The notes beneath the pieces are model-generated. The model was given only the letters and a program-made list of their open reading frames with translations, ran no database searches and was not told the origin of the DNA. From an uncultured Chlorobiales bacterium (GTDB lineage Bacteria > Bacteroidota > Chlorobiia > Chlorobiales > Chlorobiaceae), in assembly GCA_903929135.1 (NCBI GenBank), contig CAIYTH010000013.1:124001-188000 (forward strand): DNA of 64,000 nt, in the 5' to 3' direction. Shown here piece after piece: positions 1-64,000 of this stretch. The stretch's first letter is position 1. The number at the start of each line of letters is the position of its first letter. Both the position numbers and the translations under genes were made by a program.

Positions 1-297
1 CGCCGTATCCACCGATGCGAATGCCGTTATGACCACGATCTTCAGCCAGGGAGAGCCGGCAAGCAGCGAGGAAACCAGATCGAGTCCGCTTTCAAGGCCC
101 AACCGGAGATCGACAAACGCGAGATCGAAAATCTGGAGGCCTGCTTCGGTAAGGGCATCTTTCGCGTTCGAGACAGCCGTGACCTTGTGGTGTTGCAGGT
201 CGAAAAACATCATCATGGTTTTTCTGATGTTGCTTTCGTCATCCACGACAAGCACATGCATCGGGGATGAAGGCGATACTTTATCAACAAGCTCCAT
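1..297 (-). CDS. Response regulator, NtrC-like (N-terminal fragment)
   Basis: The gene starts at ATG 297 and runs off the left edge, so only 99 codons are visible. They form a receiver domain: an acidic pair after VLVVDDE, phosphoacceptor Asp in FVDLRLG, and the conserved Thr in VVITAFAS. The run NIRKT after the acidic pair and ITAFASVDTA near the end are typical of the sigma-54 activator (NtrC/AlgB) class, so an AAA+ domain and a helix-turn-helix probably follow outside the window. The phosphorelay role is family knowledge. Its partner kinase is not visible here. Confidence 0.75.
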   Translation of the reverse strand, partial: MELVDKVSPSSPMHVLVVDDESNIRKTMMMFFDLQHHKVTAVSNAKDALTEAGLQIFDLAFVDLRLGLESGLDLVSSLLAGSPWLKIVVITAFASVDTA

Positions 298-639
298 GAT
301 GGTTCACCTGAAAAGCGTTAACGAACAATGCCTGATAAAATTATGAAAACTTTTCGATAAAGGGAGGCGTCGCGCCAACTGCCCGTAATGGCTCGAATAC
401 CGTATCCGGGGATCGCCGTCGGCTTTTCTGTCAGGATGAGCGGCAAGCCGGGGAAGCCGGGACGCGGAGAACTTGGCGTCTACGGTTCAGAACGTTATCT
501 TTTAGCGAAGTTGTTCATCTGTGCTCTTTCCGACAGGATCAGGTGGCAGTTTCAACCCACAGGCGCACGAGTCAAACCGTATGCGCACTATCGGGATATT
601 CATCTGAACGCGAAGGTTAATCAGCCACCCGACAATACC
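298..639. other. Intergenic region between divergent genes
   Basis: A 342-base divergent gap. The reading frame of the next gene stays open back to an ATG at 388, but the extra 84 codons look unlike protein and have no ribosome-binding site, so I treat them as non-coding. No tRNA-like fold, terminator or clear sigma-70 promoter was recognised. It presumably holds both divergent promoters. Confidence 0.4.
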
Positions 640-1401
640 ATGAACGAACGACTGGCCGCCGGTCTCCTTGCCGGCATATCCGTCGCGCTGATCGGCGCCG
701 AAACAGCCCTTGCGGCTTTTTACGGCTTCGATCCCGGCCGGATCCTTTTCTGCCTTGCGCTCTACGTGGGTGCTGCAGGGCTGTTGTTTTCCCTGAAGCT
801 CCTCTTCGACGGGGGCGGCAGCCGGATCGAGAGCGTTTCGGAGCGCAGGGTCCGAGCCATGCGGGGCGATGCCGCCGGTCGACTCGATGGTTACGAAATC
901 GATGACGAGTTCCTCGGCCGCGGTCGGAGCGACCGGAAGCCGGCCTCCTCCGGAAGCCGACCGCTCGACGACGAGGCGCTGAAGGCTGCCGTGACCTCGT
1001 ATGCCTCAATGGCAGGCGGTTTCGAGAAGCTTCGCGAAACCCTCGACCAGGTCGGCGAAGATGCCTTCCGCTCGATGGCCCGCAAAGCAGGCATTGACGG
1101 GGTGACGAAGGAGCGTGCGATGTCTGCGCTCACGGAGCTCATTGCCGCCGAAGGGGCAGGAAGGGAGGGTGAGGGTGTACCGACCCTTTCGATCTCCCTC
1201 GACCGGGAAACCTTCGACGATTACATCCGACGCTGCATGACCGACAAGGAGACCTGCCAGGATGACGACGAGGGGGCCGGATTTTCGATAGGGCTCGACG
1301 CGGCGGACCTTTCCAGCCGTCCATCCGAGCCGCCGACCGATTTCTCGCACGACCCGAAGGCGGTTTTCGCGAAGATCAACCGACCTGGCGGTGCCCGGTG
1401 A
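640..1401 (+). CDS. Conserved hypothetical membrane protein
   Basis: A protein of 253 residues if ATG 640 is used; the frame is open back to 388. Two hydrophobic helices (about residues 5-25 and 33-53) are followed by a long soluble, charged region rich in Asp, Glu and Arg. This suggests a membrane-anchored cytoplasmic domain. I recognise no family. It overlaps the next gene, the RNA methyltransferase, by four bases (GTGA), so the two are probably co-transcribed and translationally coupled. There is no good Shine-Dalgarno sequence before 640, so the start is uncertain. Confidence 0.55.
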   Translation: MNERLAAGLLAGISVALIGAETALAAFYGFDPGRILFCLALYVGAAGLLFSLKLLFDGGGSRIESVSERRVRAMRGDAAGRLDGYEIDDEFLGRGRSDRKPASSGSRPLDDEALKAAVTSYASMAGGFEKLRETLDQVGEDAFRSMARKAGIDGVTKERAMSALTELIAAEGAGREGEGVPTLSISLDRETFDDYIRRCMTDKETCQDDDEGAGFSIGLDAADLSSRPSEPPTDFSHDPKAVFAKINRPGGAR

Positions 1402-2195
1402 CCAGTTCCGCCTTCAAGCCGCTGAGCAAGGCAATGCTCTCCCGCTTCGCCAAACTCGGCCAGAAGAAGTACCGCGACCAGGAGGGGGTGTTCCTCGCCG
1501 AGGGGCTGCGCACGGTGCGCGAGCTGCTCGACAGCCTGCCGGAGCCGGGCATGCTCGAAGCGCTCATCGTCGAGGAGGGGGCCTCCCCCGGCAGGATGCG
1601 GATCGACGCATACCGCGGAAAGCTTTTCCTTGCCGACAGGGATGCCGCCGCACGCCTTGCCCAGACGACGTCGCCGCAGGGGGTGTTCGGTGTCTTCAGG
1701 AAACAGGCCGGCAAAGGGTTCGATCCTGTCGGCGCCAGGTCGCTCGTCGTGGCGCTCGACGACGTGCAGGACCCGGGCAACGTCGGTACCATCATCCGCA
1801 CGGCCGCCTGGTTCGGCGCCGAAGCGGTCGTCTGCAGCGATGGAACGGCGGACCCCTACAACGCCAAGGCGGTCCGTTCGAGCGCCGGCAGCATCTTCGC
1901 GGTCCGGCACTATGCGGTGAAGGATCTCGCCGCCGAACTCCGCCGCCTGCAGCGCGAAGGGTTCTCGGTGTCGGCAGCCTCGCTCGACGGCTCCGACTAC
2001 CGGAGCTTCGACGACTGGCCGGAGCGGCGGGTGCTGGTCATCGGCAACGAGGCCAACGGCATCGGCAAGCCTGTGCTCGAACTGGCTGACCGCCTCGTCA
2101 GGATTCCGCATGCCGGGGGCGGGAAGCCGAACGTCGAATCCCTGAACGCCTCGGTCTCGGCGGCGATCCTCCTCGCAGGCCTCTCTTTCGTGTGA
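1398..2195 (+). CDS. TrmH/SpoU family RNA 2'-O-methyltransferase
   Basis: A 265-residue SPOUT enzyme that should transfer a methyl group from S-adenosylmethionine to a ribose 2'-OH in rRNA or tRNA. An N-terminal substrate-binding part (about 1-100) precedes the knotted catalytic domain. The three family motifs are visible: ALDDVQDPGNVGTIIRT, then VIGNEANGI, then ESLNASVSAAILL with the SAM-binding knot. The GTG start overlaps the TGA of the upstream membrane protein gene. Length and motifs fit the RlmB/TsnR-like group, but the exact target nucleotide cannot be read from sequence. Confidence 0.88.
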   Translation: MTSSAFKPLSKAMLSRFAKLGQKKYRDQEGVFLAEGLRTVRELLDSLPEPGMLEALIVEEGASPGRMRIDAYRGKLFLADRDAAARLAQTTSPQGVFGVFRKQAGKGFDPVGARSLVVALDDVQDPGNVGTIIRTAAWFGAEAVVCSDGTADPYNAKAVRSSAGSIFAVRHYAVKDLAAELRRLQREGFSVSAASLDGSDYRSFDDWPERRVLVIGNEANGIGKPVLELADRLVRIPHAGGGKPNVESLNASVSAAILLAGLSFV

Positions 2196-2290
2196 TGGTC
2201 ACTTTTTCAGGGTGCCCGTAACAGCCATGAACGCCTCTGAAGAAACAATTCCCTTCGCGGTGTTGTTCGTTCGGTTATTCCCTTGCATTT

Positions 2291-2308
2291 CCGGCACCTT
2301 CGTGCCGG
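2291..2308. terminator. Short perfect hairpin after the methyltransferase gene
   Basis: CCGGCAC and GTGCCGG pair perfectly over 7 bp with a CTTC loop, about 95 bases past the methyltransferase stop. There is no U-tract, so it may be a weak terminator or an mRNA-stabilising hairpin. Confidence 0.3.
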
Positions 2309-2342
2309 TATTCTCCATTAACCATCTGACGAGGAGTTCCCC

Positions 2343-3368
2343 ATGCTTCAGTCAATCGAACAGATGATTTTCAGGAACCTGACCCCGCTGTCGATACGGC
2401 ACCTGACCCCGCCGGACATCGCACACGCGGAGGGGCTTTCGGCGGCGGTCTACCGGCAGCTCGAACTGGAGTTCCAGACCGTGCCGCCCATCACGATGCA
2501 CCATCTCGACCCCGAACTGATGTCGGGCGTCTGGAGCGCCTGCAGGGAGACGCTCGTCGCCGGTCCGTACCGCGCCCTCAAGGAGGCGGTGGCCGTAGCG
2601 GTATCGGATTCGAACCGGTGCCCATACTGCGTGCAGGCGCACACCTCGATGCTGGAGGGCTCCGGCGCGCATGTCGGAGACGACGGAGTACCGGCGTCGA
2701 TCGTCGAGTGGGCCGCCGCGACGGGCGATCGGGAAAATGCGATTGGCCTCCAGCCTCCGTTCCCGCGCAATTCGGCTCCGGCCATAATGGGCACGGCAGT
2801 CATGTTCCACTACATCAACCGTATGGTCAACCTGTTCCTCGACGACACGATGATGCCGGTCGTCGGCAAACTCCCCCTGGTGAGCGGGCCGGCTTTCAGG
2901 CTGTTCAGCAACTTCGTTTCGGGACGGATCGCCACGCTCGATGTTGTGCCGGGCAGATTCCTGACCGGGGAACCCAAGATGGCATTACCGGAGGAGTTCC
3001 GCTGGGCGGAGCCCGATGCAGGGGTTTCCGGCGGGTTGCTGCGCTTCGCGTCCTCCGCCGAATCGGCAGGCTCGACGCTTGATGCCGCCGTGCGCGGACT
3101 GGTCGAAGAGGTCGTTTCCGAATGGAGCGGGGGCTTGCCGGGACCCGGTAAAAGCTGGCTGGACCATGCGGTTGCCGTGCTTCCTGAACACTCCAGGCCG
3201 CAGGCAAGGATTGCGCTGCTGGCCGCCCTGGCATCGTGGGCTGCAGACGACGGAGAGATAGCCGCGTTCCGCGGGGAGGGGGCGGATGACCGGTCGCTCC
3301 TCGATACGGCTGCGTGGGGAGCCTACCTGGCCGCAAAAAGGATCGCGAGCTGGATTCCGGCTCCCTGA
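2343..3368 (+). CDS. AhpD-like / carboxymuconolactone decarboxylase family protein
   Basis: A 341-residue protein with the AhpD redox signature Cys93-Pro-Tyr-Cys96 and His100 (NRCPYCVQAHTSML). In alkylhydroperoxidases this motif forms the peroxide-reducing disulfide and proton relay. The flanking all-helical region (about 60-130) fits the CMD fold. The remaining 200 residues include another helical segment and are longer than a single AhpD unit, so an exact enzymatic role is inferred. GAGGAG lies 6 bases before the ATG and fixes the start. It stands alone, with a convergent stress-protein gene behind it. Confidence 0.75.
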   Translation: MLQSIEQMIFRNLTPLSIRHLTPPDIAHAEGLSAAVYRQLELEFQTVPPITMHHLDPELMSGVWSACRETLVAGPYRALKEAVAVAVSDSNRCPYCVQAHTSMLEGSGAHVGDDGVPASIVEWAAATGDRENAIGLQPPFPRNSAPAIMGTAVMFHYINRMVNLFLDDTMMPVVGKLPLVSGPAFRLFSNFVSGRIATLDVVPGRFLTGEPKMALPEEFRWAEPDAGVSGGLLRFASSAESAGSTLDAAVRGLVEEVVSEWSGGLPGPGKSWLDHAVAVLPEHSRPQARIALLAALASWAADDGEIAAFRGEGADDRSLLDTAAWGAYLAAKRIASWIPAP

Positions 3369-3376
3369 GGTCGCCG

Positions 3377-4222
3377 TCATCTGACGATCAGCACGGGAGA
3401 GTCGATGTCGTTGACAAGCGCGCGGAGGGTCTCTTCAGGCAGATTCATCCGGTCGCTCAGCACGAGCAGGCCCGAGTCGATCATCCTGATGTACCTCGCA
3501 AGCTGCCTGCCGTCTGCGACCGGCAGGTGGTGGTACTCGACCTGCAGTCCGGAGGGCTCGACGAGCGTAAGGGTTTCCTGCCTGCTTCGTTCTTCGGCAT
3601 CGGGTTCCCGGTCGATGACGACGAGATGGAGGAGGCTCTCGGGACCAGCTATGGCCAGTGCGGTGCCGAGGGCGCGCATCGAACCCTCCGACCCGTCGTA
3701 GAGCACCAGCAGGGGGCCTTCGGCTGCGGTGCAGCCCGGCCTCATCAGCAGCACGGTCATCTTTCCCTCCCGGAGTGCGGTGCTGGCCGTCGAGCCCAGG
3801 CCTTTGCGGCATGACGGCGACCTGCCGCTTCTTCCAAGCACCAGGATATCGGCGTCGGGAGCGGCCGACATGAGCTCTTCCGGCACCATGCCCCGCAATA
3901 CCCGGAAGGTGTGGCGGAGCGTGAACTCCTCTGCGGTACGCTGCAACTGCTCCTGCGCATCCCTGGCCTGGAACCGGAGCAGTCGTTCGAGCTGCGCCTC
4001 GTCGAGCTTGCCGGTCGTCATGCTGTACTGGCGGATCTCTTCGGCAAACGGCAACCCGGCCATCCGAAGCAGGTTGATGTCTTCCACGAAGATGCCGATC
4101 AATTCGGCCCCCAGCCGGACGGCCATTTCGGCTGCGGCGACGAGCGATGCCTTGCTGTGCGGAGAGCAGTCGAGCGCCACGGCAATCGTACGGATCATGC
4201 CTTGTCTCATTCCCGGTTCCAT
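3377..4222 (-). CDS. Universal stress protein, two tandem Usp domains
   Basis: A 281-residue protein with two UspA-type domains (about 9-145 and 155-281). The first begins IRTIAVALDCSPHS and carries LVLGRSGRS before a Ser/Thr-rich turn, as in nucleotide-binding Usps. The second begins LLVLYDGSEGS and ends in PVLIVR, the usual last beta-strand. AAGGA about 9 bases ahead supports the start at 4222 over the inner ATG at 4198. It is 24 bases downstream of the Lon-like protease gene on the same strand, suggesting a stress-linked transcription unit. Confidence 0.88.
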   Translation of the reverse strand: MEPGMRQGMIRTIAVALDCSPHSKASLVAAAEMAVRLGAELIGIFVEDINLLRMAGLPFAEEIRQYSMTTGKLDEAQLERLLRFQARDAQEQLQRTAEEFTLRHTFRVLRGMVPEELMSAAPDADILVLGRSGRSPSCRKGLGSTASTALREGKMTVLLMRPGCTAAEGPLLVLYDGSEGSMRALGTALAIAGPESLLHLVVIDREPDAEERSRQETLTLVEPSGLQVEYHHLPVADGRQLARYIRMIDSGLLVLSDRMNLPEETLRALVNDIDSPVLIVR

Positions 4223-4246
4223 GTCCTTCGTTCCTTCCGGTTGCGG

Positions 4247-6682
4247 TCAGCTTTTCTTTTCTTCATCATCGTTTTCCAGGTCGGAATCGAACTCCTTCTG
4301 TTTTTTTGTCATGGCGTCAAGCCGCTCGACGATCCTCGCATTGACCGATCCCGGCGACCAGACCCCGGCCTCATCCTGTTCGCCTGACGGCACTCCGGTC
4401 AGGATCTCGATGCCCTGGTCGACATGGGAGACCGGCCAGATCGAAAACTTACCCTCCTCGACGGCTTTCACGATATCCTGCCTGAGCATCAGGTTGCTCA
4501 CGTTCGAGGCGGGTATCAGCACTCCCTGGCGACCGTCGAGGCCGCGCTCGCTGCAGAGGTCGAAAAATCCCTCGATTTTTTCATTCACCCCGCCGATCGC
4601 CTGCACCTCGCCGTACTGGTTTACCGAACCGGTCACGGCAAACCACTGCCTGATGGGCAGGCCGGAGATGGCCGAAAGCAGGGCGTACAGCTCCGCAGAG
4701 GATGCGCTGTCCCCTTCAACCCCGCCGTAGGACTGCTCGAAGACCAGCGTGGCCGAAAGAGAAAGCGGCTGCTCCGGAGCATAGCGCGCGCCGAGGAACC
4801 CTGACAGGATCAGCACCCCTTTCGAGTGGATGGGGCCGCCCATCTCGACCTCCCGTTCGATGTCGATCACTTCGCCCTTGCCGAGCCTGATTCTCGCCGT
4901 GATCCTGCTTGGCTGGCCGAAGTTCCGGTCGCCGAGGGAGTAGATGGAGAGTCCGTTGATCTGCCCTATTTTTTCCGAACAGGTGTCGATCAGGATGGTG
5001 TTGCGCATCATCGCCTCCCTGATCCGCTCCTGGACCCGGGATGCGCGGTGCACCCTGGCGTCGATCACCGCCTGCACATCCCCGGCCGTCACCAGGGCAC
5101 GGCTGCCTTCCGAAGCATGGTAGTCGGCTTCGTGCACCAGGTCGCAGATCCCCTGCAGGTGGGTGGTCAGCTTCGTTGCGTCTCCCGCCATGCGCGATCC
5201 ATGCTCGATGACACGTGCCACGGCGCCCCGATCGAAATGACGAAGCTTTTCACGAACGGCCATCGAACCGATCAGCCGTGCGTATGCGAGATAATTTTCG
5301 GGATTTCGCTCCATCTCGTCCTCGAAATCGGCACCTACCTTGAACAGTTCGTTGAAATCGGGATCGTAGTTGTTGAGGAGGTAATAGAGCGTCCTCTCCC
5401 CGAGCAGGATGATCTTCACCTGAAGGGGGATTGGCTCCGGATCGAGCGAAATCGTGCTGACCAGGCTGTAGAGCTGCGCCAGCGACTCGATCCTGATCTG
5501 ACGGGTGCGGATGGCCTTCTTGAGCGCCTCCCATGCGAACGGTTCGAGCAGCAGGCGACGGGCGTCGAGCACCAGGTAGCCGCCGTTGGCCCGGTGCAGG
5601 GCTCCCGGCTTGATGAGCGTGAAATCGGTGACCAGGGTGCCCATCTGGGACGAGTGCTCGATATCCCCGATGAGGTTCTGGCAGGCGGGCTTGTCTTCGA
5701 GGATTACAGGGGCTCCGTTCGTATTCGTGTTGTCGATCATGACGTTGACCCGGTAACGGACGAAATAGCGGCCTTTCGAACCCGTCCTGGGCTGGCCGCC
5801 TCCCATGAACAGCTCCTGCGGGCTGGGCTCCTTCTCGAGGAACTGGTCGAAGTTCTCGATGATGTCGTTTTCGATCGCGTCGATGTAGCTGACGACTTCG
5901 GGCAGCGTCTCGTATTTCGACCGGATTTCGCCGATGAGCGGCTTCAATGCGAAACCTGCAACATCCCGGTTCAGCTCCTTGAGCTTTTCGTTGGTTTCGC
6001 GGTGCCATTTCGGGATCTGTGCCATGATCGACTGGAGGGCATCCTTGAGTTGTCCCATCTCCGCTTCGATCCTGTCACGATCCTCCTGCTTCAGCCGCAT
6101 GAAATCTTCGGACTTGAGGACCTCTCCCTTTTTTGTGGGCGCAAAGGCAAATCCGCCCGGAGTCCTGATCAGTGCGATATCCTGCGACTGGGCTTTCCGT
6201 TCGAGCGCCTCGATGGCGACCCCCTGCTGCTCCTGGAAGGATTCGTTGATCTCTTTTTCCCTCGTCTGGTACTCTTCGCTGCTGAACGCCGCAGGAATGA
6301 CGCTGAAGAGCGTCTCGACGAGGCGCTCCATGTCGCTGCCAAGCTGGCCGGCGCGGCCGGGCGGGAGGCGCAGCGCCCTGGGATGGCGCGGTTTTTCGAA
6401 ATTGTAGACGTAACACCAGTCGTCGGGGCTGGCGGCGCAGGGAGCAAGGCGGTTCAGCAGGTGCAGGACGGCCGACTGCTTACCCGTACCGGCTGGTCCG
6501 AGGGCGAACAGGTTGAAACCGTCGTGCCGGATGCCCATGCTGAACCTTATGGCTTCGAGTGCGCGCTCCTGCCCGGCGATTTCGGTCGTCCCATCGAGCT
6601 CGGCCGTGGTCTCGAATCCGAACTGGGCCGGGTCGCATCGGTTGAAGAGCTGGGTCGGAGTGAGCTTCTGGGGTACAGGCAT
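4247..6682 (-). CDS. Lon-like ATP-dependent protease
   Basis: An 811-residue AAA+ protease of the Lon-related type with the AAA module near the N-terminus, unlike classical LonA. Walker A is [10 protein letters not shown] (about 62-69). The middle carries a helical insert with charged coiled-coil character (about 170-260). The C-terminal Lon protease domain shows the catalytic Ser near 659 in [10 protein letters not shown] and Lys near 702 in GGVNEKIEG, forming the Ser-Lys dyad. An acidic tail (DLENDDEE) ends the protein. AAGGA 8 bases before ATG supports the start. It probably degrades damaged proteins in the cytoplasm. The same-strand Usp gene follows. Confidence 0.9.
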
Positions 6683-6806
6683 GTGGCGTGTTCCTTTTTC
6701 CGGTCGGGAAGGTTCCTTTGAGGAGAAGGCTGCCTCCGGAATCGGCAGCCCCGGGCTTGTCTGTTCTAAACTGTAACCGGATCCGAAATGGTTCCCGGCG
6801 ATAGGG

Positions 6807-7559
6807 TTACGGCGTTTCGTTCTCTTCGATGGCCTTGTGCAGGTGCACCGGTTCGTCCTCTTTTTTGCGCAGCCTGAGGTTCAGCATCTCCACGCACACC
6901 GAAAACGCCATGGCGAAATAGATGTACCCTTTCGGGAACTCGAACCCGACCCCTTCGGCAATGAGCGTTACCCCCACCAGGATCAGGAAGCTGAGGGCCA
7001 GCATCTTGATGGTCGGATGGCGATCGACGAATTCTCCGATCGCTTTCGACGCGACCATCATGATGCCGACGGCGATCATGATGGAGAGGATCATGACCGG
7101 GATGTCCCGGGCAAGCCCGACGGCCGTGATGACCGAATCGAGCGAGAAGATGATGTCGATGAGCGCGATCTGGATGAGGGTGGAGACGAATCCGGAGGCC
7201 GAACCTTTGTTTTCGGAGTGCTCTCCTCCTTCGAGGCATTCATGGATTTCACGGGTGCTCTTGGCGAGCAGGAAGAGCCCTCCGCCGAAAAGGATGAGGG
7301 CACGGCCGGAGATTCCATGGTCGAACAGGGTGAACAGGTTGGCGGTCAGTCCCATGACCCAGGTGATCGACAGCAGCAGGAGGATCCGGGTGAACATGGC
7401 CAGCCCGAGTCCCATGATGCGGCCTTTTCCCCGTTGTTCAGCCGGCAGGCGGCTGACGATGATGGAGATGAAGATGATGTTGTCGATGCCCAGGACGATT
7501 TCAAGCGACGTCAGGGTGACGAGGGCGATCCAGGATTCCGGTCGGAAGATCCATTCCAT
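6807..7559 (-). CDS. TerC family integral membrane protein
   Basis: A 250-residue protein with about seven hydrophobic helices. The TerC hallmarks are present: [14 protein letters not shown] near the N-terminus, with acidic residues inside a membrane helix, and the matching repeat [14 protein letters not shown] around residue 145. Such intramembrane Asp/Glu pairs are associated with metal ion export, mainly Mn2+, in characterised relatives. The substrate here is inferred. No Mn2+-type riboswitch was recognised in the leader. It lies upstream of the Lon-like gene on the same strand, 124 bases apart. Confidence 0.88.
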
Positions 7560-7718
7560 GCTTGGTGGTGCTCTACGGTTTGGTGATACGGGGATCCCGA
7601 AGGATACCTAATCATGAATGTACGCCTGAACGCCTTTACGGGCAACATTCGTCATCTTTACGTTGAATGGCATACATTAAGGGGAGATGGCCTGATACAC
7701 GTCAATCGCTGCGGTGCA

Positions 7719-9107
7719 ATGAGTTTTCTGTATGACGACCGGATGCATGCCGGGCTGAAAAACTATTTCGACAGCGGCCGGACAAAGCCGGCAGGGTGGA
7801 GGATCGCCCAGCTCGACGGCCTCGAGTCGTTTCTCCGCGAACGCGAGGCGGCCATAGCCCGGGCTCTCTACGCCGACCTTCGCAAGCCTGCCGCGGAAAC
7901 GTTCCTGACCGAGACCGGCTGGCTTCTCTCCGAAATCAGGCATGTACGGAAACACCTCAGGCGGTGGATGAAGCCGAGGCGGGTTTCCGTGCCCCTGCAC
8001 TACCAGCCCGGGCGGGCACGAGTGAGCCGGGAGCCGCTCGGCCTGGTGCTCATCATCGGGGCATGGAACTATCCGCTCCAGCTTTGCCTCGCCCCGCTCA
8101 TCGGAGCGGTGGCAGGGGGGAACTGCGCGCTCCTGAAACCGTCCGAGATGGCGCCGGCGACATCACGCCTGCTGGCTTCGGAACTTCCCCCTTACCTGGA
8201 CCAGGAGGCCTTCCGGGTCGTCGAGGGCGGTCCTGAGCACTCCGCGGATCTGCTTCGACACCGGTTCGACCACATCTTTTTCACCGGAAGCCTTACCAAG
8301 GGTCGGGAGGTCATGCAGGCGGCTGCGCGCCTGATCACGCCGGTTACCCTCGAGCTGGGTGGGAAATGCCCGTGCATCGTGACGGAAAAGGCCGATCTTC
8401 ACATTGCCGCCCGGAGGATCGTCTGGGGCAAGTTCCTGAATGCCGGCCAGACCTGCATCTCTCCGGACTACCTGCTGGTGCAGGAGTCTGTGGAAGCCCC
8501 GTTGCTCGATCTTATGCGTGAGGCGGTCGACCGGTTTTACGGACCTGACCCCAGGGAAAGCCCCGATTATGCCCGAATCGCGGACGATCGCCAATTCCGG
8601 CGGCTCAGCGGTTATCTCCTTGAAGGAGAGGTGGTTGCCGGAGGCCAGGCCGACAGTGCCGACCGGTACATTGCCCCCACGATCCTCCGGGGTGTGCGGC
8701 CCGGCTCTCCGCTCATGCAGGAGGAGGTGTTCGGTCCTGTGCTTCCGGTCCTCGCGTTTTCATCGCTGCCGGAGGCCGTGGAGATCGTCCGGGCCGGCAG
8801 CGAGCCGCTCGCCGTGTACCTGTTTAGCCGCGATCCGGATGAGCTCGACATGGTGGAGGCGCGGACCCTGAGCGGAGGGGTCTGCTGCAACGACCTGCTT
8901 TTCCAGGCATCGGTCATGGGCCTGCCCTTCGGCGGCCGGGGCATGAGCGGGATCGGCGTCTATCACGGCCGCGCCGGCTTCGAAACATTCACGGCGACAC
9001 GCAGCGTGCTGGTCAGGTCCGGGTTTCCGGATCCCGATCTCCGCTATCCCCCCTACGGCTCAGGGAAAATGCGCCTGCTTCGCTGGATCATCAACCTTTT
9101 TGCATGA
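7719..9107 (+). CDS. Aldehyde dehydrogenase, class-3-like
   Basis: A 462-residue NAD(P)-dependent aldehyde dehydrogenase. Visible motifs are GAWNYPL and LKPSE in the cofactor fold, catalytic Glu in TLELGGKCP, and catalytic Cys in NAGQTCISPDY. The length and the C-terminal shape (FETFTATRSVLVRSGF) fit the ALDH3/fatty-aldehyde subgroup, so the likely reaction is oxidation of medium- or long-chain aldehydes to acids. The frame stays open to 7614, but 7719 gives the normal family N-terminus. Its TGA overlaps the ATG of the patatin gene, which points to joint lipid handling. Confidence 0.9.
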   Translation: MSFLYDDRMHAGLKNYFDSGRTKPAGWRIAQLDGLESFLREREAAIARALYADLRKPAAETFLTETGWLLSEIRHVRKHLRRWMKPRRVSVPLHYQPGRARVSREPLGLVLIIGAWNYPLQLCLAPLIGAVAGGNCALLKPSEMAPATSRLLASELPPYLDQEAFRVVEGGPEHSADLLRHRFDHIFFTGSLTKGREVMQAAARLITPVTLELGGKCPCIVTEKADLHIAARRIVWGKFLNAGQTCISPDYLLVQESVEAPLLDLMREAVDRFYGPDPRESPDYARIADDRQFRRLSGYLLEGEVVAGGQADSADRYIAPTILRGVRPGSPLMQEEVFGPVLPVLAFSSLPEAVEIVRAGSEPLAVYLFSRDPDELDMVEARTLSGGVCCNDLLFQASVMGLPFGGRGMSGIGVYHGRAGFETFTATRSVLVRSGFPDPDLRYPPYGSGKMRLLRWIINLFA

Positions 9108-9931
9108 ACATGGAATCTGAACTTGAGAAGGAGTCATCGGGCGTCACCGATACGAGGGGACCCATCGGTATCGCATTCGGGGGTGGAGGCGTGCTGGGCG
9201 CGGCCCATATCGGTGTGCTCAAGGCGATGCATGAACTCGGGTTCAAGGCCGATATCGTCGCAGGTACGAGTATCGGGTCATTCGTCGCCGCGCTGCATGC
9301 GTTCGGAAAAACCTGGAAGGAGATCGAAACCGTGTCGATTGACCTCGACTGGTCCGATCTTTCAGGACTCACGCTTTCGGAATACGGCCTGCTGTCGAAC
9401 AGGAAGTTCGGCGCCGTGGTCACCCGTCTGCTCGGTTCCCGCCGCATCGAGGATGCCCCGATACCTCTTGCCATCGTCTCGACCAACGTCAGTACCGGCA
9501 CGAAAGTGGTTTTCCGGGAGGGGGATGTCGCGACGGCAGTCATGGCCAGCTCCTCGATTCCCGGCATCTTCCGCCCCGTCGAGTATGGGGATATGCTGCT
9601 CGTCGACGGAGTATTGACCGAGAACGTTCCCATTTCGCCTCTCCTGGAGATGGGGGCAGGACGGATCGTCTGCGTCGATCTGCTCGGGCGCCATACGTTC
9701 AGCAGGCCCGAACACCTTGCCACGCTGCTCATGAACGCCTTCTACAGCGCGCTGCGAACCATATCGGCACTTCAGATACAGGATGCCGACCTGGTGATAA
9801 CTCCCGACCTGAGCGGCTTCAGCCTGGTCGACATGTCTGCCGTGCCGGCAATTCTGGAAGCCGGTTACGCCGAGGCCTATCCTGTGCTGAAAAAGTGGCT
9901 CGAATCGGAGTCGTTCCGGGATGGCGGGTAA
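9104..9931 (+). CDS. Patatin-like phospholipase (RssA/YlbK type)
   Basis: A 275-residue single-domain patatin. It has the oxyanion loop FGGGGVLGAAH at about 25-35, the nucleophile elbow GTSIGS, and the Asp of the catalytic dyad in LVDGVLTENVP. It should cleave acyl esters of phospholipids or related lipids using a Ser-Asp dyad. There is no signal peptide or membrane helix, so it is cytosolic or peripheral. The ATGA overlap with the aldehyde dehydrogenase stop implies translational coupling and perhaps a shared role in turning over membrane lipids. Confidence 0.9.
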   Translation: MNMESELEKESSGVTDTRGPIGIAFGGGGVLGAAHIGVLKAMHELGFKADIVAGTSIGSFVAALHAFGKTWKEIETVSIDLDWSDLSGLTLSEYGLLSNRKFGAVVTRLLGSRRIEDAPIPLAIVSTNVSTGTKVVFREGDVATAVMASSSIPGIFRPVEYGDMLLVDGVLTENVPISPLLEMGAGRIVCVDLLGRHTFSRPEHLATLLMNAFYSALRTISALQIQDADLVITPDLSGFSLVDMSAVPAILEAGYAEAYPVLKKWLESESFRDGG

Positions 9932-10255
9932 TGCAGCAGCGGCCGGCATGAAAATCGCGGATGCCGTTTGTTCCTGAAACCCCATTTTCGTTACATTACT
10001 TCATGCCCTTCTTGAAGTCATGAGCCTTGTGACCTCGAAAAAGACCTGATAACAAGGAATTGCCTTTTTCGTCCCTCCGGTCAGCGTTCCCGGATCCAGC
10101 CCCCGCGCTGATAGTGCCGTTGTACCCTTTTTGTTCCGGTTGTTCCGTATACCCGTGAATGGATGGTCTGTACGCCTGCATTCATCATCCCCGATGTTCA
10201 TCAGCACTGTCGAACGACAGGGCATCCGGCTAATCCGACTAACATGGAGGAGACC
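9932..10255. other. Intergenic region upstream of the YbaK-type gene
   Basis: 324 bases with no convincing gene. A minus-strand frame (9996-10181) is open but has no ribosome-binding site or recognisable domain. GGAGGA at 10247-10252 is the Shine-Dalgarno of the following gene. Confidence 0.35.
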
Positions 10256-10723
10256 ATGCCCATACGAAGGTTAAGGGATTTTCTCGACAGCCATCACATC
10301 AGGTATTTCGTCATCAGCCACTCTCCCGCCTATACGGCGCAGGAGATCGCTGCTGCGGCCCATGTCTCGGGCAAGGAGCTTGCCAAGACGGTCATGGTGT
10401 CGGCTGGCGGCAAGATGGCCATGGTGGTCCTGCCCGCATCGAGGCAGCTCGATTTCGAACTGCTTCGGGCGCTTTGCGGAACGGCGGATGTCGCACTTGC
10501 CGAGGAGAAGGAGTTCGGGGGGCTTTTTCCCGAATGCGAGATCGGAGCCATGCCTCCGTTCGGGAATCTTTACGGCATGGAGGTGTATGTCGACGACGAG
10601 TTGGACGAGGAGCATGACATCACGTTCAACGCAGGAGCACACACTGAATTGCTGAAGATGTCCTGGTCGGATTACCGGCGCCTGGTCAATCCGCTTATCG
10701 CAAGGCTTTCCCTGAAGCTGTGA
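10256..10723 (+). CDS. YbaK/aminoacyl-tRNA deacylase family protein
   Basis: A 155-residue stand-alone editing domain of the YbaK/ProX type, which hydrolyses mischarged aminoacyl-tRNAs such as Cys- or Ala-tRNAPro. The invariant Lys lies in GKELAKTVMV (about residue 38), followed by the strand AMVVLPASRQLD. The C-terminal part keeps PPFGNLYGMEVYVD and FNAGAHTELLKM, both family landmarks. The start at 10256 is chosen because the in-frame ATG at 10244 sits directly on the GGAGGA ribosome-binding site. It is a single gene between intergenic gaps. Confidence 0.87.
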   Translation: MPIRRLRDFLDSHHIRYFVISHSPAYTAQEIAAAAHVSGKELAKTVMVSAGGKMAMVVLPASRQLDFELLRALCGTADVALAEEKEFGGLFPECEIGAMPPFGNLYGMEVYVDDELDEEHDITFNAGAHTELLKMSWSDYRRLVNPLIARLSLKL

Positions 10724-10883
10724 CCACCGGCTTTCGGCGCGGCTTTTTGACGGGGAAATGTTACCTTTGACAGTGCCAAATCCTGTTGAAGCGGAGTATG
10801 ACGGCCTGATGAGCCACCCGATCGGGGCGGCAGGCTCCAACTGCAGGGCAACGTAAAGATTTTTCAGTATTTGCTGTCGCGAT

Positions 10884-12017
10884 ATGAAGATAGCCATATA
10901 CGCAGGTACCTATGTCAAGGATAAGGATGGCGCCGTACGCTCGATCTACCAGCTGGTCGACTCTCTGAGGACATCAGGACACGATGTTGCCGTGTGGTCG
11001 CCCGACATCTCTCCGCAGGAGGATCCCTCTCTTGAGGTTCACCGGGTTCCTTCCGTTCCGGTTCCGATGTATTCCGATTACCGGTTTGGATTCTGTCATA
11101 ACCGTATCGGGCAGGAGCTCGACCGTTTCGCTCCCGACCTTATCCACATATCGACTCCCGATATGGTCGGCAGGAAATTTCTTCAATACGCCCGAAAAAA
11201 GGGGATTCCGACAGGATCGGCATTTCATACCGATTTTCCGTCCTACCTGAGCTACTATCGCCTCGGTTTCGCCGAAAAGCTTGCATGGGATTACCTGGTA
11301 AGGTTTTACAATGCCTGCGACGTAGTGCTTGCACCCAACGAAAGCACGAAGCTCAAGCTTGTGTCCAAGGGTGTACGGAACATCGAACTGTGGTCGCGGG
11401 GCATCGACAGGAAACTGTTCGATCCTGCACGCCGATCCGAAAAACTGCGGCTGTCATGGAGTGCAGAAGGGAAAACCGTCTTCATCTATGCAGGAAGGTT
11501 CGTACTTTACAAGGACATCGAAGTGGTGATATCCCTCTACAGGCGGTTCATGGAAGAAGGGTATGGCGATCGGGTTCGATTCGTCATGATCGGTTCAGGC
11601 CCTGAAGAGGAGCGCATGATGCGGCAGATGCCCGAAGCGGTTTTTGCCGGATACCTGACGGGGGAATCGCTTCCCGAAGCCTATGCCAGCGGCGACGTTT
11701 TCATCTTTCCGTCCACCACCGAAGCGTTTTGCAACGTCGTGCTTGAAGCGCTTGCCTCTGGCCTGCCCTCCGTCGTCTCCGATGAAGGTGGCTGCATGGA
11801 GCTGGTCAAGAGGTCACGCGCCGGATTTGTGGCAAGGGCAGGGGATGTCGATTCCTTCTTTACCGCATGCCTTCGACTTCTGCAGGATGGAGCGTGTCTG
11901 AGTGACATGAAAGCCCTGGGGCTCGAATTCGTGGAAGACAAACTATGGTCAAGGATCAACCAGGTTCTGATCGATCGATATGAGAAGATGACAGCGGCCG
12001 CATCGGGCAGTAATTGA
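10884..12017 (+). CDS. GT4-family glycosyltransferase
   Basis: A 377-residue GT-B fold retaining glycosyltransferase. The N-terminal domain begins MKIAIYAGTYVKDKDGA with the acceptor-side glycine/acidic loop. The C-terminal Rossmann domain has the EX7E motif in TEAFCNVVLEALASG, which contacts the nucleotide-sugar, preceded by YAGRFVLYKD. It resembles the subgroup that adds mannose or sulfoquinovose to diacylglycerol (MgtA/SqdX-like), so a glycolipid role is possible but not provable. No polysaccharide cluster surrounds it. Confidence 0.85.
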   Translation: MKIAIYAGTYVKDKDGAVRSIYQLVDSLRTSGHDVAVWSPDISPQEDPSLEVHRVPSVPVPMYSDYRFGFCHNRIGQELDRFAPDLIHISTPDMVGRKFLQYARKKGIPTGSAFHTDFPSYLSYYRLGFAEKLAWDYLVRFYNACDVVLAPNESTKLKLVSKGVRNIELWSRGIDRKLFDPARRSEKLRLSWSAEGKTVFIYAGRFVLYKDIEVVISLYRRFMEEGYGDRVRFVMIGSGPEEERMMRQMPEAVFAGYLTGESLPEAYASGDVFIFPSTTEAFCNVVLEALASGLPSVVSDEGGCMELVKRSRAGFVARAGDVDSFFTACLRLLQDGACLSDMKALGLEFVEDKLWSRINQVLIDRYEKMTAAASGSN

Positions 12018-12177
12018 AACGATGCACCGACAGCATTTGTTCTCGGATAGTATTCGACTGAACGGAGGCCGACAAGCTTCCTGGATCTCTCTTCGTGAGG
12101 TACATGCATGCCGTCTGACCAGGACGTACACCGGTCAGGAACCGCGAGTCCATTAAATACCCAGATTTCCCCAGCCT

Positions 12178-15096
12178 ATGTCAACATCATCTCCGACTTA
12201 TGAGGAGTTGCAGCGCAGGATAGCGGATCTCGAGTCAGCCCTGCATGCTGTCGGTCGCGAAGAGGTGGAGGAGGGCTTCGGCAGGAAGTCCATGGAAATG
12301 GAGTATTGCAACTTCATGACCGGTCTGGATGCAGGTGCCGGGATGCCGGTACCAGGTCGCATCCTGGAAGGAAATGCGGTAGCTCCGTTTCCTTTCATGT
12401 CCGGCGAAGACCTTTTTTCCGCAATACTCACCTGCAGTTCCGATACGATCATCGCTGTCGACCGCGACAGGAAGATCGTCTATATGAACCGGAGCCTGCC
12501 TCTCCATCCCCAGCAGGATTTTACAGGACTCTTCCTCCACGACCTTTTCCCGGATGGGCAGCACGATCTTTTCCGGAGCGGGCTCGAGGCTGTTTTCGGG
12601 ACCGGCGAGTCGTCCAGGATCGAGTCGTGCATTCAGCCGGCAGGGGGTGAACTGATCTGGCTCGAGTCCCGTCTGAGCCCCTGCTTTCTGGGGGATGAGG
12701 TGGCCCTCGCGGTGTTGATGACAGCCGACATCACCGAGAGGAAAAAAATGGAGGAGGAGTTCCGGGGCTCCATCAGCGAACTCGAACGTTTCAACAGCCT
12801 CATGGTCGGACGTGAAAAGCGGACGATCGAGCTGAAGGCTGAAGTCAACAGGCTTTGCACCGAACTTGGTAAACCGCCGGCGCATCGGTTGCCGACAGAC
12901 GACGTGCCGGAGATCGAAAAGTTCTTGTCCGTTCGGGCGGCAGAGGGAAACGGCCTCTTTCCGGAAGAGTCGCAGGACATATCCATTGCGGTCGACAGCG
13001 CGAGCGCCCAGCGGGCAGCGCTCCTCAACCTTGTCGAGGACGCCAGCCAGGCACGGAACGCACTCATCGAGATGAACCTCCAGCTCGAGGAATCCATAGG
13101 AATCGCAAGGCTGATGGCCATGAAGGCCGAGGCGGCAAATGCCGCCAAAGGCGAGTTCCTTGCCAATGTGAGCCATGAGATCCGGACCCCGATGAATGGC
13201 GTTATCGGCATGTCCGACCTGCTGCTCGAGACATCGCTCACCCCTGAGCAGCGAAAATATGTCGAGACGATCATCACGAGCGGAAGGAATCTCCTGAAGC
13301 TGATCAACGATATACTCGATTTTTCCAAGATCGAGGCCAATCGGCTGGATCTCGACCATATCGGCTTCAACCTGCTCACCCTGCTCGAAGACGTTACGGA
13401 AATGCTCGGCCTCGAGGCTCACGAAAAAGGCCTCGACCTTACCCTCTGCCCCGATCTGGGCCTTCCTCAGCTGGTTACCGGAGACCCGTCGAGGATCAGG
13501 CAGGTGCTGATCAACCTGATCGGGAATGCCATCAAGTTCACCCCTTCCGGGGAAATCATCGTCCGGGCCGAGCTCGAACAGGAAACACCCGAAGGCCTCT
13601 CATTGCTGTTGTCGATCACCGATACCGGCATCGGTATTCCCGCAGACCGGATCGACTCCATTTTTGCGCCGTTCACCCAGGGTGACGGGTCGACCATAAG
13701 GAAGTACGGCGGAACGGGTCTCGGGTTGTCGATATCTGCCCATCTTGCACGAAAAATGGGGGGCGGCATAACGGTCAGCAGCGTACCCGGAGGGGGCTCG
13801 ACCTTCGTGTACCGCCTGAAGCTCGTCAGGCAGCAGAGTAGCGGCGAGAGCGCTTCCCGGCCCCTTCCTGACCTGACGGGGCTCGACGTGCTCCTGGTCG
13901 ACGGGAATGCCTTGAGGCGGCAGATGCTTTCCGAACTTCTCGGATCATGGAGCTGCCGCTGCCTTTCCGCCGTCGACGGCCCGGAAGCGCTTGTTACGGT
14001 TGAAACCGTCCTCAACTCGGGTTTCGTCCCGCGAATCGTCGTGATCGATGATTCGCTCGAAGGCATGCCCGCGATGGAGTTGTGCCGGAAGATCCGGTTC
14101 AGCAGCGCCGGGCACGATATGCGTATAATCGTGATGCGGGCTTTCGGACGGCGTGGGTCGGCCTCGGTATCCTTCGAACGGTTGGCCGATGTCTGCCTGC
14201 ACAAGCCGGTGCGGCGGAAAGAGTTTTTCGAGGCGCTGACCGGCTCCGCGCAGAGAATGAAAGCCGTCGTTGACGTGCGGCCGGCGGACGATCCGTCATC
14301 CGACCTTTCGAAGACTTCAGCCAGGTTGCTGGTTGTCGAGGACAGCCTCGTCAATCAGCAGGTCGCCGTTTCGATGCTTCGGAAGGCTGGCTATGAACCG
14401 GAAGTGGCCGTCAACGGTATCGAAGCCCTCGAGGTGCTCGGCAGAGGGCATTTCGACCTGGTGTTCATGGACTGCCAGATGCCCGAACTCGACGGTTTCG
14501 AGGCGACGCGGCTGATCAGGAACGGCCAGGCAGGAGAGGCAAATCGATCCCTTCCGATCGTGGCAATGACCGCCAACGCCATGGTTGGCGACCGGGAGCG
14601 CTGCATCGCTGCAGGCATGGACGACTATATCGCCAAGCCGGTACGGAAGCAGGATTTCCTCAGGATGCTCGAAAAATATCTGCAGCACCGCATCGAGTCA
14701 TTCGGTATTCCTGCCGGACTCGGAGAGATGAACGCCCACGATCCGCTCGACGGGGAGATCTTCGACGAAAAGGGTATGCTGCTGAGGCTGGATCAGGATA
14801 CCGAAATAGCCCGCGAGGTCATCACGCAGTTCATCGAAGAAGCGCCGACGCTGATTTCCGGGCTGTACCAGGCAATGCGCGAGGGTGATGCCCGGCAGGT
14901 GGGTCTCATGGCTCACACCATCAAGGGGGCATCTGCTACGATCGGAGCCGTCAGGATGAGCAGGCACGCCCTCGCCATGGAGCAGGCCATCAAGGCAAGC
15001 GGACTCCCTGCTGCCGAACCGTTGATTCCACTCATGGAGCGGCACCTCGACCTGCTGAAGCAGGAGCTTGACAGGACAGGGTGGCTTGCTCCGTAA
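12178..15096 (+). CDS. Hybrid sensor histidine kinase (PAS-HisKA-HATPase-REC-REC-Hpt)
   Basis: A 972-residue multidomain phosphorelay kinase with no obvious membrane segment. Order: a short coiled coil at the N-terminus; a PAS domain (about 80-190); a long helical linker; HisKA with His333 in [12 protein letters not shown]; HATPase_c with GNAIKF, DTGIGIP and GGTGLGLS; a first receiver (about 568-690); a second receiver with Asp765 in [11 protein letters not shown] (about 706-830); and an Hpt domain with His913 in AHTIKGAS. The first receiver reads LLVDGN where an acidic pair is expected, although Asp624/625 and the Lys of KPVRRKE remain, so it may be non-phosphorylatable. gnd and zwf follow on the same strand 26 bases later. 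Confidence 0.92.
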
Positions 15097-15122
15097 TCTC
15101 ATCCCAGAAAGGAGCGTTGACA

Positions 15123-16036
15123 GTGAAGATCGGATTCATAGGACTTGGCAAAATGGGCTTCAGCATGGTGGAGCACCTTCTGGAATGCGGTCATCAGGTG
15201 GTGGTGCACGACCTCTCGCAGGATGCGGTCAGTCGGCTGGCGGAACAGGGGGCTTCTGCGGCGCTTTCCCTCGAACATCTAGTCGCCGGGCTCGATACAC
15301 CCGGAATCGTCTGGATCATGGTACCTGCCGGCGCTGCAGTGGATTCGGTCCTCGATGGGCTGATCCCGCTCCTCCGGAAAGGCGATATCGTCATCGACGG
15401 CGGCAATTCGCATTACGCCGATACGGTAGCGCGTGCCGCGAAACTTGAACGGGAAGGAATCACCCTGCTCGACTCGGGTACCAGCGGAGGGCTCGAGGGG
15501 GCAAGGCATGGCGCATGCATCATGGTCGGCGGGAGCAGGGAGGCGTACGACTCTCTCGAACCGCTTTTCCGTGACCTGTGTGTCGAGAATGGATATGGTT
15601 ACATGGGTTCGTCCGGCGCCGGCCATTTCGTGAAGATGGTCCACAACGGCGTCGAGTACGGCATGATGCAAGCGATCGGCGAAGGGTTCGACCTGCTTGA
15701 GGCGAGCGGCTTCGCCATCGACCATGAAACGGTGGCCCGTGTCTGGTCGAACGGCTCGGTCATCAGGGGCTGGCTCATGGAGCTTGCCGAAAAGGCTTTC
15801 CGAAAGGACGGCAAGCTCTCCTATCTCGGCAGCGCGATCGCCGATTCGGGCGAGGGACGCTGGACCGTGGAGGCCGCACTCGAAAAAGGTGTTGCGATTC
15901 CCGTGATCGCCGATTCGGTGTTCCGGCGCTTCAGCTCCCGTTCACGTGACAATTTTTCCGACAAGGTCGTCGCGGCGCTTCGACACGAGTTCGGTGGCCA
16001 TGGCTACACTGCTTCAGGGGATGGGGAGGCTTCATC

Positions 16037-16040
<4 letters not shown>
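15123..16040 (+). CDS. gnd: 6-phosphogluconate dehydrogenase, short (YqeC/GndA) type
   Basis: A 305-residue enzyme that oxidatively decarboxylates 6-phosphogluconate to ribulose 5-phosphate. The N-terminal Rossmann fold has [21 protein letters not shown] carries the substrate-binding Ser-Gly-Gly, and the catalytic Lys is in [17 protein letters not shown]. The length matches the short, usually NAD-preferring class rather than the 470-residue type. GTG 15123 is chosen because AAAGGAG lies 8 bases upstream; the open frame to 15081 runs into the kinase gene. Its stop overlaps zwf (ATGA), so both are coupled. Confidence 0.92.
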
Positions 16041-17485
<1,445 letters not shown>

Positions 17486-17545
17486 AGTCCGGGGCAATTT
17501 GAAGAGAATGTGAGAGAAGAATGTCCGTCGGGCTGAACCCCTGGG

Positions 17546-18307
17546 CTATTTCCTTCCGGCGACGAACCAGAACAGCTTTCCACTCCGGGGCCTGACCATG
17601 CCGGCGGGCAGGTCGGGACGCTGGCCTGTGTGGATCGACCAGGCAAGGCCGTAACGGCCCGAAGGCACCAGGAACATTGCGGATTCGGCGTTGTTGATGA
17701 CCGGCAGGGTCATGGTGAGCCGCGAGCCCGGCGGCCTGGCGTCAGGCGCATCGACCGGGATGGTCCATCGCACATCTTCTTCCAGCGCTTCCCGGTTTCC
17801 CGGGAAAAGAGATGCGGTATGGCCGTCGTCGCCGAGTCCGAGCATCACGAGGTCGAAGACCGGGAATCCCCTTTCAGAGCGCCATCCCGGTTTCCGGAAC
17901 ACATCCCTGAGCATCGATTCGTAACGTCGGGCGTCTTCGGTCGCATCCCCTGAATCGACCGGCATCCTCACGATCTGCTGCGGGGGGATGCCGATATGCA
18001 TGAGGAGCGTTTCCCTTGCCATGCCGTAGTTGCTGTCGGGATGCGTCGAAGGCACATACCGCTCATCCCCCTGGAAAAGGAAGGTCTGCCGCCAGGGAAG
18101 CGTCGCCCCGACAGTTTCCCTGGCCCTCCCGGCCAGAAGTTCGTAGAGCCGGCGGGGCGTCGTACCTCCGGCGAGCACGAGGCTGAAGCACCCCCTGGCG
18201 GCCACAGCCCGGCAGGCCTCGGCCGTGATGAACGCCGCAGCCTGTTCGGCGACCTGCTCTTCGCTGCCGCTGACCCAGCCATGTCCATCCATGCCTTCCA
18301 TCATCAT
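17546..18307 (-). CDS. pgl: 6-phosphogluconolactonase
   Basis: A 253-residue DevB-type lactonase that opens 6-phosphogluconolactone. It has the family signatures [16 protein letters not shown] (sugar phosphate loop), [15 protein letters not shown], and [15 protein letters not shown] containing the catalytic His. It ends 60 bases from the zwf stop in convergent orientation and overlaps the tkt stop at its 5' end by four bases, so it is translated from a tkt-pgl transcript. Confidence 0.94.
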
Positions 18308-20334
18308 GCTCCGACTGTTGGTTTCAGCAGCTTCAGGGCGGCTTCGGCGATATGCCCGGGGGTGAACCCGAAAGCTTCTGCCAACGCCTCTGCGGGGGCA
18401 GAGGCTCCGAAACGGTCGATGCCGAGCACGACGCCGCCGGGCCCGGCAAGTCCGTCCCAGCCGAACGGGGATGCCGCCTCGACGACGATCCTATTCCCTG
18501 CATCGGGCGGGATGATCCTGTTGCGCCATGATTCGGGTTGCTCATCGAACAGCTCCCGGGAGGGCATGGAGACGACGCGCACGGCAACACCCTCTATTTC
18601 CAGCAATCGCTTCGCTGCGAGCGCCGGGTGTACCTCCGATCCCGTCGCGATCACCAGGATACGCCGTTCCGCCGGCACTAAGGGTTCCGGCCAGTCTGAG
18701 AGAATGTAGGCGCCCCTTGCCACACCGGCCATCCCCTTCACGCGATCGGTCTCGAGGCAGGGGAGGGTTTGCCTCGTGAGGACCAGGGCAGCAGGCCGTT
18801 TTCGCGTAAGGGCGAGCCGCCATGCCGCCAGGGTCTCCACGGCATCGGCCGGGCGGATGACCGTCAGCCCGGGGATCGCCCTGAGCATGGCCAGCTGTTC
18901 GATCGGCTGGTGGGTCGGCCCGTCTTCGCCGAGGCCGATGCTGTCGTGCGTGAAGATGAAGGTTACCGGCAGGCGCATCATTGCAGCCAGCCGGACCGCC
19001 GGTTTCATGTAGTCTGAGAAAATGAGGAATGTGGCGCCGAAGGGGAGCAGCATGCCCGAGAGAGCCATGCCGTTGAGCATGGCGGCCATGGCGTGCTCCC
19101 GGACCCCGAAATGGAAATTACAGCCGTCGAACCTGTCCGGCTCGATATCCACGGCTCCGGGAACGGCTGTACCGGTCGAAGGACCGAGGTCGGCCGAACC
19201 GCCGACAAGGAATGGAACCTTTTTCGAAAGGTGGGTAAGCACCGCTTTCGATGCCTGGCGTGTGGCCTGAGGCTTGCAGGAATCGAAAAGTTCCTCCGGC
19301 GGGAGCCACTCATCCGGGAAGCCTCCCCCAAGAAGGGTTGCGACAGACGCAGCCAGCTCCGGTCGTGCCTCCCCGAACCGTTTCCACCGGATCTGCCACT
19401 CGGCTTCCAGTGCGGCTCCTCGTGTCATGACCTCCCTGAAGCGCTCTTTTACGGAGTCTGGCACGAAGAACGTACGGTCGGGGGGAAAGCCGAAGCGCTC
19501 CTTGAGCAGCCTGGTCTCGTCCGGACCGAGCGGTTCGCCGTGGGCTGACGCCGAGCCTTCCTTGTTCGGGCTTCCGTAGCCGATGGTCGTATGCACCATG
19601 ATCATGGAGGGTCGATCCGTGACGGTTCGCGCATCGTCGACAACCTGCTCGATGGCATCGAGGTCGGTTCCGTCGACCTCGGTGACATGCCACCCGTAGG
19701 CTTCGTAACGCTGATGCACGTTTTCCGTGAAGGTGAGGCTGGTCGGCCCTTCGATCGAGATGCGGTTGTCGTCGTAGAGGCAGATCAGCTTTCCGAGCTT
19801 CAAGTGCCCTGCGAGGGATGATGCTTCCGAACTGATTCCCTCCATCAGGTCCCCGTCGCTGCAGATGACATAGGTGAAGTGGTCGATAACCGTCACTCCT
19901 TCCAGGTTCAGCCTCGCGGCCAGCAGCCGTTCGGCGACAGCCATTCCGACCGCCGTGGAGATCCCCTGGCCCAGCGGGCCGGTCGTCGTCTCGACGCCGG
20001 GAGTGTGGCCGTATTCCGGATGGCCGGGAGTCCTGCTGCCCAGTTGCCGGAATGATTTCAGCTCATCCATGCCGAGTCCGTAGCCGCTCAGGTGGAGCAG
20101 CGCATAGAGCAGCGCCGAACCATGCCCTGCGGAGAGCACGAACCGGTCCCGGTTCGGCCAGGCCGGATTCGCCGGGTTGTGCAGCATGATTTTCGTGAAG
20201 AGCGTGTAGGCCATGGGCGCTGCGCCGAGGGGCAGGCCCGGATGCCCCGAGCGGGCCTTTTCGACCATATCGACGGCCAGGAGCCTGACGGTAGTGACAG
20301 CCTCTGCATCGATGATTCCGTTGGCACTGGCCAT
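18304..20334 (-). CDS. tkt: Transketolase
   Basis: A 676-residue thiamine-diphosphate enzyme that moves two-carbon units between sugar phosphates in the pentose phosphate and related pathways. The N-terminal domain shows [25 protein letters not shown] and the ThDP/Mg2+ loop [11 protein letters not shown]. The middle domain carries the catalytic Glu in [29 protein letters not shown] is the classical second transketolase signature. Full length. It is the first gene of the minus-strand pair with pgl. Confidence 0.95.
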
Positions 20335-20535
20335 GATGGTTCCTGGTCTGGTTGTGAAAAGAGGGCCTTAGTCGAATTATACGTTCCGGGAAAGCCCCGA
20401 CCAACTCCATGGCTTGCCGATTGCCCGGACGAGCGCTACATTTGAAAGATGGCCTTACGGCGATAAATGGCCGTTCCGGTTACTCCCGGCAGGTTCCGGG
20501 GAGTTGCGTATCGACCAACCGATCCAATACCGCCC

Positions 20536-21135
20536 ATGTCCCTACGAGACGGTTACGGCGTGCTCGCGGGCACGCTGCTCAGCTACACCTGCGATGCCGG
20601 CCACACCAACGGCCACTATTACCACTGCACGGTGACGGTCAGGACGCACGGGGGAATCTTTCGCTGCCCTGTCGACCTCGACAGCAAGGAACAGAAGAAC
20701 GGTATCGAGTGGCGCATCGTCGAGCTCGGCGACTCATCCCTGATTCCTGTCGCATCCTTCGCGGACGGCTGGCATTCGCTCGACTCTGTTTCGGGTTCCG
20801 GAGCGCTCGACTACTGCCTGAGCCCGGAATTCGGCCCGGATGGCGTCTGGCAACAAGGAACCGGAAAAAACGCCTTCATGTCGCTCGAACCACTGCTTCG
20901 CCAGAGCAGCCGGGTGTTCGTGTTCGGCGAACCGTTCAGGCACGGTCGGGGAGTGCACAACATCCACCAGAACCAGGGGGATCCGGTATCGAGCCCCTGG
21001 GCTCCCGAGAATGGCCAATGGCAGGACGGCGGCATCGTCATTGAACGAGCGGACGGTAGCATGGCGGCGTTCCTTTGCCGGTTCAGGACGCAACGGCATT
21101 GCCCCGACCTCGTACCGGAAGGGTCAGCCGGCTGA
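20536..21135 (+). CDS. DUF2278 (YukJ-like) family protein
   Basis: A 199-residue protein resembling the DUF2278/YukJ family. Family-type segments are YGVLAGTLL at the start, HYYHCTVTVRTHGGIFRCPVD, SGALDYCLSP, VFVFGEPF followed by GVHNIHQNQGDP, and GQWQDGGIVIE. The biochemical function of the family is not established to my knowledge. It is soluble with no signal peptide. ATG 20536 fits the family N-terminus; the frame is open to 20467. Its end overlaps the convergent rhodanese gene by 12 bases. Confidence 0.8.
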   Translation: MSLRDGYGVLAGTLLSYTCDAGHTNGHYYHCTVTVRTHGGIFRCPVDLDSKEQKNGIEWRIVELGDSSLIPVASFADGWHSLDSVSGSGALDYCLSPEFGPDGVWQQGTGKNAFMSLEPLLRQSSRVFVFGEPFRHGRGVHNIHQNQGDPVSSPWAPENGQWQDGGIVIERADGSMAAFLCRFRTQRHCPDLVPEGSAG

Positions 21136-21651
21136 TCTCCTCGGTTCGACGAGCATTCCCCACAAGGCATTGCACGGATGCATGCGGTCGGTCGGACCCT
21201 TTTCGTCGACGACCTCCCTTCCGTCAGCATACCAGCGGAAAATGCCTCCCTTCAGGTTGTACGCCTCCTTCCCTCCCAACTCCCTGAACAGGTCGGGGAG
21301 CAGTTCCAGCAGCACGGCGCTCCGCTCGCCGACAGAGCAGTACACGACGGTCGTTTTTCCTTCGAGCCCCTCGGGAAAAATCTTCCGGAACGCTTCGGCC
21401 GTCGTGTCCGGGTCGATCTGCACTGCGCCCTCGATATGGCTTTCCCGGAACTCCTCCGGTGTCCTGACATCCAGAAGCAGCAGCTTTCCCGAATCCTTTT
21501 CCCGCATGAGTGCGGCAAGCCGGTCGACGGTGATCGATGGCACGTCGTGCATCCTTTCGAGGATCGCCTCGGTCAGGCCAAGTCGCGTGGCAGCTCCGGA
21601 AAGCCAGTCGGGCATGATGGTCAATGTTTTGTGCTTTTCACTCTGCTTCAC
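21124..21651 (-). CDS. Rhodanese-like domain protein
   Basis: A 175-residue protein with one rhodanese domain (about 40-150). It contains LLLDVRTPEEFRESHIEGA, the usual second strand, and the active-site loop CSVGERS, where the Cys could carry a persulfide. The tail is about 20 residues longer than a minimal domain. Sulfur transfer is plausible in a sulfide-oxidising phototroph but is inference. The gene converges on and overlaps the DUF2278 gene. The start is followed by KQSEKHKTLT, so slightly later starts are possible. Confidence 0.85.
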   Translation of the reverse strand: MKQSEKHKTLTIMPDWLSGAATRLGLTEAILERMHDVPSITVDRLAALMREKDSGKLLLLDVRTPEEFRESHIEGAVQIDPDTTAEAFRKIFPEGLEGKTTVVYCSVGERSAVLLELLPDLFRELGGKEAYNLKGGIFRWYADGREVVDEKGPTDRMHPCNALWGMLVEPRRSAG

Positions 21652-21776
21652 TAACTTGAACGACGGACAGATCGTTCAATGCCGACGCTCCCCGTCGTCC
21701 AGCTCTGTCCGTTCCGTACCTCTTGCAGGCGTGGCAGTTCAGGGAGGCGCCCATCACCATTCAACCTCAGAAAGCC

Positions 21777-22433
21777 ATGGAACCGTTTGATTTCGGCAGG
21801 AAAATCGACCCATCTGCCTTCGAAGCCCAGCTGGCCGGGACGTACCATATAGACGCCGGCGCTGCTCTGCGCAAGGGATGGGAGATGTTCACCTCGCGTG
21901 TCGGTGAATTCATAGGGTTTACCCTGCTCGTCCTTCTGGTCTCCGCCCTCACTTCGGGACGGGCCATCGGCGGCTCCCTGATCGTATCGCTTGTTGCCGC
22001 ACCGCTCTACGCAGGCTATCAGGTCGCGGCGTTCAGGATCATGTCCGGCAGGGAGTTCCGGTTCGGCGATTTCTTCAAGGGGTTCGGCTATTTTCTGCCG
22101 CTTCTGCTTGCCGGCCTCGCCATCAGCCTCATCGTGGCTGCGGGCATCATGCTGCTGATCATTCCCGGCATCTACCTCTCGGTCGCTTACCTGTTCGCGC
22201 TCAACCTCGTGGTCGATCACGGCATGGAGTTCTGGCAGGCCATGGAGACCAGCAGGAAAGTGGTCACGAAGCACTGGTTCGCCATTTTCTGGTTCACGTT
22301 GCTGATGTCGCTCGTCAACCTTCTCGGCATCGCCGCCCTCGGCGTCGGCCTCCTGGTGACCATTCCGGTGACGGCCTGCGCGACCGCCGTGGCATATCGT
22401 CAGATATTCGGCGAACACGACGGGGAGTGGTGA
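21777..22433 (+). CDS. Multi-pass membrane protein (GDPD membrane domain/DUF975-like)
   Basis: A 218-residue protein with about five or six hydrophobic helices after a 30-residue polar N-terminus. The glycine-rich GIMLLIIPGIYLSVAYLFALNLVVDH is characteristic of DUF975/glycerophosphodiester phosphodiesterase membrane domains. Transport or membrane-organising roles are unproven. ATG 21777 is preferred; the frame is open to a TTG at 21723. It is followed 15 bases later by another membrane protein on the same strand. Confidence 0.7.
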   Translation: MEPFDFGRKIDPSAFEAQLAGTYHIDAGAALRKGWEMFTSRVGEFIGFTLLVLLVSALTSGRAIGGSLIVSLVAAPLYAGYQVAAFRIMSGREFRFGDFFKGFGYFLPLLLAGLAISLIVAAGIMLLIIPGIYLSVAYLFALNLVVDHGMEFWQAMETSRKVVTKHWFAIFWFTLLMSLVNLLGIAALGVGLLVTIPVTACATAVAYRQIFGEHDGEW

Positions 22434-22448
22434 TCAGGTAGCCGGGAT

Positions 22449-23027
22449 ATGAAAAAGCATATTCTGGACCGGTATGAGCGCACCACGGACGGCAGGGTCG
22501 TCATCGATGTCTCTTCCGCCAGGGCCGAAGAGCTTTACGAGGATTTCGACAAGACGGCGCCCTACCACAAGAAGGATCTCGACGAGGACCTTGCATTCTA
22601 CCTGACCGAATGCGCCAGGGAGTTGGAAAGGGCCGAATTCGTGATCCGGTTCACCTTCGACTCCATGCCGTCGGAGGAGCTCATGGGCAGGGTCCGGACA
22701 AGCCTGCACAAGTTCTTCATGTACCGAAAGGAGCTCGAACTTGCCGCCATGAGGAGCATGATGAGGACCTCGCTGGTTTTTTTCGTGATCGGTATCGCAC
22801 TCCTCTTCTTTTCGCTCTGGTCTGCAAGCGTCGGGCTTCACGAGAAGGGCAGCCCCATCATGAGGCGGGTGCTGATCGAGGGGTTGACCATTGCCGCATG
22901 GGTATCCCTCTGGGAATCGCTGGCTACCTTCCTCGTCCACTGGCGCCCCTATCGCCAGAAGATCGCCCTGAATGACCGCATCGCTTCCGCCGAAGTGCTG
23001 TTCCTCTCCTCCGGCCTGCATCGTTAA
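22449..23027 (+). CDS. Hypothetical membrane protein
   Basis: A 192-residue protein. The first 100 residues are soluble, acidic and helical (ELYEDFDKTAPYHKKD; ECARELERAEFVIRF). Two hydrophobic helices follow at about 105-125 and 140-160. I do not recognise a family. It is probably co-transcribed with the preceding membrane protein gene because only 15 bases separate them. Confidence 0.7.
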   Translation: MKKHILDRYERTTDGRVVIDVSSARAEELYEDFDKTAPYHKKDLDEDLAFYLTECARELERAEFVIRFTFDSMPSEELMGRVRTSLHKFFMYRKELELAAMRSMMRTSLVFFVIGIALLFFSLWSASVGLHEKGSPIMRRVLIEGLTIAAWVSLWESLATFLVHWRPYRQKIALNDRIASAEVLFLSSGLHR

Positions 23028-23263
23028 GGGACCCCGTTCTGCGATCACCCTGAAATTTTGCCTCAAGGAAAAAAGGGTTATCTTAACTGAATTTCCTGGA
23101 TGGACAGCCGGAAGCTACGGTCATGGAGACCGGCAGGCTTTTTCCGGTGCCGATGGCCGGCCGATGCGGCCCTCAGGGCAACCCCCTGCCGGGCAGATCC
23201 GGCATCACCGGCAGTTCGACTGCCGCGTACCTGAGACTTTACCGATAAACGAGGATTATGAAT
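23028..23263 (+). promoter_or_regulatory. G+C-rich, structured leader upstream of the L,D-transpeptidase genes
   Basis: About 230 bases without a gene but with several inverted repeats. The clearest is a perfect 7-bp stem at 23209-23225 (CGGCAGT, loop TCG, ACTGCCG). Others are GGTC/GACC around 23118-23130 and a GGCCGGCC-centred palindrome near 23155. It ends in GAGG at 23251-23254 before the next start. It could be a 5' UTR regulator. I compared it with cobalamin and c-di-GMP-I consensus elements and found only partial, out-of-order similarity. Confidence 0.35.
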
Positions 23264-23995
23264 ATGAAAAGAGCAGTCTCCGGACTCATGATGTCATTGT
23301 GCCTGTTTCTGACAACCCCGGTCCCCAGCAATTCAAACACGTTTTCCGATTACTCGGAAAGAAACCAGCTTTCATCGCTTCTGCAGTCCCCTGATCTCAC
23401 GCCTGAAATAAACCCCAAGGCGCTCTCTCTTGCCTTGAGAGGCTATTACAACCTCAAGCGGCAGGGATTGATCAGGCGCGAAGGAATCATCACCCTGATC
23501 GATTTTGACAAGCCGTCGGCGAGCGAGCGCCTGTTCGTGATCGATGTCGACAACGGCACCGTGATCCAGTCGGCTCTCGTGGCACACGGAAAGGGCAGCG
23601 GCGAGGAGATGGCGACGAAGTTTTCGAACAGCCCCGGTTCGAACGCGAGCAGCCTCGGATTTTACCTGACCGACACCACCTACAACGGCAAGAACGGCTA
23701 CTCCCTCGTGCTGAAAGGGCTTGATCCCGGTATCAACGACAAGGCCGAGATGAGGAGCATCGTTATCCACGGCGCCGATTACGTATCACAGGATTATATT
23801 GACAGGAACGGCCGGCTCGGCAGGAGCCAGGGGTGCCCCGCCATCTCCTTTTCCAACCTCCAGCAGGTGATCGATATGATCAAGGATGGAACCTGCCTGT
23901 TCATTTACCATAACGGCAAGGACTACGCTTCGAGGTCCGGAGTGCTCAATCCGGGCGCAGCCTTCAGGACCGGACGTCAGGGCAGTCCGGCATAA
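23264..23995 (+). CDS. L,D-transpeptidase catalytic domain protein (YkuD_2 type)
   Basis: A protein of 243 residues with an N-terminal signal peptide (MKRAVSGLMMSLCLFLTT). The catalytic part matches the murein L,D-transpeptidase YkuD_2 family: FVIDVDNGTVIQSALVAHG, then His in SIVIHGADYVS, and the active-site Cys in GRSQGCPAIS. It should act on peptidoglycan cross-links in the periplasm. Two in-frame ATGs occur at 23258 and 23264; GAGG lies 9 bases before the second, which I choose. A second L,D-transpeptidase of another family starts 17 bases after its stop. Confidence 0.85.
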   Translation: MKRAVSGLMMSLCLFLTTPVPSNSNTFSDYSERNQLSSLLQSPDLTPEINPKALSLALRGYYNLKRQGLIRREGIITLIDFDKPSASERLFVIDVDNGTVIQSALVAHGKGSGEEMATKFSNSPGSNASSLGFYLTDTTYNGKNGYSLVLKGLDPGINDKAEMRSIVIHGADYVSQDYIDRNGRLGRSQGCPAISFSNLQQVIDMIKDGTCLFIYHNGKDYASRSGVLNPGAAFRTGRQGSPA

Positions 23996-24012
23996 TCATC
24001 ATCAATCGATCA

Positions 24013-25791
24013 ATGTCCCCGATCTTTCTTCTCTGGTTTGCCTTCCTTCCCGCATCGCAGCCATCGACACCCCTCCTTGCCGCCGATGAAAGCCGCAGGG
24101 TGAGCGGGCAGGTCCAGACGGACCAGTCGCTTCAAAGCAGCCTGCGGCAATACCTCGGCCGCCTCGAGAAGTTGAGCCTCAAGACGACGGGACCCGACAG
24201 GGCAGCCATCATCAGGCACCTCCATCACTTTTACGAAGCAATTGGCTACCGCCAGGCCTGGACGAACCAGCAGTCGATCGCCCGGCTGATCGAAGTCATC
24301 GAGGATTCGGCGAACGACGGGCTGCTTCCCTCGGATTACCATATCAGCGAGATCCGCGCCTTCTCTGCAAATCCTCCCGATTCTCCCGCTCTCAGGGCAA
24401 GGGCGGATCTGCTCATGACCGATGCGGTGTTCACCCTGATGTCTCACATGCGCTCGGGAAAAGTCTATGCCAGGTCGATCGAGTCCGATTGGAACATCGA
24501 ACCCTCCGTGCCGGGGGGCGATTACGATCGCACGCTGATGACGGCCGTCATGGGCAGCAGGTTTCCCGAGATCATTCAGGAACTCAGGCCATCATCCCCG
24601 GATTACACACACCTGAGGCAGGGGCTTGTCCGGTTGAAGGCGATTGCCGCATCCGGCGGATGGGAAAGCGTCTCTTCCGGACGCCCGATCGAGAAGGAAG
24701 GGGCTGTCGATTCCCGGATCCCCTCCATCCGTCGCCGTCTGCAGGTTACCGGCGAGTATGTCCCTCCGGCGCCTCCCGTCGTCAGGGATTCCCTTGATCC
24801 GAAGGGGCATCAGGACTCGACCTCCAAAGAGTCTGCTTCGGCAGATTCGCTCAGGCAACTTTCCGCGGAAGCCGATGATCTTTACGACCAGAAGCTTTTC
24901 GATGCGGTGAAGCGGTTCCAGAAACGGCACGGCCTGGAGGTTGACGGCGTCATCGGCAACGAGACCCTCAGGGCCATGAACGTGCCGGTCAGCCAGCGGA
25001 TCGACCAGGTGCGCATCAATCTCGAGCGGTATAGGTGGTTCCTGAACAGCCGGGGCCAGAACTATGTCATGGTCAACATCCCGTCATTCACGGTCGAACT
25101 GGTGCAGAACGGCGTCCATCGGTGGAGTTCCCGGGTCATCGTCGGCAAGCCGGATACACAGACACCGGTTTTCAGGGCCGAGATGCAGTATATCATCCTG
25201 AATCCGCATTGGGTGATCCCGCCGGGCATCATGGTCAAGGACAACATCGTCACGAGCATCATGAAGGACCAGTCATACCTCCAGAAGAAAAACCTGGCCA
25301 TCGTGGACAATGAAGGGCACACACTGAGCCCCGCTTCGGTCGACTGGGCCCGGTATGTGAACGGAGGATTCCCGTACCGGCTGGTGCAGGCATCGGGAGA
25401 CGAAGGCTCCCTCGGCAGGATCAAGTTCATGATACCCAACAGGTTCACCGTCTACCTGCACGATACGCCGATCAAGGAGCTTTTCGAAAGAAACAGGAGA
25501 ACCTACAGCCACGGCTGCATCAGGGTCGACAAGCCTCTCGATCTGGCTGAACTCGTGCTGCAGGACAAGGTCCGGTGGAGCAAAAACAGGATACAGGAGG
25601 CCATCGATACCGACAAGACCCGGACGATCAACCTTCCGAAGAGCCTTCCTGTCTACATCCTGTACCAGACAGCCTTCGCAAACGGCAACCAGGTGGAGTT
25701 CCGGTCAGATGTGTACGACCGGGACGCGAGGTTGCTCAGGGTCCTGCAAAGCCCTTCAAGCAGCAGGCTTGTCGATTCCGTTACCCGCTGA
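24013..25791 (+). CDS. L,D-transpeptidase, YcbB/LdtD-like with peptidoglycan-binding domain
   Basis: A 592-residue secreted enzyme with a signal peptide (PIFLLWFAFLPAS). The N-terminal scaffold domain (about 50-200) is typical of LdtD. A PG_binding_1 domain (about 275-325, FDAVKRFQKRHGLEVDGVIG) is followed by the YkuD catalytic domain (about 350-530) with His and Cys in RTYSHGCIRVDKPLDLAE. It should form 3-3 cross-links in murein. It directly follows another L,D-transpeptidase on the same strand, so the pair is probably one operon with overlapping substrates. Confidence 0.9.
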   Translation: MSPIFLLWFAFLPASQPSTPLLAADESRRVSGQVQTDQSLQSSLRQYLGRLEKLSLKTTGPDRAAIIRHLHHFYEAIGYRQAWTNQQSIARLIEVIEDSANDGLLPSDYHISEIRAFSANPPDSPALRARADLLMTDAVFTLMSHMRSGKVYARSIESDWNIEPSVPGGDYDRTLMTAVMGSRFPEIIQELRPSSPDYTHLRQGLVRLKAIAASGGWESVSSGRPIEKEGAVDSRIPSIRRRLQVTGEYVPPAPPVVRDSLDPKGHQDSTSKESASADSLRQLSAEADDLYDQKLFDAVKRFQKRHGLEVDGVIGNETLRAMNVPVSQRIDQVRINLERYRWFLNSRGQNYVMVNIPSFTVELVQNGVHRWSSRVIVGKPDTQTPVFRAEMQYIILNPHWVIPPGIMVKDNIVTSIMKDQSYLQKKNLAIVDNEGHTLSPASVDWARYVNGGFPYRLVQASGDEGSLGRIKFMIPNRFTVYLHDTPIKELFERNRRTYSHGCIRVDKPLDLAELVLQDKVRWSKNRIQEAIDTDKTRTINLPKSLPVYILYQTAFANGNQVEFRSDVYDRDARLLRVLQSPSSSRLVDSVTR

Positions 25792-25916
25792 TGTCCCGGA
25801 AACGGTCCCGTCGGTGGTGGGAACCGAGCTGTTTCGCCTCGATTTTGATCTCCTGACGTATATTGATGGGTAGTGTCCTCTCTCGGCCTGTACACAACTT
25901 CGAAAATGATTCCTCT

Positions 25917-26387
25917 ATGTCATTTACCGTCACCATTTCCGTATCCCGCCACTTCGATTCCCCGGCTCTTCCCGGCAGGGTTTTTGAACTCCTTGCCGAC
26001 GTTCCTCGATCTGCATCCCATTTTCCTGATGTCGAACGGCTCGACGATCTTGGGGGCAATGCGTTCCGCTGGACCATGGACAAGATCGGGATCGGCGAGT
26101 ACACCCTTCAGCAGACCATCTATGCCAGTGCCTACAAGAGCGATCCGGAGAAGCTGAGCGTGGAGTGGACTCCTGTGGACGGGGTCGGAAACGCCGTCGT
26201 CGGCGGCTCCTGGAGCGTGCTCCCTGCTGCCGCAGGCTCCAGGCTACAGCTCGAGACGACAGGGCGCCTGCAGGTGGACCTGCCGGGCTTCCTTCAGTTC
26301 CTGCTCTCCCCGCTGATCGAGATGGCTTTCGCCCAGAAGATCGACCGCTACATCTCGAACCTCTCTGAAACGCTCCGAAAGCTCTGA
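25917..26387 (+). CDS. SRPBCC/START-like domain protein
   Basis: A 156-residue single-domain protein predicted to adopt the helix-grip SRPBCC fold: an N-terminal strand-helix unit with RVFELLADVPRSASHFPDVERLDDL, followed by repeated beta-strands (NAFRWTMDKIGIGEYTLQQ, KLSVEWTPVDG) and a long C-terminal helix ending in LSETLRKL. Such proteins bind hydrophobic ligands, and some assist cyclic tetrapyrrole or polyketide chemistry; the ligand here is unknown. ATG 25917 is preferred over an upstream TTG at 25863. Confidence 0.75.
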   Translation: MSFTVTISVSRHFDSPALPGRVFELLADVPRSASHFPDVERLDDLGGNAFRWTMDKIGIGEYTLQQTIYASAYKSDPEKLSVEWTPVDGVGNAVVGGSWSVLPAAAGSRLQLETTGRLQVDLPGFLQFLLSPLIEMAFAQKIDRYISNLSETLRKL

Positions 26388-26422
26388 GGAGCACGCTCCG
26401 CAACTCCCTTTTTCCGATAAAT

Positions 26423-26450
26423 CCCGATGCCTGCATCAGCCGGCATCGGG
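26423..26450. terminator. Hairpin between convergent genes
   Basis: CCCGATGCC and GGCATCGGG pair over 9 bp with a 10-base loop, 36 bases after the SRPBCC stop and 31 bases before the next convergent stop. Flanking T-rich (TCTTGT) and A-rich stretches allow weak termination in both directions. Confidence 0.6.
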
Positions 26451-26480
26451 TCTTGTCCTGCCCCGGAGGCAGCAGGCTCG

Positions 26481-27080
26481 CTATTGGTTTGTGACAGGCC
26501 TTTTGAGGAAGGAGAGCAGCTCCGTACGGAATGTTTTGAGGTCGTTATAGTTCCTCGCGCCGTAATTGAGGTGCTTGAATTCGGAAGACCACTCGCAGAG
26601 GAATGCAACGGTTTTGACGCCTGCTACATCGTTGCCCACTTCAAGCGTGACGTAACGGAACGTGTTGCCGGTTTTTACCAGCGCAGCCTGAAAGCAGTTC
26701 GGCTCTGCAAAGGGGGCGGGGAACGAGATCAGGACGATGTCGTAGTCGGTATGGTGTTCAGTGGCGAACCTGATGCCGGAGGAGTAGGCGGCTCCCAGAG
26801 GTTCCTGCACCATCTGGATGAACGGACCGGTCTTTCCGGTGAACAGGTCGTTGAACATCAGGGACCCCTTGTCTGAGAACAGGACGCCCGGAATCACCCT
26901 GTGATGAAACGTGTAGATGTCTTCAGTCGATGGGGTGGCGGCCGTCGGCCGAGTGGCTTCCTTCGAGGCAGCGCTCGTGCCGGCAGGTGAGTCGGCGCCA
27001 AGAAGGGCGGGTGGGGCCGTCAGAGGCAGGAGGCCGACGAAGAGGAGCATGATGCCTCGCAGGAGTGCGTTACGGTTCAT
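26481..27080 (-). CDS. Hypothetical exported protein
   Basis: A 199-residue protein with a clear signal peptide (NRNALLRGIMLLFVGLLPLTAPPALLGA), a Ser/Thr/Ala-rich spacer, then a folded domain of about 150 residues with YDIVLISFPAPFAEPN and NDVAGVKTVAFLCEWSSEFKH. Cys is sparse and no metal motif stands out. I do not recognise the family. ATG 27080 is chosen to place the signal at the N-terminus; ATG 27095 is possible. It is separated from metH upstream by a strong terminator. Confidence 0.65.
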   Translation of the reverse strand: MNRNALLRGIMLLFVGLLPLTAPPALLGADSPAGTSAASKEATRPTAATPSTEDIYTFHHRVIPGVLFSDKGSLMFNDLFTGKTGPFIQMVQEPLGAAYSSGIRFATEHHTDYDIVLISFPAPFAEPNCFQAALVKTGNTFRYVTLEVGNDVAGVKTVAFLCEWSSEFKHLNYGARNYNDLKTFRTELLSFLKRPVTNQ

Positions 27081-27200
27081 GGTGCTGATTTGCATGGCAT
27101 GAATGATTGTTGTTGTCTGAGAAATCCTTCGGCGGTCGCCGTGAAACACCGGCAACCGGAGATGGTGGTAAACCGTTCGGGCTTCATCGGTAATGTAACG

Positions 27201-27244
27201 AAAGAGAAGACCCCCGGGAATGGTGTGCCGGGGGTCTTCTCTTT
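27201..27244. terminator. Strong bidirectional terminator after metH
   Basis: AAAGAGAAGACCCCCGG and CCGGGGGTCTTCTCTTT form a perfect 17-bp stem around a 10-base loop. The A-rich and T-rich ends give a U-tract on either strand. It lies 20 bases past the metH stop. Confidence 0.9.
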
Positions 27245-27264
27245 TCAGGGTCCGGAAAGCTCCC

Positions 27265-30951
<3,687 letters not shown>

Positions 30952-30966
30952 GCAGCGGCTCACTGG

Positions 30967-31046
30967 TTAAGGGTTTGTTGCAGCCTTCCGGCGGCGGTCG
31001 AAAAATCAGTCCTCAAGGTAATAAAAAAGCGGCAGAATACCCTTAG
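30967..31046 (-). promoter_or_regulatory. Riboswitch-like leader of metH
   Basis: Read on the minus strand, TAAGGGT (31045-31039) and ACCCTTA (30974-30968) form a 7-bp closing helix. The enclosed 64 bases contain TTGAGGACTGATTT, a GCC-GGAA-GGC hairpin and CTGCAACAA. The order GAGGA then GCAAC inside a closing stem resembles the SAM-I core, and metH is a typical target. The usual 3' part (AAAGGTGC) is missing. The closing stem ends 5-17 bases before the possible metH starts, so control of translation is conceivable. This is inference. Confidence 0.35.
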
Positions 31047-31179
31047 CCGTAAGGAAGTAACGGCGGCCTTCAGTGGCACTCCTTGTACGGCACGGAGCAA
31101 GTTGTATTTGAGGATGAATTATTTCTAAATTGAAGTGGATTTCCCGATTCCGTTCAAACATGCAAAAGGAGGCTCCCCT

Positions 31180-32034
31180 ATGTTCCGAAAAATTGCAGCT
31201 TTACTGTTGTGCGTTCTCCTGTTTCAAGGCCTTGCCTCCGGCCGGCTCCATGCCGCATCGGCTTATGGGTCACCCCGGTTCGAGATAGGTCCCTATGTGT
31301 CGAGGATCACTTACGATGAGCCCGGCAGCATGAAGGAGAGCGGGACGATGTATGGCCTTGACGCCGCGATCACCTGGCGTGGCCGTTATGTGCCCGCATT
31401 CGATTCGATCAGGCTCGAAGCCCTTGCCGGCAGGGGAACGATGGAGTACTCCTCCACTTACTCCGGCACGATCTCGGGTATCGACAACACCATGTTCGAG
31501 AGCCGGATACTGTTCGGCAGGGATTTTTCCCGAAGGGACACGACGCTCTTTTCTTCGTTCATCGGATTCGGATACCGGTATCTGACCGACAAGACGGGTG
31601 GCCTTATCTCCACCCAGGGCTACTACGGATATGATCGCGAATCCCAGTATCTCTACCTGCCTATCGGTCTTGGCGCCTCGTCGAAGATGGACAGGGGCTG
31701 GTCGATCGACGGCTCGATCGAATACGATCTTTTCCTGAAGGGCACCCAGACGAGCCATCTCACGCAGGCGTCGAATTCGGTCTATACCTATCTGAACGAT
31801 GTGACCAACGACCAGTACAGCGGGAATGGCGTGAAAGTATCCCTGAGGTTCTCGAAAAGCCTGGGGGATTCAGGACGCCTGGCCTTCGAGCCGTTTCTGC
31901 ACTACTGGAACATCGGTTCTTCCCGCTACGCCTACTTCAGCAGGACCGACAATACGGGCACCCAGCTGTATCGTGCCTGGGAGCCGGAGAACCACTCAAC
32001 GGAATTCGGCCTCAGGATGCTCTATCTCTTCTGA
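31180..32034 (+). CDS. Predicted outer-membrane beta-barrel protein
   Basis: A 284-residue protein with a signal peptide (LLLCVLLFQGLASGRLHAA) and alternating amphipathic strands rich in Tyr, Ser and Gly (RFEIGPYVSRITY; FIGFGYRYLTD; YLYLPIGLGAS). It ends FGLRMLYLF, and a C-terminal Phe is the usual BAM signal of outer-membrane barrels. About ten to twelve strands seem possible. AAAGGAGG nine bases before ATG 31180 fixes the start. Function is unknown, and no transport or enzyme motif is visible. Confidence 0.75.
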   Translation: MFRKIAALLLCVLLFQGLASGRLHAASAYGSPRFEIGPYVSRITYDEPGSMKESGTMYGLDAAITWRGRYVPAFDSIRLEALAGRGTMEYSSTYSGTISGIDNTMFESRILFGRDFSRRDTTLFSSFIGFGYRYLTDKTGGLISTQGYYGYDRESQYLYLPIGLGASSKMDRGWSIDGSIEYDLFLKGTQTSHLTQASNSVYTYLNDVTNDQYSGNGVKVSLRFSKSLGDSGRLAFEPFLHYWNIGSSRYAYFSRTDNTGTQLYRAWEPENHSTEFGLRMLYLF

Positions 32035-32064
32035 CCGCGCCAGCCTCCCATGTTCGTTCAGACA

Positions 32065-32092
32065 ACCGAAGCCCGCATCTGCGGGCTTCGGT
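32065..32092 (+). terminator. Rho-independent terminator of the outer-membrane protein gene
   Basis: ACCGAAGCCCGC and GCGGGCTTCGGT form a perfect 12-bp stem with an ATCT loop, followed by GTTTTCT, about 30 bases after the stop codon. It lies just before the convergent esterase gene. Confidence 0.9.
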
Positions 32093-32101
32093 GTTTTCTG
32101 G

Positions 32102-32776
32102 TCAGGCCTCGAGAAGGTCGATTCTCCTGCTGAGCCATGAGGAGGTCAATTGAAGTGCCTCGTCGTTGATTTCGTGGCCCATGGGGTATTCCCTGTAGGT
32201 GAGGTTCGAAACGTTCGACCGGAGCCACCGATCTGCCTCCCGGCCCTTGTCGATTGGAAGTACGTCGTCGTAGAGCCCGTGCACGACCAGGAAGGGAAGT
32301 TCCTTCAGTTCGGCGGCCAGGAGGAGTGGCGCATCGAGCCTGGCGTCGGGAAGCTGGCCGCTGAGGGCGATGACGCCGTGCAGCAGCTCGGGCGAGCTGA
32401 AGGCCGTGAGGTAGTTCATGACGGCACCCTGGCTGAATCCCATCAGGAAAACCTTGCCGCCGGCCGGCCGGCAAGTCTCGATGGTCTCCCGCAGGAATGA
32501 CCGCAGGATCTCCAGCGCCCTGCCAGCAGCCTCCCGGTCGACCGTGATGCCGTCCGGGGTGAATTCGATGGGGAACCAGCCGTACATTTCGTAGCCCATC
32601 GGCAGCGGCGCCTGCAGGCTCATGATGCGAAGGCGCCTGTCGAGCATCGGAGCAAGGCCCAGCAGATCCTTTTCGTTGCTGCCGTAGCCATGGAGCATGA
32701 GGAGCAGGGGGGCGCCTTCGGCGGCACCGTCGGAAAAGTCGATATAGGTCAGTGTGTCGTGTTTTCTTTCAAGCAT
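32102..32776 (-). CDS. Alpha/beta-hydrolase, phospholipase/carboxylesterase family
   Basis: A 224-residue serine hydrolase of the YpfH/acyl-protein thioesterase group. Motifs are LMLHGYGSNEKDLLGLAP (oxyanion loop), the nucleophile elbow GFSQGAVM, the Asp in VVHGLYDDVLPI and the His in PMGHEINDEA. It is cytoplasmic, with no signal peptide. The substrate is probably a short ester or thioester but is not determined. It is last in a minus-strand run that starts with mpg (mpg, mgtE, mnmA, this gene), 12 bases after mnmA. Confidence 0.87.
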   Translation of the reverse strand: MLERKHDTLTYIDFSDGAAEGAPLLLMLHGYGSNEKDLLGLAPMLDRRLRIMSLQAPLPMGYEMYGWFPIEFTPDGITVDREAAGRALEILRSFLRETIETCRPAGGKVFLMGFSQGAVMNYLTAFSSPELLHGVIALSGQLPDARLDAPLLLAAELKELPFLVVHGLYDDVLPIDKGREADRWLRSNVSNLTYREYPMGHEINDEALQLTSSWLSRRIDLLEA

Positions 32777-32788
32777 TGGTCGGGCGGT

Positions 32789-33874
32789 TCATGGTTGCGA
32801 TGTTTTGAGGACTCCGGCGATCATGCCTCCGCCGAGCACTTCGTCATTGTTGTAGAAGACGACAGCCTGGCCTGCAGCCACGGCATTCTTGGCATCCGGG
32901 AATATGACCTTCACGGCGTCGTTCTCCATCGGTTCGATGATACAGCGGCTTTCAGCGTCGCGGTACCGTATCTTCGCAAAGGCCTCCGCCGCTCCTTCCG
33001 GGCGGTCCATGCCGAGCCAGTTGAGGCCGGTTGCAATGAGTGCGCGGCACTCCAGCGCATCCTTGCCTCCGACCCGGATGCGGTTGCTCGAGGCGTCGAT
33101 CTCCGTGACGTAGGCCGCCTCACCGGTTGAAATCCCAAGTCCCCGCCGCTGACCGATCGTATAGAAAGGGAACCCCCGGTGGTGGCCGATCACCCTGTCG
33201 GAGCCGTCGACGATCTCGCCCCCGGCCACCCGCTCCCCGAGCCCCGGAATGGCACTCTCGAGATACTGGCAATAGTCGTCGTTCGGTACGAAGCAGATCT
33301 CCTGGCTCTCCTTTTTTTCTGCGGCCAGGACGCCGAAGGAGCGGGCCATCTCGCGCACCTCGGGCTTTGTGAATCCTCCGAGCGGGAACAGGGTCCTCGA
33401 AAGATCCTCCCTGGTCAGCATCCAGAGGAAGTAGCTCTGGTCCTTCTGCGGATCGGTTCCCTTGTAGAGGCGGCAGCGCCCGTTCGCGATCGCCGTCCGG
33501 GCATAATGGCCGGTAGCCACCAGATCGGTGCCCAGCAGGCGGGCCGCCTGGAAGAGGCCGAACCATTTGATGTTCTTGTTGCACACCATGCAGGGGTTCG
33601 GGGTGCGTCCCGCGAGGTAGGCATCGTGAAAATAGCCGATGACCTCCTCCCTGAACCGGCTGCTCAGGTTCAGGGTGAATACCGGGAATTCGAATTCCGG
33701 CAGGTTGCTGACGCGCAGCGCTGCCGGGGTCAGTACGGGTTCCTGGTCAGGAGTGTCGAGTACCCTGATGTTGACACCGGTGACCCTGTAGCCCTGCTTC
33801 GAGAGCAGGCAGGCGGCTACGGCCGAGTCCACGCCCCCTGAAAGGCCGACGATGACATGTTGTTGTGTGTTCAT
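32789..33874 (-). CDS. mnmA: tRNA-specific 2-thiouridylase MnmA
   Basis: A 361-residue enzyme inserting sulfur at the 2 position of wobble uridine 34 in Lys, Glu and Gln tRNAs. The ATP-pyrophosphatase loop is GLSGGVDSA (10-18). The catalytic cysteines are Cys98 in TPNPCMVCN and Cys194 in SQEICFVPNDD. GHHRGFPFYTIGQRRGLG is the tRNA-contact hallmark. Full length. It is followed closely by an esterase gene. Sulfur would come through a cysteine desulfurase relay not seen in this window. Confidence 0.96.
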   Translation of the reverse strand: MNTQQHVIVGLSGGVDSAVAACLLSKQGYRVTGVNIRVLDTPDQEPVLTPAALRVSNLPEFEFPVFTLNLSSRFREEVIGYFHDAYLAGRTPNPCMVCNKNIKWFGLFQAARLLGTDLVATGHYARTAIANGRCRLYKGTDPQKDQSYFLWMLTREDLSRTLFPLGGFTKPEVREMARSFGVLAAEKKESQEICFVPNDDYCQYLESAIPGLGERVAGGEIVDGSDRVIGHHRGFPFYTIGQRRGLGISTGEAAYVTEIDASSNRIRVGGKDALECRALIATGLNWLGMDRPEGAAEAFAKIRYRDAESRCIIEPMENDAVKVIFPDAKNAVAAGQAVVFYNNDEVLGGGMIAGVLKTSQP

Positions 33875-33893
33875 CTGCTTGGTATAGGTTCTT

Positions 33894-33917
33894 ACGGGCG
33901 GGTGTCGAAGCGCCCGT
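33894..33917. terminator. Hairpin between mgtE and mnmA
   Basis: ACGGGCG and CGCCCGT form a perfect 7-bp stem with a 10-base loop in the 84-base gap. There is no U-tract on either side, so it may attenuate rather than fully terminate the mgtE transcript. Confidence 0.4.
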
Positions 33918-33958
33918 TCCCCGCAATATAAAGAACGGACGCGCGCCGTCGCAGCGTA

Positions 33959-35341
33959 TCAGAGCAGGACACCGCGAAGCATCAGTGATGCGACCGTGAA
34001 ATAGATCACGATACCGGTGACGTCGACCAGCGTGGCAACGAATGGCGCCGATGAGGTTGCGGGGTCGAGACCGAGCCGTTTGAGAAGCAGCGGCAGCATC
34101 GACCCGGCAATGGTTCCCCAGAGCACGATGCCGACCAGGGAGATTCCCACCGTCAGGCCGATCAGCACCCAGACGAAGGAGAACCGGTTGAGGATCAAGG
34201 CCCACAGGATGACCCTGAACAGGCCGATGGAACCAAGGATGCCTCCCAGCATAAGTCCGGACATGATCTCCCGCCGCATGACCTGCCACCAGTCCCTGAT
34301 GCTGATTTCGCCGAGCGAAAGCGATCGGATGATCAGGGTCGCCGCCTGGGAACCCGAGTTTCCGCCGCTCGAAATGATCAGGGGTATGAACGTCGCCAGC
34401 ACGATCGCCTTTTCGAGCTCTCCCTGGAAATAGGTCATTGCCGAAGCCGTGAGCATTTCACCCAGGAAAAGCACGACCAGCCAGACCGCACGCTTCTTCA
34501 CCAGCTGGACCAGCGGAACGTCGATATAGGGCTCCTCGAGGGCTTCGATACCGCCGAATTTCTGGATATCCTCGGTCTCTTCCTCCTCGGCCACGTCAAG
34601 CATGTCGTCGACCGTCACCACGCCGATCAGATAGCCGTTCGAGTCCACCACAGGCAGTGCGACCTTGTCGTAACGCTTGAAGGCATCGAGGGCGTCCTTC
34701 TGGTCCTGGGTCGCCGTCAGGGTGATCATCTTCTCCCCCGAGATGATCTCCTCCACCTTCCTGTCGAGCGTAGAGAGAAGCAGGTCGCGCACCACTATTT
34801 CGCCGATGAGCTTGCCGTGGTCGTCGACTGCGTAGATCACGTTGAGGGTTTCGCTCTCGTGGCCGAACGTACGGATGTGTCCAAGCACCTTTTCGATGGT
34901 CCAGTCCTTCTTGACACTGAGGTAGTCAGGGGACATGAGCCTGCCGACGCTCCCCTCGGCATAGGCCAGGAGGGTCTTGGCAATCTTGAACTCCTTGAAG
35001 GTGAGGAGCTTGATCAGCTCCTGGGCGACCGTGCCCGGAAGCTCCTCGAGCAGGGCCGTGCGGTCGTCGGCCGACATGCTGTTCAGGATGTGGGTGACAT
35101 CCTTTTTTGTCAGGGCGTCGAGCAGGTTGCGCTGGGCGTCGAAATCGAGGTACTCGAAAGTCTCCGTGGCGACATCCCTCGGCAGAAGCCGGAAGAGGAT
35201 CGCCTGTTCGTTCTCGGGGATGTCGGAGATCAGTTCGGCAAGGTCGACCGGAAGCCAGTCGTTGAAAAGCCGCTGAAGGGAGCTGAAGTTCCTCGTTTCG
35301 ATCAGCTCGCGGATTTCGGGAAGTATTGGAGTTCCGATCAT
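33959..35341 (-). CDS. mgtE: Magnesium transporter MgtE
   Basis: A 460-residue inner-membrane Mg2+ channel. The N-terminal superhelical domain (about 20-125) carries [15 protein letters not shown]. Two CBS domains follow (about 130-255), ending [17 protein letters not shown], whose acidic residues sense cytosolic Mg2+. The five-helix pore domain includes [14 protein letters not shown]. Full length. ATG 35341 is chosen to match the family; the frame is open to 35473. There are only 70 bases between mpg and mgtE, which is too short for an M-box riboswitch. Confidence 0.95.
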
Positions 35342-35411
35342 GATAGGCAGGAGCTTTCTGGTTGACTTGGCCCCTCGTCTGGCCTGGCTGAGCGTAAAAA
35401 AGGAATTTTTT

Positions 35412-36041
35412 TCAACTTTCCAATCCTGCCGCACACTTTTTATGCCTCGCCGTATTCCTGGTTTTCGATACATGAGGCGAGTTCATGACAAACTTCCGCC
35501 AGGGCAGATGCGTGCTTCGGGAGATGCCGATGCGCTGGCTGGTGCCGATCATTTCCGCCGGTATCCCGGGGGCGTCCTCGAGCCAGCAATGCGGACCGAA
35601 CAGGGTTTCACCGTAAAGCTCGGGACCGATGCCGAGTGCCCTGGTAAGCTTGCCTGGCCCGCTCATGAGCGAGAGGTGGTCGTCGGTGCCCCGCTTCAGG
35701 CACATCTGCCCGATCCCTTCCATCGGCTCCATTGCCCTCAGCAGCACAGCGCCGGCGAAACCTTCGGGTTCCGTAACGATGTTTGCCAGGTAATGGCATC
35801 CGTACGAGAAATAGACGTACAGGGTGCCCGGCGGTCCGAACATGGCCCTGTTCCGGGCGGTTGCGCCTCGCCACGCATGGCTCGCCTCGTCCTCGGCCGC
35901 AAGGTATGCCTCGGTTTCCACGATGCGGCCCTTCAGCAGCGGCCTGCCCGGCCCTTCGCTCCGGACGAAGATCTTGCCCAGCAGGCACTCGGCGAGCTGC
36001 AGTGTGGGTGACTCGAAGAACTCCGGCCCAAGCCGTTTCAT
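35412..36041 (-). CDS. mpg: 3-methyladenine DNA glycosylase (AAG/MPG family)
   Basis: A 209-residue base-excision repair enzyme removing alkylated purines. Family features are [20 protein letters not shown], where the Glu activates water and the Tyr stacks in DNA, then [22 protein letters not shown], and [12 protein letters not shown] near the C-terminus. The length matches the single-domain family plus a 20-residue basic tail ([11 protein letters not shown]). It is divergent from parA across about 105 bases. Confidence 0.93.
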
Positions 36042-36058
36042 TGATGGATCGATTGTAT

Positions 36059-36086
36059 TTGCAAAAGTTTTCGTAAGTAGTATAAT
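36059..36086 (+). promoter_or_regulatory. Sigma-70-type promoter upstream of parA
   Basis: TTGCAA (36059-36064) and a perfect TATAAT (36081-36086) are spaced by 16 bases, 60 bases ahead of the parA start, in an A+T-rich pocket of otherwise G+C-rich DNA. Confidence 0.65.
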
Positions 36087-36146
36087 GTATCAAGTCGCCG
36101 AAGAAGACAAACCGCGCGAATATTTTTCATTTCCCTGGCTATTTTC

Positions 36147-36956
36147 ATGGGTAGAGTCATAGCAATTGCAAACCAGAAAGGTGGAGTTGGCAAAACGACC
36201 ACTGCGGTTAATATTGCGGCTTCCATAGCGATCTCCGAATTCAGGACACTCCTTATCGACATCGATCCCCAGGCAAACGCCACTTCGGGGTTCGGGCTCG
36301 AGACCGGTGACGAGATCGAGAACACCTTCTACCACGTCATGGTGAAAGGGGGCGAGATCAAGGACTCGATCAGGCATTCGGGCCTCGAGTACCTCGACGT
36401 GCTTCCTTCGAACGTCAACCTCGTGGGCATGGAGGTGGAGCTGGTCAACATGCGCGAGCGTGAGTATGTCATGCAGAAAGCCCTGAAACAGGTGAGGGAC
36501 CAGTATGACTACATCATCATCGACTGTCCTCCGTCGCTGGGCCTCATCACCCTTAATTCGCTCACTGCTGCCGATACGGTGCTGATTCCGGTCCAGGCGG
36601 AATACTACGCCCTTGAAGGTCTCGGCAAGCTCCTGAACACCATCAGCATCGTGCGCAAGCACCTGAACCCCCGGCTCGAGATTGAAGGCGTCCTCGTGAC
36701 CATGTATGACGCCCGTCTCAGGCTTGCCTCGCAGGTGGCCGAAGAGGTGAAGAAATTTTTCAAGGACAAGGTTTACAAAACCTATATCCGCAGGAACGTC
36801 AGGCTCTCCGAAGCGCCGAGCCACGGCAAGCCGGCCCTGCTTTACGATGCCCAGAGCATTGGTTCCAAAGATTACCTCGACCTCGCTCAGGAGATTTTCG
36901 AGCGGGACGGCAACATCAGGAAATTCAACGTACGGCAGCAGCAGCTGCCCGGTTAA
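36147..36956 (+). CDS. parA: Chromosome partitioning ATPase ParA (Soj)
   Basis: A 269-residue deviant Walker ATPase. The P-loop is KGGVGKTTT (11-19) with signature Lys12. Walker A' is [12 protein letters not shown], with [11 protein letters not shown] further on. There is no N-terminal DNA-binding extension, so it is the chromosomal (Soj) type. It should bind DNA non-specifically when ATP-bound and move ParB-parS complexes. parB starts 10 bases after its stop and completes the segregation pair. No ParB-binding (parS) palindrome was recognised nearby. Confidence 0.96.
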
Positions 36957-36966
36957 CTGGTAACAC

Positions 36967-37854
36967 ATGTCGAAAAAAGCACTGGGCAGGGGATTGAAGG
37001 CGCTGATCTCCGAAGAGGGGTTCGCGGCGGCTGAAAAGGCCGAAGAGCGCGAAATGGTCCGGGAGGGCTCCATCGGAAGCCTGCCCGTCGACAAGATCAG
37101 GGTCAACCCCTTCCAGCCACGAAAGGAGTTCGACGAGACGGCCCTCGCGGAGCTTCGGAACTCGATCATCGAGAACGGTGTCATCCAGCCGGTGACCGTC
37201 TGCCGTGACGGCGATGCTTACCAGCTCATCAGCGGTGAACGGCGCCTGCGGGCCGTCACGACCGCAGGGTTCAAGTTCATTCCCGCCTATGTCATCGAGG
37301 CGCATGAGGATGCCAGCAAGCTGGAACTCGCCCTCATCGAGAACATCCAGCGCGAAGACCTCAACGCGATCGAGATCGCCCTTGCACTTCGCAGCCTGGT
37401 CGTCAAGTGCGATCTGACCCAGGACGAGGTGGCCCAGAAGGTGGGCAAGAACCGCTCCACGGTCAGCAACTTTCTTCGGCTCCTGAAGCTTCCCCGCCAG
37501 ATCCAGGACAGCATCCGTTCGAGGGAGATCTCTTCCGGCCATGCCCGCGCCCTGATCAACCTGCCGAACGAGCATCTCCAGCTGAAGGTATGGCGCCAGA
37601 TCATGTCCAGGCAGCTTTCGGTCCGCCAGACCGAAGCACTGGTCAACAACATGTTCAAGGACCCTCCCAAGGATGCATCCCTGAAGCCTACCGTGCGCTC
37701 GGCCCAGCTCGGCGAGATCGAAAGCATTCTCCGGGACAGGCTCGCGACCAAGGTGAAGGTGGTCGAGAAGAAGGGGGGACAGGGTGAGATCCATATCCGG
37801 TATTTTTCCAATGAAGATCTCGAAAGGATCATGGAGCTGATGAGCCATGAGTGA
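36967..37854 (+). CDS. parB: Chromosome partitioning protein ParB (Spo0J)
   Basis: A 295-residue DNA-binding CTPase. The N-terminal region has VNPFQPRKEF and SGERRLRAV, the CTP-binding GERRxR box. ENIQREDLNAIE precedes the central helix-turn-helix, with KVGKNRSTVSNFLRLLKLP. The C-terminal dimerisation helix ends in LMSHE. It should spread from parS sites and stimulate ParA. The parA-parB pair overlaps the following DUF5683 gene by eight bases. Confidence 0.96.
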   Translation: MSKKALGRGLKALISEEGFAAAEKAEEREMVREGSIGSLPVDKIRVNPFQPRKEFDETALAELRNSIIENGVIQPVTVCRDGDAYQLISGERRLRAVTTAGFKFIPAYVIEAHEDASKLELALIENIQREDLNAIEIALALRSLVVKCDLTQDEVAQKVGKNRSTVSNFLRLLKLPRQIQDSIRSREISSGHARALINLPNEHLQLKVWRQIMSRQLSVRQTEALVNNMFKDPPKDASLKPTVRSAQLGEIESILRDRLATKVKVVEKKGGQGEIHIRYFSNEDLERIMELMSHE

Positions 37855-38461
37855 TTGCCGCGCTTCATTCCGAAGGGTGTCATGGGCCGTATGCATGACC
37901 GTTTGCCTCTGTATCGGCTTGCCGGGCCACCCCCTTGAGGCGGCCACAGGAGGCATGCTTTCCTCGAAAGCCGATTCCGGGACGGTGCGGGAGGCGCTGA
38001 TCGCCAGCCCGGATTCCACAGCATCAGACCAGAAGGAGCCATCCGACCTCCGCAGCAGGCGTCTGCCTCCGGGGCGGGTCGCCCTGATTTCCGCAGCATT
38101 GCCCGGCTACGGCCAGATCTACAACCATGCTGCCTGGAAGCTTCCGATCTACTACGGCCTCATGGGTTATTTCGCCGTTAATGCCGTCAATTACAATGGA
38201 AAGTACCTCGATTACCGCAACCAGTATCGCATGGACCCGAATGCGGCGGGAGCTGCCGCAGCTGCCGTGAATCGTGACGATTACCGGAAGCGGCGCAATA
38301 CGCAGGTCGTCTGGCTTTGCATCTCCTATATGGCAGGTATTCTCGACGCTTATGTCGACGCCCATCTCTTTGACTTCGACAGGATCACCGATGAGAAGGT
38401 CGGCGCAACCTATCCGCAAGGGCCGGCCGCTCCGATTCTCAGCGTTTCCATGAAATTCTAG
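37847..38461 (+). CDS. DUF5683-like membrane protein
   Basis: A 204-residue protein with an N-terminal signal or anchor (SWAVCMTVCLCIGLPG) and a polar spacer. The core begins RVALISAALPGYGQIYN and continues with two hydrophobic helices, YYGLMGYFAVNAVNYN and WLCISYMAGILDAYVDAHLFDFD. The pattern PGxGQIYN with a hydrophobic AxxDAYVDAHLF segment fits DUF5683, common in Bacteroidetes/Chlorobi. Its function is unknown. It overlaps the parB stop by eight bases, so it is translated from the par transcript. Confidence 0.75.
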   Translation: MSDCRASFRRVSWAVCMTVCLCIGLPGHPLEAATGGMLSSKADSGTVREALIASPDSTASDQKEPSDLRSRRLPPGRVALISAALPGYGQIYNHAAWKLPIYYGLMGYFAVNAVNYNGKYLDYRNQYRMDPNAAGAAAAAVNRDDYRKRRNTQVVWLCISYMAGILDAYVDAHLFDFDRITDEKVGATYPQGPAAPILSVSMKF

Positions 38462-38567
38462 GTGTCCGTCTCTCCGGTAACGGCCGCCACCAGATCTGAA
38501 ACAAGGCGCATCCCCGGCGCCGTATTGCCTCCTGACAGCTGCTGGACACGGCAGTCAGTTTCTCTTC

Positions 38568-38942
38568 TCAGACTGCATGAAGCCAGGTTTCCGCCTTCTC
38601 CTGATTCTGGAATGCCTTGAACTTGAAAGGCAGGCCTTCTTTTCCGGCGTCTTCGCAAAAGAGCTGCAGGATTGCATAGTGCATACTCGATGACGCCAGC
38701 AAGGCCGCCTTCTGCTTTGTCGCGTCAGCAGGATAAAACAGCTTGATCCGGCTGATCAGATCGGCCATGCCCTGGCTCGAGAAATCACACACGAACTCTT
38801 TGTCGAATTTCCACAGGGAGTTCTTATGGGGATACTCCGGATGAAGCATGAGCTCCTTCTGGGCGTCGAAGAGCGAGTTCTGATCCAGCTTTCCGGACAG
38901 AATTACCCGAAGGATATGTTTGTCGTTCTGAATGACGTGCAT
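38568..38942 (-). CDS. Hypothetical protein, STAS/SpoIIAA-like
   Basis: A 124-residue soluble protein. The alternating strand-helix pattern (ILRVILSGKLDQNSLF, WKFDKEFVCDFSSQGMADLISR, KAALLASSSMHYAILQLF, FKAFQNQEKAETWL) resembles the SpoIIAA/STAS-like fold, but no phosphorylated Ser motif is clear. ATG 38942 is chosen; a GTG at 38981 would add 13 residues. It is convergent with the DUF5683 gene and stands alone. Confidence 0.55.
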   Translation of the reverse strand: MHVIQNDKHILRVILSGKLDQNSLFDAQKELMLHPEYPHKNSLWKFDKEFVCDFSSQGMADLISRIKLFYPADATKQKAALLASSSMHYAILQLFCEDAGKEGLPFKFKAFQNQEKAETWLHAV

Positions 38943-39074
38943 GCTCTGTTCGACTTTTGATTCTGGTAACCTTAAAGTCACTTACAGCACTGACTGCAAG
39001 CAAGAGGGATTGACGAACACATTGCGGGGGGAGGGCGACACGTACTCTGTCATCGGAAATATAAGGAGAATTCG

Positions 39075-39254
39075 ATGAAGAAGAAAGCTCCGCCGGCAGC
39101 GAGCGGGGGCTTCCCGGGTGAACAGGATCTGAAGGGCAGGCGAAGCCGCCGTTCACAACAGCGTGAACCTTGTGCGGCCTGGCTCGCCGGAGGCCGGATC
39201 CGGAGTATATATCGTCTTCGATCGTTTCTTTTGCAGAGCGTCTCTGTTTTGTGA
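39075..39254 (+). CDS. Possible small basic protein
   Basis: A 59-codon frame with an ideal ribosome-binding site: AAGGAG six bases before ATG 39075. The product starts MKKKAPPAASGG and is Arg-rich (KGRRSRRSQQR; GGRIRSIYRLRSF). No family is recognised. It sits inside a 360-base stretch (38943-39302) that is otherwise empty. The good translation start is the main support, and it may be spurious. Confidence 0.35.
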   Translation: MKKKAPPAASGGFPGEQDLKGRRSRRSQQREPCAAWLAGGRIRSIYRLRSFLLQSVSVL

Positions 39255-39302
39255 TAGATTTCAGAAATACATAAAACCGGCCGAATCACCTGCATCAATA
39301 CT

Positions 39303-39866
39303 ATGAAGAGGCACCTCACCAGTCCCCTTGCACGTTGCTGCATTCTGGCAGCCATATCCATCCAGGGTTGCACCAGCGTTTCCCGGCCTGCCACCGGCTC
39401 AGGCACCGGAAGCAGCAGCGTGAACGTTTATTTCTCGCCGAAAGGCGGCGCCACGGCGGCCGTTGTCAAGGAGATCGACGGAGCCAGATACGAGGTTCTC
39501 ATGCTGGCCGACGCTTTCCCGTCGAAGCCGATCACGCAGGCTGTCGTGAACGCCCGGAAAAGAGGGGTGAACGTGCAGGTTGTTCTGGACAGGAGTCAGC
39601 GCAACGAGAAGAACACGGATGCGGATTTCCTGACGCATTCGCATATTCCGATGTACATTGATTCCCGGCATGCCGTTGCGCACAACAAGGTCATCGTGAT
39701 CGACAGTTCGACGCTCATCACCGGCTCCTTCAGCTTCACCAGGGCAGCAGAGGAGAACAACGCCGAGAACCTGCTGGTGATCAAGGGCAGAAAGACCCTG
39801 GTCGGCCAGTACATCGAGAACTTCGAGTTGCACAAGGCTCATTCGGAGGTCTACAAGGGGCGATAA
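39303..39866 (+). CDS. Phospholipase D-like (single HKD) lipoprotein
   Basis: A 187-residue protein with a lipobox-like start (RCCILAAISIQGC), so probably lipid-anchored. One HKD motif is present: HNKVIVIDSSTLITGSFSFTRAAEENN, with His, Lys and Asp of the PLD superfamily and the downstream GSFSFT/EENNAEN of Nuc-type endonucleases, which work as dimers. It could be an extracytoplasmic nuclease or phosphodiesterase. It stands alone. Confidence 0.82.
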   Translation: MKRHLTSPLARCCILAAISIQGCTSVSRPATGSGTGSSSVNVYFSPKGGATAAVVKEIDGARYEVLMLADAFPSKPITQAVVNARKRGVNVQVVLDRSQRNEKNTDADFLTHSHIPMYIDSRHAVAHNKVIVIDSSTLITGSFSFTRAAEENNAENLLVIKGRKTLVGQYIENFELHKAHSEVYKGR

Positions 39867-40195
39867 GCGGGTGCAGGCCGTCTGAAATGCGACAGGCGAA
39901 TCCGGAGAACCGGGGATCGTCATCGGGCAGCCGGCCGCAGGCCTTCGCCAGCTCTGCAACTCCACTGAAAAAGACGGGCTTCCGGAACGTTGCTGCTCGA
40001 TGACCAACCTGGAACACTCTCTTTCCCGTCCTCTTTAAAGCACCCTCGAATTGCTTATATTGTCCCCCTGACGGAAGAGGAGGCTCATCCGCCGACTCCC
40101 GTCCATGCGATTTGCGATCTTTCTGAGACGCGTCAACTGCATAGGCCTGCAACATTCGGCATGTTCATGAAATAATAAGCGACATCAAGACTACC
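39867..40195. other. Intergenic region upstream of dapB
   Basis: 329 bases with no convincing gene, hairpin terminator or strong promoter. A TTGCTTATATTG stretch near 40052 is A+T-rich and might be part of the dapB promoter. Confidence 0.35.
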
Positions 40196-40945
40196 ATGAA
40201 AATCATCCTGGTTGGCAACGGCCGCATGGGCCGGCAGATTGCCGACATCGTTGACCGTTCCGGAGAACATACCATTCTTCGCGCGCTCGACGCCGGAGAT
40301 CCCATTGACGCCCAGGCCTTCGCCGGTTCGGACGTCATCATCGACTTTACCGTTCGCGACGCATTCCTCGTCAACTATCCGGCCATGATCGCCTCCGGTG
40401 TGCCGGTGGTCGTCGGTACGACCGGCCTTGATGACGTCATGGGCCGGGTCAAGGCCGAAGTGGCCGCAGCAGGGGCATCGATGCTCTCTTCGGCGAACTT
40501 TTCGCTTGGCGTCAACATCTTCCTCCGCACGCTTCGCGAGGCTGCGCGCCTGATAGCGCCGTTCGGACAGTTCGACATCGCCCTCTGCGAGCAGCATCAT
40601 ACCGGGAAGGCCGATTTTCCCAGCGGTACCGGCCTGAGGGCAGCCGAGGTGGTCCTGTCAGCCAACCCGCGGAAGAGAACCGTGACGCGTCAGCTCGAAG
40701 AGGGGCGGAAGATCGGGAGCGAAGAGCTGCAGGTCGCGGCCGTCAGGCTCGGTTCAGTGTTCGGTGTCCATTCCGCGTTGATCGATTCCGATGCGGATTC
40801 GATCGAGCTGACCCATACGGCAAAGAACCGGACAGGCTTCGCCTCCGGGGCTGTCCATGCGGCAGCATGGCTCGCAGCACGTCACCGTGTGCAGCCCGGA
40901 TTCTATTCGATGGACGATTTCCTCAACGATCTTTTCACCGCCTGA
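40196..40945 (+). CDS. dapB: 4-hydroxy-tetrahydrodipicolinate reductase
   Basis: A 249-residue NAD(P)H enzyme of the lysine/meso-diaminopimelate pathway. The Rossmann loop is [10 protein letters not shown] (6-15). VVVGTTGLD is the second cofactor loop. The catalytic centre is [14 protein letters not shown] with His-His and Lys. The C-terminal [20 protein letters not shown] is family-typical. The length is slightly short but complete. A membrane protein gene starts three bases after the stop. Confidence 0.95.
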
Positions 40946-40948
40946 ACC

Positions 40949-41467
40949 ATGGGAGATATCATCGAAAAACGTCCCGGCAAGATCGCCGAAGTGCTCCTTG
41001 GCGGAGTGCTGATCATCCTGACGACCTTTGTGCCTTACCTGAACCTCATCAACATTTTCCCGTTTGCGGGCATCATCCTTTCCGGTGCGTTCGCCACATG
41101 GGTCTACATCATCCGCCACCAGGCCCGGCTCAGTTACAACGAAGCCTTCATGCTCGGCGCCCAGAGCGGCTTCGTCGGCGGCGCTTTTCTGCTGTTCGTC
41201 ATCTACCTGTTGCTCGAAAAGGCCCGCAACCTTTCGACGGCTGAGTTCCAGAAGGTACTTGCCGACTGGGGCGGGCGCATGCCTGCCGACAGCGGCGACC
41301 TGTACCGTCAGGTCATGACCGTCGTCAATGCCCCGATGGGGATCAAGGCGGTTTCCTTTCTGGTCAGCATGGTGCTGATCGGCCTGATTTTTGCGCCATT
41401 GTGCGGCCTGGGCAGCCGTCTGACGGTCTATCTCCTGAAGCGGCAGGCGAGGAAGAGTGCCAAGTAG
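40949..41467 (+). CDS. Conserved hypothetical membrane protein (DUF4199-like?)
   Basis: A 172-residue protein with four hydrophobic helices (VLLGGVLIILTTFVPYL; IFPFAGIILSGAFATWVYII; GFVGGAFLLFVIYLLL; AVSFLVSMVLIGLIFAPLCGLGSRL) and a basic C-terminus. The glycine-rich last helix and size recall DUF4199, but the match is only by pattern. It is co-directional with dapB, with only three bases between them. A dispersed-repeat hairpin follows the stop. Confidence 0.65.
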   Translation: MGDIIEKRPGKIAEVLLGGVLIILTTFVPYLNLINIFPFAGIILSGAFATWVYIIRHQARLSYNEAFMLGAQSGFVGGAFLLFVIYLLLEKARNLSTAEFQKVLADWGGRMPADSGDLYRQVMTVVNAPMGIKAVSFLVSMVLIGLIFAPLCGLGSRLTVYLLKRQARKSAK

Positions 41468-41480
41468 GGGATGAAGAGAA

Positions 41481-41598
41481 ATGGACGTTATGGACGAAGA
41501 AGTGATGGACTGAATGGACGTTATGGACAATGTAAGAGAAAAGAGCCCGGCTCTTCTTCACGTCCATCCCGTCCATTCAGTCCATAAAGTCCATTTCG
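41481..41598. repeat. ATGGAC/GTCCAT repeat hairpin
   Basis: Five ATGGAC units on the left (41481-41528) and four GTCCAT units on the right (41562-41595) face each other. Within them, 41505-41528 and 41562-41585 are inverted copies with 22 of 24 positions matching. Between lies the perfect small hairpin AAGAGCCCGGCTCTT (41541-41555). The element separates the stops of two convergent genes and probably folds into a cruciform or terminator-like stem. Similar TGGAC repeats occur, to my memory, dispersed in several bacterial genomes. Confidence 0.85.
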
Positions 41599-41616
41599 TC
41601 AACTCTTGATTTAAAT

Positions 41617-43032
41617 CTACTCACCCGTCACTTGCTTCCGGTACCAACCCCGGTCGATCTTTGCCGACCCGGCGATGGTCACCCACTCGGTTACCCGGTT
41701 GAACGCAACCGGTGTCTTCAGGCGCCCGAGCTCCGCGCCGATTATCGAAGCGATCTTCCCGTCATCAACTCCTGTTCCTGCAGCAACGCGGATCCATGCG
41801 CTTGGCCGCATGCCGTACTCCCTGTCGGGTACGGGCACGACAAGCGCCTCCTCGATGCCCGAAATGGCCGCCAGTGCCTTCTCGATCTCCTCCGGATGGA
41901 TGTTTTCTCCACCGGAGATGAACATGCTGTCCCGTCTGCCCAGTACCGTGAGCCTGCCGTCATCCGAAATCGACCCGACGTCGCCGGTATGGAACCACCC
42001 GTCGGCGTCCCGTGACCTTCTCACTCCGTTCGGTTCGAGGTATCCCAGGAAGAGGCACGGTCCCTTGACCAGGATTTCGCCGTCAGGGGAGATCGCTGCT
42101 TCCCGGAAGGGGAGGATGCGGCCGCTGTCCGTCGCAGGAGCATCGATCGGCCCGGTCGACGTGGAGACCTGGGAGCCCATCTCGGTCGAGCCGTAGGTCA
42201 GGTAGAGCGGGAGTCCCGAGGTGACGGCAGCTTCGAGCAGCGCGGCGCTTGCGGCGCTGCCGCCGAGGAGTATGGCCTTCATTCCCTTCAGGATGGCAGA
42301 CCCTTGAGTGGCGCGGAGCATCCGGTACAGCTGGGTCGGCACCAGCGAGAGATGGGTGACCGGCAGGGCCGTGACCGCCTCTTCGAGCGTCAGCCCAGGG
42401 CATCCGGCCGCGATAGCTCCTCCGCCGGCAAGGCACTTGAAGATCAGCGAGTAGCCGCCGATATGGTAGAGCGGCAGGGAGAGCAGCCAGCAGTCGCCGG
42501 GCCCGAACGGCAGGTTCTCAGCCGATCCCAGGGCGTTGTGCCAGTGGTTGGAAAAGGAGTGGAGGGCTGCTTTCGGGATGCCCGAACTCGCCGAGGTGTG
42601 GATGATGGAGACCGGGCGCTCGGAGTCTGCTGCTGCGGTGAAAGATGTCGCATCGCCTGCGAGCGCTGCGGTGACGAACTGCCGGAGCTCGACGGTAACG
42701 GTTGACGACGAGAAGCCTGCGGCAGGGTCGGTCAGCGTCATTCTGGGTGCCAGACGCTGCAGCACACCTTCGATGTGCACGGCCGGAAAGCGGTGGTTGA
42801 CCGGAGCGGCTACTGCACCGACGCGCAGCAGCGCCATCAGCGTGAGCAGCATCGGCGGGCTGTTCGGCGCGACGATGGCCACGATATCGCCCTTTCCGAT
42901 CCCTTCAGAAGCGAATGCGGCGGCGATACGGGCGCTCTCCGCATCGATCTCCGCGAATGACCAGCTCCTTCCGGGGGTGATCAGCGCAGGGTCGTTTCCG
43001 AACGATGTTGCGGCCCGGGCTACAATGTCCAT
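41617..43032 (-). CDS. menE: o-Succinylbenzoate-CoA ligase
   Basis: A 471-residue ANL adenylating enzyme that activates o-succinylbenzoate to its CoA thioester. The P-loop reads IIHTSASSGIPKAA, looser than the usual TSGTTGxPK. YGSTEMGS is the A5 motif, and GWFHTGDVGSISDDGRLTVLGRRDSMFISGGENIHP covers A7-A8 (only part of it quoted as one run elsewhere). The C-terminal catalytic Lys is in GSAKIDRG. ATG 43032 is chosen; the upstream frame overlaps menC. It is last gene of the menH-B-C-E run and overlaps menC by 13 bases. Confidence 0.92.
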   Translation of the reverse strand: MDIVARAATSFGNDPALITPGRSWSFAEIDAESARIAAAFASEGIGKGDIVAIVAPNSPPMLLTLMALLRVGAVAAPVNHRFPAVHIEGVLQRLAPRMTLTDPAAGFSSSTVTVELRQFVTAALAGDATSFTAAADSERPVSIIHTSASSGIPKAALHSFSNHWHNALGSAENLPFGPGDCWLLSLPLYHIGGYSLIFKCLAGGGAIAAGCPGLTLEEAVTALPVTHLSLVPTQLYRMLRATQGSAILKGMKAILLGGSAASAALLEAAVTSGLPLYLTYGSTEMGSQVSTSTGPIDAPATDSGRILPFREAAISPDGEILVKGPCLFLGYLEPNGVRRSRDADGWFHTGDVGSISDDGRLTVLGRRDSMFISGGENIHPEEIEKALAAISGIEEALVVPVPDREYGMRPSAWIRVAAGTGVDDGKIASIIGAELGRLKTPVAFNRVTEWVTIAGSAKIDRGWYRKQVTGE

Positions 43033-44111
43033 GACCTGACCGGGTTGAGCAGTTCTTTTCGCACGACGAGGCTGTTCCTCCATGCTGCGACAGGATCGGA
43101 ATCGCCTTGGGGCGTGCTGAACGGGATTTCGAGGAGATCTCCTCCGAGGAAGCTCGCCGTGTCGAGCCCGCATGCGGCCGGGGACGGCGAGGAGACGGCA
43201 GCCATCAGGGCGTACATGCCGAGGCTGATGCCGCTTTCGAACGCCGAGCTCAGCACTGCCGGCATCCCCATCCGGTATGCCGAGGAGGCAAGGTCGAGCG
43301 ATTTCGCAATCCCGCCGATGCGGTTCGGTTTGAGGATCAGGGCACCGACGGATTCGGTGGGCAGCTGGCCGAACAGCTCGGGTCGCTGCCAGAGCGTTTC
43401 GTCGAGTGCCGACCGGATGCCGGTCCGGCCATGGAAGTCGGGAATCATCGAAGCGTCCTGCAACGGCTCCTCGATGTAGGAGACGCTTCCTGCCGGCAAG
43501 GATCTGCCGAATTCGACGGCCGCTTCCAGCCCGAACGACTGGTTGGCGTCGAGCCTGAGTTCGGTCCTGCCGCCGAATGCCTTGTGGAAGGAGCGGATGC
43601 TGGCGACGGAGTCGTCGACGCGGTCGGCCCGAACCTTCAGCTTGAATGCCCTGAACCCCTGGGCATATCTCGTTTCGGCGCGTTTCATGACCGTCGTCGG
43701 GTCGCCGGTGAGCAGCGCGTTGACCGGTACCCTTTGCGCAGCCGGGAACGAACCGGGAAAAGAGGGGGTCGCGCCTGATCCGGCAGCTTCGAGGTTGATC
43801 AGGGCCATTTCGAGACCTGTCGCGACCGAGGGTGGGAGTTTCGCTCCGCCGATCAGCCGGCGGCGCTCTTCATGGGTGTTTCGATCGAGTCCGGCCAGCA
43901 CGGGGATGAACGCGGCAAGAGCCGTCTCGGCTTCATCCAGCGATTCGTCGTGCAAACCGGGAAGGGGGGCGATCTCTCCGAAGGAGGCCGCCCCCTCGCA
44001 CCTCAGGGAAAGGACCAGCCCTTCTCGTCTGTCGAGGAGGGCGCCTCTGACCGTGACTGGTCCGTTGAACGGAATGCCATACCGGCTGATGTCGGCATGG
44101 AGTGGCTTCAC
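43020..44111 (-). CDS. menC: o-Succinylbenzoate synthase
   Basis: A 363-residue enolase-superfamily dehydratase making o-succinylbenzoate from SHCHC. The barrel shows Lys in FKLKVRADR, metal ligands in LRLDANQ, IEEPLQD and LDETLW, and the second Lys in [10 protein letters not shown]. The length is normal. It overlaps menB by four bases (5' side) and menE by 13 bases (3' side), so the genes are tightly coupled. Confidence 0.93.
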
Positions 44112-44929
44112 GGGCGTTTAGGGAATTTGCCGAAATCGGGTTTGCGCTTTTCGACGAAGGCGTTGCGCCCCTCCTGGCCCTCTTCGCTCATGTAATAGAG
44201 CAGCGTGGCGTTGCCTGCAAGCTCCTGGAGCCCGGCCTGTCCGTCGCAGTCGGCGTTCAGCGCGGCTTTCAGGCAGCGGATGGCCAGCGGCGAGTTGGCG
44301 AGGATCTCGCGGCACCACTGCACGGTTTCGGCCTCGAGCCGCTCCAGCGGTACGACCGTGTTGACCAGCCCCATGTCGAGGGCTTCCCGGGCGTCATACT
44401 GTCGGCAGAGGTACCAGATTTCGCGGGCCTTCTTCTGGCCGACCAGGCGGGCCATGTAGCTCGCACCCCATCCGCCGTCGAACGAACCGACCTTTGGACC
44501 GGTCTGTCCGAACCTCGCGTTCTCGGCAGCGATGGTAAGGTCGCAGAGCATGTGCAGCACGTGGCCTCCGCCGATGGCGTAGCCGGCAACCATGGCGATG
44601 ACCGGCTTCGGGCAGGTCCGGATGTCGCGCTGGAAATCGAGCACGTTCAGCTTGTTGACTCCCTTCGCGTCGGCGTAGCCGGCGTTGCCGCGGATCTTCT
44701 GGTCGCCGCCCGAGCAGAAGGCCAGGTCGCCGGCGCCGGTCAGGATGATCACGCCGATCTCCTGGTCGTTGCGCGCGTCCTGCAGGGCATCGATCATCTC
44801 GTCCACGGTCTGGGGGCGGAACGCGTTACGCCTCTCGGGACGGTTGATGGTGATCTTGGCGATGCCTTCCGCCTTGTGGTAGAGAATGTCGGTGAACTCA
44901 CCGGCCGGTATCCAGTTGACAGTGCTCAT
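44108..44929 (-). CDS. menB: 1,4-Dihydroxy-2-naphthoyl-CoA synthase
   Basis: A 273-residue crotonase-fold enzyme that closes the second ring of the menaquinone naphthoquinone. Diagnostic segments are [24 protein letters not shown], and [15 protein letters not shown], and it ends [12 protein letters not shown], as MenB proteins do. ATG 44929 gives the normal length; the frame is open to 45325 inside menH. It is separated from the menH stop by a single base. Confidence 0.96.
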
Positions 44930-44930
44930 A

Positions 44931-45749
44931 TCAGGAGAGTTTTTGCGTGTTGATGAAAAGGGACAGGCGCTCGACGAAACGGGCGCGCTCCTCGACATGC
45001 AGGGTGTGGCCGCAGCCGTGGAAGATTTCAAGGGTTGATCCGGGGCACAAATTAACCATTTGGCGGCCAATCTCAACGAATTTGGCGTCTTTTTCGCCCG
45101 CGAAGAACATGATGGGAAGCCGGTTTCCGGCAAGTTCGTCCCACAGCGGAGGCTGGCTTCCGGTGCCGAGGAAACGCAGGGAAGCGGCAATGGCCCGGGG
45201 GTCGGCGATTCGTCGGGATTCGAAGATTGCAGGGAACGCCGGATGGGCTGCCAGCGTCTCGAACAGGGGCAGACGGTACCAGCGCTCCAGGAACCCGTCC
45301 GGGTCGTGCTCCAGTTCCGCGGCAAGCCTGTCGTCGTGCAGGCGCCTCTGACGCCGCTCCTCTTCAGTGCGCAGGCCCGGAGACGAAGAGATGATCACCG
45401 CGCTGGTGAACATCTCGGGATGGCGCAACGCCAGGGCGAGAGCGATCCTGCCGCCCATCGAATAGCCGACAAGAGCGCAGGGGCCATCAACCTGGCGACG
45501 CAACCCGGCAGCGAGTGCTTCGACGGTCTGCATGAAGAACCCTTCATCGGCCACTGCTGCAGGAGTGCAGGCCTCCCCATGACCAGGAAGGTCGACAAGG
45601 ATGCAGCAGTATCTGTTTTCGAGCAGCCGTGCGATCGGCAGCCAGTCGCCGCCTGACCCGAGGAACCCGTGCAGGAAGAGGATCCGGGGCAGTGAATGAT
45701 CTCCCACGGTGAAGAAACGAAGCGGAATATCCGGTGATGGTGCGGTCAT
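44931..45749 (-). CDS. menH: SHCHC synthase MenH (alpha/beta hydrolase)
   Basis: A 272-residue alpha/beta-hydrolase-fold enzyme eliminating pyruvate from [20 protein letters not shown] carries the oxyanion loop and [10 protein letters not shown] the Ser elbow. The Asp lies near FAGEKDAKF and the His in GCGHTLHVE. MenH assignment rests on these plus the neighbours, since the fold is common. It is first gene of the downstream men block. Upstream, where menD would be expected, lie oppositely oriented accessory genes. Confidence 0.88.
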
Positions 45750-46050
45750 GTTCTCTGATCGATAATCAAAGCCTCACGGAAACGATTCCGGGTGCATCAT
45801 GAAACGATTACAGAGCAATATATGAACCGGATGCCCGTGCAGGAAATCCATCAGCCGCGACAGTTCGAGAGCGTGACGAAAACAGAAATTGTGAAACCAG
45901 CGTCATTTGAGACCTTTTTGCATCTCATATGCGCGATTTTGTATATTGACGTGATATTTGCACCGTTACCACGACAGGGTATAGGCCTCGTGTTTCATCG
46001 AGGCGACCGTCGACGGCTTCGGGACGTCTTACCACCACGGAGGTTTTGCC
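45750..46050. other. Intergenic region between menH and the lipoprotein genes
   Basis: 301 bases between divergent genes. Plus-strand TTGCAT (45918-45923) and TATATT (45942-45947), 18 bases apart, form a likely promoter for the lipoprotein gene. On the minus strand only a weak TTCCTG/TATATT pair is seen ahead of menH. Confidence 0.5.
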
Positions 46051-46554
46051 ATGGAAAGGGCAATGAAATGCATCATCACCCTGTTTTTTGCAGCCCTGCT
46101 CGGCGCCTGTGCAACCGCGTACCAGCCGATCGGTCAATCGGGAGGATTCTATAACCGGAAAGTTGCCGAAAACATCTACATCATCGGATTCAACGGCAAC
46201 GGGTTCACCAACAACGAGCGGGTAAACGATTTTGCGACGCTCCGGGCCGCTGAAATCGGCGCAAAGCTCGGCTACACGCATTTCACCGTCGAAGGAACGC
46301 TGGACATGTCGAAAACAGAGCTGGTCGACATGGGCACCACGACCTCTACCTCCGGACGTGTCAATGAACACAGGAATTCCACCACATTCCACACGACGAG
46401 CACAACCACGAACAACACCTACACGGTCTACAGGCCCGGGGTTGAAATCAAGGCGGTTTACTCTGAAGGAGTGCCCAAAGGGCGGCACCTGGATGTATTC
46501 GTCGTACAGGATGTGATCAGGGAGATAAAAGGCAAGTACGAAATCACACCCTGA
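46051..46554 (+). CDS. CC0125/CC1285-like family lipoprotein
   Basis: A 167-residue protein with a lipoprotein signal (CIITLFFAALLGACATAY; lipobox LGAC). The body fits the CC0125/CC1285-type lipoproteins: AENIYIIGFNGNGFTNNERVNDF, then LRAAEIGAKLGYTHFTV. A Thr/Ser-rich low-complexity linker (TTSTSGRVNEHRNST, TTSTTTNNTYT) follows, ending with a conserved IREIKGKYEI. Function is unknown. A paralogue lies 148 bases downstream. Confidence 0.82.
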   Translation: MERAMKCIITLFFAALLGACATAYQPIGQSGGFYNRKVAENIYIIGFNGNGFTNNERVNDFATLRAAEIGAKLGYTHFTVEGTLDMSKTELVDMGTTTSTSGRVNEHRNSTTFHTTSTTTNNTYTVYRPGVEIKAVYSEGVPKGRHLDVFVVQDVIREIKGKYEITP

Positions 46555-46563
46555 CATCCTCGG

Positions 46564-46587
46564 CAGCCCGGTCAACAACCCGGGCTG
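46564..46587. terminator. Hairpin between the paralogous lipoprotein genes
   Basis: CAGCCCGG and CCGGGCTG form a perfect 8-bp stem with an 8-base loop, 10 bases after the first lipoprotein stop. There is no U-tract, so it is a weak or partial terminator. Confidence 0.5.
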
Positions 46588-46702
46588 ATGCATCTCACAT
46601 CAACCATACCCGCCGGTTACCATAAGCTTTGACCGGCGACGCACTGTCGAACAAGCTTTTTTCCGTAACAGGTCACTCTTACCCCTATCAGGAGGGCACA
46701 CC

Positions 46703-47200
46703 ATGGAAAGGGCAGTCAAATTCATCGCCACCGTGCTTTTTTCCGTCATTATCGGCGGATGTTCCACGCACAGGTCCGGCGAATCGGGGAACTTCTATCA
46801 TCGAAAAGAGGCCGATAACGTGTATGTCATCGGGTTCAACGGCAATGGTTTCAAAAACAGCCAGCGTGCAAACGATTTTTCGTTGCTCCTGGCCGCCGAG
46901 ATCGGCAGGCAGCTCGGTTACACCTACTTTGTCGTCAGGGAACAGCAGGGCGCTTCTCAGGAGCGGGTTGCAGAAAAGTGGCCTTCCGCAAGGAAGCCTG
47001 GCAGGGTCCGGGGTTCCGGAAAAAACGCATCATCCTGGACGACGCCCGGTACGCCGGACAACCCTTCCCAGGCAAACAAGCCCGGAGCCGAAATCAGGGT
47101 GCTCTACTCGAAAAAGGTACCCAAAGGCAGACCCCGGGAAGTCTACACCATTCATGATGTGATCAGGTTCGTCAAATCGAAGTACAACATCACCTCCTGA
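46703..47200 (+). CDS. CC0125/CC1285-like family lipoprotein, paralogue
   Basis: A 165-residue paralogue of the preceding lipoprotein. Both start MERA(M/V)K, have a lipobox (IGGC here), share NVYVIGFNGNGFKNSQRANDF and AAEIGRQLGYTYFVV, and end VIR-VKSKYNI. The middle linker differs entirely (Arg/Ser/Pro-rich rather than Thr-rich), so divergence is concentrated there. AGGAGGGC lies before ATG. It arose by tandem duplication. Function is unknown. Confidence 0.82.
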   Translation: MERAVKFIATVLFSVIIGGCSTHRSGESGNFYHRKEADNVYVIGFNGNGFKNSQRANDFSLLLAAEIGRQLGYTYFVVREQQGASQERVAEKWPSARKPGRVRGSGKNASSWTTPGTPDNPSQANKPGAEIRVLYSKKVPKGRPREVYTIHDVIRFVKSKYNITS

Positions 47201-47445
47201 AGGGTTTGCCGCTCCGGACGGAATAGCCGGCCACCTTTTCTGTTTTCAAAGGGATCTTTTTGTCAGATGACGACGCCACAGTAATTCTCCGGTGTCGATT
47301 CCGGCAGCAGGTCGGGTTTGAAGCCCTCCCTCACCTCCGCCCTCTCTGCCGGCGGAGATGCAACTTTGTTGTCATTATTCCTCTTTTTTGCCTGACAAAA
47401 CAGCCGGCTTCGTTCGGTAGCGAACAATCTGCACAACATTGACTG

Positions 47446-47474
47446 TTGACAGGCGGGGTGAATTTGCCTATCAT
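47446..47474 (+). promoter_or_regulatory. Near-consensus sigma-70 promoter of the methyltransferase gene
   Basis: TTGACA (47446-47451, perfect) and TATCAT (47469-47474, 4 of 6) are spaced by exactly 17 bases, about 85 bases before the methyltransferase ATG. Confidence 0.8.
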
Positions 47475-47479
47475 TTTAT

Positions 47480-47494
47480 CGAACATAGTGTTCG
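47480..47494. promoter_or_regulatory. Operator-like palindrome at the transcription start
   Basis: CGAACA-TAG-TGTTCG is a perfect 15-bp inverted repeat beginning five bases after the -10 box, where a repressor would block transcription. A second repeat, GTTCG-gtag-CGAAC, with the same half-site letters lies 20 bases before the -35 box, so cooperative binding is possible. The regulator is unknown and not in the neighbourhood. Confidence 0.55.
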
Positions 47495-47557
47495 TTAATT
47501 TACAGGTAACGCGATACCTCCGCCGCCGGAGGAAATTCATAAAAGGGGTGATGAACC

Positions 47558-48358
47558 ATGAAACGTCAAGGTATTTACAAGCCGACCGTCGAGGACGCCA
47601 TCGAAATCGGCGGGATCGAAACATTACATCCGGGCGGTTTTGCACTGACACGAAGAACAGCCGAACTCGCAGAATTGACGGAGGGGCTGAAAATCCTGGA
47701 TGTGTCAAGCGGGCGGGGAACCCAATCACTCTTTTATTCAAGGGAGTTCGGCGTCGAGGTGACGGGGGTAGATATTTCGGAGGAGATGGTGAGAACCTCC
47801 ACCTCGAATGCGGAAAAGGCAGGATTGGAGAACAGGGTGCGATTCAGGACCGGTGATTCGCAATCGTTGCCGTTCGAAGAGAACACCTTCGACGTGGTCA
47901 TCAACGAATGTGCCGTGGGAATTCCTGATGACTCCCAGAAAGTATTGAATGAAATGGTTCGCGTGGCAAAGCCGGGCGGCAGGATTCTGATACACGAATC
48001 GACGTGGCGGATGAAACTGTCGAATGAGGAGAAGGATGAGTTTTCCGAGCGATACGGTACGACGCCCCTGGAGCTTGCCGAGTGGCTTGGTATGCTGGAA
48101 AAGGCCGGAGTGAAAAACATCGTGTATGAGTTCGAGCAGTGGTCCAGGCCTGAAATGTTCTGGAAGATCAGGAAAGATCGCGATGTCAGCCATTGGTTCT
48201 TCACGATGAGCATCCCTGAAAAACTGAAAACCATGAAGCGGATCTATTCGAAGTTCGGCATGAGCGGCATCATGACGGTCATGACGAATGAAAGAGTGTT
48301 TTACCGGACCGTACTTCAGGGAAAGCTGGGATATGCGCTGTTCAAGGGAGAGAAATGA
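47558..48358 (+). CDS. Class I SAM-dependent methyltransferase
   Basis: A 266-residue Rossmann-fold methyltransferase. Motif I is LDVSSGRGTQS (a Ser replaces the usual first Gly), then GVDISEEMV, VRFRTGDSQSLPF, FDVVINECAV and RVAKPGGRILI. The N-terminal HPGGFALTRRTAEL segment and C-terminal helical region suggest a small-molecule methylase. The motif II-III pattern recalls arsenite- or UbiE-like enzymes, but the substrate cannot be assigned. Sampled G+C is about 50%, below the neighbours. It has its own promoter and operator. Confidence 0.85.
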   Translation: MKRQGIYKPTVEDAIEIGGIETLHPGGFALTRRTAELAELTEGLKILDVSSGRGTQSLFYSREFGVEVTGVDISEEMVRTSTSNAEKAGLENRVRFRTGDSQSLPFEENTFDVVINECAVGIPDDSQKVLNEMVRVAKPGGRILIHESTWRMKLSNEEKDEFSERYGTTPLELAEWLGMLEKAGVKNIVYEFEQWSRPEMFWKIRKDRDVSHWFFTMSIPEKLKTMKRIYSKFGMSGIMTVMTNERVFYRTVLQGKLGYALFKGEK

Positions 48359-48482
48359 TATCGTAGGCATCCGGGACACCGCGTTGATCTGAAATTTTCG
48401 GGAAGATGCCCGGATTTATCTCTGAATTGATAAGTTATGATTGAGTGGTGATCCCGGATTTCCTGAAACAACCCCATTGCAC

Positions 48483-48824
48483 ATGGCCTCAGATGCAGCT
48501 TTCGTCGAGTACGTCTGCGAGCAGATGAACGCGGCAGGTTCGATTGCATCCCGAAAGATGTTCGGAGAGTATGTGATCTATTGCGAAGGGAAGGTGGTCG
48601 CGCTTGTCTGCGACAATCAACTGTTCGTGAAACCGACATCTGCCGGTCGAGCTTTTGCCGGCCAGGTTGTCGAAGCGCCGCCATATCCCGGCGCGAAGGC
48701 TCATTTCCAGATCGGTGAGAAGCTGGACGACCGGGAGTGGATATCGAACCTCATCAGGATCACCGGCATGGAGCTTCCATTGCCGAAACCACGGAACCCA
48801 AAGCGTCCGGGGAGCACAACGTGA
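48483..48824 (+). CDS. TfoX N-terminal domain protein
   Basis: A 113-residue protein matching the TfoX/Sxy N-terminal domain: ASRKMFGEYVIYCEGKVVAL, then CDNQLFVKPT. Related proteins act in competence regulation, but single N-domain forms are widespread and of unknown role. The C-terminus is Pro/Lys-rich (LPKPRNPKRPG). ATG 48483 is chosen. The arylamine acetyltransferase gene starts 46 bases downstream. Confidence 0.8.
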   Translation: MASDAAFVEYVCEQMNAAGSIASRKMFGEYVIYCEGKVVALVCDNQLFVKPTSAGRAFAGQVVEAPPYPGAKAHFQIGEKLDDREWISNLIRITGMELPLPKPRNPKRPGSTT

Positions 48825-48870
48825 TCAGAACCTCTGCCTACTGCCATTGATCAAATTTCCAGCTCTTGTC

Positions 48871-49641
48871 ATGAAAGCCGGCAACTTCGATCTTCAGTCA
48901 TATTTTTCCCGGACAGGATTCAGGGGTGATGCCTCTGTGGATTTCCCGACGCTCAGGGAGATGATGCGGTGCCAGTTGTTTTCGGTGCCGTTTGAAAACC
49001 TTGACGTACAGGCCGGGAAGGTCGTCTCGCTGGTGCCGGAAGAGATCTGTTCGAAAATCGTCGAAGGGAGGCGAGGGGGCTACTGCTACGAGGTGAACGG
49101 GCTGTTTGCGATGGCACTCAAGGCTGTCGGCATTCCTTACCGCTTTGTCGCCGCACGGCCGATGACCTACCCGGTGCGTCGTCCAAAGACACACATGGCG
49201 ATCATCGCGACGATCGATGGCGTACAGTGGCTTTGCGACCTGGGGTTCGGGAGTTTCGGCATACGGGAACCGATCAACCTCGGCTGGCTCGATCGGGAGA
49301 TCCGGCAGGGTTTCGACATGTTCAGGCTTTCCCGGGTTTCGACGGATGATTACCTGTTGCAGTCATTGACCGACGGTGCCTGGAAGAACCTCTACGAATT
49401 CAATCTCTCTGCTCAGGAGTGGGTGGATTTCGAGCCGGCGAATTTCCTCAACTCGACGCATCCGGATTCGATTTTCGTCCGGAACCTGATGGTCGTCCTG
49501 CAGCATGAAACGGGAAAGAGGGTCCTGACCACCTATTGCTACAAGAACGTTTCGGAGGGCAGGACGGAGGAAAGAAAGGTCAGCCAGGAAGAGATCCCTG
49601 CGTTGCTGCTGGAGAAGTTTTCACTCATCTGCCCGCGCTGA
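48871..49641 (+). CDS. Arylamine N-acetyltransferase
   Basis: A 256-residue NAT enzyme, slightly shorter than the usual 275. The catalytic triad is intact: Cys72 in RRGGYCYEVNG, His108 in RPKTHMAI, and Asp123 in LCDLGFGSFG. It should transfer acetyl from acetyl-CoA to arylamines or arylhydrazines, often a detoxification step. ATG 48871 is the family start; the open frame to 48655 overlaps the TfoX gene. It is part of the plus-strand cassette inside the men locus. Confidence 0.9.
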   Translation: MKAGNFDLQSYFSRTGFRGDASVDFPTLREMMRCQLFSVPFENLDVQAGKVVSLVPEEICSKIVEGRRGGYCYEVNGLFAMALKAVGIPYRFVAARPMTYPVRRPKTHMAIIATIDGVQWLCDLGFGSFGIREPINLGWLDREIRQGFDMFRLSRVSTDDYLLQSLTDGAWKNLYEFNLSAQEWVDFEPANFLNSTHPDSIFVRNLMVVLQHETGKRVLTTYCYKNVSEGRTEERKVSQEEIPALLLEKFSLICPR

Positions 49642-49780
49642 ACCATCCCTGCGGGGGGTAAGCATGCGCGGAGGCGGGCGTTTGTCCGGTGCGGACCCGT
49701 TTTGAAAGAGGCTCGATCCCGGGGTACATGATCGTCATGCGCTGTCCCTTGACCCGATCTGAAACCACAGTTCTCAAAAC

Positions 49781-50242
49781 ATGGAATTGCTGAACGTTAC
49801 GACGGAAGAGCACGTGAGCCTTGCCCGGCAGCTTTTAGAAGAGTATGCGGCTTCACTCGATTATGAGCTCTGTTTCCAGAACTTCTCTGCCGAGCTCGCG
49901 CAGCTCCCTGGGGAATATTCTCCGCCATCCGGGGGCCTGCTGCTGGCATATCATGACGGCGAAGCGGTCGGTTGTGTCGCATTGCGCCGACTTGGCGAAG
50001 AGGTATGCGAGATGAAGCGGCTTTATGTCCGGCCGGGATTTCGGGGGTCGGGCATCGGCATTGCGTTGGCAGGGGCGGCAATAAGCCTGGCACGCCGGAC
50101 GGGGTACCGGAGGATGCGACTTGATACGGTCGGTTCAATGCACAAGGCGCAGATGATCTATGAATCATTGGGGTTCACCGACACGAAAGGATGCGGCTGC
50201 CATCAGGGTGAGGGTGTTCGGTGCATGGAGCTGGCGTTGTGA
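49781..50242 (+). CDS. GNAT family N-acetyltransferase
   Basis: A 153-residue acetyltransferase with GCVALRRLGEEVCEMKRLYVRP (strand 4-5), the CoA-binding RGSGIGIAL loop, and SMHKAQMIYESLGFT at the end. The substrate is unknown. The last gene of the inserted plus-strand run; its stop is 33 bases from the convergent menD stop. Confidence 0.87.
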   Translation: MELLNVTTEEHVSLARQLLEEYAASLDYELCFQNFSAELAQLPGEYSPPSGGLLLAYHDGEAVGCVALRRLGEEVCEMKRLYVRPGFRGSGIGIALAGAAISLARRTGYRRMRLDTVGSMHKAQMIYESLGFTDTKGCGCHQGEGVRCMELAL

Positions 50243-50275
50243 CATCATGCCTGCAAGCGCGGAACACGATCCGGT

Positions 50276-52021
50276 TCAGCTCGTCGCTATCCTGTCGGCG
50301 ATGTCGGCGATGGCTGCTTTCAGGCTGTTGTGGAGGCGGAGGTTTTCTGACCTCGTCGTGGTGACCTCGATCAGCGTCGATCGGCCATGCTTCATCGCCT
50401 CGGCGAGGTTGCCTGAAAATTCACGGTTGGTCGACGGGTTGGCGTAACCGAGGCCGAAGGTTTCTGCAGCCGCCCTGATGCTGAAGTTTTGCGGCGTGGC
50501 GAAGCAGGTTTCGAACACATCGGTCTCTGCGGAGACCGGCAGGAAGGAGAAGATGCCTCCGCCGTTGTTGTTCAGCACGACGACGATGACGCGGTTCCAT
50601 TCGTGGCCGAGCAGCGACAGGGCGTTCAGGTCGTGCAGGAACGAGATGTCGCCGATGAGCAGGGTCACCGGCTTGCCGAGTCCGGCGGAGAATCCTGCCG
50701 CTGAAGAGATGATGCCGTCGATGCCGCTGACTCCACGGTTCAGGGCGGTCTGCACCGCCTGGCCGGCGGATGGCGAGGCGTACAGGTCCATATCCCTGGC
50801 CGGCATGCTGTTCGACACGAACAGTCCGTATCCCTCATCCATCATCGAAGAAACGATCCTTGCCGCCGAGATCTCGTTGACCGGCATCCCGGGGGCGCAT
50901 GCGCCGGTTTCGACCGCTTCGGCTGCAGATGCGAAAAACGACTCCGGATCGATGGTTGCAGACGGCTGGCGGCACCCGGCAAGTGTTTCGGAAATGGCCG
51001 AAAGCGAAGCCTCGACCGTCAGGGTGACGTTATGGTCAGGTCCGAACCGTTCCGGGTGCTCCCTGACGACGACGTAGTGCCGCGGCTTCCATTTCCGGAT
51101 GGCCTGGCCGGGCTGCTTGCCGATCAGCGATCCGCCGAAATGGATCACAGCATCGGGCCTGTACCGTTCGATGAAGGCTTCAGACTGGAACGCAAGCTGC
51201 CAGGGGAGGCACTGTTTCGAGATCCTGAGCCCGGAGGTCAGGTCGGCGAAGAGCGGAATGCCGAGCGACCGAGCCAGAGATTCGACAGCCTCGGCATCGG
51301 CCCGGCTGTCGAGGCTGCCGGCCACGAACAGCGGGTTTGTCGCATCCGCAAGGATTTCCCTGAGGGCTGCGGTGCTTTCGGGAGATGTCGTTTTTGCCGG
51401 AGTTTCGAAGCGGCTCCAGGGGAGGCCGGAATCCAGCCACTCCCTGACCGGAGCGACCCAGGGGTGCCCGAGGTCGGGGGTTTCAGGTTCGAGCGGTTCG
51501 CGAAACGGCACGTTCAGGTGCACCGGGCCGGCGGGGGAGGCGAGGCTCCTCCTGACGGCGTGGCCAGCTGTCGACAGCAGTGATGCGAGGGGCGTGCCGG
51601 GGTCCGGGACCGGGAGCTGGATGTTCCATCGTGAGTAGCTCCCGAAGATATCATGTTGCCTGATGGTCTGGTTTGCGCCGGCCTCGATGAGTTCGAACGG
51701 ACGGTCAGCGGTCAGGAGGATCATCGGGCGGGCATCGGTCGATGCTTCAACAACCGCCGGGAAATAGTTTGCCACGGCGGTTCCCGAGGTGCAGACGAGC
51801 ACTGCCGGCATGCCGGTGGCGCGGGCGTAGCCGAGCGCGTAGAATCCGGCTGAACGTTCATCGGGGAACAAACGGTACCGTGCCGAAGGATTGCGCGCAA
51901 TGGCGATCGTCAGGGGAGTCGAGCGTGAACCGGGGGAGATGCAGAAGAACCCAGCACCCTGCCGGACGAGCTCCTCGACGAGGAGTTGGCTCCAGAGCGA
52001 GGTTACCTGCCTGTGGTTCAT
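50276..52021 (-). CDS. menD: SEPHCHC synthase MenD
   Basis: A 581-residue thiamine-diphosphate enzyme condensing isochorismate with 2-oxoglutarate. The N-terminal Pyr domain has FCISPGSRSTPLTIAI and the catalytic-region Glu near CTSGTAVANYFPAVVEAS. The C-terminal PP domain has GDISFLHDLNAL with NNNGGGIFSFLP. Its start overlaps the menF stop by four bases. It is the second gene of the upstream men block. Transcription from menFD would next enter the oppositely oriented cassette. Confidence 0.96.
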   Translation of the reverse strand: MNHRQVTSLWSQLLVEELVRQGAGFFCISPGSRSTPLTIAIARNPSARYRLFPDERSAGFYALGYARATGMPAVLVCTSGTAVANYFPAVVEASTDARPMILLTADRPFELIEAGANQTIRQHDIFGSYSRWNIQLPVPDPGTPLASLLSTAGHAVRRSLASPAGPVHLNVPFREPLEPETPDLGHPWVAPVREWLDSGLPWSRFETPAKTTSPESTAALREILADATNPLFVAGSLDSRADAEAVESLARSLGIPLFADLTSGLRISKQCLPWQLAFQSEAFIERYRPDAVIHFGGSLIGKQPGQAIRKWKPRHYVVVREHPERFGPDHNVTLTVEASLSAISETLAGCRQPSATIDPESFFASAAEAVETGACAPGMPVNEISAARIVSSMMDEGYGLFVSNSMPARDMDLYASPSAGQAVQTALNRGVSGIDGIISSAAGFSAGLGKPVTLLIGDISFLHDLNALSLLGHEWNRVIVVVLNNNGGGIFSFLPVSAETDVFETCFATPQNFSIRAAAETFGLGYANPSTNREFSGNLAEAMKHGRSTLIEVTTTRSENLRLHNSLKAAIADIADRIATS

Positions 52022-53460
52022 GTGGTCTGCTTCGTAATTGCCAGGATCTCGCCGATTTTCTGGTCAACCTCCTCCCATTCGGAATCCGGGTCGGAACCCT
52101 GGACCAGGCCCGCACCCGAATAGAGGCACACGCGGCCTTCGCTGACGAGCGCCGAACGGATGCCTACGGCGAACTCCGCGGCGTCCTTGCTGAACCAGCC
52201 GATCGGTCCTGCGTACCAGCCGCGGCAGAAGGGTTCGATGGAAAGGATGAGCTGCATCGACTCCTCCCTTGGCACGCCTCCGACCGCCGGGGTCGGGTGG
52301 AGCTGCCCCAGAACCGTGCTGTCGCTTCGGAATTCCGGTTTCAGCCGTGCCTTGCACCTGGTGTAGAGGTGTGCGAGGCTGCTGAGCTGCAGGACCTGGA
52401 CGGTCTCCTCCATATCGATGTCGCGGCAGACCGGCTGCAGTTCGCGGTAGATCGTATCCTTGACGAAGCGGTGTTCGCGCACGTCCTTTTCCGAGTTGAG
52501 CAGCAGTTCGGATGCCGTATGGTCGTCCGCCTTGAGGGCCTCCTTGGTCACGGTGCCGGCAAGGGCCTCGGTGAGGAGGAGGTCGCCGTCCCTGCGGTAG
52601 AGGCGTTCGGGCGTGAAGCTGACGAACGCCTGTCCCTCGACCGGCTCGAAATAGAACCTGTAGGTGGAGCTGTCGGGGAATGGATAGTTGATCAGGAAGC
52701 GGATCGCCGGTACCGGGCCCGAAAACTCGAGTTCGGTCTGCCGGGCGAGGATCACTTTCTCCACCTTGCCCGAGTCGAAGGTCTCGAACACCTGCCGGCA
52801 GTTCCTGACCCAGTCCTCGCGGTCGGGACTGTAGGAGACGTTCGTCAGTTCGGGAATCCCTGCGTCAGCGGGAAGCGTGGAGGGGTCAACCGATCCGATC
52901 GCATCGAGCAGCCTCGCGTATGCTGCGTCGCGCTCATCGCCGGGTTTCAGCCACAGGGAGCAGACCACCGAGGTCTTCGATCCGTAATGTTCGATGCGGA
53001 TGAGCGGCAGGATGAACAGCGCCGGGCTGAATCCGGACCAGAGCTCGTTCTGCTGCTGCATGTTGTTGAAGCAGAAGCCGCCGATGTATCGGGCATGGAA
53101 ATCTTTTTCCTGCATGGCTTTTTCGAGCAGGAGGAAGCTGCGTTCGTTGCGTCCGTTGCCGGTCACTTCGATGCGGTCCGCTTCTCCGATGCCCGCAGTC
53201 CACTCGCTTTTTTCCCGGTTCATCCAGTAGAGCTTCGGGAAAAGCTGCTGGCGGGAAAGCCAGGGGAGGGCATCCGGCATGTCGATATCGACGCGGAAGG
53301 TGGTGAGGTGAGGCAGGTTGCCGTCGACTTCCCGCTCCTGCTGCATGAAGGCAGCCTCGACCCTCTCCCTGAGGAGGATCAATGCCTGTTCTATCGAGGG
53401 GGCACTGGAGTCAGCCGGCATGTTGTTGTGCAGTTCTGTCATAAATCCCGTAAAAGTCAT
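52018..53460 (-). CDS. menF: Isochorismate synthase
   Basis: A 480-residue chorismate-using enzyme making isochorismate, the first committed step to menaquinone. The C-terminal catalytic domain carries KVILARQTELEF, HPTPAVGGVPRE and YAGPIGWFSKDAAEFAVGIRSAL, as in MenF/EntC. The N-terminus is the usual variable part. It is first gene of the men run, with menD following by a four-base overlap. Confidence 0.94.
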   Translation of the reverse strand: MTFTGFMTELHNNMPADSSAPSIEQALILLRERVEAAFMQQEREVDGNLPHLTTFRVDIDMPDALPWLSRQQLFPKLYWMNREKSEWTAGIGEADRIEVTGNGRNERSFLLLEKAMQEKDFHARYIGGFCFNNMQQQNELWSGFSPALFILPLIRIEHYGSKTSVVCSLWLKPGDERDAAYARLLDAIGSVDPSTLPADAGIPELTNVSYSPDREDWVRNCRQVFETFDSGKVEKVILARQTELEFSGPVPAIRFLINYPFPDSSTYRFYFEPVEGQAFVSFTPERLYRRDGDLLLTEALAGTVTKEALKADDHTASELLLNSEKDVREHRFVKDTIYRELQPVCRDIDMEETVQVLQLSSLAHLYTRCKARLKPEFRSDSTVLGQLHPTPAVGGVPREESMQLILSIEPFCRGWYAGPIGWFSKDAAEFAVGIRSALVSEGRVCLYSGAGLVQGSDPDSEWEEVDQKIGEILAITKQTT

Positions 53461-53541
53461 GAGCTTCCGGGCGACCCGGCCTCACGCCTGAAACCGTGCT
53501 GCTTTCAGGTGTGCCCGACCGCTGCCCGATGCAATCCGGAG

Positions 53542-54171
53542 TCACTTCTTCGCGTTCTGACGGGGTCCGTGTTGCAGGTGCCGTTCGAGGGCGACGGCAA
53601 GATAATTGTTTTTCTTCTGAAGCAACGTATCGATTTTCCGGGCTTCGTCCATCCTTCCTGCCCGTATCTGGCAGATGGCTATGGTGTACCAGGCTTCGTC
53701 AAAGGAGTAACTGTTATCGATGGCCTTGTGGTACGATGCGATGGCGTCGTCATAACGCTTCAACTGGAAATAGACGTTGCCCAGGTCGAAGTGGCGCAGC
53801 GAATCGTCAGGCGCCTTCTCGACCCGTTTCAGCATCCACGGGAGCGCTGCCGCATAGTTCTTCTGGTTGAAGAAGGCTGCGCCCATGGCGGAATAGGCTT
53901 CATCGAGTCCCGGTTCGAGGGCGATGGCACGCTTGTAGGACTCGATGGCCTCATTGTACTTCTGCTGGTGGGAATACTCCTTGCCGAGGTTCAGGTATGC
54001 CCTGGCATCCTCGGGGTTTTTCCATACCGTCTGCTGCAGGTCGCGAATCCGGGTGTCCTTGTTCTGGCAGGCGGAAAGGCCTGCGAGGCAAAGGATGAGG
54101 AGGAGTGGCCGGAGGAGGCTTCGGAGCAGCCCCTGCCGCGGATGTAGCGGCGATTTGGACAGGTGGATCAT
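53542..54171 (-). CDS. TPR-repeat lipoprotein
   Basis: A 209-residue protein with a lipoprotein signal (LLLILCLAGLSAC) and about four tetratricopeptide repeats, each 34 residues with the pattern A-Y-x-N-L-G-x-x-Y (for example DARAYLNLGKEY, DEAYSAMGAAFF, DSLRHFDLGNVY, DEAWYTIAICQI). TPR arrays mediate protein-protein contacts, so an envelope assembly role is likely but unspecific. ATG 54171 places the signal at the N-terminus. The frame is open to 54249. Confidence 0.85.
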   Translation of the reverse strand: MIHLSKSPLHPRQGLLRSLLRPLLLILCLAGLSACQNKDTRIRDLQQTVWKNPEDARAYLNLGKEYSHQQKYNEAIESYKRAIALEPGLDEAYSAMGAAFFNQKNYAAALPWMLKRVEKAPDDSLRHFDLGNVYFQLKRYDDAIASYHKAIDNSYSFDEAWYTIAICQIRAGRMDEARKIDTLLQKKNNYLAVALERHLQHGPRQNAKK

Positions 54172-54449
54172 ATGGCCGTGCTGGCACTCCCGTAATTCTG
54201 GTTCCTGATCGTATTCAGTTGCTTGCCTGGGTGAATCAGGCAAATTCACGTTGCCCGTCCGCCCCGATGCCGACGCGATTGTCGATATCCCGCATGTCCT
54301 TTCAATATAGCTACTGGTTTAATCTTCTGCTAACTCCCGCATGTTTTCGCTGTTGGACCGGCAGGGGTCCGCATCCTTTGAGGTTGGCTTTTTTTTGCCC
54401 AACTTTCCCCTGTACCGCAGCAACCAAACCTCAATTGACAACAGGGATC

Positions 54450-54656
54450 ATGAAACAGGAACTACATGTCACCGGGATGCGATGTTCAGGATGCGAAATG
54501 CTGGTCAGCGAAGCGCTCGAGGAGATGGATGGTGTCGCGAAGGCCGATGCGTCCCATGATACAGGAACCATCGTGGTCGAATACGACGAGAAGAAAGTCG
54601 ATCTCCCTGCCATCAGGGCCGTGATCGAAGGACAGGGGTTCGTCGTGACGACCTGA
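54450..54656 (+). CDS. Heavy-metal-associated (HMA) domain protein
   Basis: A 68-residue single-domain metallochaperone. GMRCSGCEM gives the Cys-x-x-Cys site, and the rest is the beta-alpha-beta-beta-alpha-beta pattern ending in EGQGFVVTT. CopZ-like copper delivery is the usual role, but no copper ATPase is nearby. A strong terminator follows five bases after the stop. Confidence 0.87.
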   Translation: MKQELHVTGMRCSGCEMLVSEALEEMDGVAKADASHDTGTIVVEYDEKKVDLPAIRAVIEGQGFVVTT

Positions 54657-54660
54657 AACG

Positions 54661-54691
54661 AAAAAAGCCCCTGCGATGCAAGGGCTTTTTT
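54661..54691. terminator. Terminator between the HMA gene and tRNA-Asp
   Basis: AAAAAAGCCC and GGGCTTTTTT pair, extended by TGC/GCA. With A-tract and T-tract on opposite sides it works for the HMA gene on the plus strand and the tRNA on the minus strand. Confidence 0.88.
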
Positions 54692-54714
54692 CATGTCGTC
54701 CTTTCGGAACAGTG

Positions 54715-54789
54715 CGGAGCTGACGGGGCTCGAACCCGCGACCTCCTACGTGACAGGCAGGCGCTCTAACCAAACTGAGCTACAGCTCC
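54715..54789 (-). tRNA. tRNA-Asp (GTC)
   Basis: On the minus strand a 75-nt cloverleaf is complete. Acceptor arms GGAGCTG/CAGCTCC, D-arm with TAGCTCAGTTTGGTTAGAGC, anticodon loop CTGTCAC giving anticodon GTC, and T-arm with GGTTCGAGCCCC. Discriminator G. The CCA end is not encoded. Confidence 0.96.
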
Positions 54790-55018
54790 GTTCCTGAATG
54801 GATGACTAAGGTAGCGAAACGGGTTTTTCTTTCCAAGAAATTTTTTCTTTTTACGGCCGCGACGGGCGCCGGCTGGCCGTTATCGGTGTTCGGTTACGGC
54901 GAGAATGCGTAAAGATGGGTGAGATAATGCCGGGAGTTTTGTAATTTCAGGCCATATTCGTGACAACGCCTCCAAAAAGGTGGCATTATTCCTCATCAAT
55001 CTAAATGATTATGCTGTC

Positions 55019-56362
<1,344 letters not shown>

Positions 56363-56440
56363 GCCTATGCCGGACCGTATGCCCGCCGGAAACGGCTGGC
56401 ATACGGTCAAGCTTTCATACCATCTTACAGGAATCGCATT

Positions 56441-56728
56441 ATGTCAGTTACCAGAGAGAACGTCGCCTATATCGCTGAACTCGCCCGCCTGAGGTTCACC
56501 GAGGCGGAGCAGGAGAAGATGACCATGGAGCTCAACATGATCCTGCATTATGTCGAGAAGCTCAATGAAGTCGATACCACGGGGGTCGAACCCCTCAGCA
56601 GCATCCACGATCATGGGAACGTCCTGAGGGAGGATGTCGAATTGCCGTCGCTGTCGAATGCGGCGGCGCTCAGCAATGCCCCCGACCGGCAGGACCGGTT
56701 CTTCAAGGTGCCCAAGGTCATCGGTTAG
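56441..56728 (+). CDS. gatC: Asp/Glu-tRNA(Asn/Gln) amidotransferase subunit C
   Basis: A 95-residue GatC, the small structural subunit that stabilises GatA-GatB for transamidation of misacylated tRNAs. The sequence begins VTRENVAYIAELARLRF and has GVEPLSSIHDHGNVLREDV. The length is typical. gatA and gatB are not in the window. It is followed six bases later by the DUF167 gene. Confidence 0.94.
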   Translation: MSVTRENVAYIAELARLRFTEAEQEKMTMELNMILHYVEKLNEVDTTGVEPLSSIHDHGNVLREDVELPSLSNAAALSNAPDRQDRFFKVPKVIG

Positions 56729-56734
56729 TCCCGG

Positions 56735-57052
56735 ATGTCGGCCATCAGCCAGAAAGGTGACGGCGTCTGCCTCTCCGTGCGTGTGCAGCCGCGCTCATCG
56801 CGTTGCGGCATCGCCGGCATGTACGGCGAAAGCGTCAGGATCTGCCTGAAGTCCGCGCCTGTCGACGATGCCGCAAACCAGGAGTGCTGCACCATGCTTG
56901 CCAAACTGCTCGGCGTGCCCCGTTCGAGCGTCTCGGTCGTTTCCGGCAGGACTTCCCGCAGCAAAGTCATGAAAATCGAGGAGATATCCATCGCAGCCGT
57001 TCGGAGCGTGCTTGCCCCGTATCTCGAGGTCGTCGTTCCGCCTTCGCCATGA
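56735..57052 (+). CDS. DUF167 (YggU) family protein
   Basis: A 105-residue small alpha/beta protein. Family landmarks are [34 protein letters not shown] and [14 protein letters not shown]. Function unclear in general. It is embedded in a compact run and its TGA overlaps the ATG of dtd, which shows coupled translation. Confidence 0.9.
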
Positions 57053-57501
57053 GGGTCGTCGTCCAGAGGGTCCGCCATGCGGGCGTTTCGATCGGGGGAG
57101 CGCTGCATTCGGAGATAGGCCTGGGCCTGCTGCTACTCGTGGGTATCTGTCGCTCCGACAGCGAAGCCGACCTGGCCTGGATGAGCAGGAAGGTCTCCTC
57201 CCTCAGGATTTTTGAGGACGAGGCCGGAAAGATGAACCTGTCGGTGAAGGATGTCGGCGGATCGATTCTCGCTGTTTCTCAGTTTACGCTTTATGCAGAT
57301 GCCAGCAGGGGCAACCGGCCCGGTTTTTCCGAGGCTGCTCCGCCCGATGCGGCCCTTGACCTCTTCGACCGTTTCATCGGGACACTCCGGACCGTTTCGG
57401 GCCTCCCTGTCGAAACCGGCAGCTTCGGGGCCGATATGCAGGTCTCGCTGCTGAACGACGGTCCGGTCACCATCATACTCGAATCGCCTGTAAAGCCATG
57501 A
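57049..57501 (+). CDS. dtd: D-aminoacyl-tRNA deacylase
   Basis: A 150-residue enzyme that hydrolyses D-aminoacyl-tRNAs. It starts [15 protein letters not shown]. The two active-site motifs are SQFTLYAD and [10 protein letters not shown], together with [11 protein letters not shown]. The ATG overlaps the preceding stop and gives the normal length. kdsB begins seven bases after the stop. Confidence 0.95.
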
Positions 57502-57508
57502 TTTGCCA

Positions 57509-58255
57509 ATGAACGCCGTCATCGTAATACCCGCAAGGCTCTCATCCAGCAGGCTCAGTGAGAAAATGCTGGCCGACCTCGAAGGTGCGCCCCTGATCGT
57601 GCGGACCTGGCAGCAGGCCGTGAAGTCCAGGCTCGCATCACGGGTCGTCGTGGCTACCGACAGCGACCGGATCGCCGATGTGCTGCGCGAAGCCGGCGCG
57701 GAGGTCGTCATGACCTCGCCCGAAGCGGCCTGCGGTACCGACCGGATCGCCGAAGCGGCAAGGATCGTCGGGGGTGACGTGTTCGTGAACCTGCAGGGGG
57801 ATGAGCCACTGATCGATCCGGACACGATCGATCTGGCCATCAGGCCTTTTTTCAGCCAGGACCCGCCACCCGACTGCACGACGCTGGTCTTTCCTGTCGG
57901 CCCCGAAGAGCGGCACCTGATCGACGACCCGCATGTGGTCAAGGTGGTGTTGAATGTGAACGGGGAGGCGTTGTACTTCTCCCGCTCCCCGATACCCTTC
58001 CGCCGCGAAACCGTCACTGAAACGAAGTTCTTCCGGCATATCGGTATTTATGCTTTCAGGGCGGATGTGCTGCGGGCTTTCGTTGCCCTGCCGCCCTCGA
58101 TGCTCGAGCGCACCGAGTCGCTCGAACAGCTCCGGCTGCTCGAAAACGGCTACCGCATCCGGTGCATCGAGACGACGGTCGATACGCCGGGAGTGAATAC
58201 GGAAGAGGAGCTGGAAGAGGTGCGCCGTCTGTTCAGGAGCCGTTTCCGTCCCTGA
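57509..58255 (+). CDS. kdsB: 3-deoxy-manno-octulosonate cytidylyltransferase
   Basis: A 248-residue enzyme activating Kdo as CMP-Kdo for lipopolysaccharide. [13 protein letters not shown] is the nucleotide loop, then [21 protein letters not shown] and [11 protein letters not shown] with the metal-binding Asp. [16 protein letters not shown] and [13 protein letters not shown] follow. Full length. Its 3' end overlaps the convergent xseA by 23 bases. Confidence 0.94.
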
Positions 58256-59441
58256 TTTCGGCACGGCGGCTGCCGTCCTGGAACACGATGCCTACCTCAT
58301 CCCCGCGTTCAAGCGAGGATGCCGAGGTCACATAACCCCCTTTCCCGGATACCAGTGCGAACCCGCGCTGGAGGACCCGCCTGACGTCCAGCATGCCGAG
58401 CCGTTCCGCTGCGGCGTCGAAGAGCATCTCCCGCTGACGGAGCTTGTCCGAGGTTGCCCTTGCAGACTCTTTTTCGAGTGATGCCAGCCGCTCCTCCATC
58501 TGGCCGAGCATCAGCACGGGACGGTTGAACGCATAGCTGCCGCAGATCGAATCCACCTGCAGCTGAGCTCCAGAAATCTTGCCATCCATGAGGATCGCCT
58601 GCCTGCCGGCAAGGCTGTCGATATGCCGCAGCAGCTCCTCACGGTCGGGAACGGCCCGTTCGGCGGCGATGGAGGGGGTGCCGGCGCGCAGGTCTGCAAC
58701 CATGTCGGCCACGGTAAGGTCGGTCTCGTGGCCGATGGCGCTGATCACCGGGATGGCCGACCTGAAGATGGCTTCGGCCACAGCCTCGTCGTTGAACGCC
58801 TGCAGGTCTTCGGACGAGCCGCCCCCTCTGGCGAGGATGATCACCTCCGGGCGGTGTTCGGGAACCGGGGGGTCGTTGAAGTACCCGATGGCGCGGACAA
58901 CCGACTCCACAGCCTGTTCGCCCTGTACCTGCACGGGATAGAGCAGCAGTGACGCCGAGGGGAACCGACGGGCGAAGACGTCGCTCATGTCCCTGATGAC
59001 GGCGCCGGTCGGCGAGGTGATCAGGCCGATCGTCGCGGGCAGGCGCGGCAGCGGCTTTTTGTGTCCGGGATCGAAGTACCCGGCCTTGGCAAGCCTGGCG
59101 ATGAGCTGGGCCAGCGCCTGCTGCTGGGCTCCTTCACCGGTCCCTGAGAGCGACGTGCAGATGAGCTGGTAGCGGCCGGAGGGAGGATACACTTCGAGCC
59201 GCCCCTCGGCGATGACCTCGATGCCGTCACGAAGTTCCAGCGGGAAGCGGCTCCTCACGCTCTTCCAGATCACGGCCGGTATCTGGGCTTCGGTGTCTTT
59301 GAGGGTCAGGTAGACGTGTCCCGAACTGTGCTGCTTGCAGTTGGAAATTTCGCCCTTGACCCTGACGAAAGGGAACAGGCTTTCAAGCTCGTTCTTGATC
59401 GCCTTGGTCAGTTCGCTGACGCTCTGGGAATGGTCGGTCAT
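58233..59441 (-). CDS. xseA: Exodeoxyribonuclease VII large subunit
   Basis: A 402-residue XseA. The N-terminal OB-fold contains [22 protein letters not shown]. The catalytic part has [31 protein letters not shown] and [18 protein letters not shown] helical C-terminal region ends in a variable tail. It degrades single-stranded DNA with the small subunit XseB, which is not seen here. It stands alone on the minus strand. Confidence 0.94.
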
Positions 59442-59602
59442 GGGCAGAGGTATCCGTTTGTTGGCACCGCCGGAAGGAGGCTTTCCGGAAAATACGGTAT
59501 TCCGGCGTCACATTCATCTGCGGAAGGCGGGGCAAGGCCTGCAATTGCGGCTCAATTGTTATATTCGATGTTGGTTCTTCAACATCATTCCTCAGGAAAT
59601 CC

Positions 59603-60625
59603 ATGGCCATTCAGACCGGAGCCGAAATGCTCGCCGAGCGTCTCGGGAAAGACAAGGAGCAGGCGTCGCGGCTGCTTGACCAGCTCTCCGGTAGCATGGC
59701 GGCGGAGCTTCTCGGCAGCGGCCGGCTCGCCGTTGAAGGTCTCGGCACCTTCACGGTCGTGCACGACCATGCATCCAGGGAGACGACGGAGAGAGGTTCG
59801 GTGTTCATGCCGCCGAAGAACAGGATTGTTTTCGACCCCCGGCCATCTGCACGGGGCGACCTGTCGAAGATCGCCACCGGCCGCCTCGGCATGGATGCCG
59901 GTGAAGCCGCCGGGCTTGCAAAGGCCATGGCCACAGTATTCGGAGAGCTCCTGAAGCGGCAGGCCGACCTCGAACTGCGGGGATTCGGTTCATTCTCGAT
60001 CCTTGACGGACGCTACGGATTCAGGCCCGATCCCGGGCTCGATGAGCTGCTCAACAGCGTCTATGAAGGGCTGGAGGGCATCGCAATGCCCGAGGGCGCG
60101 CCAAAGGCTCCTGGAGGCATCCGGCACCTGAAGGAGGCAGTGCTCGCCCTGGCGGCCATGCTGCTCTGCTTCGCCGGCTATGTCGCGCTGCGGCCGGTGC
60201 TGTTCGACGACGGCGAACGTCGCCCTAAGCATGACGGCCCGGCCCCCCGCCCCTATTTCACCATTACCGAGATCGCATCGCCGGATTCAGCCGCTTCTCC
60301 TTCGCTTGCGGCGCCGGTTGCGAAAGCGGCCCGGCCTGATTCGCTCATCCTGTCCAATGGAAGGTTCACGGTCGTCGCAGCAACCTTCAGCTCCGCGAAA
60401 GTCGCACGGGAGGAGGCCGTGAGGCTTTCCACCCCGGACCGCCGGATCATGATCTGGAAAGTCCGCAGCGGAGGCCAGCTCTTTTACCGCCTGGTGACCG
60501 GAGATTACGCCACGGACCAGGAGGCGCGCGACAGCCTTCGGGTGATGCGGCGCGGCCTGTCGAAAAATGTCTATATCCAGCAAGCATCAAAAAATGTCGT
60601 GTTATATGGAGAAAATGGCCTGTAA
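59603..60625 (+). CDS. HU-like DNA-binding and SPOR-domain membrane protein
   Basis: A 340-residue protein. Two HU-type segments are seen (about 1-80 with VEGLGTFTVV and PPKNRIVFDP; about 85-145 with LELRGFGSFSIL). A single transmembrane helix follows (about 179-197, VLALAAMLLCFAGYVAL), a spacer, then a C-terminal SPOR domain (about 255-330, GRFTVVAATFSS and FYRLVTGDY). The layout suits the prokaryotic HU/CCDC81-like plus SPOR proteins of Bacteroidetes/Chlorobi, probably linking nucleoid and septal peptidoglycan. Its end overlaps the bchY start. Confidence 0.82.
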   Translation: MAIQTGAEMLAERLGKDKEQASRLLDQLSGSMAAELLGSGRLAVEGLGTFTVVHDHASRETTERGSVFMPPKNRIVFDPRPSARGDLSKIATGRLGMDAGEAAGLAKAMATVFGELLKRQADLELRGFGSFSILDGRYGFRPDPGLDELLNSVYEGLEGIAMPEGAPKAPGGIRHLKEAVLALAAMLLCFAGYVALRPVLFDDGERRPKHDGPAPRPYFTITEIASPDSAASPSLAAPVAKAARPDSLILSNGRFTVVAATFSSAKVAREEAVRLSTPDRRIMIWKVRSGGQLFYRLVTGDYATDQEARDSLRVMRRGLSKNVYIQQASKNVVLYGENGL

Positions 60626-61853
60626 TAAACTGCATCCGCAGTCGATGTGCCCCGCATTCGGCGGGCTTCGCGTGCTGATGCGCATCGATGGCGCCCAGGT
60701 CTGCATGGCCGCCGACCAAGGCTGCCTCTACGGGCTGACCTTCGTTTCGCACTTCTACGTCGCCCGACGCTCGATCGTCTCCCCTGAGCTCATGAACGTC
60801 CAGATTTCCGGCGGCACCATGATCGATGACCTGCGGAGGACGATCGAATCCATCGCCTCGGACCCGTCGGTGCGTTTCATCCCGGTGGTCAGCACCTGCG
60901 TGGCTGAAACGGCCGGCATCGCCGAGGAGCTGCTCCCGAAAAAGGTCGGCAATGCCGAGGTCCTGCTGGTCAGGCTTCCGGCTTTCCAGATCAGGACCCA
61001 TCCCGAAGCCAAGGACGTCGCCGTTGCCACCCTGGTCAAGCGGTTCGGCGCGTTCGGCGAACCCCGCAGGGAGAAGTCGCTGGTGGTGCTCGGTGAGATA
61101 TTCCCGGTCGATGCCATGATGATCGGCGGCGTCCTGCAGCGCATCGGCGTGCAGTCGGTCGTGACCCTGCCGGGTGCTGACCTCGACGACTACGTCCAGG
61201 CCGGTCGTGCCGAGGCCTGCGCCGTACTGCATCCCTTCTATGAAAGGTCGGCATCGCTGTTCCAGTCGGCGGGCATGAAGATCGTCCAGGGCAATCCGAT
61301 CGGTGCAAACGCGACGGCCCAGTGGATCGAGCGTATCGGGGAGGCCCTCGACCTCGACCCGGAAACCGTCAGGCAGGTCGCCGAGGAGGAGCGGAAGAAG
61401 GCGAAGGATGTGTTTGCGGGTTTCAGCCACATCAAAGGGTCGGTGATCGTGGCCGGTTACGAGGGCAACGAACTGCCGCTGGTGCGCCTGCTGCTCGAAG
61501 CCGGGCTCGACGTCCCCTATGCGTCGACATCGATCGCCCGCACCCCGCTCGGGGAGGAGGACCATCAGCTCCTGACCATGCTCGGCACGGAGGTGCGTTA
61601 CCGCAAGTATCTCGAAGAGGACGAAGAGGCCGTGCTGAAGTATGCCCCGGATCTGGTCATCGGCACCACGGCCCTCGACAGCTTCGCCAAGGAGCGTGGC
61701 ATTCCGGCCATCTACTACTACACCAACAATATCTCGGCGCGCCCCATCTTCTTCGCCTCCGGCGCGGCCTCGGTGCTCGGCATGATCGCCGGTCTCATCC
61801 AGAAGAAGGATGTGTACCGGAAGATGAAGGAGTACTTCCTGCAGGCCGATTGA
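60606..61853 (+). CDS. bchY: Chlorophyllide a reductase subunit Y
   Basis: A 415-residue nitrogenase-like subunit of the BchXYZ complex, which reduces ring B of chlorophyllide a on the way to bacteriochlorophyll a. The Cys residues for the [4Fe-4S] cluster lie in HPQSMCPAFGGL, DQGCLYGLTFVSHFY and VSTCVAETAG. VIVAGYEGNELP and YYYTNNISARP complete the fold. Starts at 60567, 60606 and 60615 are in frame; 60606 is chosen. It overlaps the upstream gene, and the stop lies inside an inverted repeat. Confidence 0.93.
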   Translation: MEKMACNKLHPQSMCPAFGGLRVLMRIDGAQVCMAADQGCLYGLTFVSHFYVARRSIVSPELMNVQISGGTMIDDLRRTIESIASDPSVRFIPVVSTCVAETAGIAEELLPKKVGNAEVLLVRLPAFQIRTHPEAKDVAVATLVKRFGAFGEPRREKSLVVLGEIFPVDAMMIGGVLQRIGVQSVVTLPGADLDDYVQAGRAEACAVLHPFYERSASLFQSAGMKIVQGNPIGANATAQWIERIGEALDLDPETVRQVAEEERKKAKDVFAGFSHIKGSVIVAGYEGNELPLVRLLLEAGLDVPYASTSIARTPLGEEDHQLLTMLGTEVRYRKYLEEDEEAVLKYAPDLVIGTTALDSFAKERGIPAIYYYTNNISARPIFFASGAASVLGMIAGLIQKKDVYRKMKEYFLQAD

Positions 61854-61981
61854 CCTGTTGCGGGACCCGATTGCTGCGTTGGTCGGTGCTCGAAATCCTC
61901 ACGTACTACGTGTACGCTCCGGTTTCTGCGCTCCGTCCGCCTTGCACTCGGGCCCCTCACGACGGTCAATCGGCCTGCAGG
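61838..61981. repeat. 144-bp stem-loop element over the end of bchY
   Basis: The 18-base end of bchY (61838-61855) recurs perfectly inverted at 61964-61981. The 108 bases between contain nested stems: GAAATC (61892-61897) with GGTTTC (61921-61926), and CGTAC (61902-61906) with GTACG (61912-61916). The inner block TCGAAATCCTCACGTAC resembles dispersed intergenic repeats I have seen in other bacterial genomes. It should act as a transcription terminator for bchY, and it may be mobile. Confidence 0.85.
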
Positions 61982-62002
61982 CACTTCGAATGGGCTTGAC
62001 GT

Positions 62003-62218
62003 GTGGCGTATAACAGCCCGAACCAGGTCGAAAATCAGTGCAAGGCAAAGGGACTGTCGACTCAGGCGCTCCAAAGCGGCAGCCGGAGCCGGGAGTATAC
62101 AGCGCTTCGAAGAGAATTGTCAGAAGAGCTGTTCAGCGATCTTGGCTTATCTCATGCAGACATCGCGAGGCTGCTGGGAATTTCGAGAGCAGGTGTGAGT
62201 CAGTTGCTACGCCGTTGA
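62003..62218 (+). pseudogene. Remnant of a Y1-transposase-like C-terminus (helix-turn-helix)
   Basis: A 71-codon frame (GTG start, no ribosome-binding site) ending LSHADIARLLGISRAGVSQL, a clear helix-turn-helix. The preceding LQSGSRSREYTALRRELSEEL resembles the tail of REP-associated (Y1/IS200-like) transposases. The catalytic part is absent upstream, where the repeat element lies, so this seems a decayed leftover. Confidence 0.45.
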
Positions 62219-62367
62219 TCGAGCATCAGGTCGACGCTGCATGTGCTTTATTTGCTTTTATGACGAAAAATATCGTCAATACTATGAGGTGTTGGGTGAT
62301 CAAGAGATGTGGCGAGAAGCGTACTTGATTTTTGGCCTGCTGAATGAAGTTTTGTTGCTTGCCTCAG

Positions 62368-62459
62368 TCACTTACGTCCCTAAGAACCCACAGTCACTTG
62401 CGTTCCCAGGAACCCACTTACGTCCCCGAGAACCCATCACTTACGTCCCCGAGAACGCA
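62368..62459. repeat. Four imperfect tandem 23-bp repeats
   Basis: Copies of TCACTTACGTCCCCGAGAACCCA occur at 62368-62390, 62394-62416, 62417-62436 (missing TCA) and 62437-62459. They vary at two to five positions. They are nearly contiguous, with no spacers. They lie in A+T-rich DNA before the lipoprotein gene and may be protein-binding iterons or a remnant of a dispersed family. The rest of 62219-62622 holds no supported gene. Confidence 0.85.
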
Positions 62460-62622
62460 CTCGGGTGTAATATTTTGCTATTTGTTTACTTTGATTTTAC
62501 GTTTCTGTAGGTTACCTTGAAATAGGGCATTTGTACTGCCGAGTACCCGATTTGGCAACTTAAGTACAAAATATTAACAAATGAATCTTCTATTCTCCCA
62601 TTTCGAACAAGTATCTAAAGTG

Positions 62623-63978
62623 ATGCTTCGTTATGTGTTGCTATCATTTTTTGTATTGATATCTGCATGTGCATCATATGGTCCGACAGTAAAGGATTCG
62701 AATTACAAGAATTCTATTAGTAGTCTGGGTTTGAGTGGAGATAATATGCATAGTATTCGTGCTTCATGGTATCCAAATAAGATTATAGGAATGACTGATT
62801 CTGATAATCCTTATGCGTCCGGCAGATTATATATCGAGAGTGAGAAAATTATTTTTGCTTCATACGATGAATCTGTTAATTTTTATAAAAAGCTGTTTGA
62901 AGTGATGTATTCTGATGTTGATTCAGTGACGAAAGGAGGTTTTGGTGCAACAAGGATAATGAGGTTGCGTTTGAAAAACAATAATATTCATAGTTTTAAG
63001 ATGACGAGTTGGACTACTGAGGATGGTGAATCTATGGGCAAAAGTGAGATTATTCAATATGTCGCTGATCAAGTAGATAAGTATAGTCATGCTTTTGTGG
63101 TAAATGATAAAAAAGAAGTTCGAGTAAAACAGCCTGATATATTATCTGATGATAAACAATTTGCTGCGCAAGAAGAGGCAAGTGCTAGAGTTCTTAAGGG
63201 TAAAATAGCGTATTATGAGAGAGATGGGGTTGATAAGAATTTATTTTCGAATACGCAAAAGCCAACACGACCTGAGAATCTGGCTATTACGCAGTGGTTG
63301 AAGATGAGAGATAGGCATCTGCAAGTTATGGCGCAACAGAGTACAGATATTTCTCCTGATTATAATTTTGATGAAATAAAACGAACAAGGAGTGTGAATC
63401 AATATGTCAAAAAGTTGGCTAAGGATTTGTGTGAGGGAAAAATTACATATGGACAATTTTCAAAAAAGAAATATTTGTATGAGACCGAATACGATAATAA
63501 GATTAACAGAGAAGTAAAAAAGACTGGTAAGGACCGAAACTTGGCTGCAGAGAACATAAGACTTAAGGAAGAAAAGCAAGGTGCACTTCAAGATATGCAA
63601 AACCGACGAGCATTAGGTGTCAAAAGCCGTAATGGGTATGGTGCGACAAGCAAACAATTGATACAGTCAAATCAAATAGATTGGGATTACCGTCAAAAGC
63701 AAATAGAGGCGGAGCGTATTCGTCAAGCAAATGAAGCGACAGCCGCGGCATACGCAGAACAACATGCTGCAATAGAAGAGCAGATGAGAAGGGTTAAGGA
63801 AGAGCAAGCCATTCAAGCATTGAATAATTATGTTCAACAAGAAGAAATGCAGCGTCAGCAGCAAAATATGCAAATGCAGCAGGCGTTGCAGCAACAACAG
63901 CAACAGCTTTATCAGCAGCAGATGTTGGATATAGAGCGTAGGAAGTTACAAATGATGCAATTACAGGGGATTAAGTAG
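62623..63978 (+). CDS. A+T-rich lipoprotein with Gln-rich C-terminus
   Basis: A 451-residue protein with a lipoprotein signal (RYVLLSFFVLISAC; lipobox ISAC). A globular part follows (about 20-150: SGRLYIESEKIIFASYDES, then FKMTSWTTEDGE), then a helical charged middle (RSVNQYVKKLAKDLCEGKITYGQF, similar to segments of secreted helical proteins). The C-terminal 100 residues are coiled-coil and extremely Gln/Met-rich (EEMQRQQQNMQMQQ). G+C is only 20/60 at 62881-62940 and 23/60 at 63121-63180. An upstream ATG at 62581 is in frame. The gene looks recently acquired, and its function is unknown. Confidence 0.8.
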   Translation: MLRYVLLSFFVLISACASYGPTVKDSNYKNSISSLGLSGDNMHSIRASWYPNKIIGMTDSDNPYASGRLYIESEKIIFASYDESVNFYKKLFEVMYSDVDSVTKGGFGATRIMRLRLKNNNIHSFKMTSWTTEDGESMGKSEIIQYVADQVDKYSHAFVVNDKKEVRVKQPDILSDDKQFAAQEEASARVLKGKIAYYERDGVDKNLFSNTQKPTRPENLAITQWLKMRDRHLQVMAQQSTDISPDYNFDEIKRTRSVNQYVKKLAKDLCEGKITYGQFSKKKYLYETEYDNKINREVKKTGKDRNLAAENIRLKEEKQGALQDMQNRRALGVKSRNGYGATSKQLIQSNQIDWDYRQKQIEAERIRQANEATAAAYAEQHAAIEEQMRRVKEEQAIQALNNYVQQEEMQRQQQNMQMQQALQQQQQQLYQQQMLDIERRKLQMMQLQGIK

Positions 63979-63987
63979 TCGGGATAT

Positions 63988-63994
63988 AAGGAGG
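63988..63994 (+). promoter_or_regulatory. Shine-Dalgarno sequence of the next gene
   Basis: AAGGAGG ten bases after the lipoprotein stop is a perfect ribosome-binding site. The next start must lie just past the right edge, so the lipoprotein gene has a closely linked downstream partner. Confidence 0.6.
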
Positions 63995-64000
63995 TTGGGG

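Follow-up and report, generated by a model that had tools for sequence, protein, structure and literature searches.

Hotspots of horizontal gene transfer (HGT) at which accessory genes turn over between two fixed core genes often lack an integrase or a tRNA, and a double-homologous-recombination model has been put forward for the integrase-free ones (Oliveira et al. 2017, PMC5635113). The same work reports that new genes rarely integrate within operons. In Pseudomonas aeruginosa, core defence hotspots combine a fixed core site with anti-phage systems that vary from strain to strain (PMC10250203). Here we analyse a locus in Chlorobiaceae in which accessory genes lie inside the menaquinone operon, between menD and menH. 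Our results favour, with good though not complete confidence, a model in which this joint is a recurrent, integrase-free hotspot for accessory and defence genes inside a split core operon.

Layout of the men locus and its cargo

The window, the whole 64,000-nucleotide stretch of DNA analysed here, is part of contig C13 of the draft genome G000 (2.14 Mb). It carries the full o-succinylbenzoate (men) menaquinone operon set, and all six genes, menF, menD, menH, menB, menC and menE, pass the NCBIfam curated cut-offs (Table 1). menF and menD overlap by 4 bp, and menH, menB, menC and menE abut or overlap one another, all on the minus strand. Between menD and menH lies an interval of 4,526 bp with six plus-strand ORFs, the first of which (lipoprotein A) is divergent from menH at a distance of 301 bp, and the last of which (GNAT) is convergent with menD, with 33 bp between the ends. 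The original prediction had described two minus-strand blocks, menF-menD and menH-B-C-E, separated by six plus-strand genes, and NCBIfam and Pfam annotation upholds its gene order, strands and coordinates.

Table 1. Features of the men locus and of the interval between menD and menH (window coordinates).
Feature	Position	Strand	Evidence
menE	41617..43032	-	TIGR01923, over cut-off
menC	43020..44111	-	TIGR01927, over cut-off
menB	44108..44929	-	TIGR01929, over cut-off
menH (SHCHC synthase), first gene of downstream unit	44931..45749	-	TIGR03695, over cut-off
Promoter-like box, TTCCTGCA-N11-TTCATATATT	45817..45845	-	Conservation; 68-96 bp upstream of menH
Lipoprotein A, CC0125/CC1285 family	46051..46554	+	NF047637, 72 bits (cut-off 40)
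Lipoprotein B, CC0125/CC1285-like	46703..47200	+	NF047637, 39.3 bits (just under cut-off of 40)
SAM-dependent methyltransferase, cargo	47558..48358	+	Profile match, below MenG cut-off
TfoX_N-domain protein, cargo	48441..48824	+	PF04993
Arylamine N-acetyltransferase (NAT)	48862..49641	+	PF00797
GNAT acetyltransferase, antisense cargo	49781..50242	+	PF00583
menD (SEPHCHC synthase), upstream flank of hotspot	50276..52021	-	TIGR00173, over cut-off
menF, isochorismate synthase	52018..53460	-	TIGR00543, 373 bits, over cut-off

The six cargo genes differ in how widely they are shared. Lipoproteins A and B are tandem paralogues of the CC0125/CC1285 family (46051-47200), and relatives of lipoprotein B are present in loci L034, L036 and L109. 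Close orthologues of the methyltransferase were found only in G013 and G018 among the 26 genomes compared, in both cases at the same joint. We considered this gene as a candidate MenG and rejected it, given a TIGR01934 score of 72.9 bits against a cut-off of 158; the best UbiE/MenG-type match of the genome, which is much better, lies elsewhere, on contig C57. TfoX_N proteins occur at the joint in several Chlorobaculum genomes and away from it in G007, G017 and G033. The GNAT gene has atypical codon usage and was missed by codon-model gene calling. Pfam and NCBIfam annotation found no defence genes in the window's own cargo.

The cargo also differs in composition from its flanks. A lower G+C content in the methyltransferase than in menD, proposed from sampled lines in the original prediction, holds for the complete genes (0.517 versus 0.633), and the interval as a whole has a G+C content of 0.540. 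Values are 0.536 for lipoprotein A, 0.562 for NAT and 0.584 for GNAT, compared with about 0.64 for menB, menC and menE; third-position G+C is 0.63-0.73 in the cargo versus 0.71-0.86 in the men genes. NAT and GNAT depart only mildly, and because NAT is native and vertically inherited within the genus, low G+C is no proof that every piece of cargo is foreign.

The menD-menH joint in related genomes

We collected menD-centred loci from 40 relatives, adding separate menH contigs where needed, and measured ten adjacent gene pairs across them. Many of these genomes are draft MAGs, and hotspot status was judged locally, against nine neighbouring junctions. Two outgroups of the same order (G038 and G041) have overlaps of 1 and 14 bp between menD and menH, and the sister-genus genomes G028 and G022 have overlaps of 22 and 10 bp; the remaining unsplit sister-genus genomes have one 40-bp gap and one 91-bp gap (G032). 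The two genes are more than 800 bp apart in all 12 measured Chlorobaculum genomes, and G015, with a separation of 14.1 kb by contig coordinates, is a 13th, giving 13 of 13 among genomes with menD and menH on one contig. Seven further Chlorobaculum drafts have the two genes on different contigs, and a convincing menH was not found in G012. In the sister genus, 11 of 15 genomes are split, and split sizes over both genera range from 0.9 to 14 kb. Because the outgroups and two sister-genus genomes keep the overlap, the split is derived; it is ancestral to Chlorobaculum. Insertion into an older continuous operon, which the original prediction had proposed, is well supported by the overlaps in these four genomes.

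Three neighbouring junctions have remained closed. The spacing of menD and menF is -4 in nearly all relatives, with a maximum of 142 bp, that of menB and menC is -4 in 33 of 33 genomes, and that of menE and menC is at most 137 bp; in every genome measured, any insert at these three junctions is shorter than 150 bp. With these joints closed and menD-menH open, joint specificity is strong among the local junctions, menD-menH being the main site and menB-menH a second, lesser one. In 7 of 19 Chlorobaculum genomes the menB-menH joint contains 0.7-2.2 kb of additional sequence; the opening measures 1.3-2.2 kb in G020 (L100:3664-5387) and in the loci L101, L104, L105, L106 and L110. In G020 this insert is antisense and encodes a ParE-like toxin, a probable antitoxin and a lysine-2,3-aminomutase-like ORF, names that we read from the translations.

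The flanks menD and menH are the same in 13 Chlorobaculum and 11 sister-genus genomes, and the accessory content between them differs among genomes. Small recurrent cargo in Chlorobaculum comprises NAT (17 gene-called loci), a DinB-fold protein (14), an unknown 162-aa protein (11), TfoX_N (9), GNAT (7) and a rhodanese-domain protein that is co-directional with the men genes (7). Mod-YhcG-Res type III cassettes occupy the joint in G015, G008 and G009, another type III set in G020, a type I R-M system in G014 and a DUF4011/MTES_1575 protein in G011 that, like YhcG, is of a nuclease type (Hhe-like). G001, G008 and G020 have a HigA-M78 antitoxin, which is partially matched in G006, and G008 has one copy of an ISL3 transposase. 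Sister-genus genomes hold WD40 and NACHT-FGE STAND-type proteins (G026, G027 and G035), Fic (G030) or a co-directional uridine-kinase-like gene (G024, G029, G031, G033 and G036). By PADLOC or homologous matches, anti-phage systems recur at the joint in G008, G009, G011, G014, G015, G020 and G026. The insertion inferred in the original prediction is thus supported, and the comparison adds that the joint is split with changing cargo in two genera, which points to a recurrent hotspot and not to one cassette insertion. The prediction had also reasoned that the same arrangement with normal composition in all relatives would mark the interleaving as ancestral; in the loci compared, contents and length vary, and the interval has a lower G+C content than menD in 22 of 23 measured genomes.

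L055, L059 and L060 encode a WD40-repeat protein of very large size (1,722 aa in L060), the start of which is ParA-like. In L055 and L060 it is adjoined by a DUF4062-NACHT-FGE protein, and the two are a possible undescribed defence pair.

No integrase was found in the annotated part of the cargo, and no tRNA at the joint itself. The nearby tRNA-Asp(gtc), at window positions 54714-54789 between an HMA-domain gene and gltA, is constant in Chlorobaculum and lies outside the hotspot. Insertion driven by a tRNA or an integrase was rejected on these grounds, since the tRNA-Asp is constant beyond menF and the annotated cargo has no integrase; a site-specific integrative element would be expected to bring an integrase and to sit at an attachment site, for example a tRNA, and neither was found here.

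One part of the cargo has a different history. NAT lies near menD in most Chlorobaculum genomes with an assembled locus; it is absent from G003, G012 and G014, and in the sister genus it is absent or located elsewhere. A recent transfer of NAT between genera, considered because of 76% identity to a sister-genus copy, is not supported, as Chlorobaculum NATs group together in the tree (support 92/83). Given this grouping and the absence or different location of NAT in the sister genus, NAT is probably the oldest cargo of Chlorobaculum, settled beside menD once and early and lost from the three genomes without it. Because NAT looks vertically inherited, part of the cargo is stable and shows no turnover. 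The contigs of G005 and G019 (L035 and L037) break off at one common point some 170 bp upstream of NAT, suggesting that a repeat is present at that point.

The history of NAT also speaks for a rival account, in which Chlorobaculum received one ancient insertion at its base and vertical descent with gene loss followed, as in ordinary operon break-up. No measurable Chlorobaculum genome is unsplit, most of the assembled ones have NAT near menD, and the NAT tree follows the genus. We nevertheless consider this account unlikely: contents and length vary between genomes, close relatives hold different defence systems at the joint, the splits of the sister genus contain largely different cargo, and at least three state changes, or four when insert orientation is scored, are needed under parsimony on the menF tree.

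Exchange at the flanks and a promoter-like box

Two genomes bear on how a recurrent hotspot at this joint might exchange its cargo. By group assignment, G032 (L050) is a sister-genus genome. Its menF and menH cluster with that genus, each with an SH-aLRT of 99, although the menF placement is not decisive by the AU test (p = 0.066). Its menD nests inside Chlorobaculum, and placement in the sister genus was rejected (AU p = 4e-11). The menH and menB trees contained a few rows in the wrong frame and were used only for the placement of G032 menH. On this phylogenetic evidence, the G032 menD is a cross-genus gene replacement at the hotspot flank, and hence evidence of homologous exchange. In G020 (L100:1600-3673), a 143-aa ORF with PPLPPF-type repeats, which by our own reading is DUF559-like, is bracketed by two copies (96.8% identity) of the first 285 bp of menH. 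This duplication shows an insertion event that left full-length menH intact beside a truncated copy. We infer that flank recombination is the usual route of turnover; the G032 replacement, the G020 duplication and the tRNA-free joint fit the double-homologous-recombination model (PMC5635113).

The original prediction also held that menH-B-C-E should need a promoter of its own, and a conserved putative box upstream of menH (Table 1) supports this. In an alignment of menH upstream regions, TTCATATATT lies 68-77 bp before the menH start and is preceded by TTCCTGCA, and the box is present in G000, in members of both genera and in the empty-joint genome G032. In 22 of 37 genomes the menH upstream region has a match at 8 or more of the 10 positions, compared with a background of about 6% of random 200-bp windows. 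At least 9 of 10 match in 16 of 37, and none of the other five men genes has such a match upstream. The exact form TTYYTGCA-N11-TTCATATATT occurs in 4 of 37 genomes (G000, G021, G032 and G035), only just upstream of menH. A match of at least 8 of 10 lies 15-120 bp from menH in 20 of 26 genomes with antisense inserts (a partly assumed class that includes genomes with menH on another contig) versus 0 of 10 with an overlap or a co-directional insert. Since the motif was derived from these genomes, this comparison is descriptive. The box is missing or weak in the split genomes G014, G015, G020, G010, G025 and G023.

A generic sigma-70 scan found 2 candidates, no more than the 2.2 expected from shuffled sequence, so the case for a promoter rests on conservation, and a literature search returned nothing relevant on transcription start sites in Chlorobaculum. 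The geometry of the box (TTTCTG or TTCCTG, 17 bp, TATATT) would suit a housekeeping promoter with a weak -35, and we regard the box as a putative promoter. The bare 91-bp spacer between menD and menH in G032 carries it, and its presence in this otherwise empty joint suggests that insertion need not precede the promoter, or occur at all. Promoter uncoupling may have preceded insertion.

A model for the joint and its relation to known hotspots

These observations are consistent with a model in which an ancestral menFDHBCE operon was split at the menD-menH joint in Chlorobiaceae. The menHBCE unit would have gained a promoter of its own in the spacer, or would have had one there from the start, and this would have made menD-menH the most tolerant place in the operon. 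The joint could then have become an integrase-free hotspot for the build-up and turnover of accessory genes, the cargo being mostly antisense and often of defence or toxin-antitoxin type, with turnover probably driven by homologous recombination through the conserved menD and menH flanks. A bolder version, in which the joint is a selected docking site, the menH promoter is conserved across genera for insulating the essential quinone genes from docked cargo, and antisense transcription of the cargo tunes menFD, coupling defence load to quinone supply, is speculative and in our view improbable.

Still more doubtful is a functional interleaving, in which the methyltransferase, NAT and lipoproteins would act in quinone biosynthesis or antisense regulation. 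The position of the cargo between the two halves of the pathway, the retention of NAT near menD in most Chlorobaculum and the UbiE-like domain of the methyltransferase speak for it. Most cargo, however, is not common to the genomes, NAT is not a constant neighbour (elsewhere or absent in the sister genus, and missing from three Chlorobaculum genomes), and the methyltransferase scores far below the MenG cut-off in a genome with a far better UbiE/MenG-type match. A rearrangement, such as an inversion placing pre-existing genes between menD and menH, or an assembly artefact is very improbable: several related MAGs do have contig breaks inside the interval, but the split is also present in the single-contig genomes G003, G011, G016, G020 and G031, and synteny flanking the joint is intact.

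The recurrent-hotspot model has implications beyond this locus. One core-operon joint has been opened in two genera, and the other overlapping joints have mostly stayed closed. The empty-site genome G032, with its putative promoter, makes it possible to test whether an internal promoter turns an operon joint into a hotspot, and green sulfur bacteria could be surveyed for defence systems at this joint. A search of the literature collection used here found no earlier report of the menD-menH site. Like the integrase-free HGT hotspots of Oliveira et al. (PMC5635113), it has accessory genes that turn over between two fixed core genes; unlike them, it lies within a single biosynthetic operon, at a joint where the two genes ancestrally overlapped. 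It shares a fixed core site and varying anti-phage systems with the P. aeruginosa hotspots (PMC10250203) and differs from them in its family-wide range, in flanks that both come from one pathway and in mixed cargo with defence genes in some genomes only. The menD-menH joint is best read as a known kind of hotspot in an unusual place.
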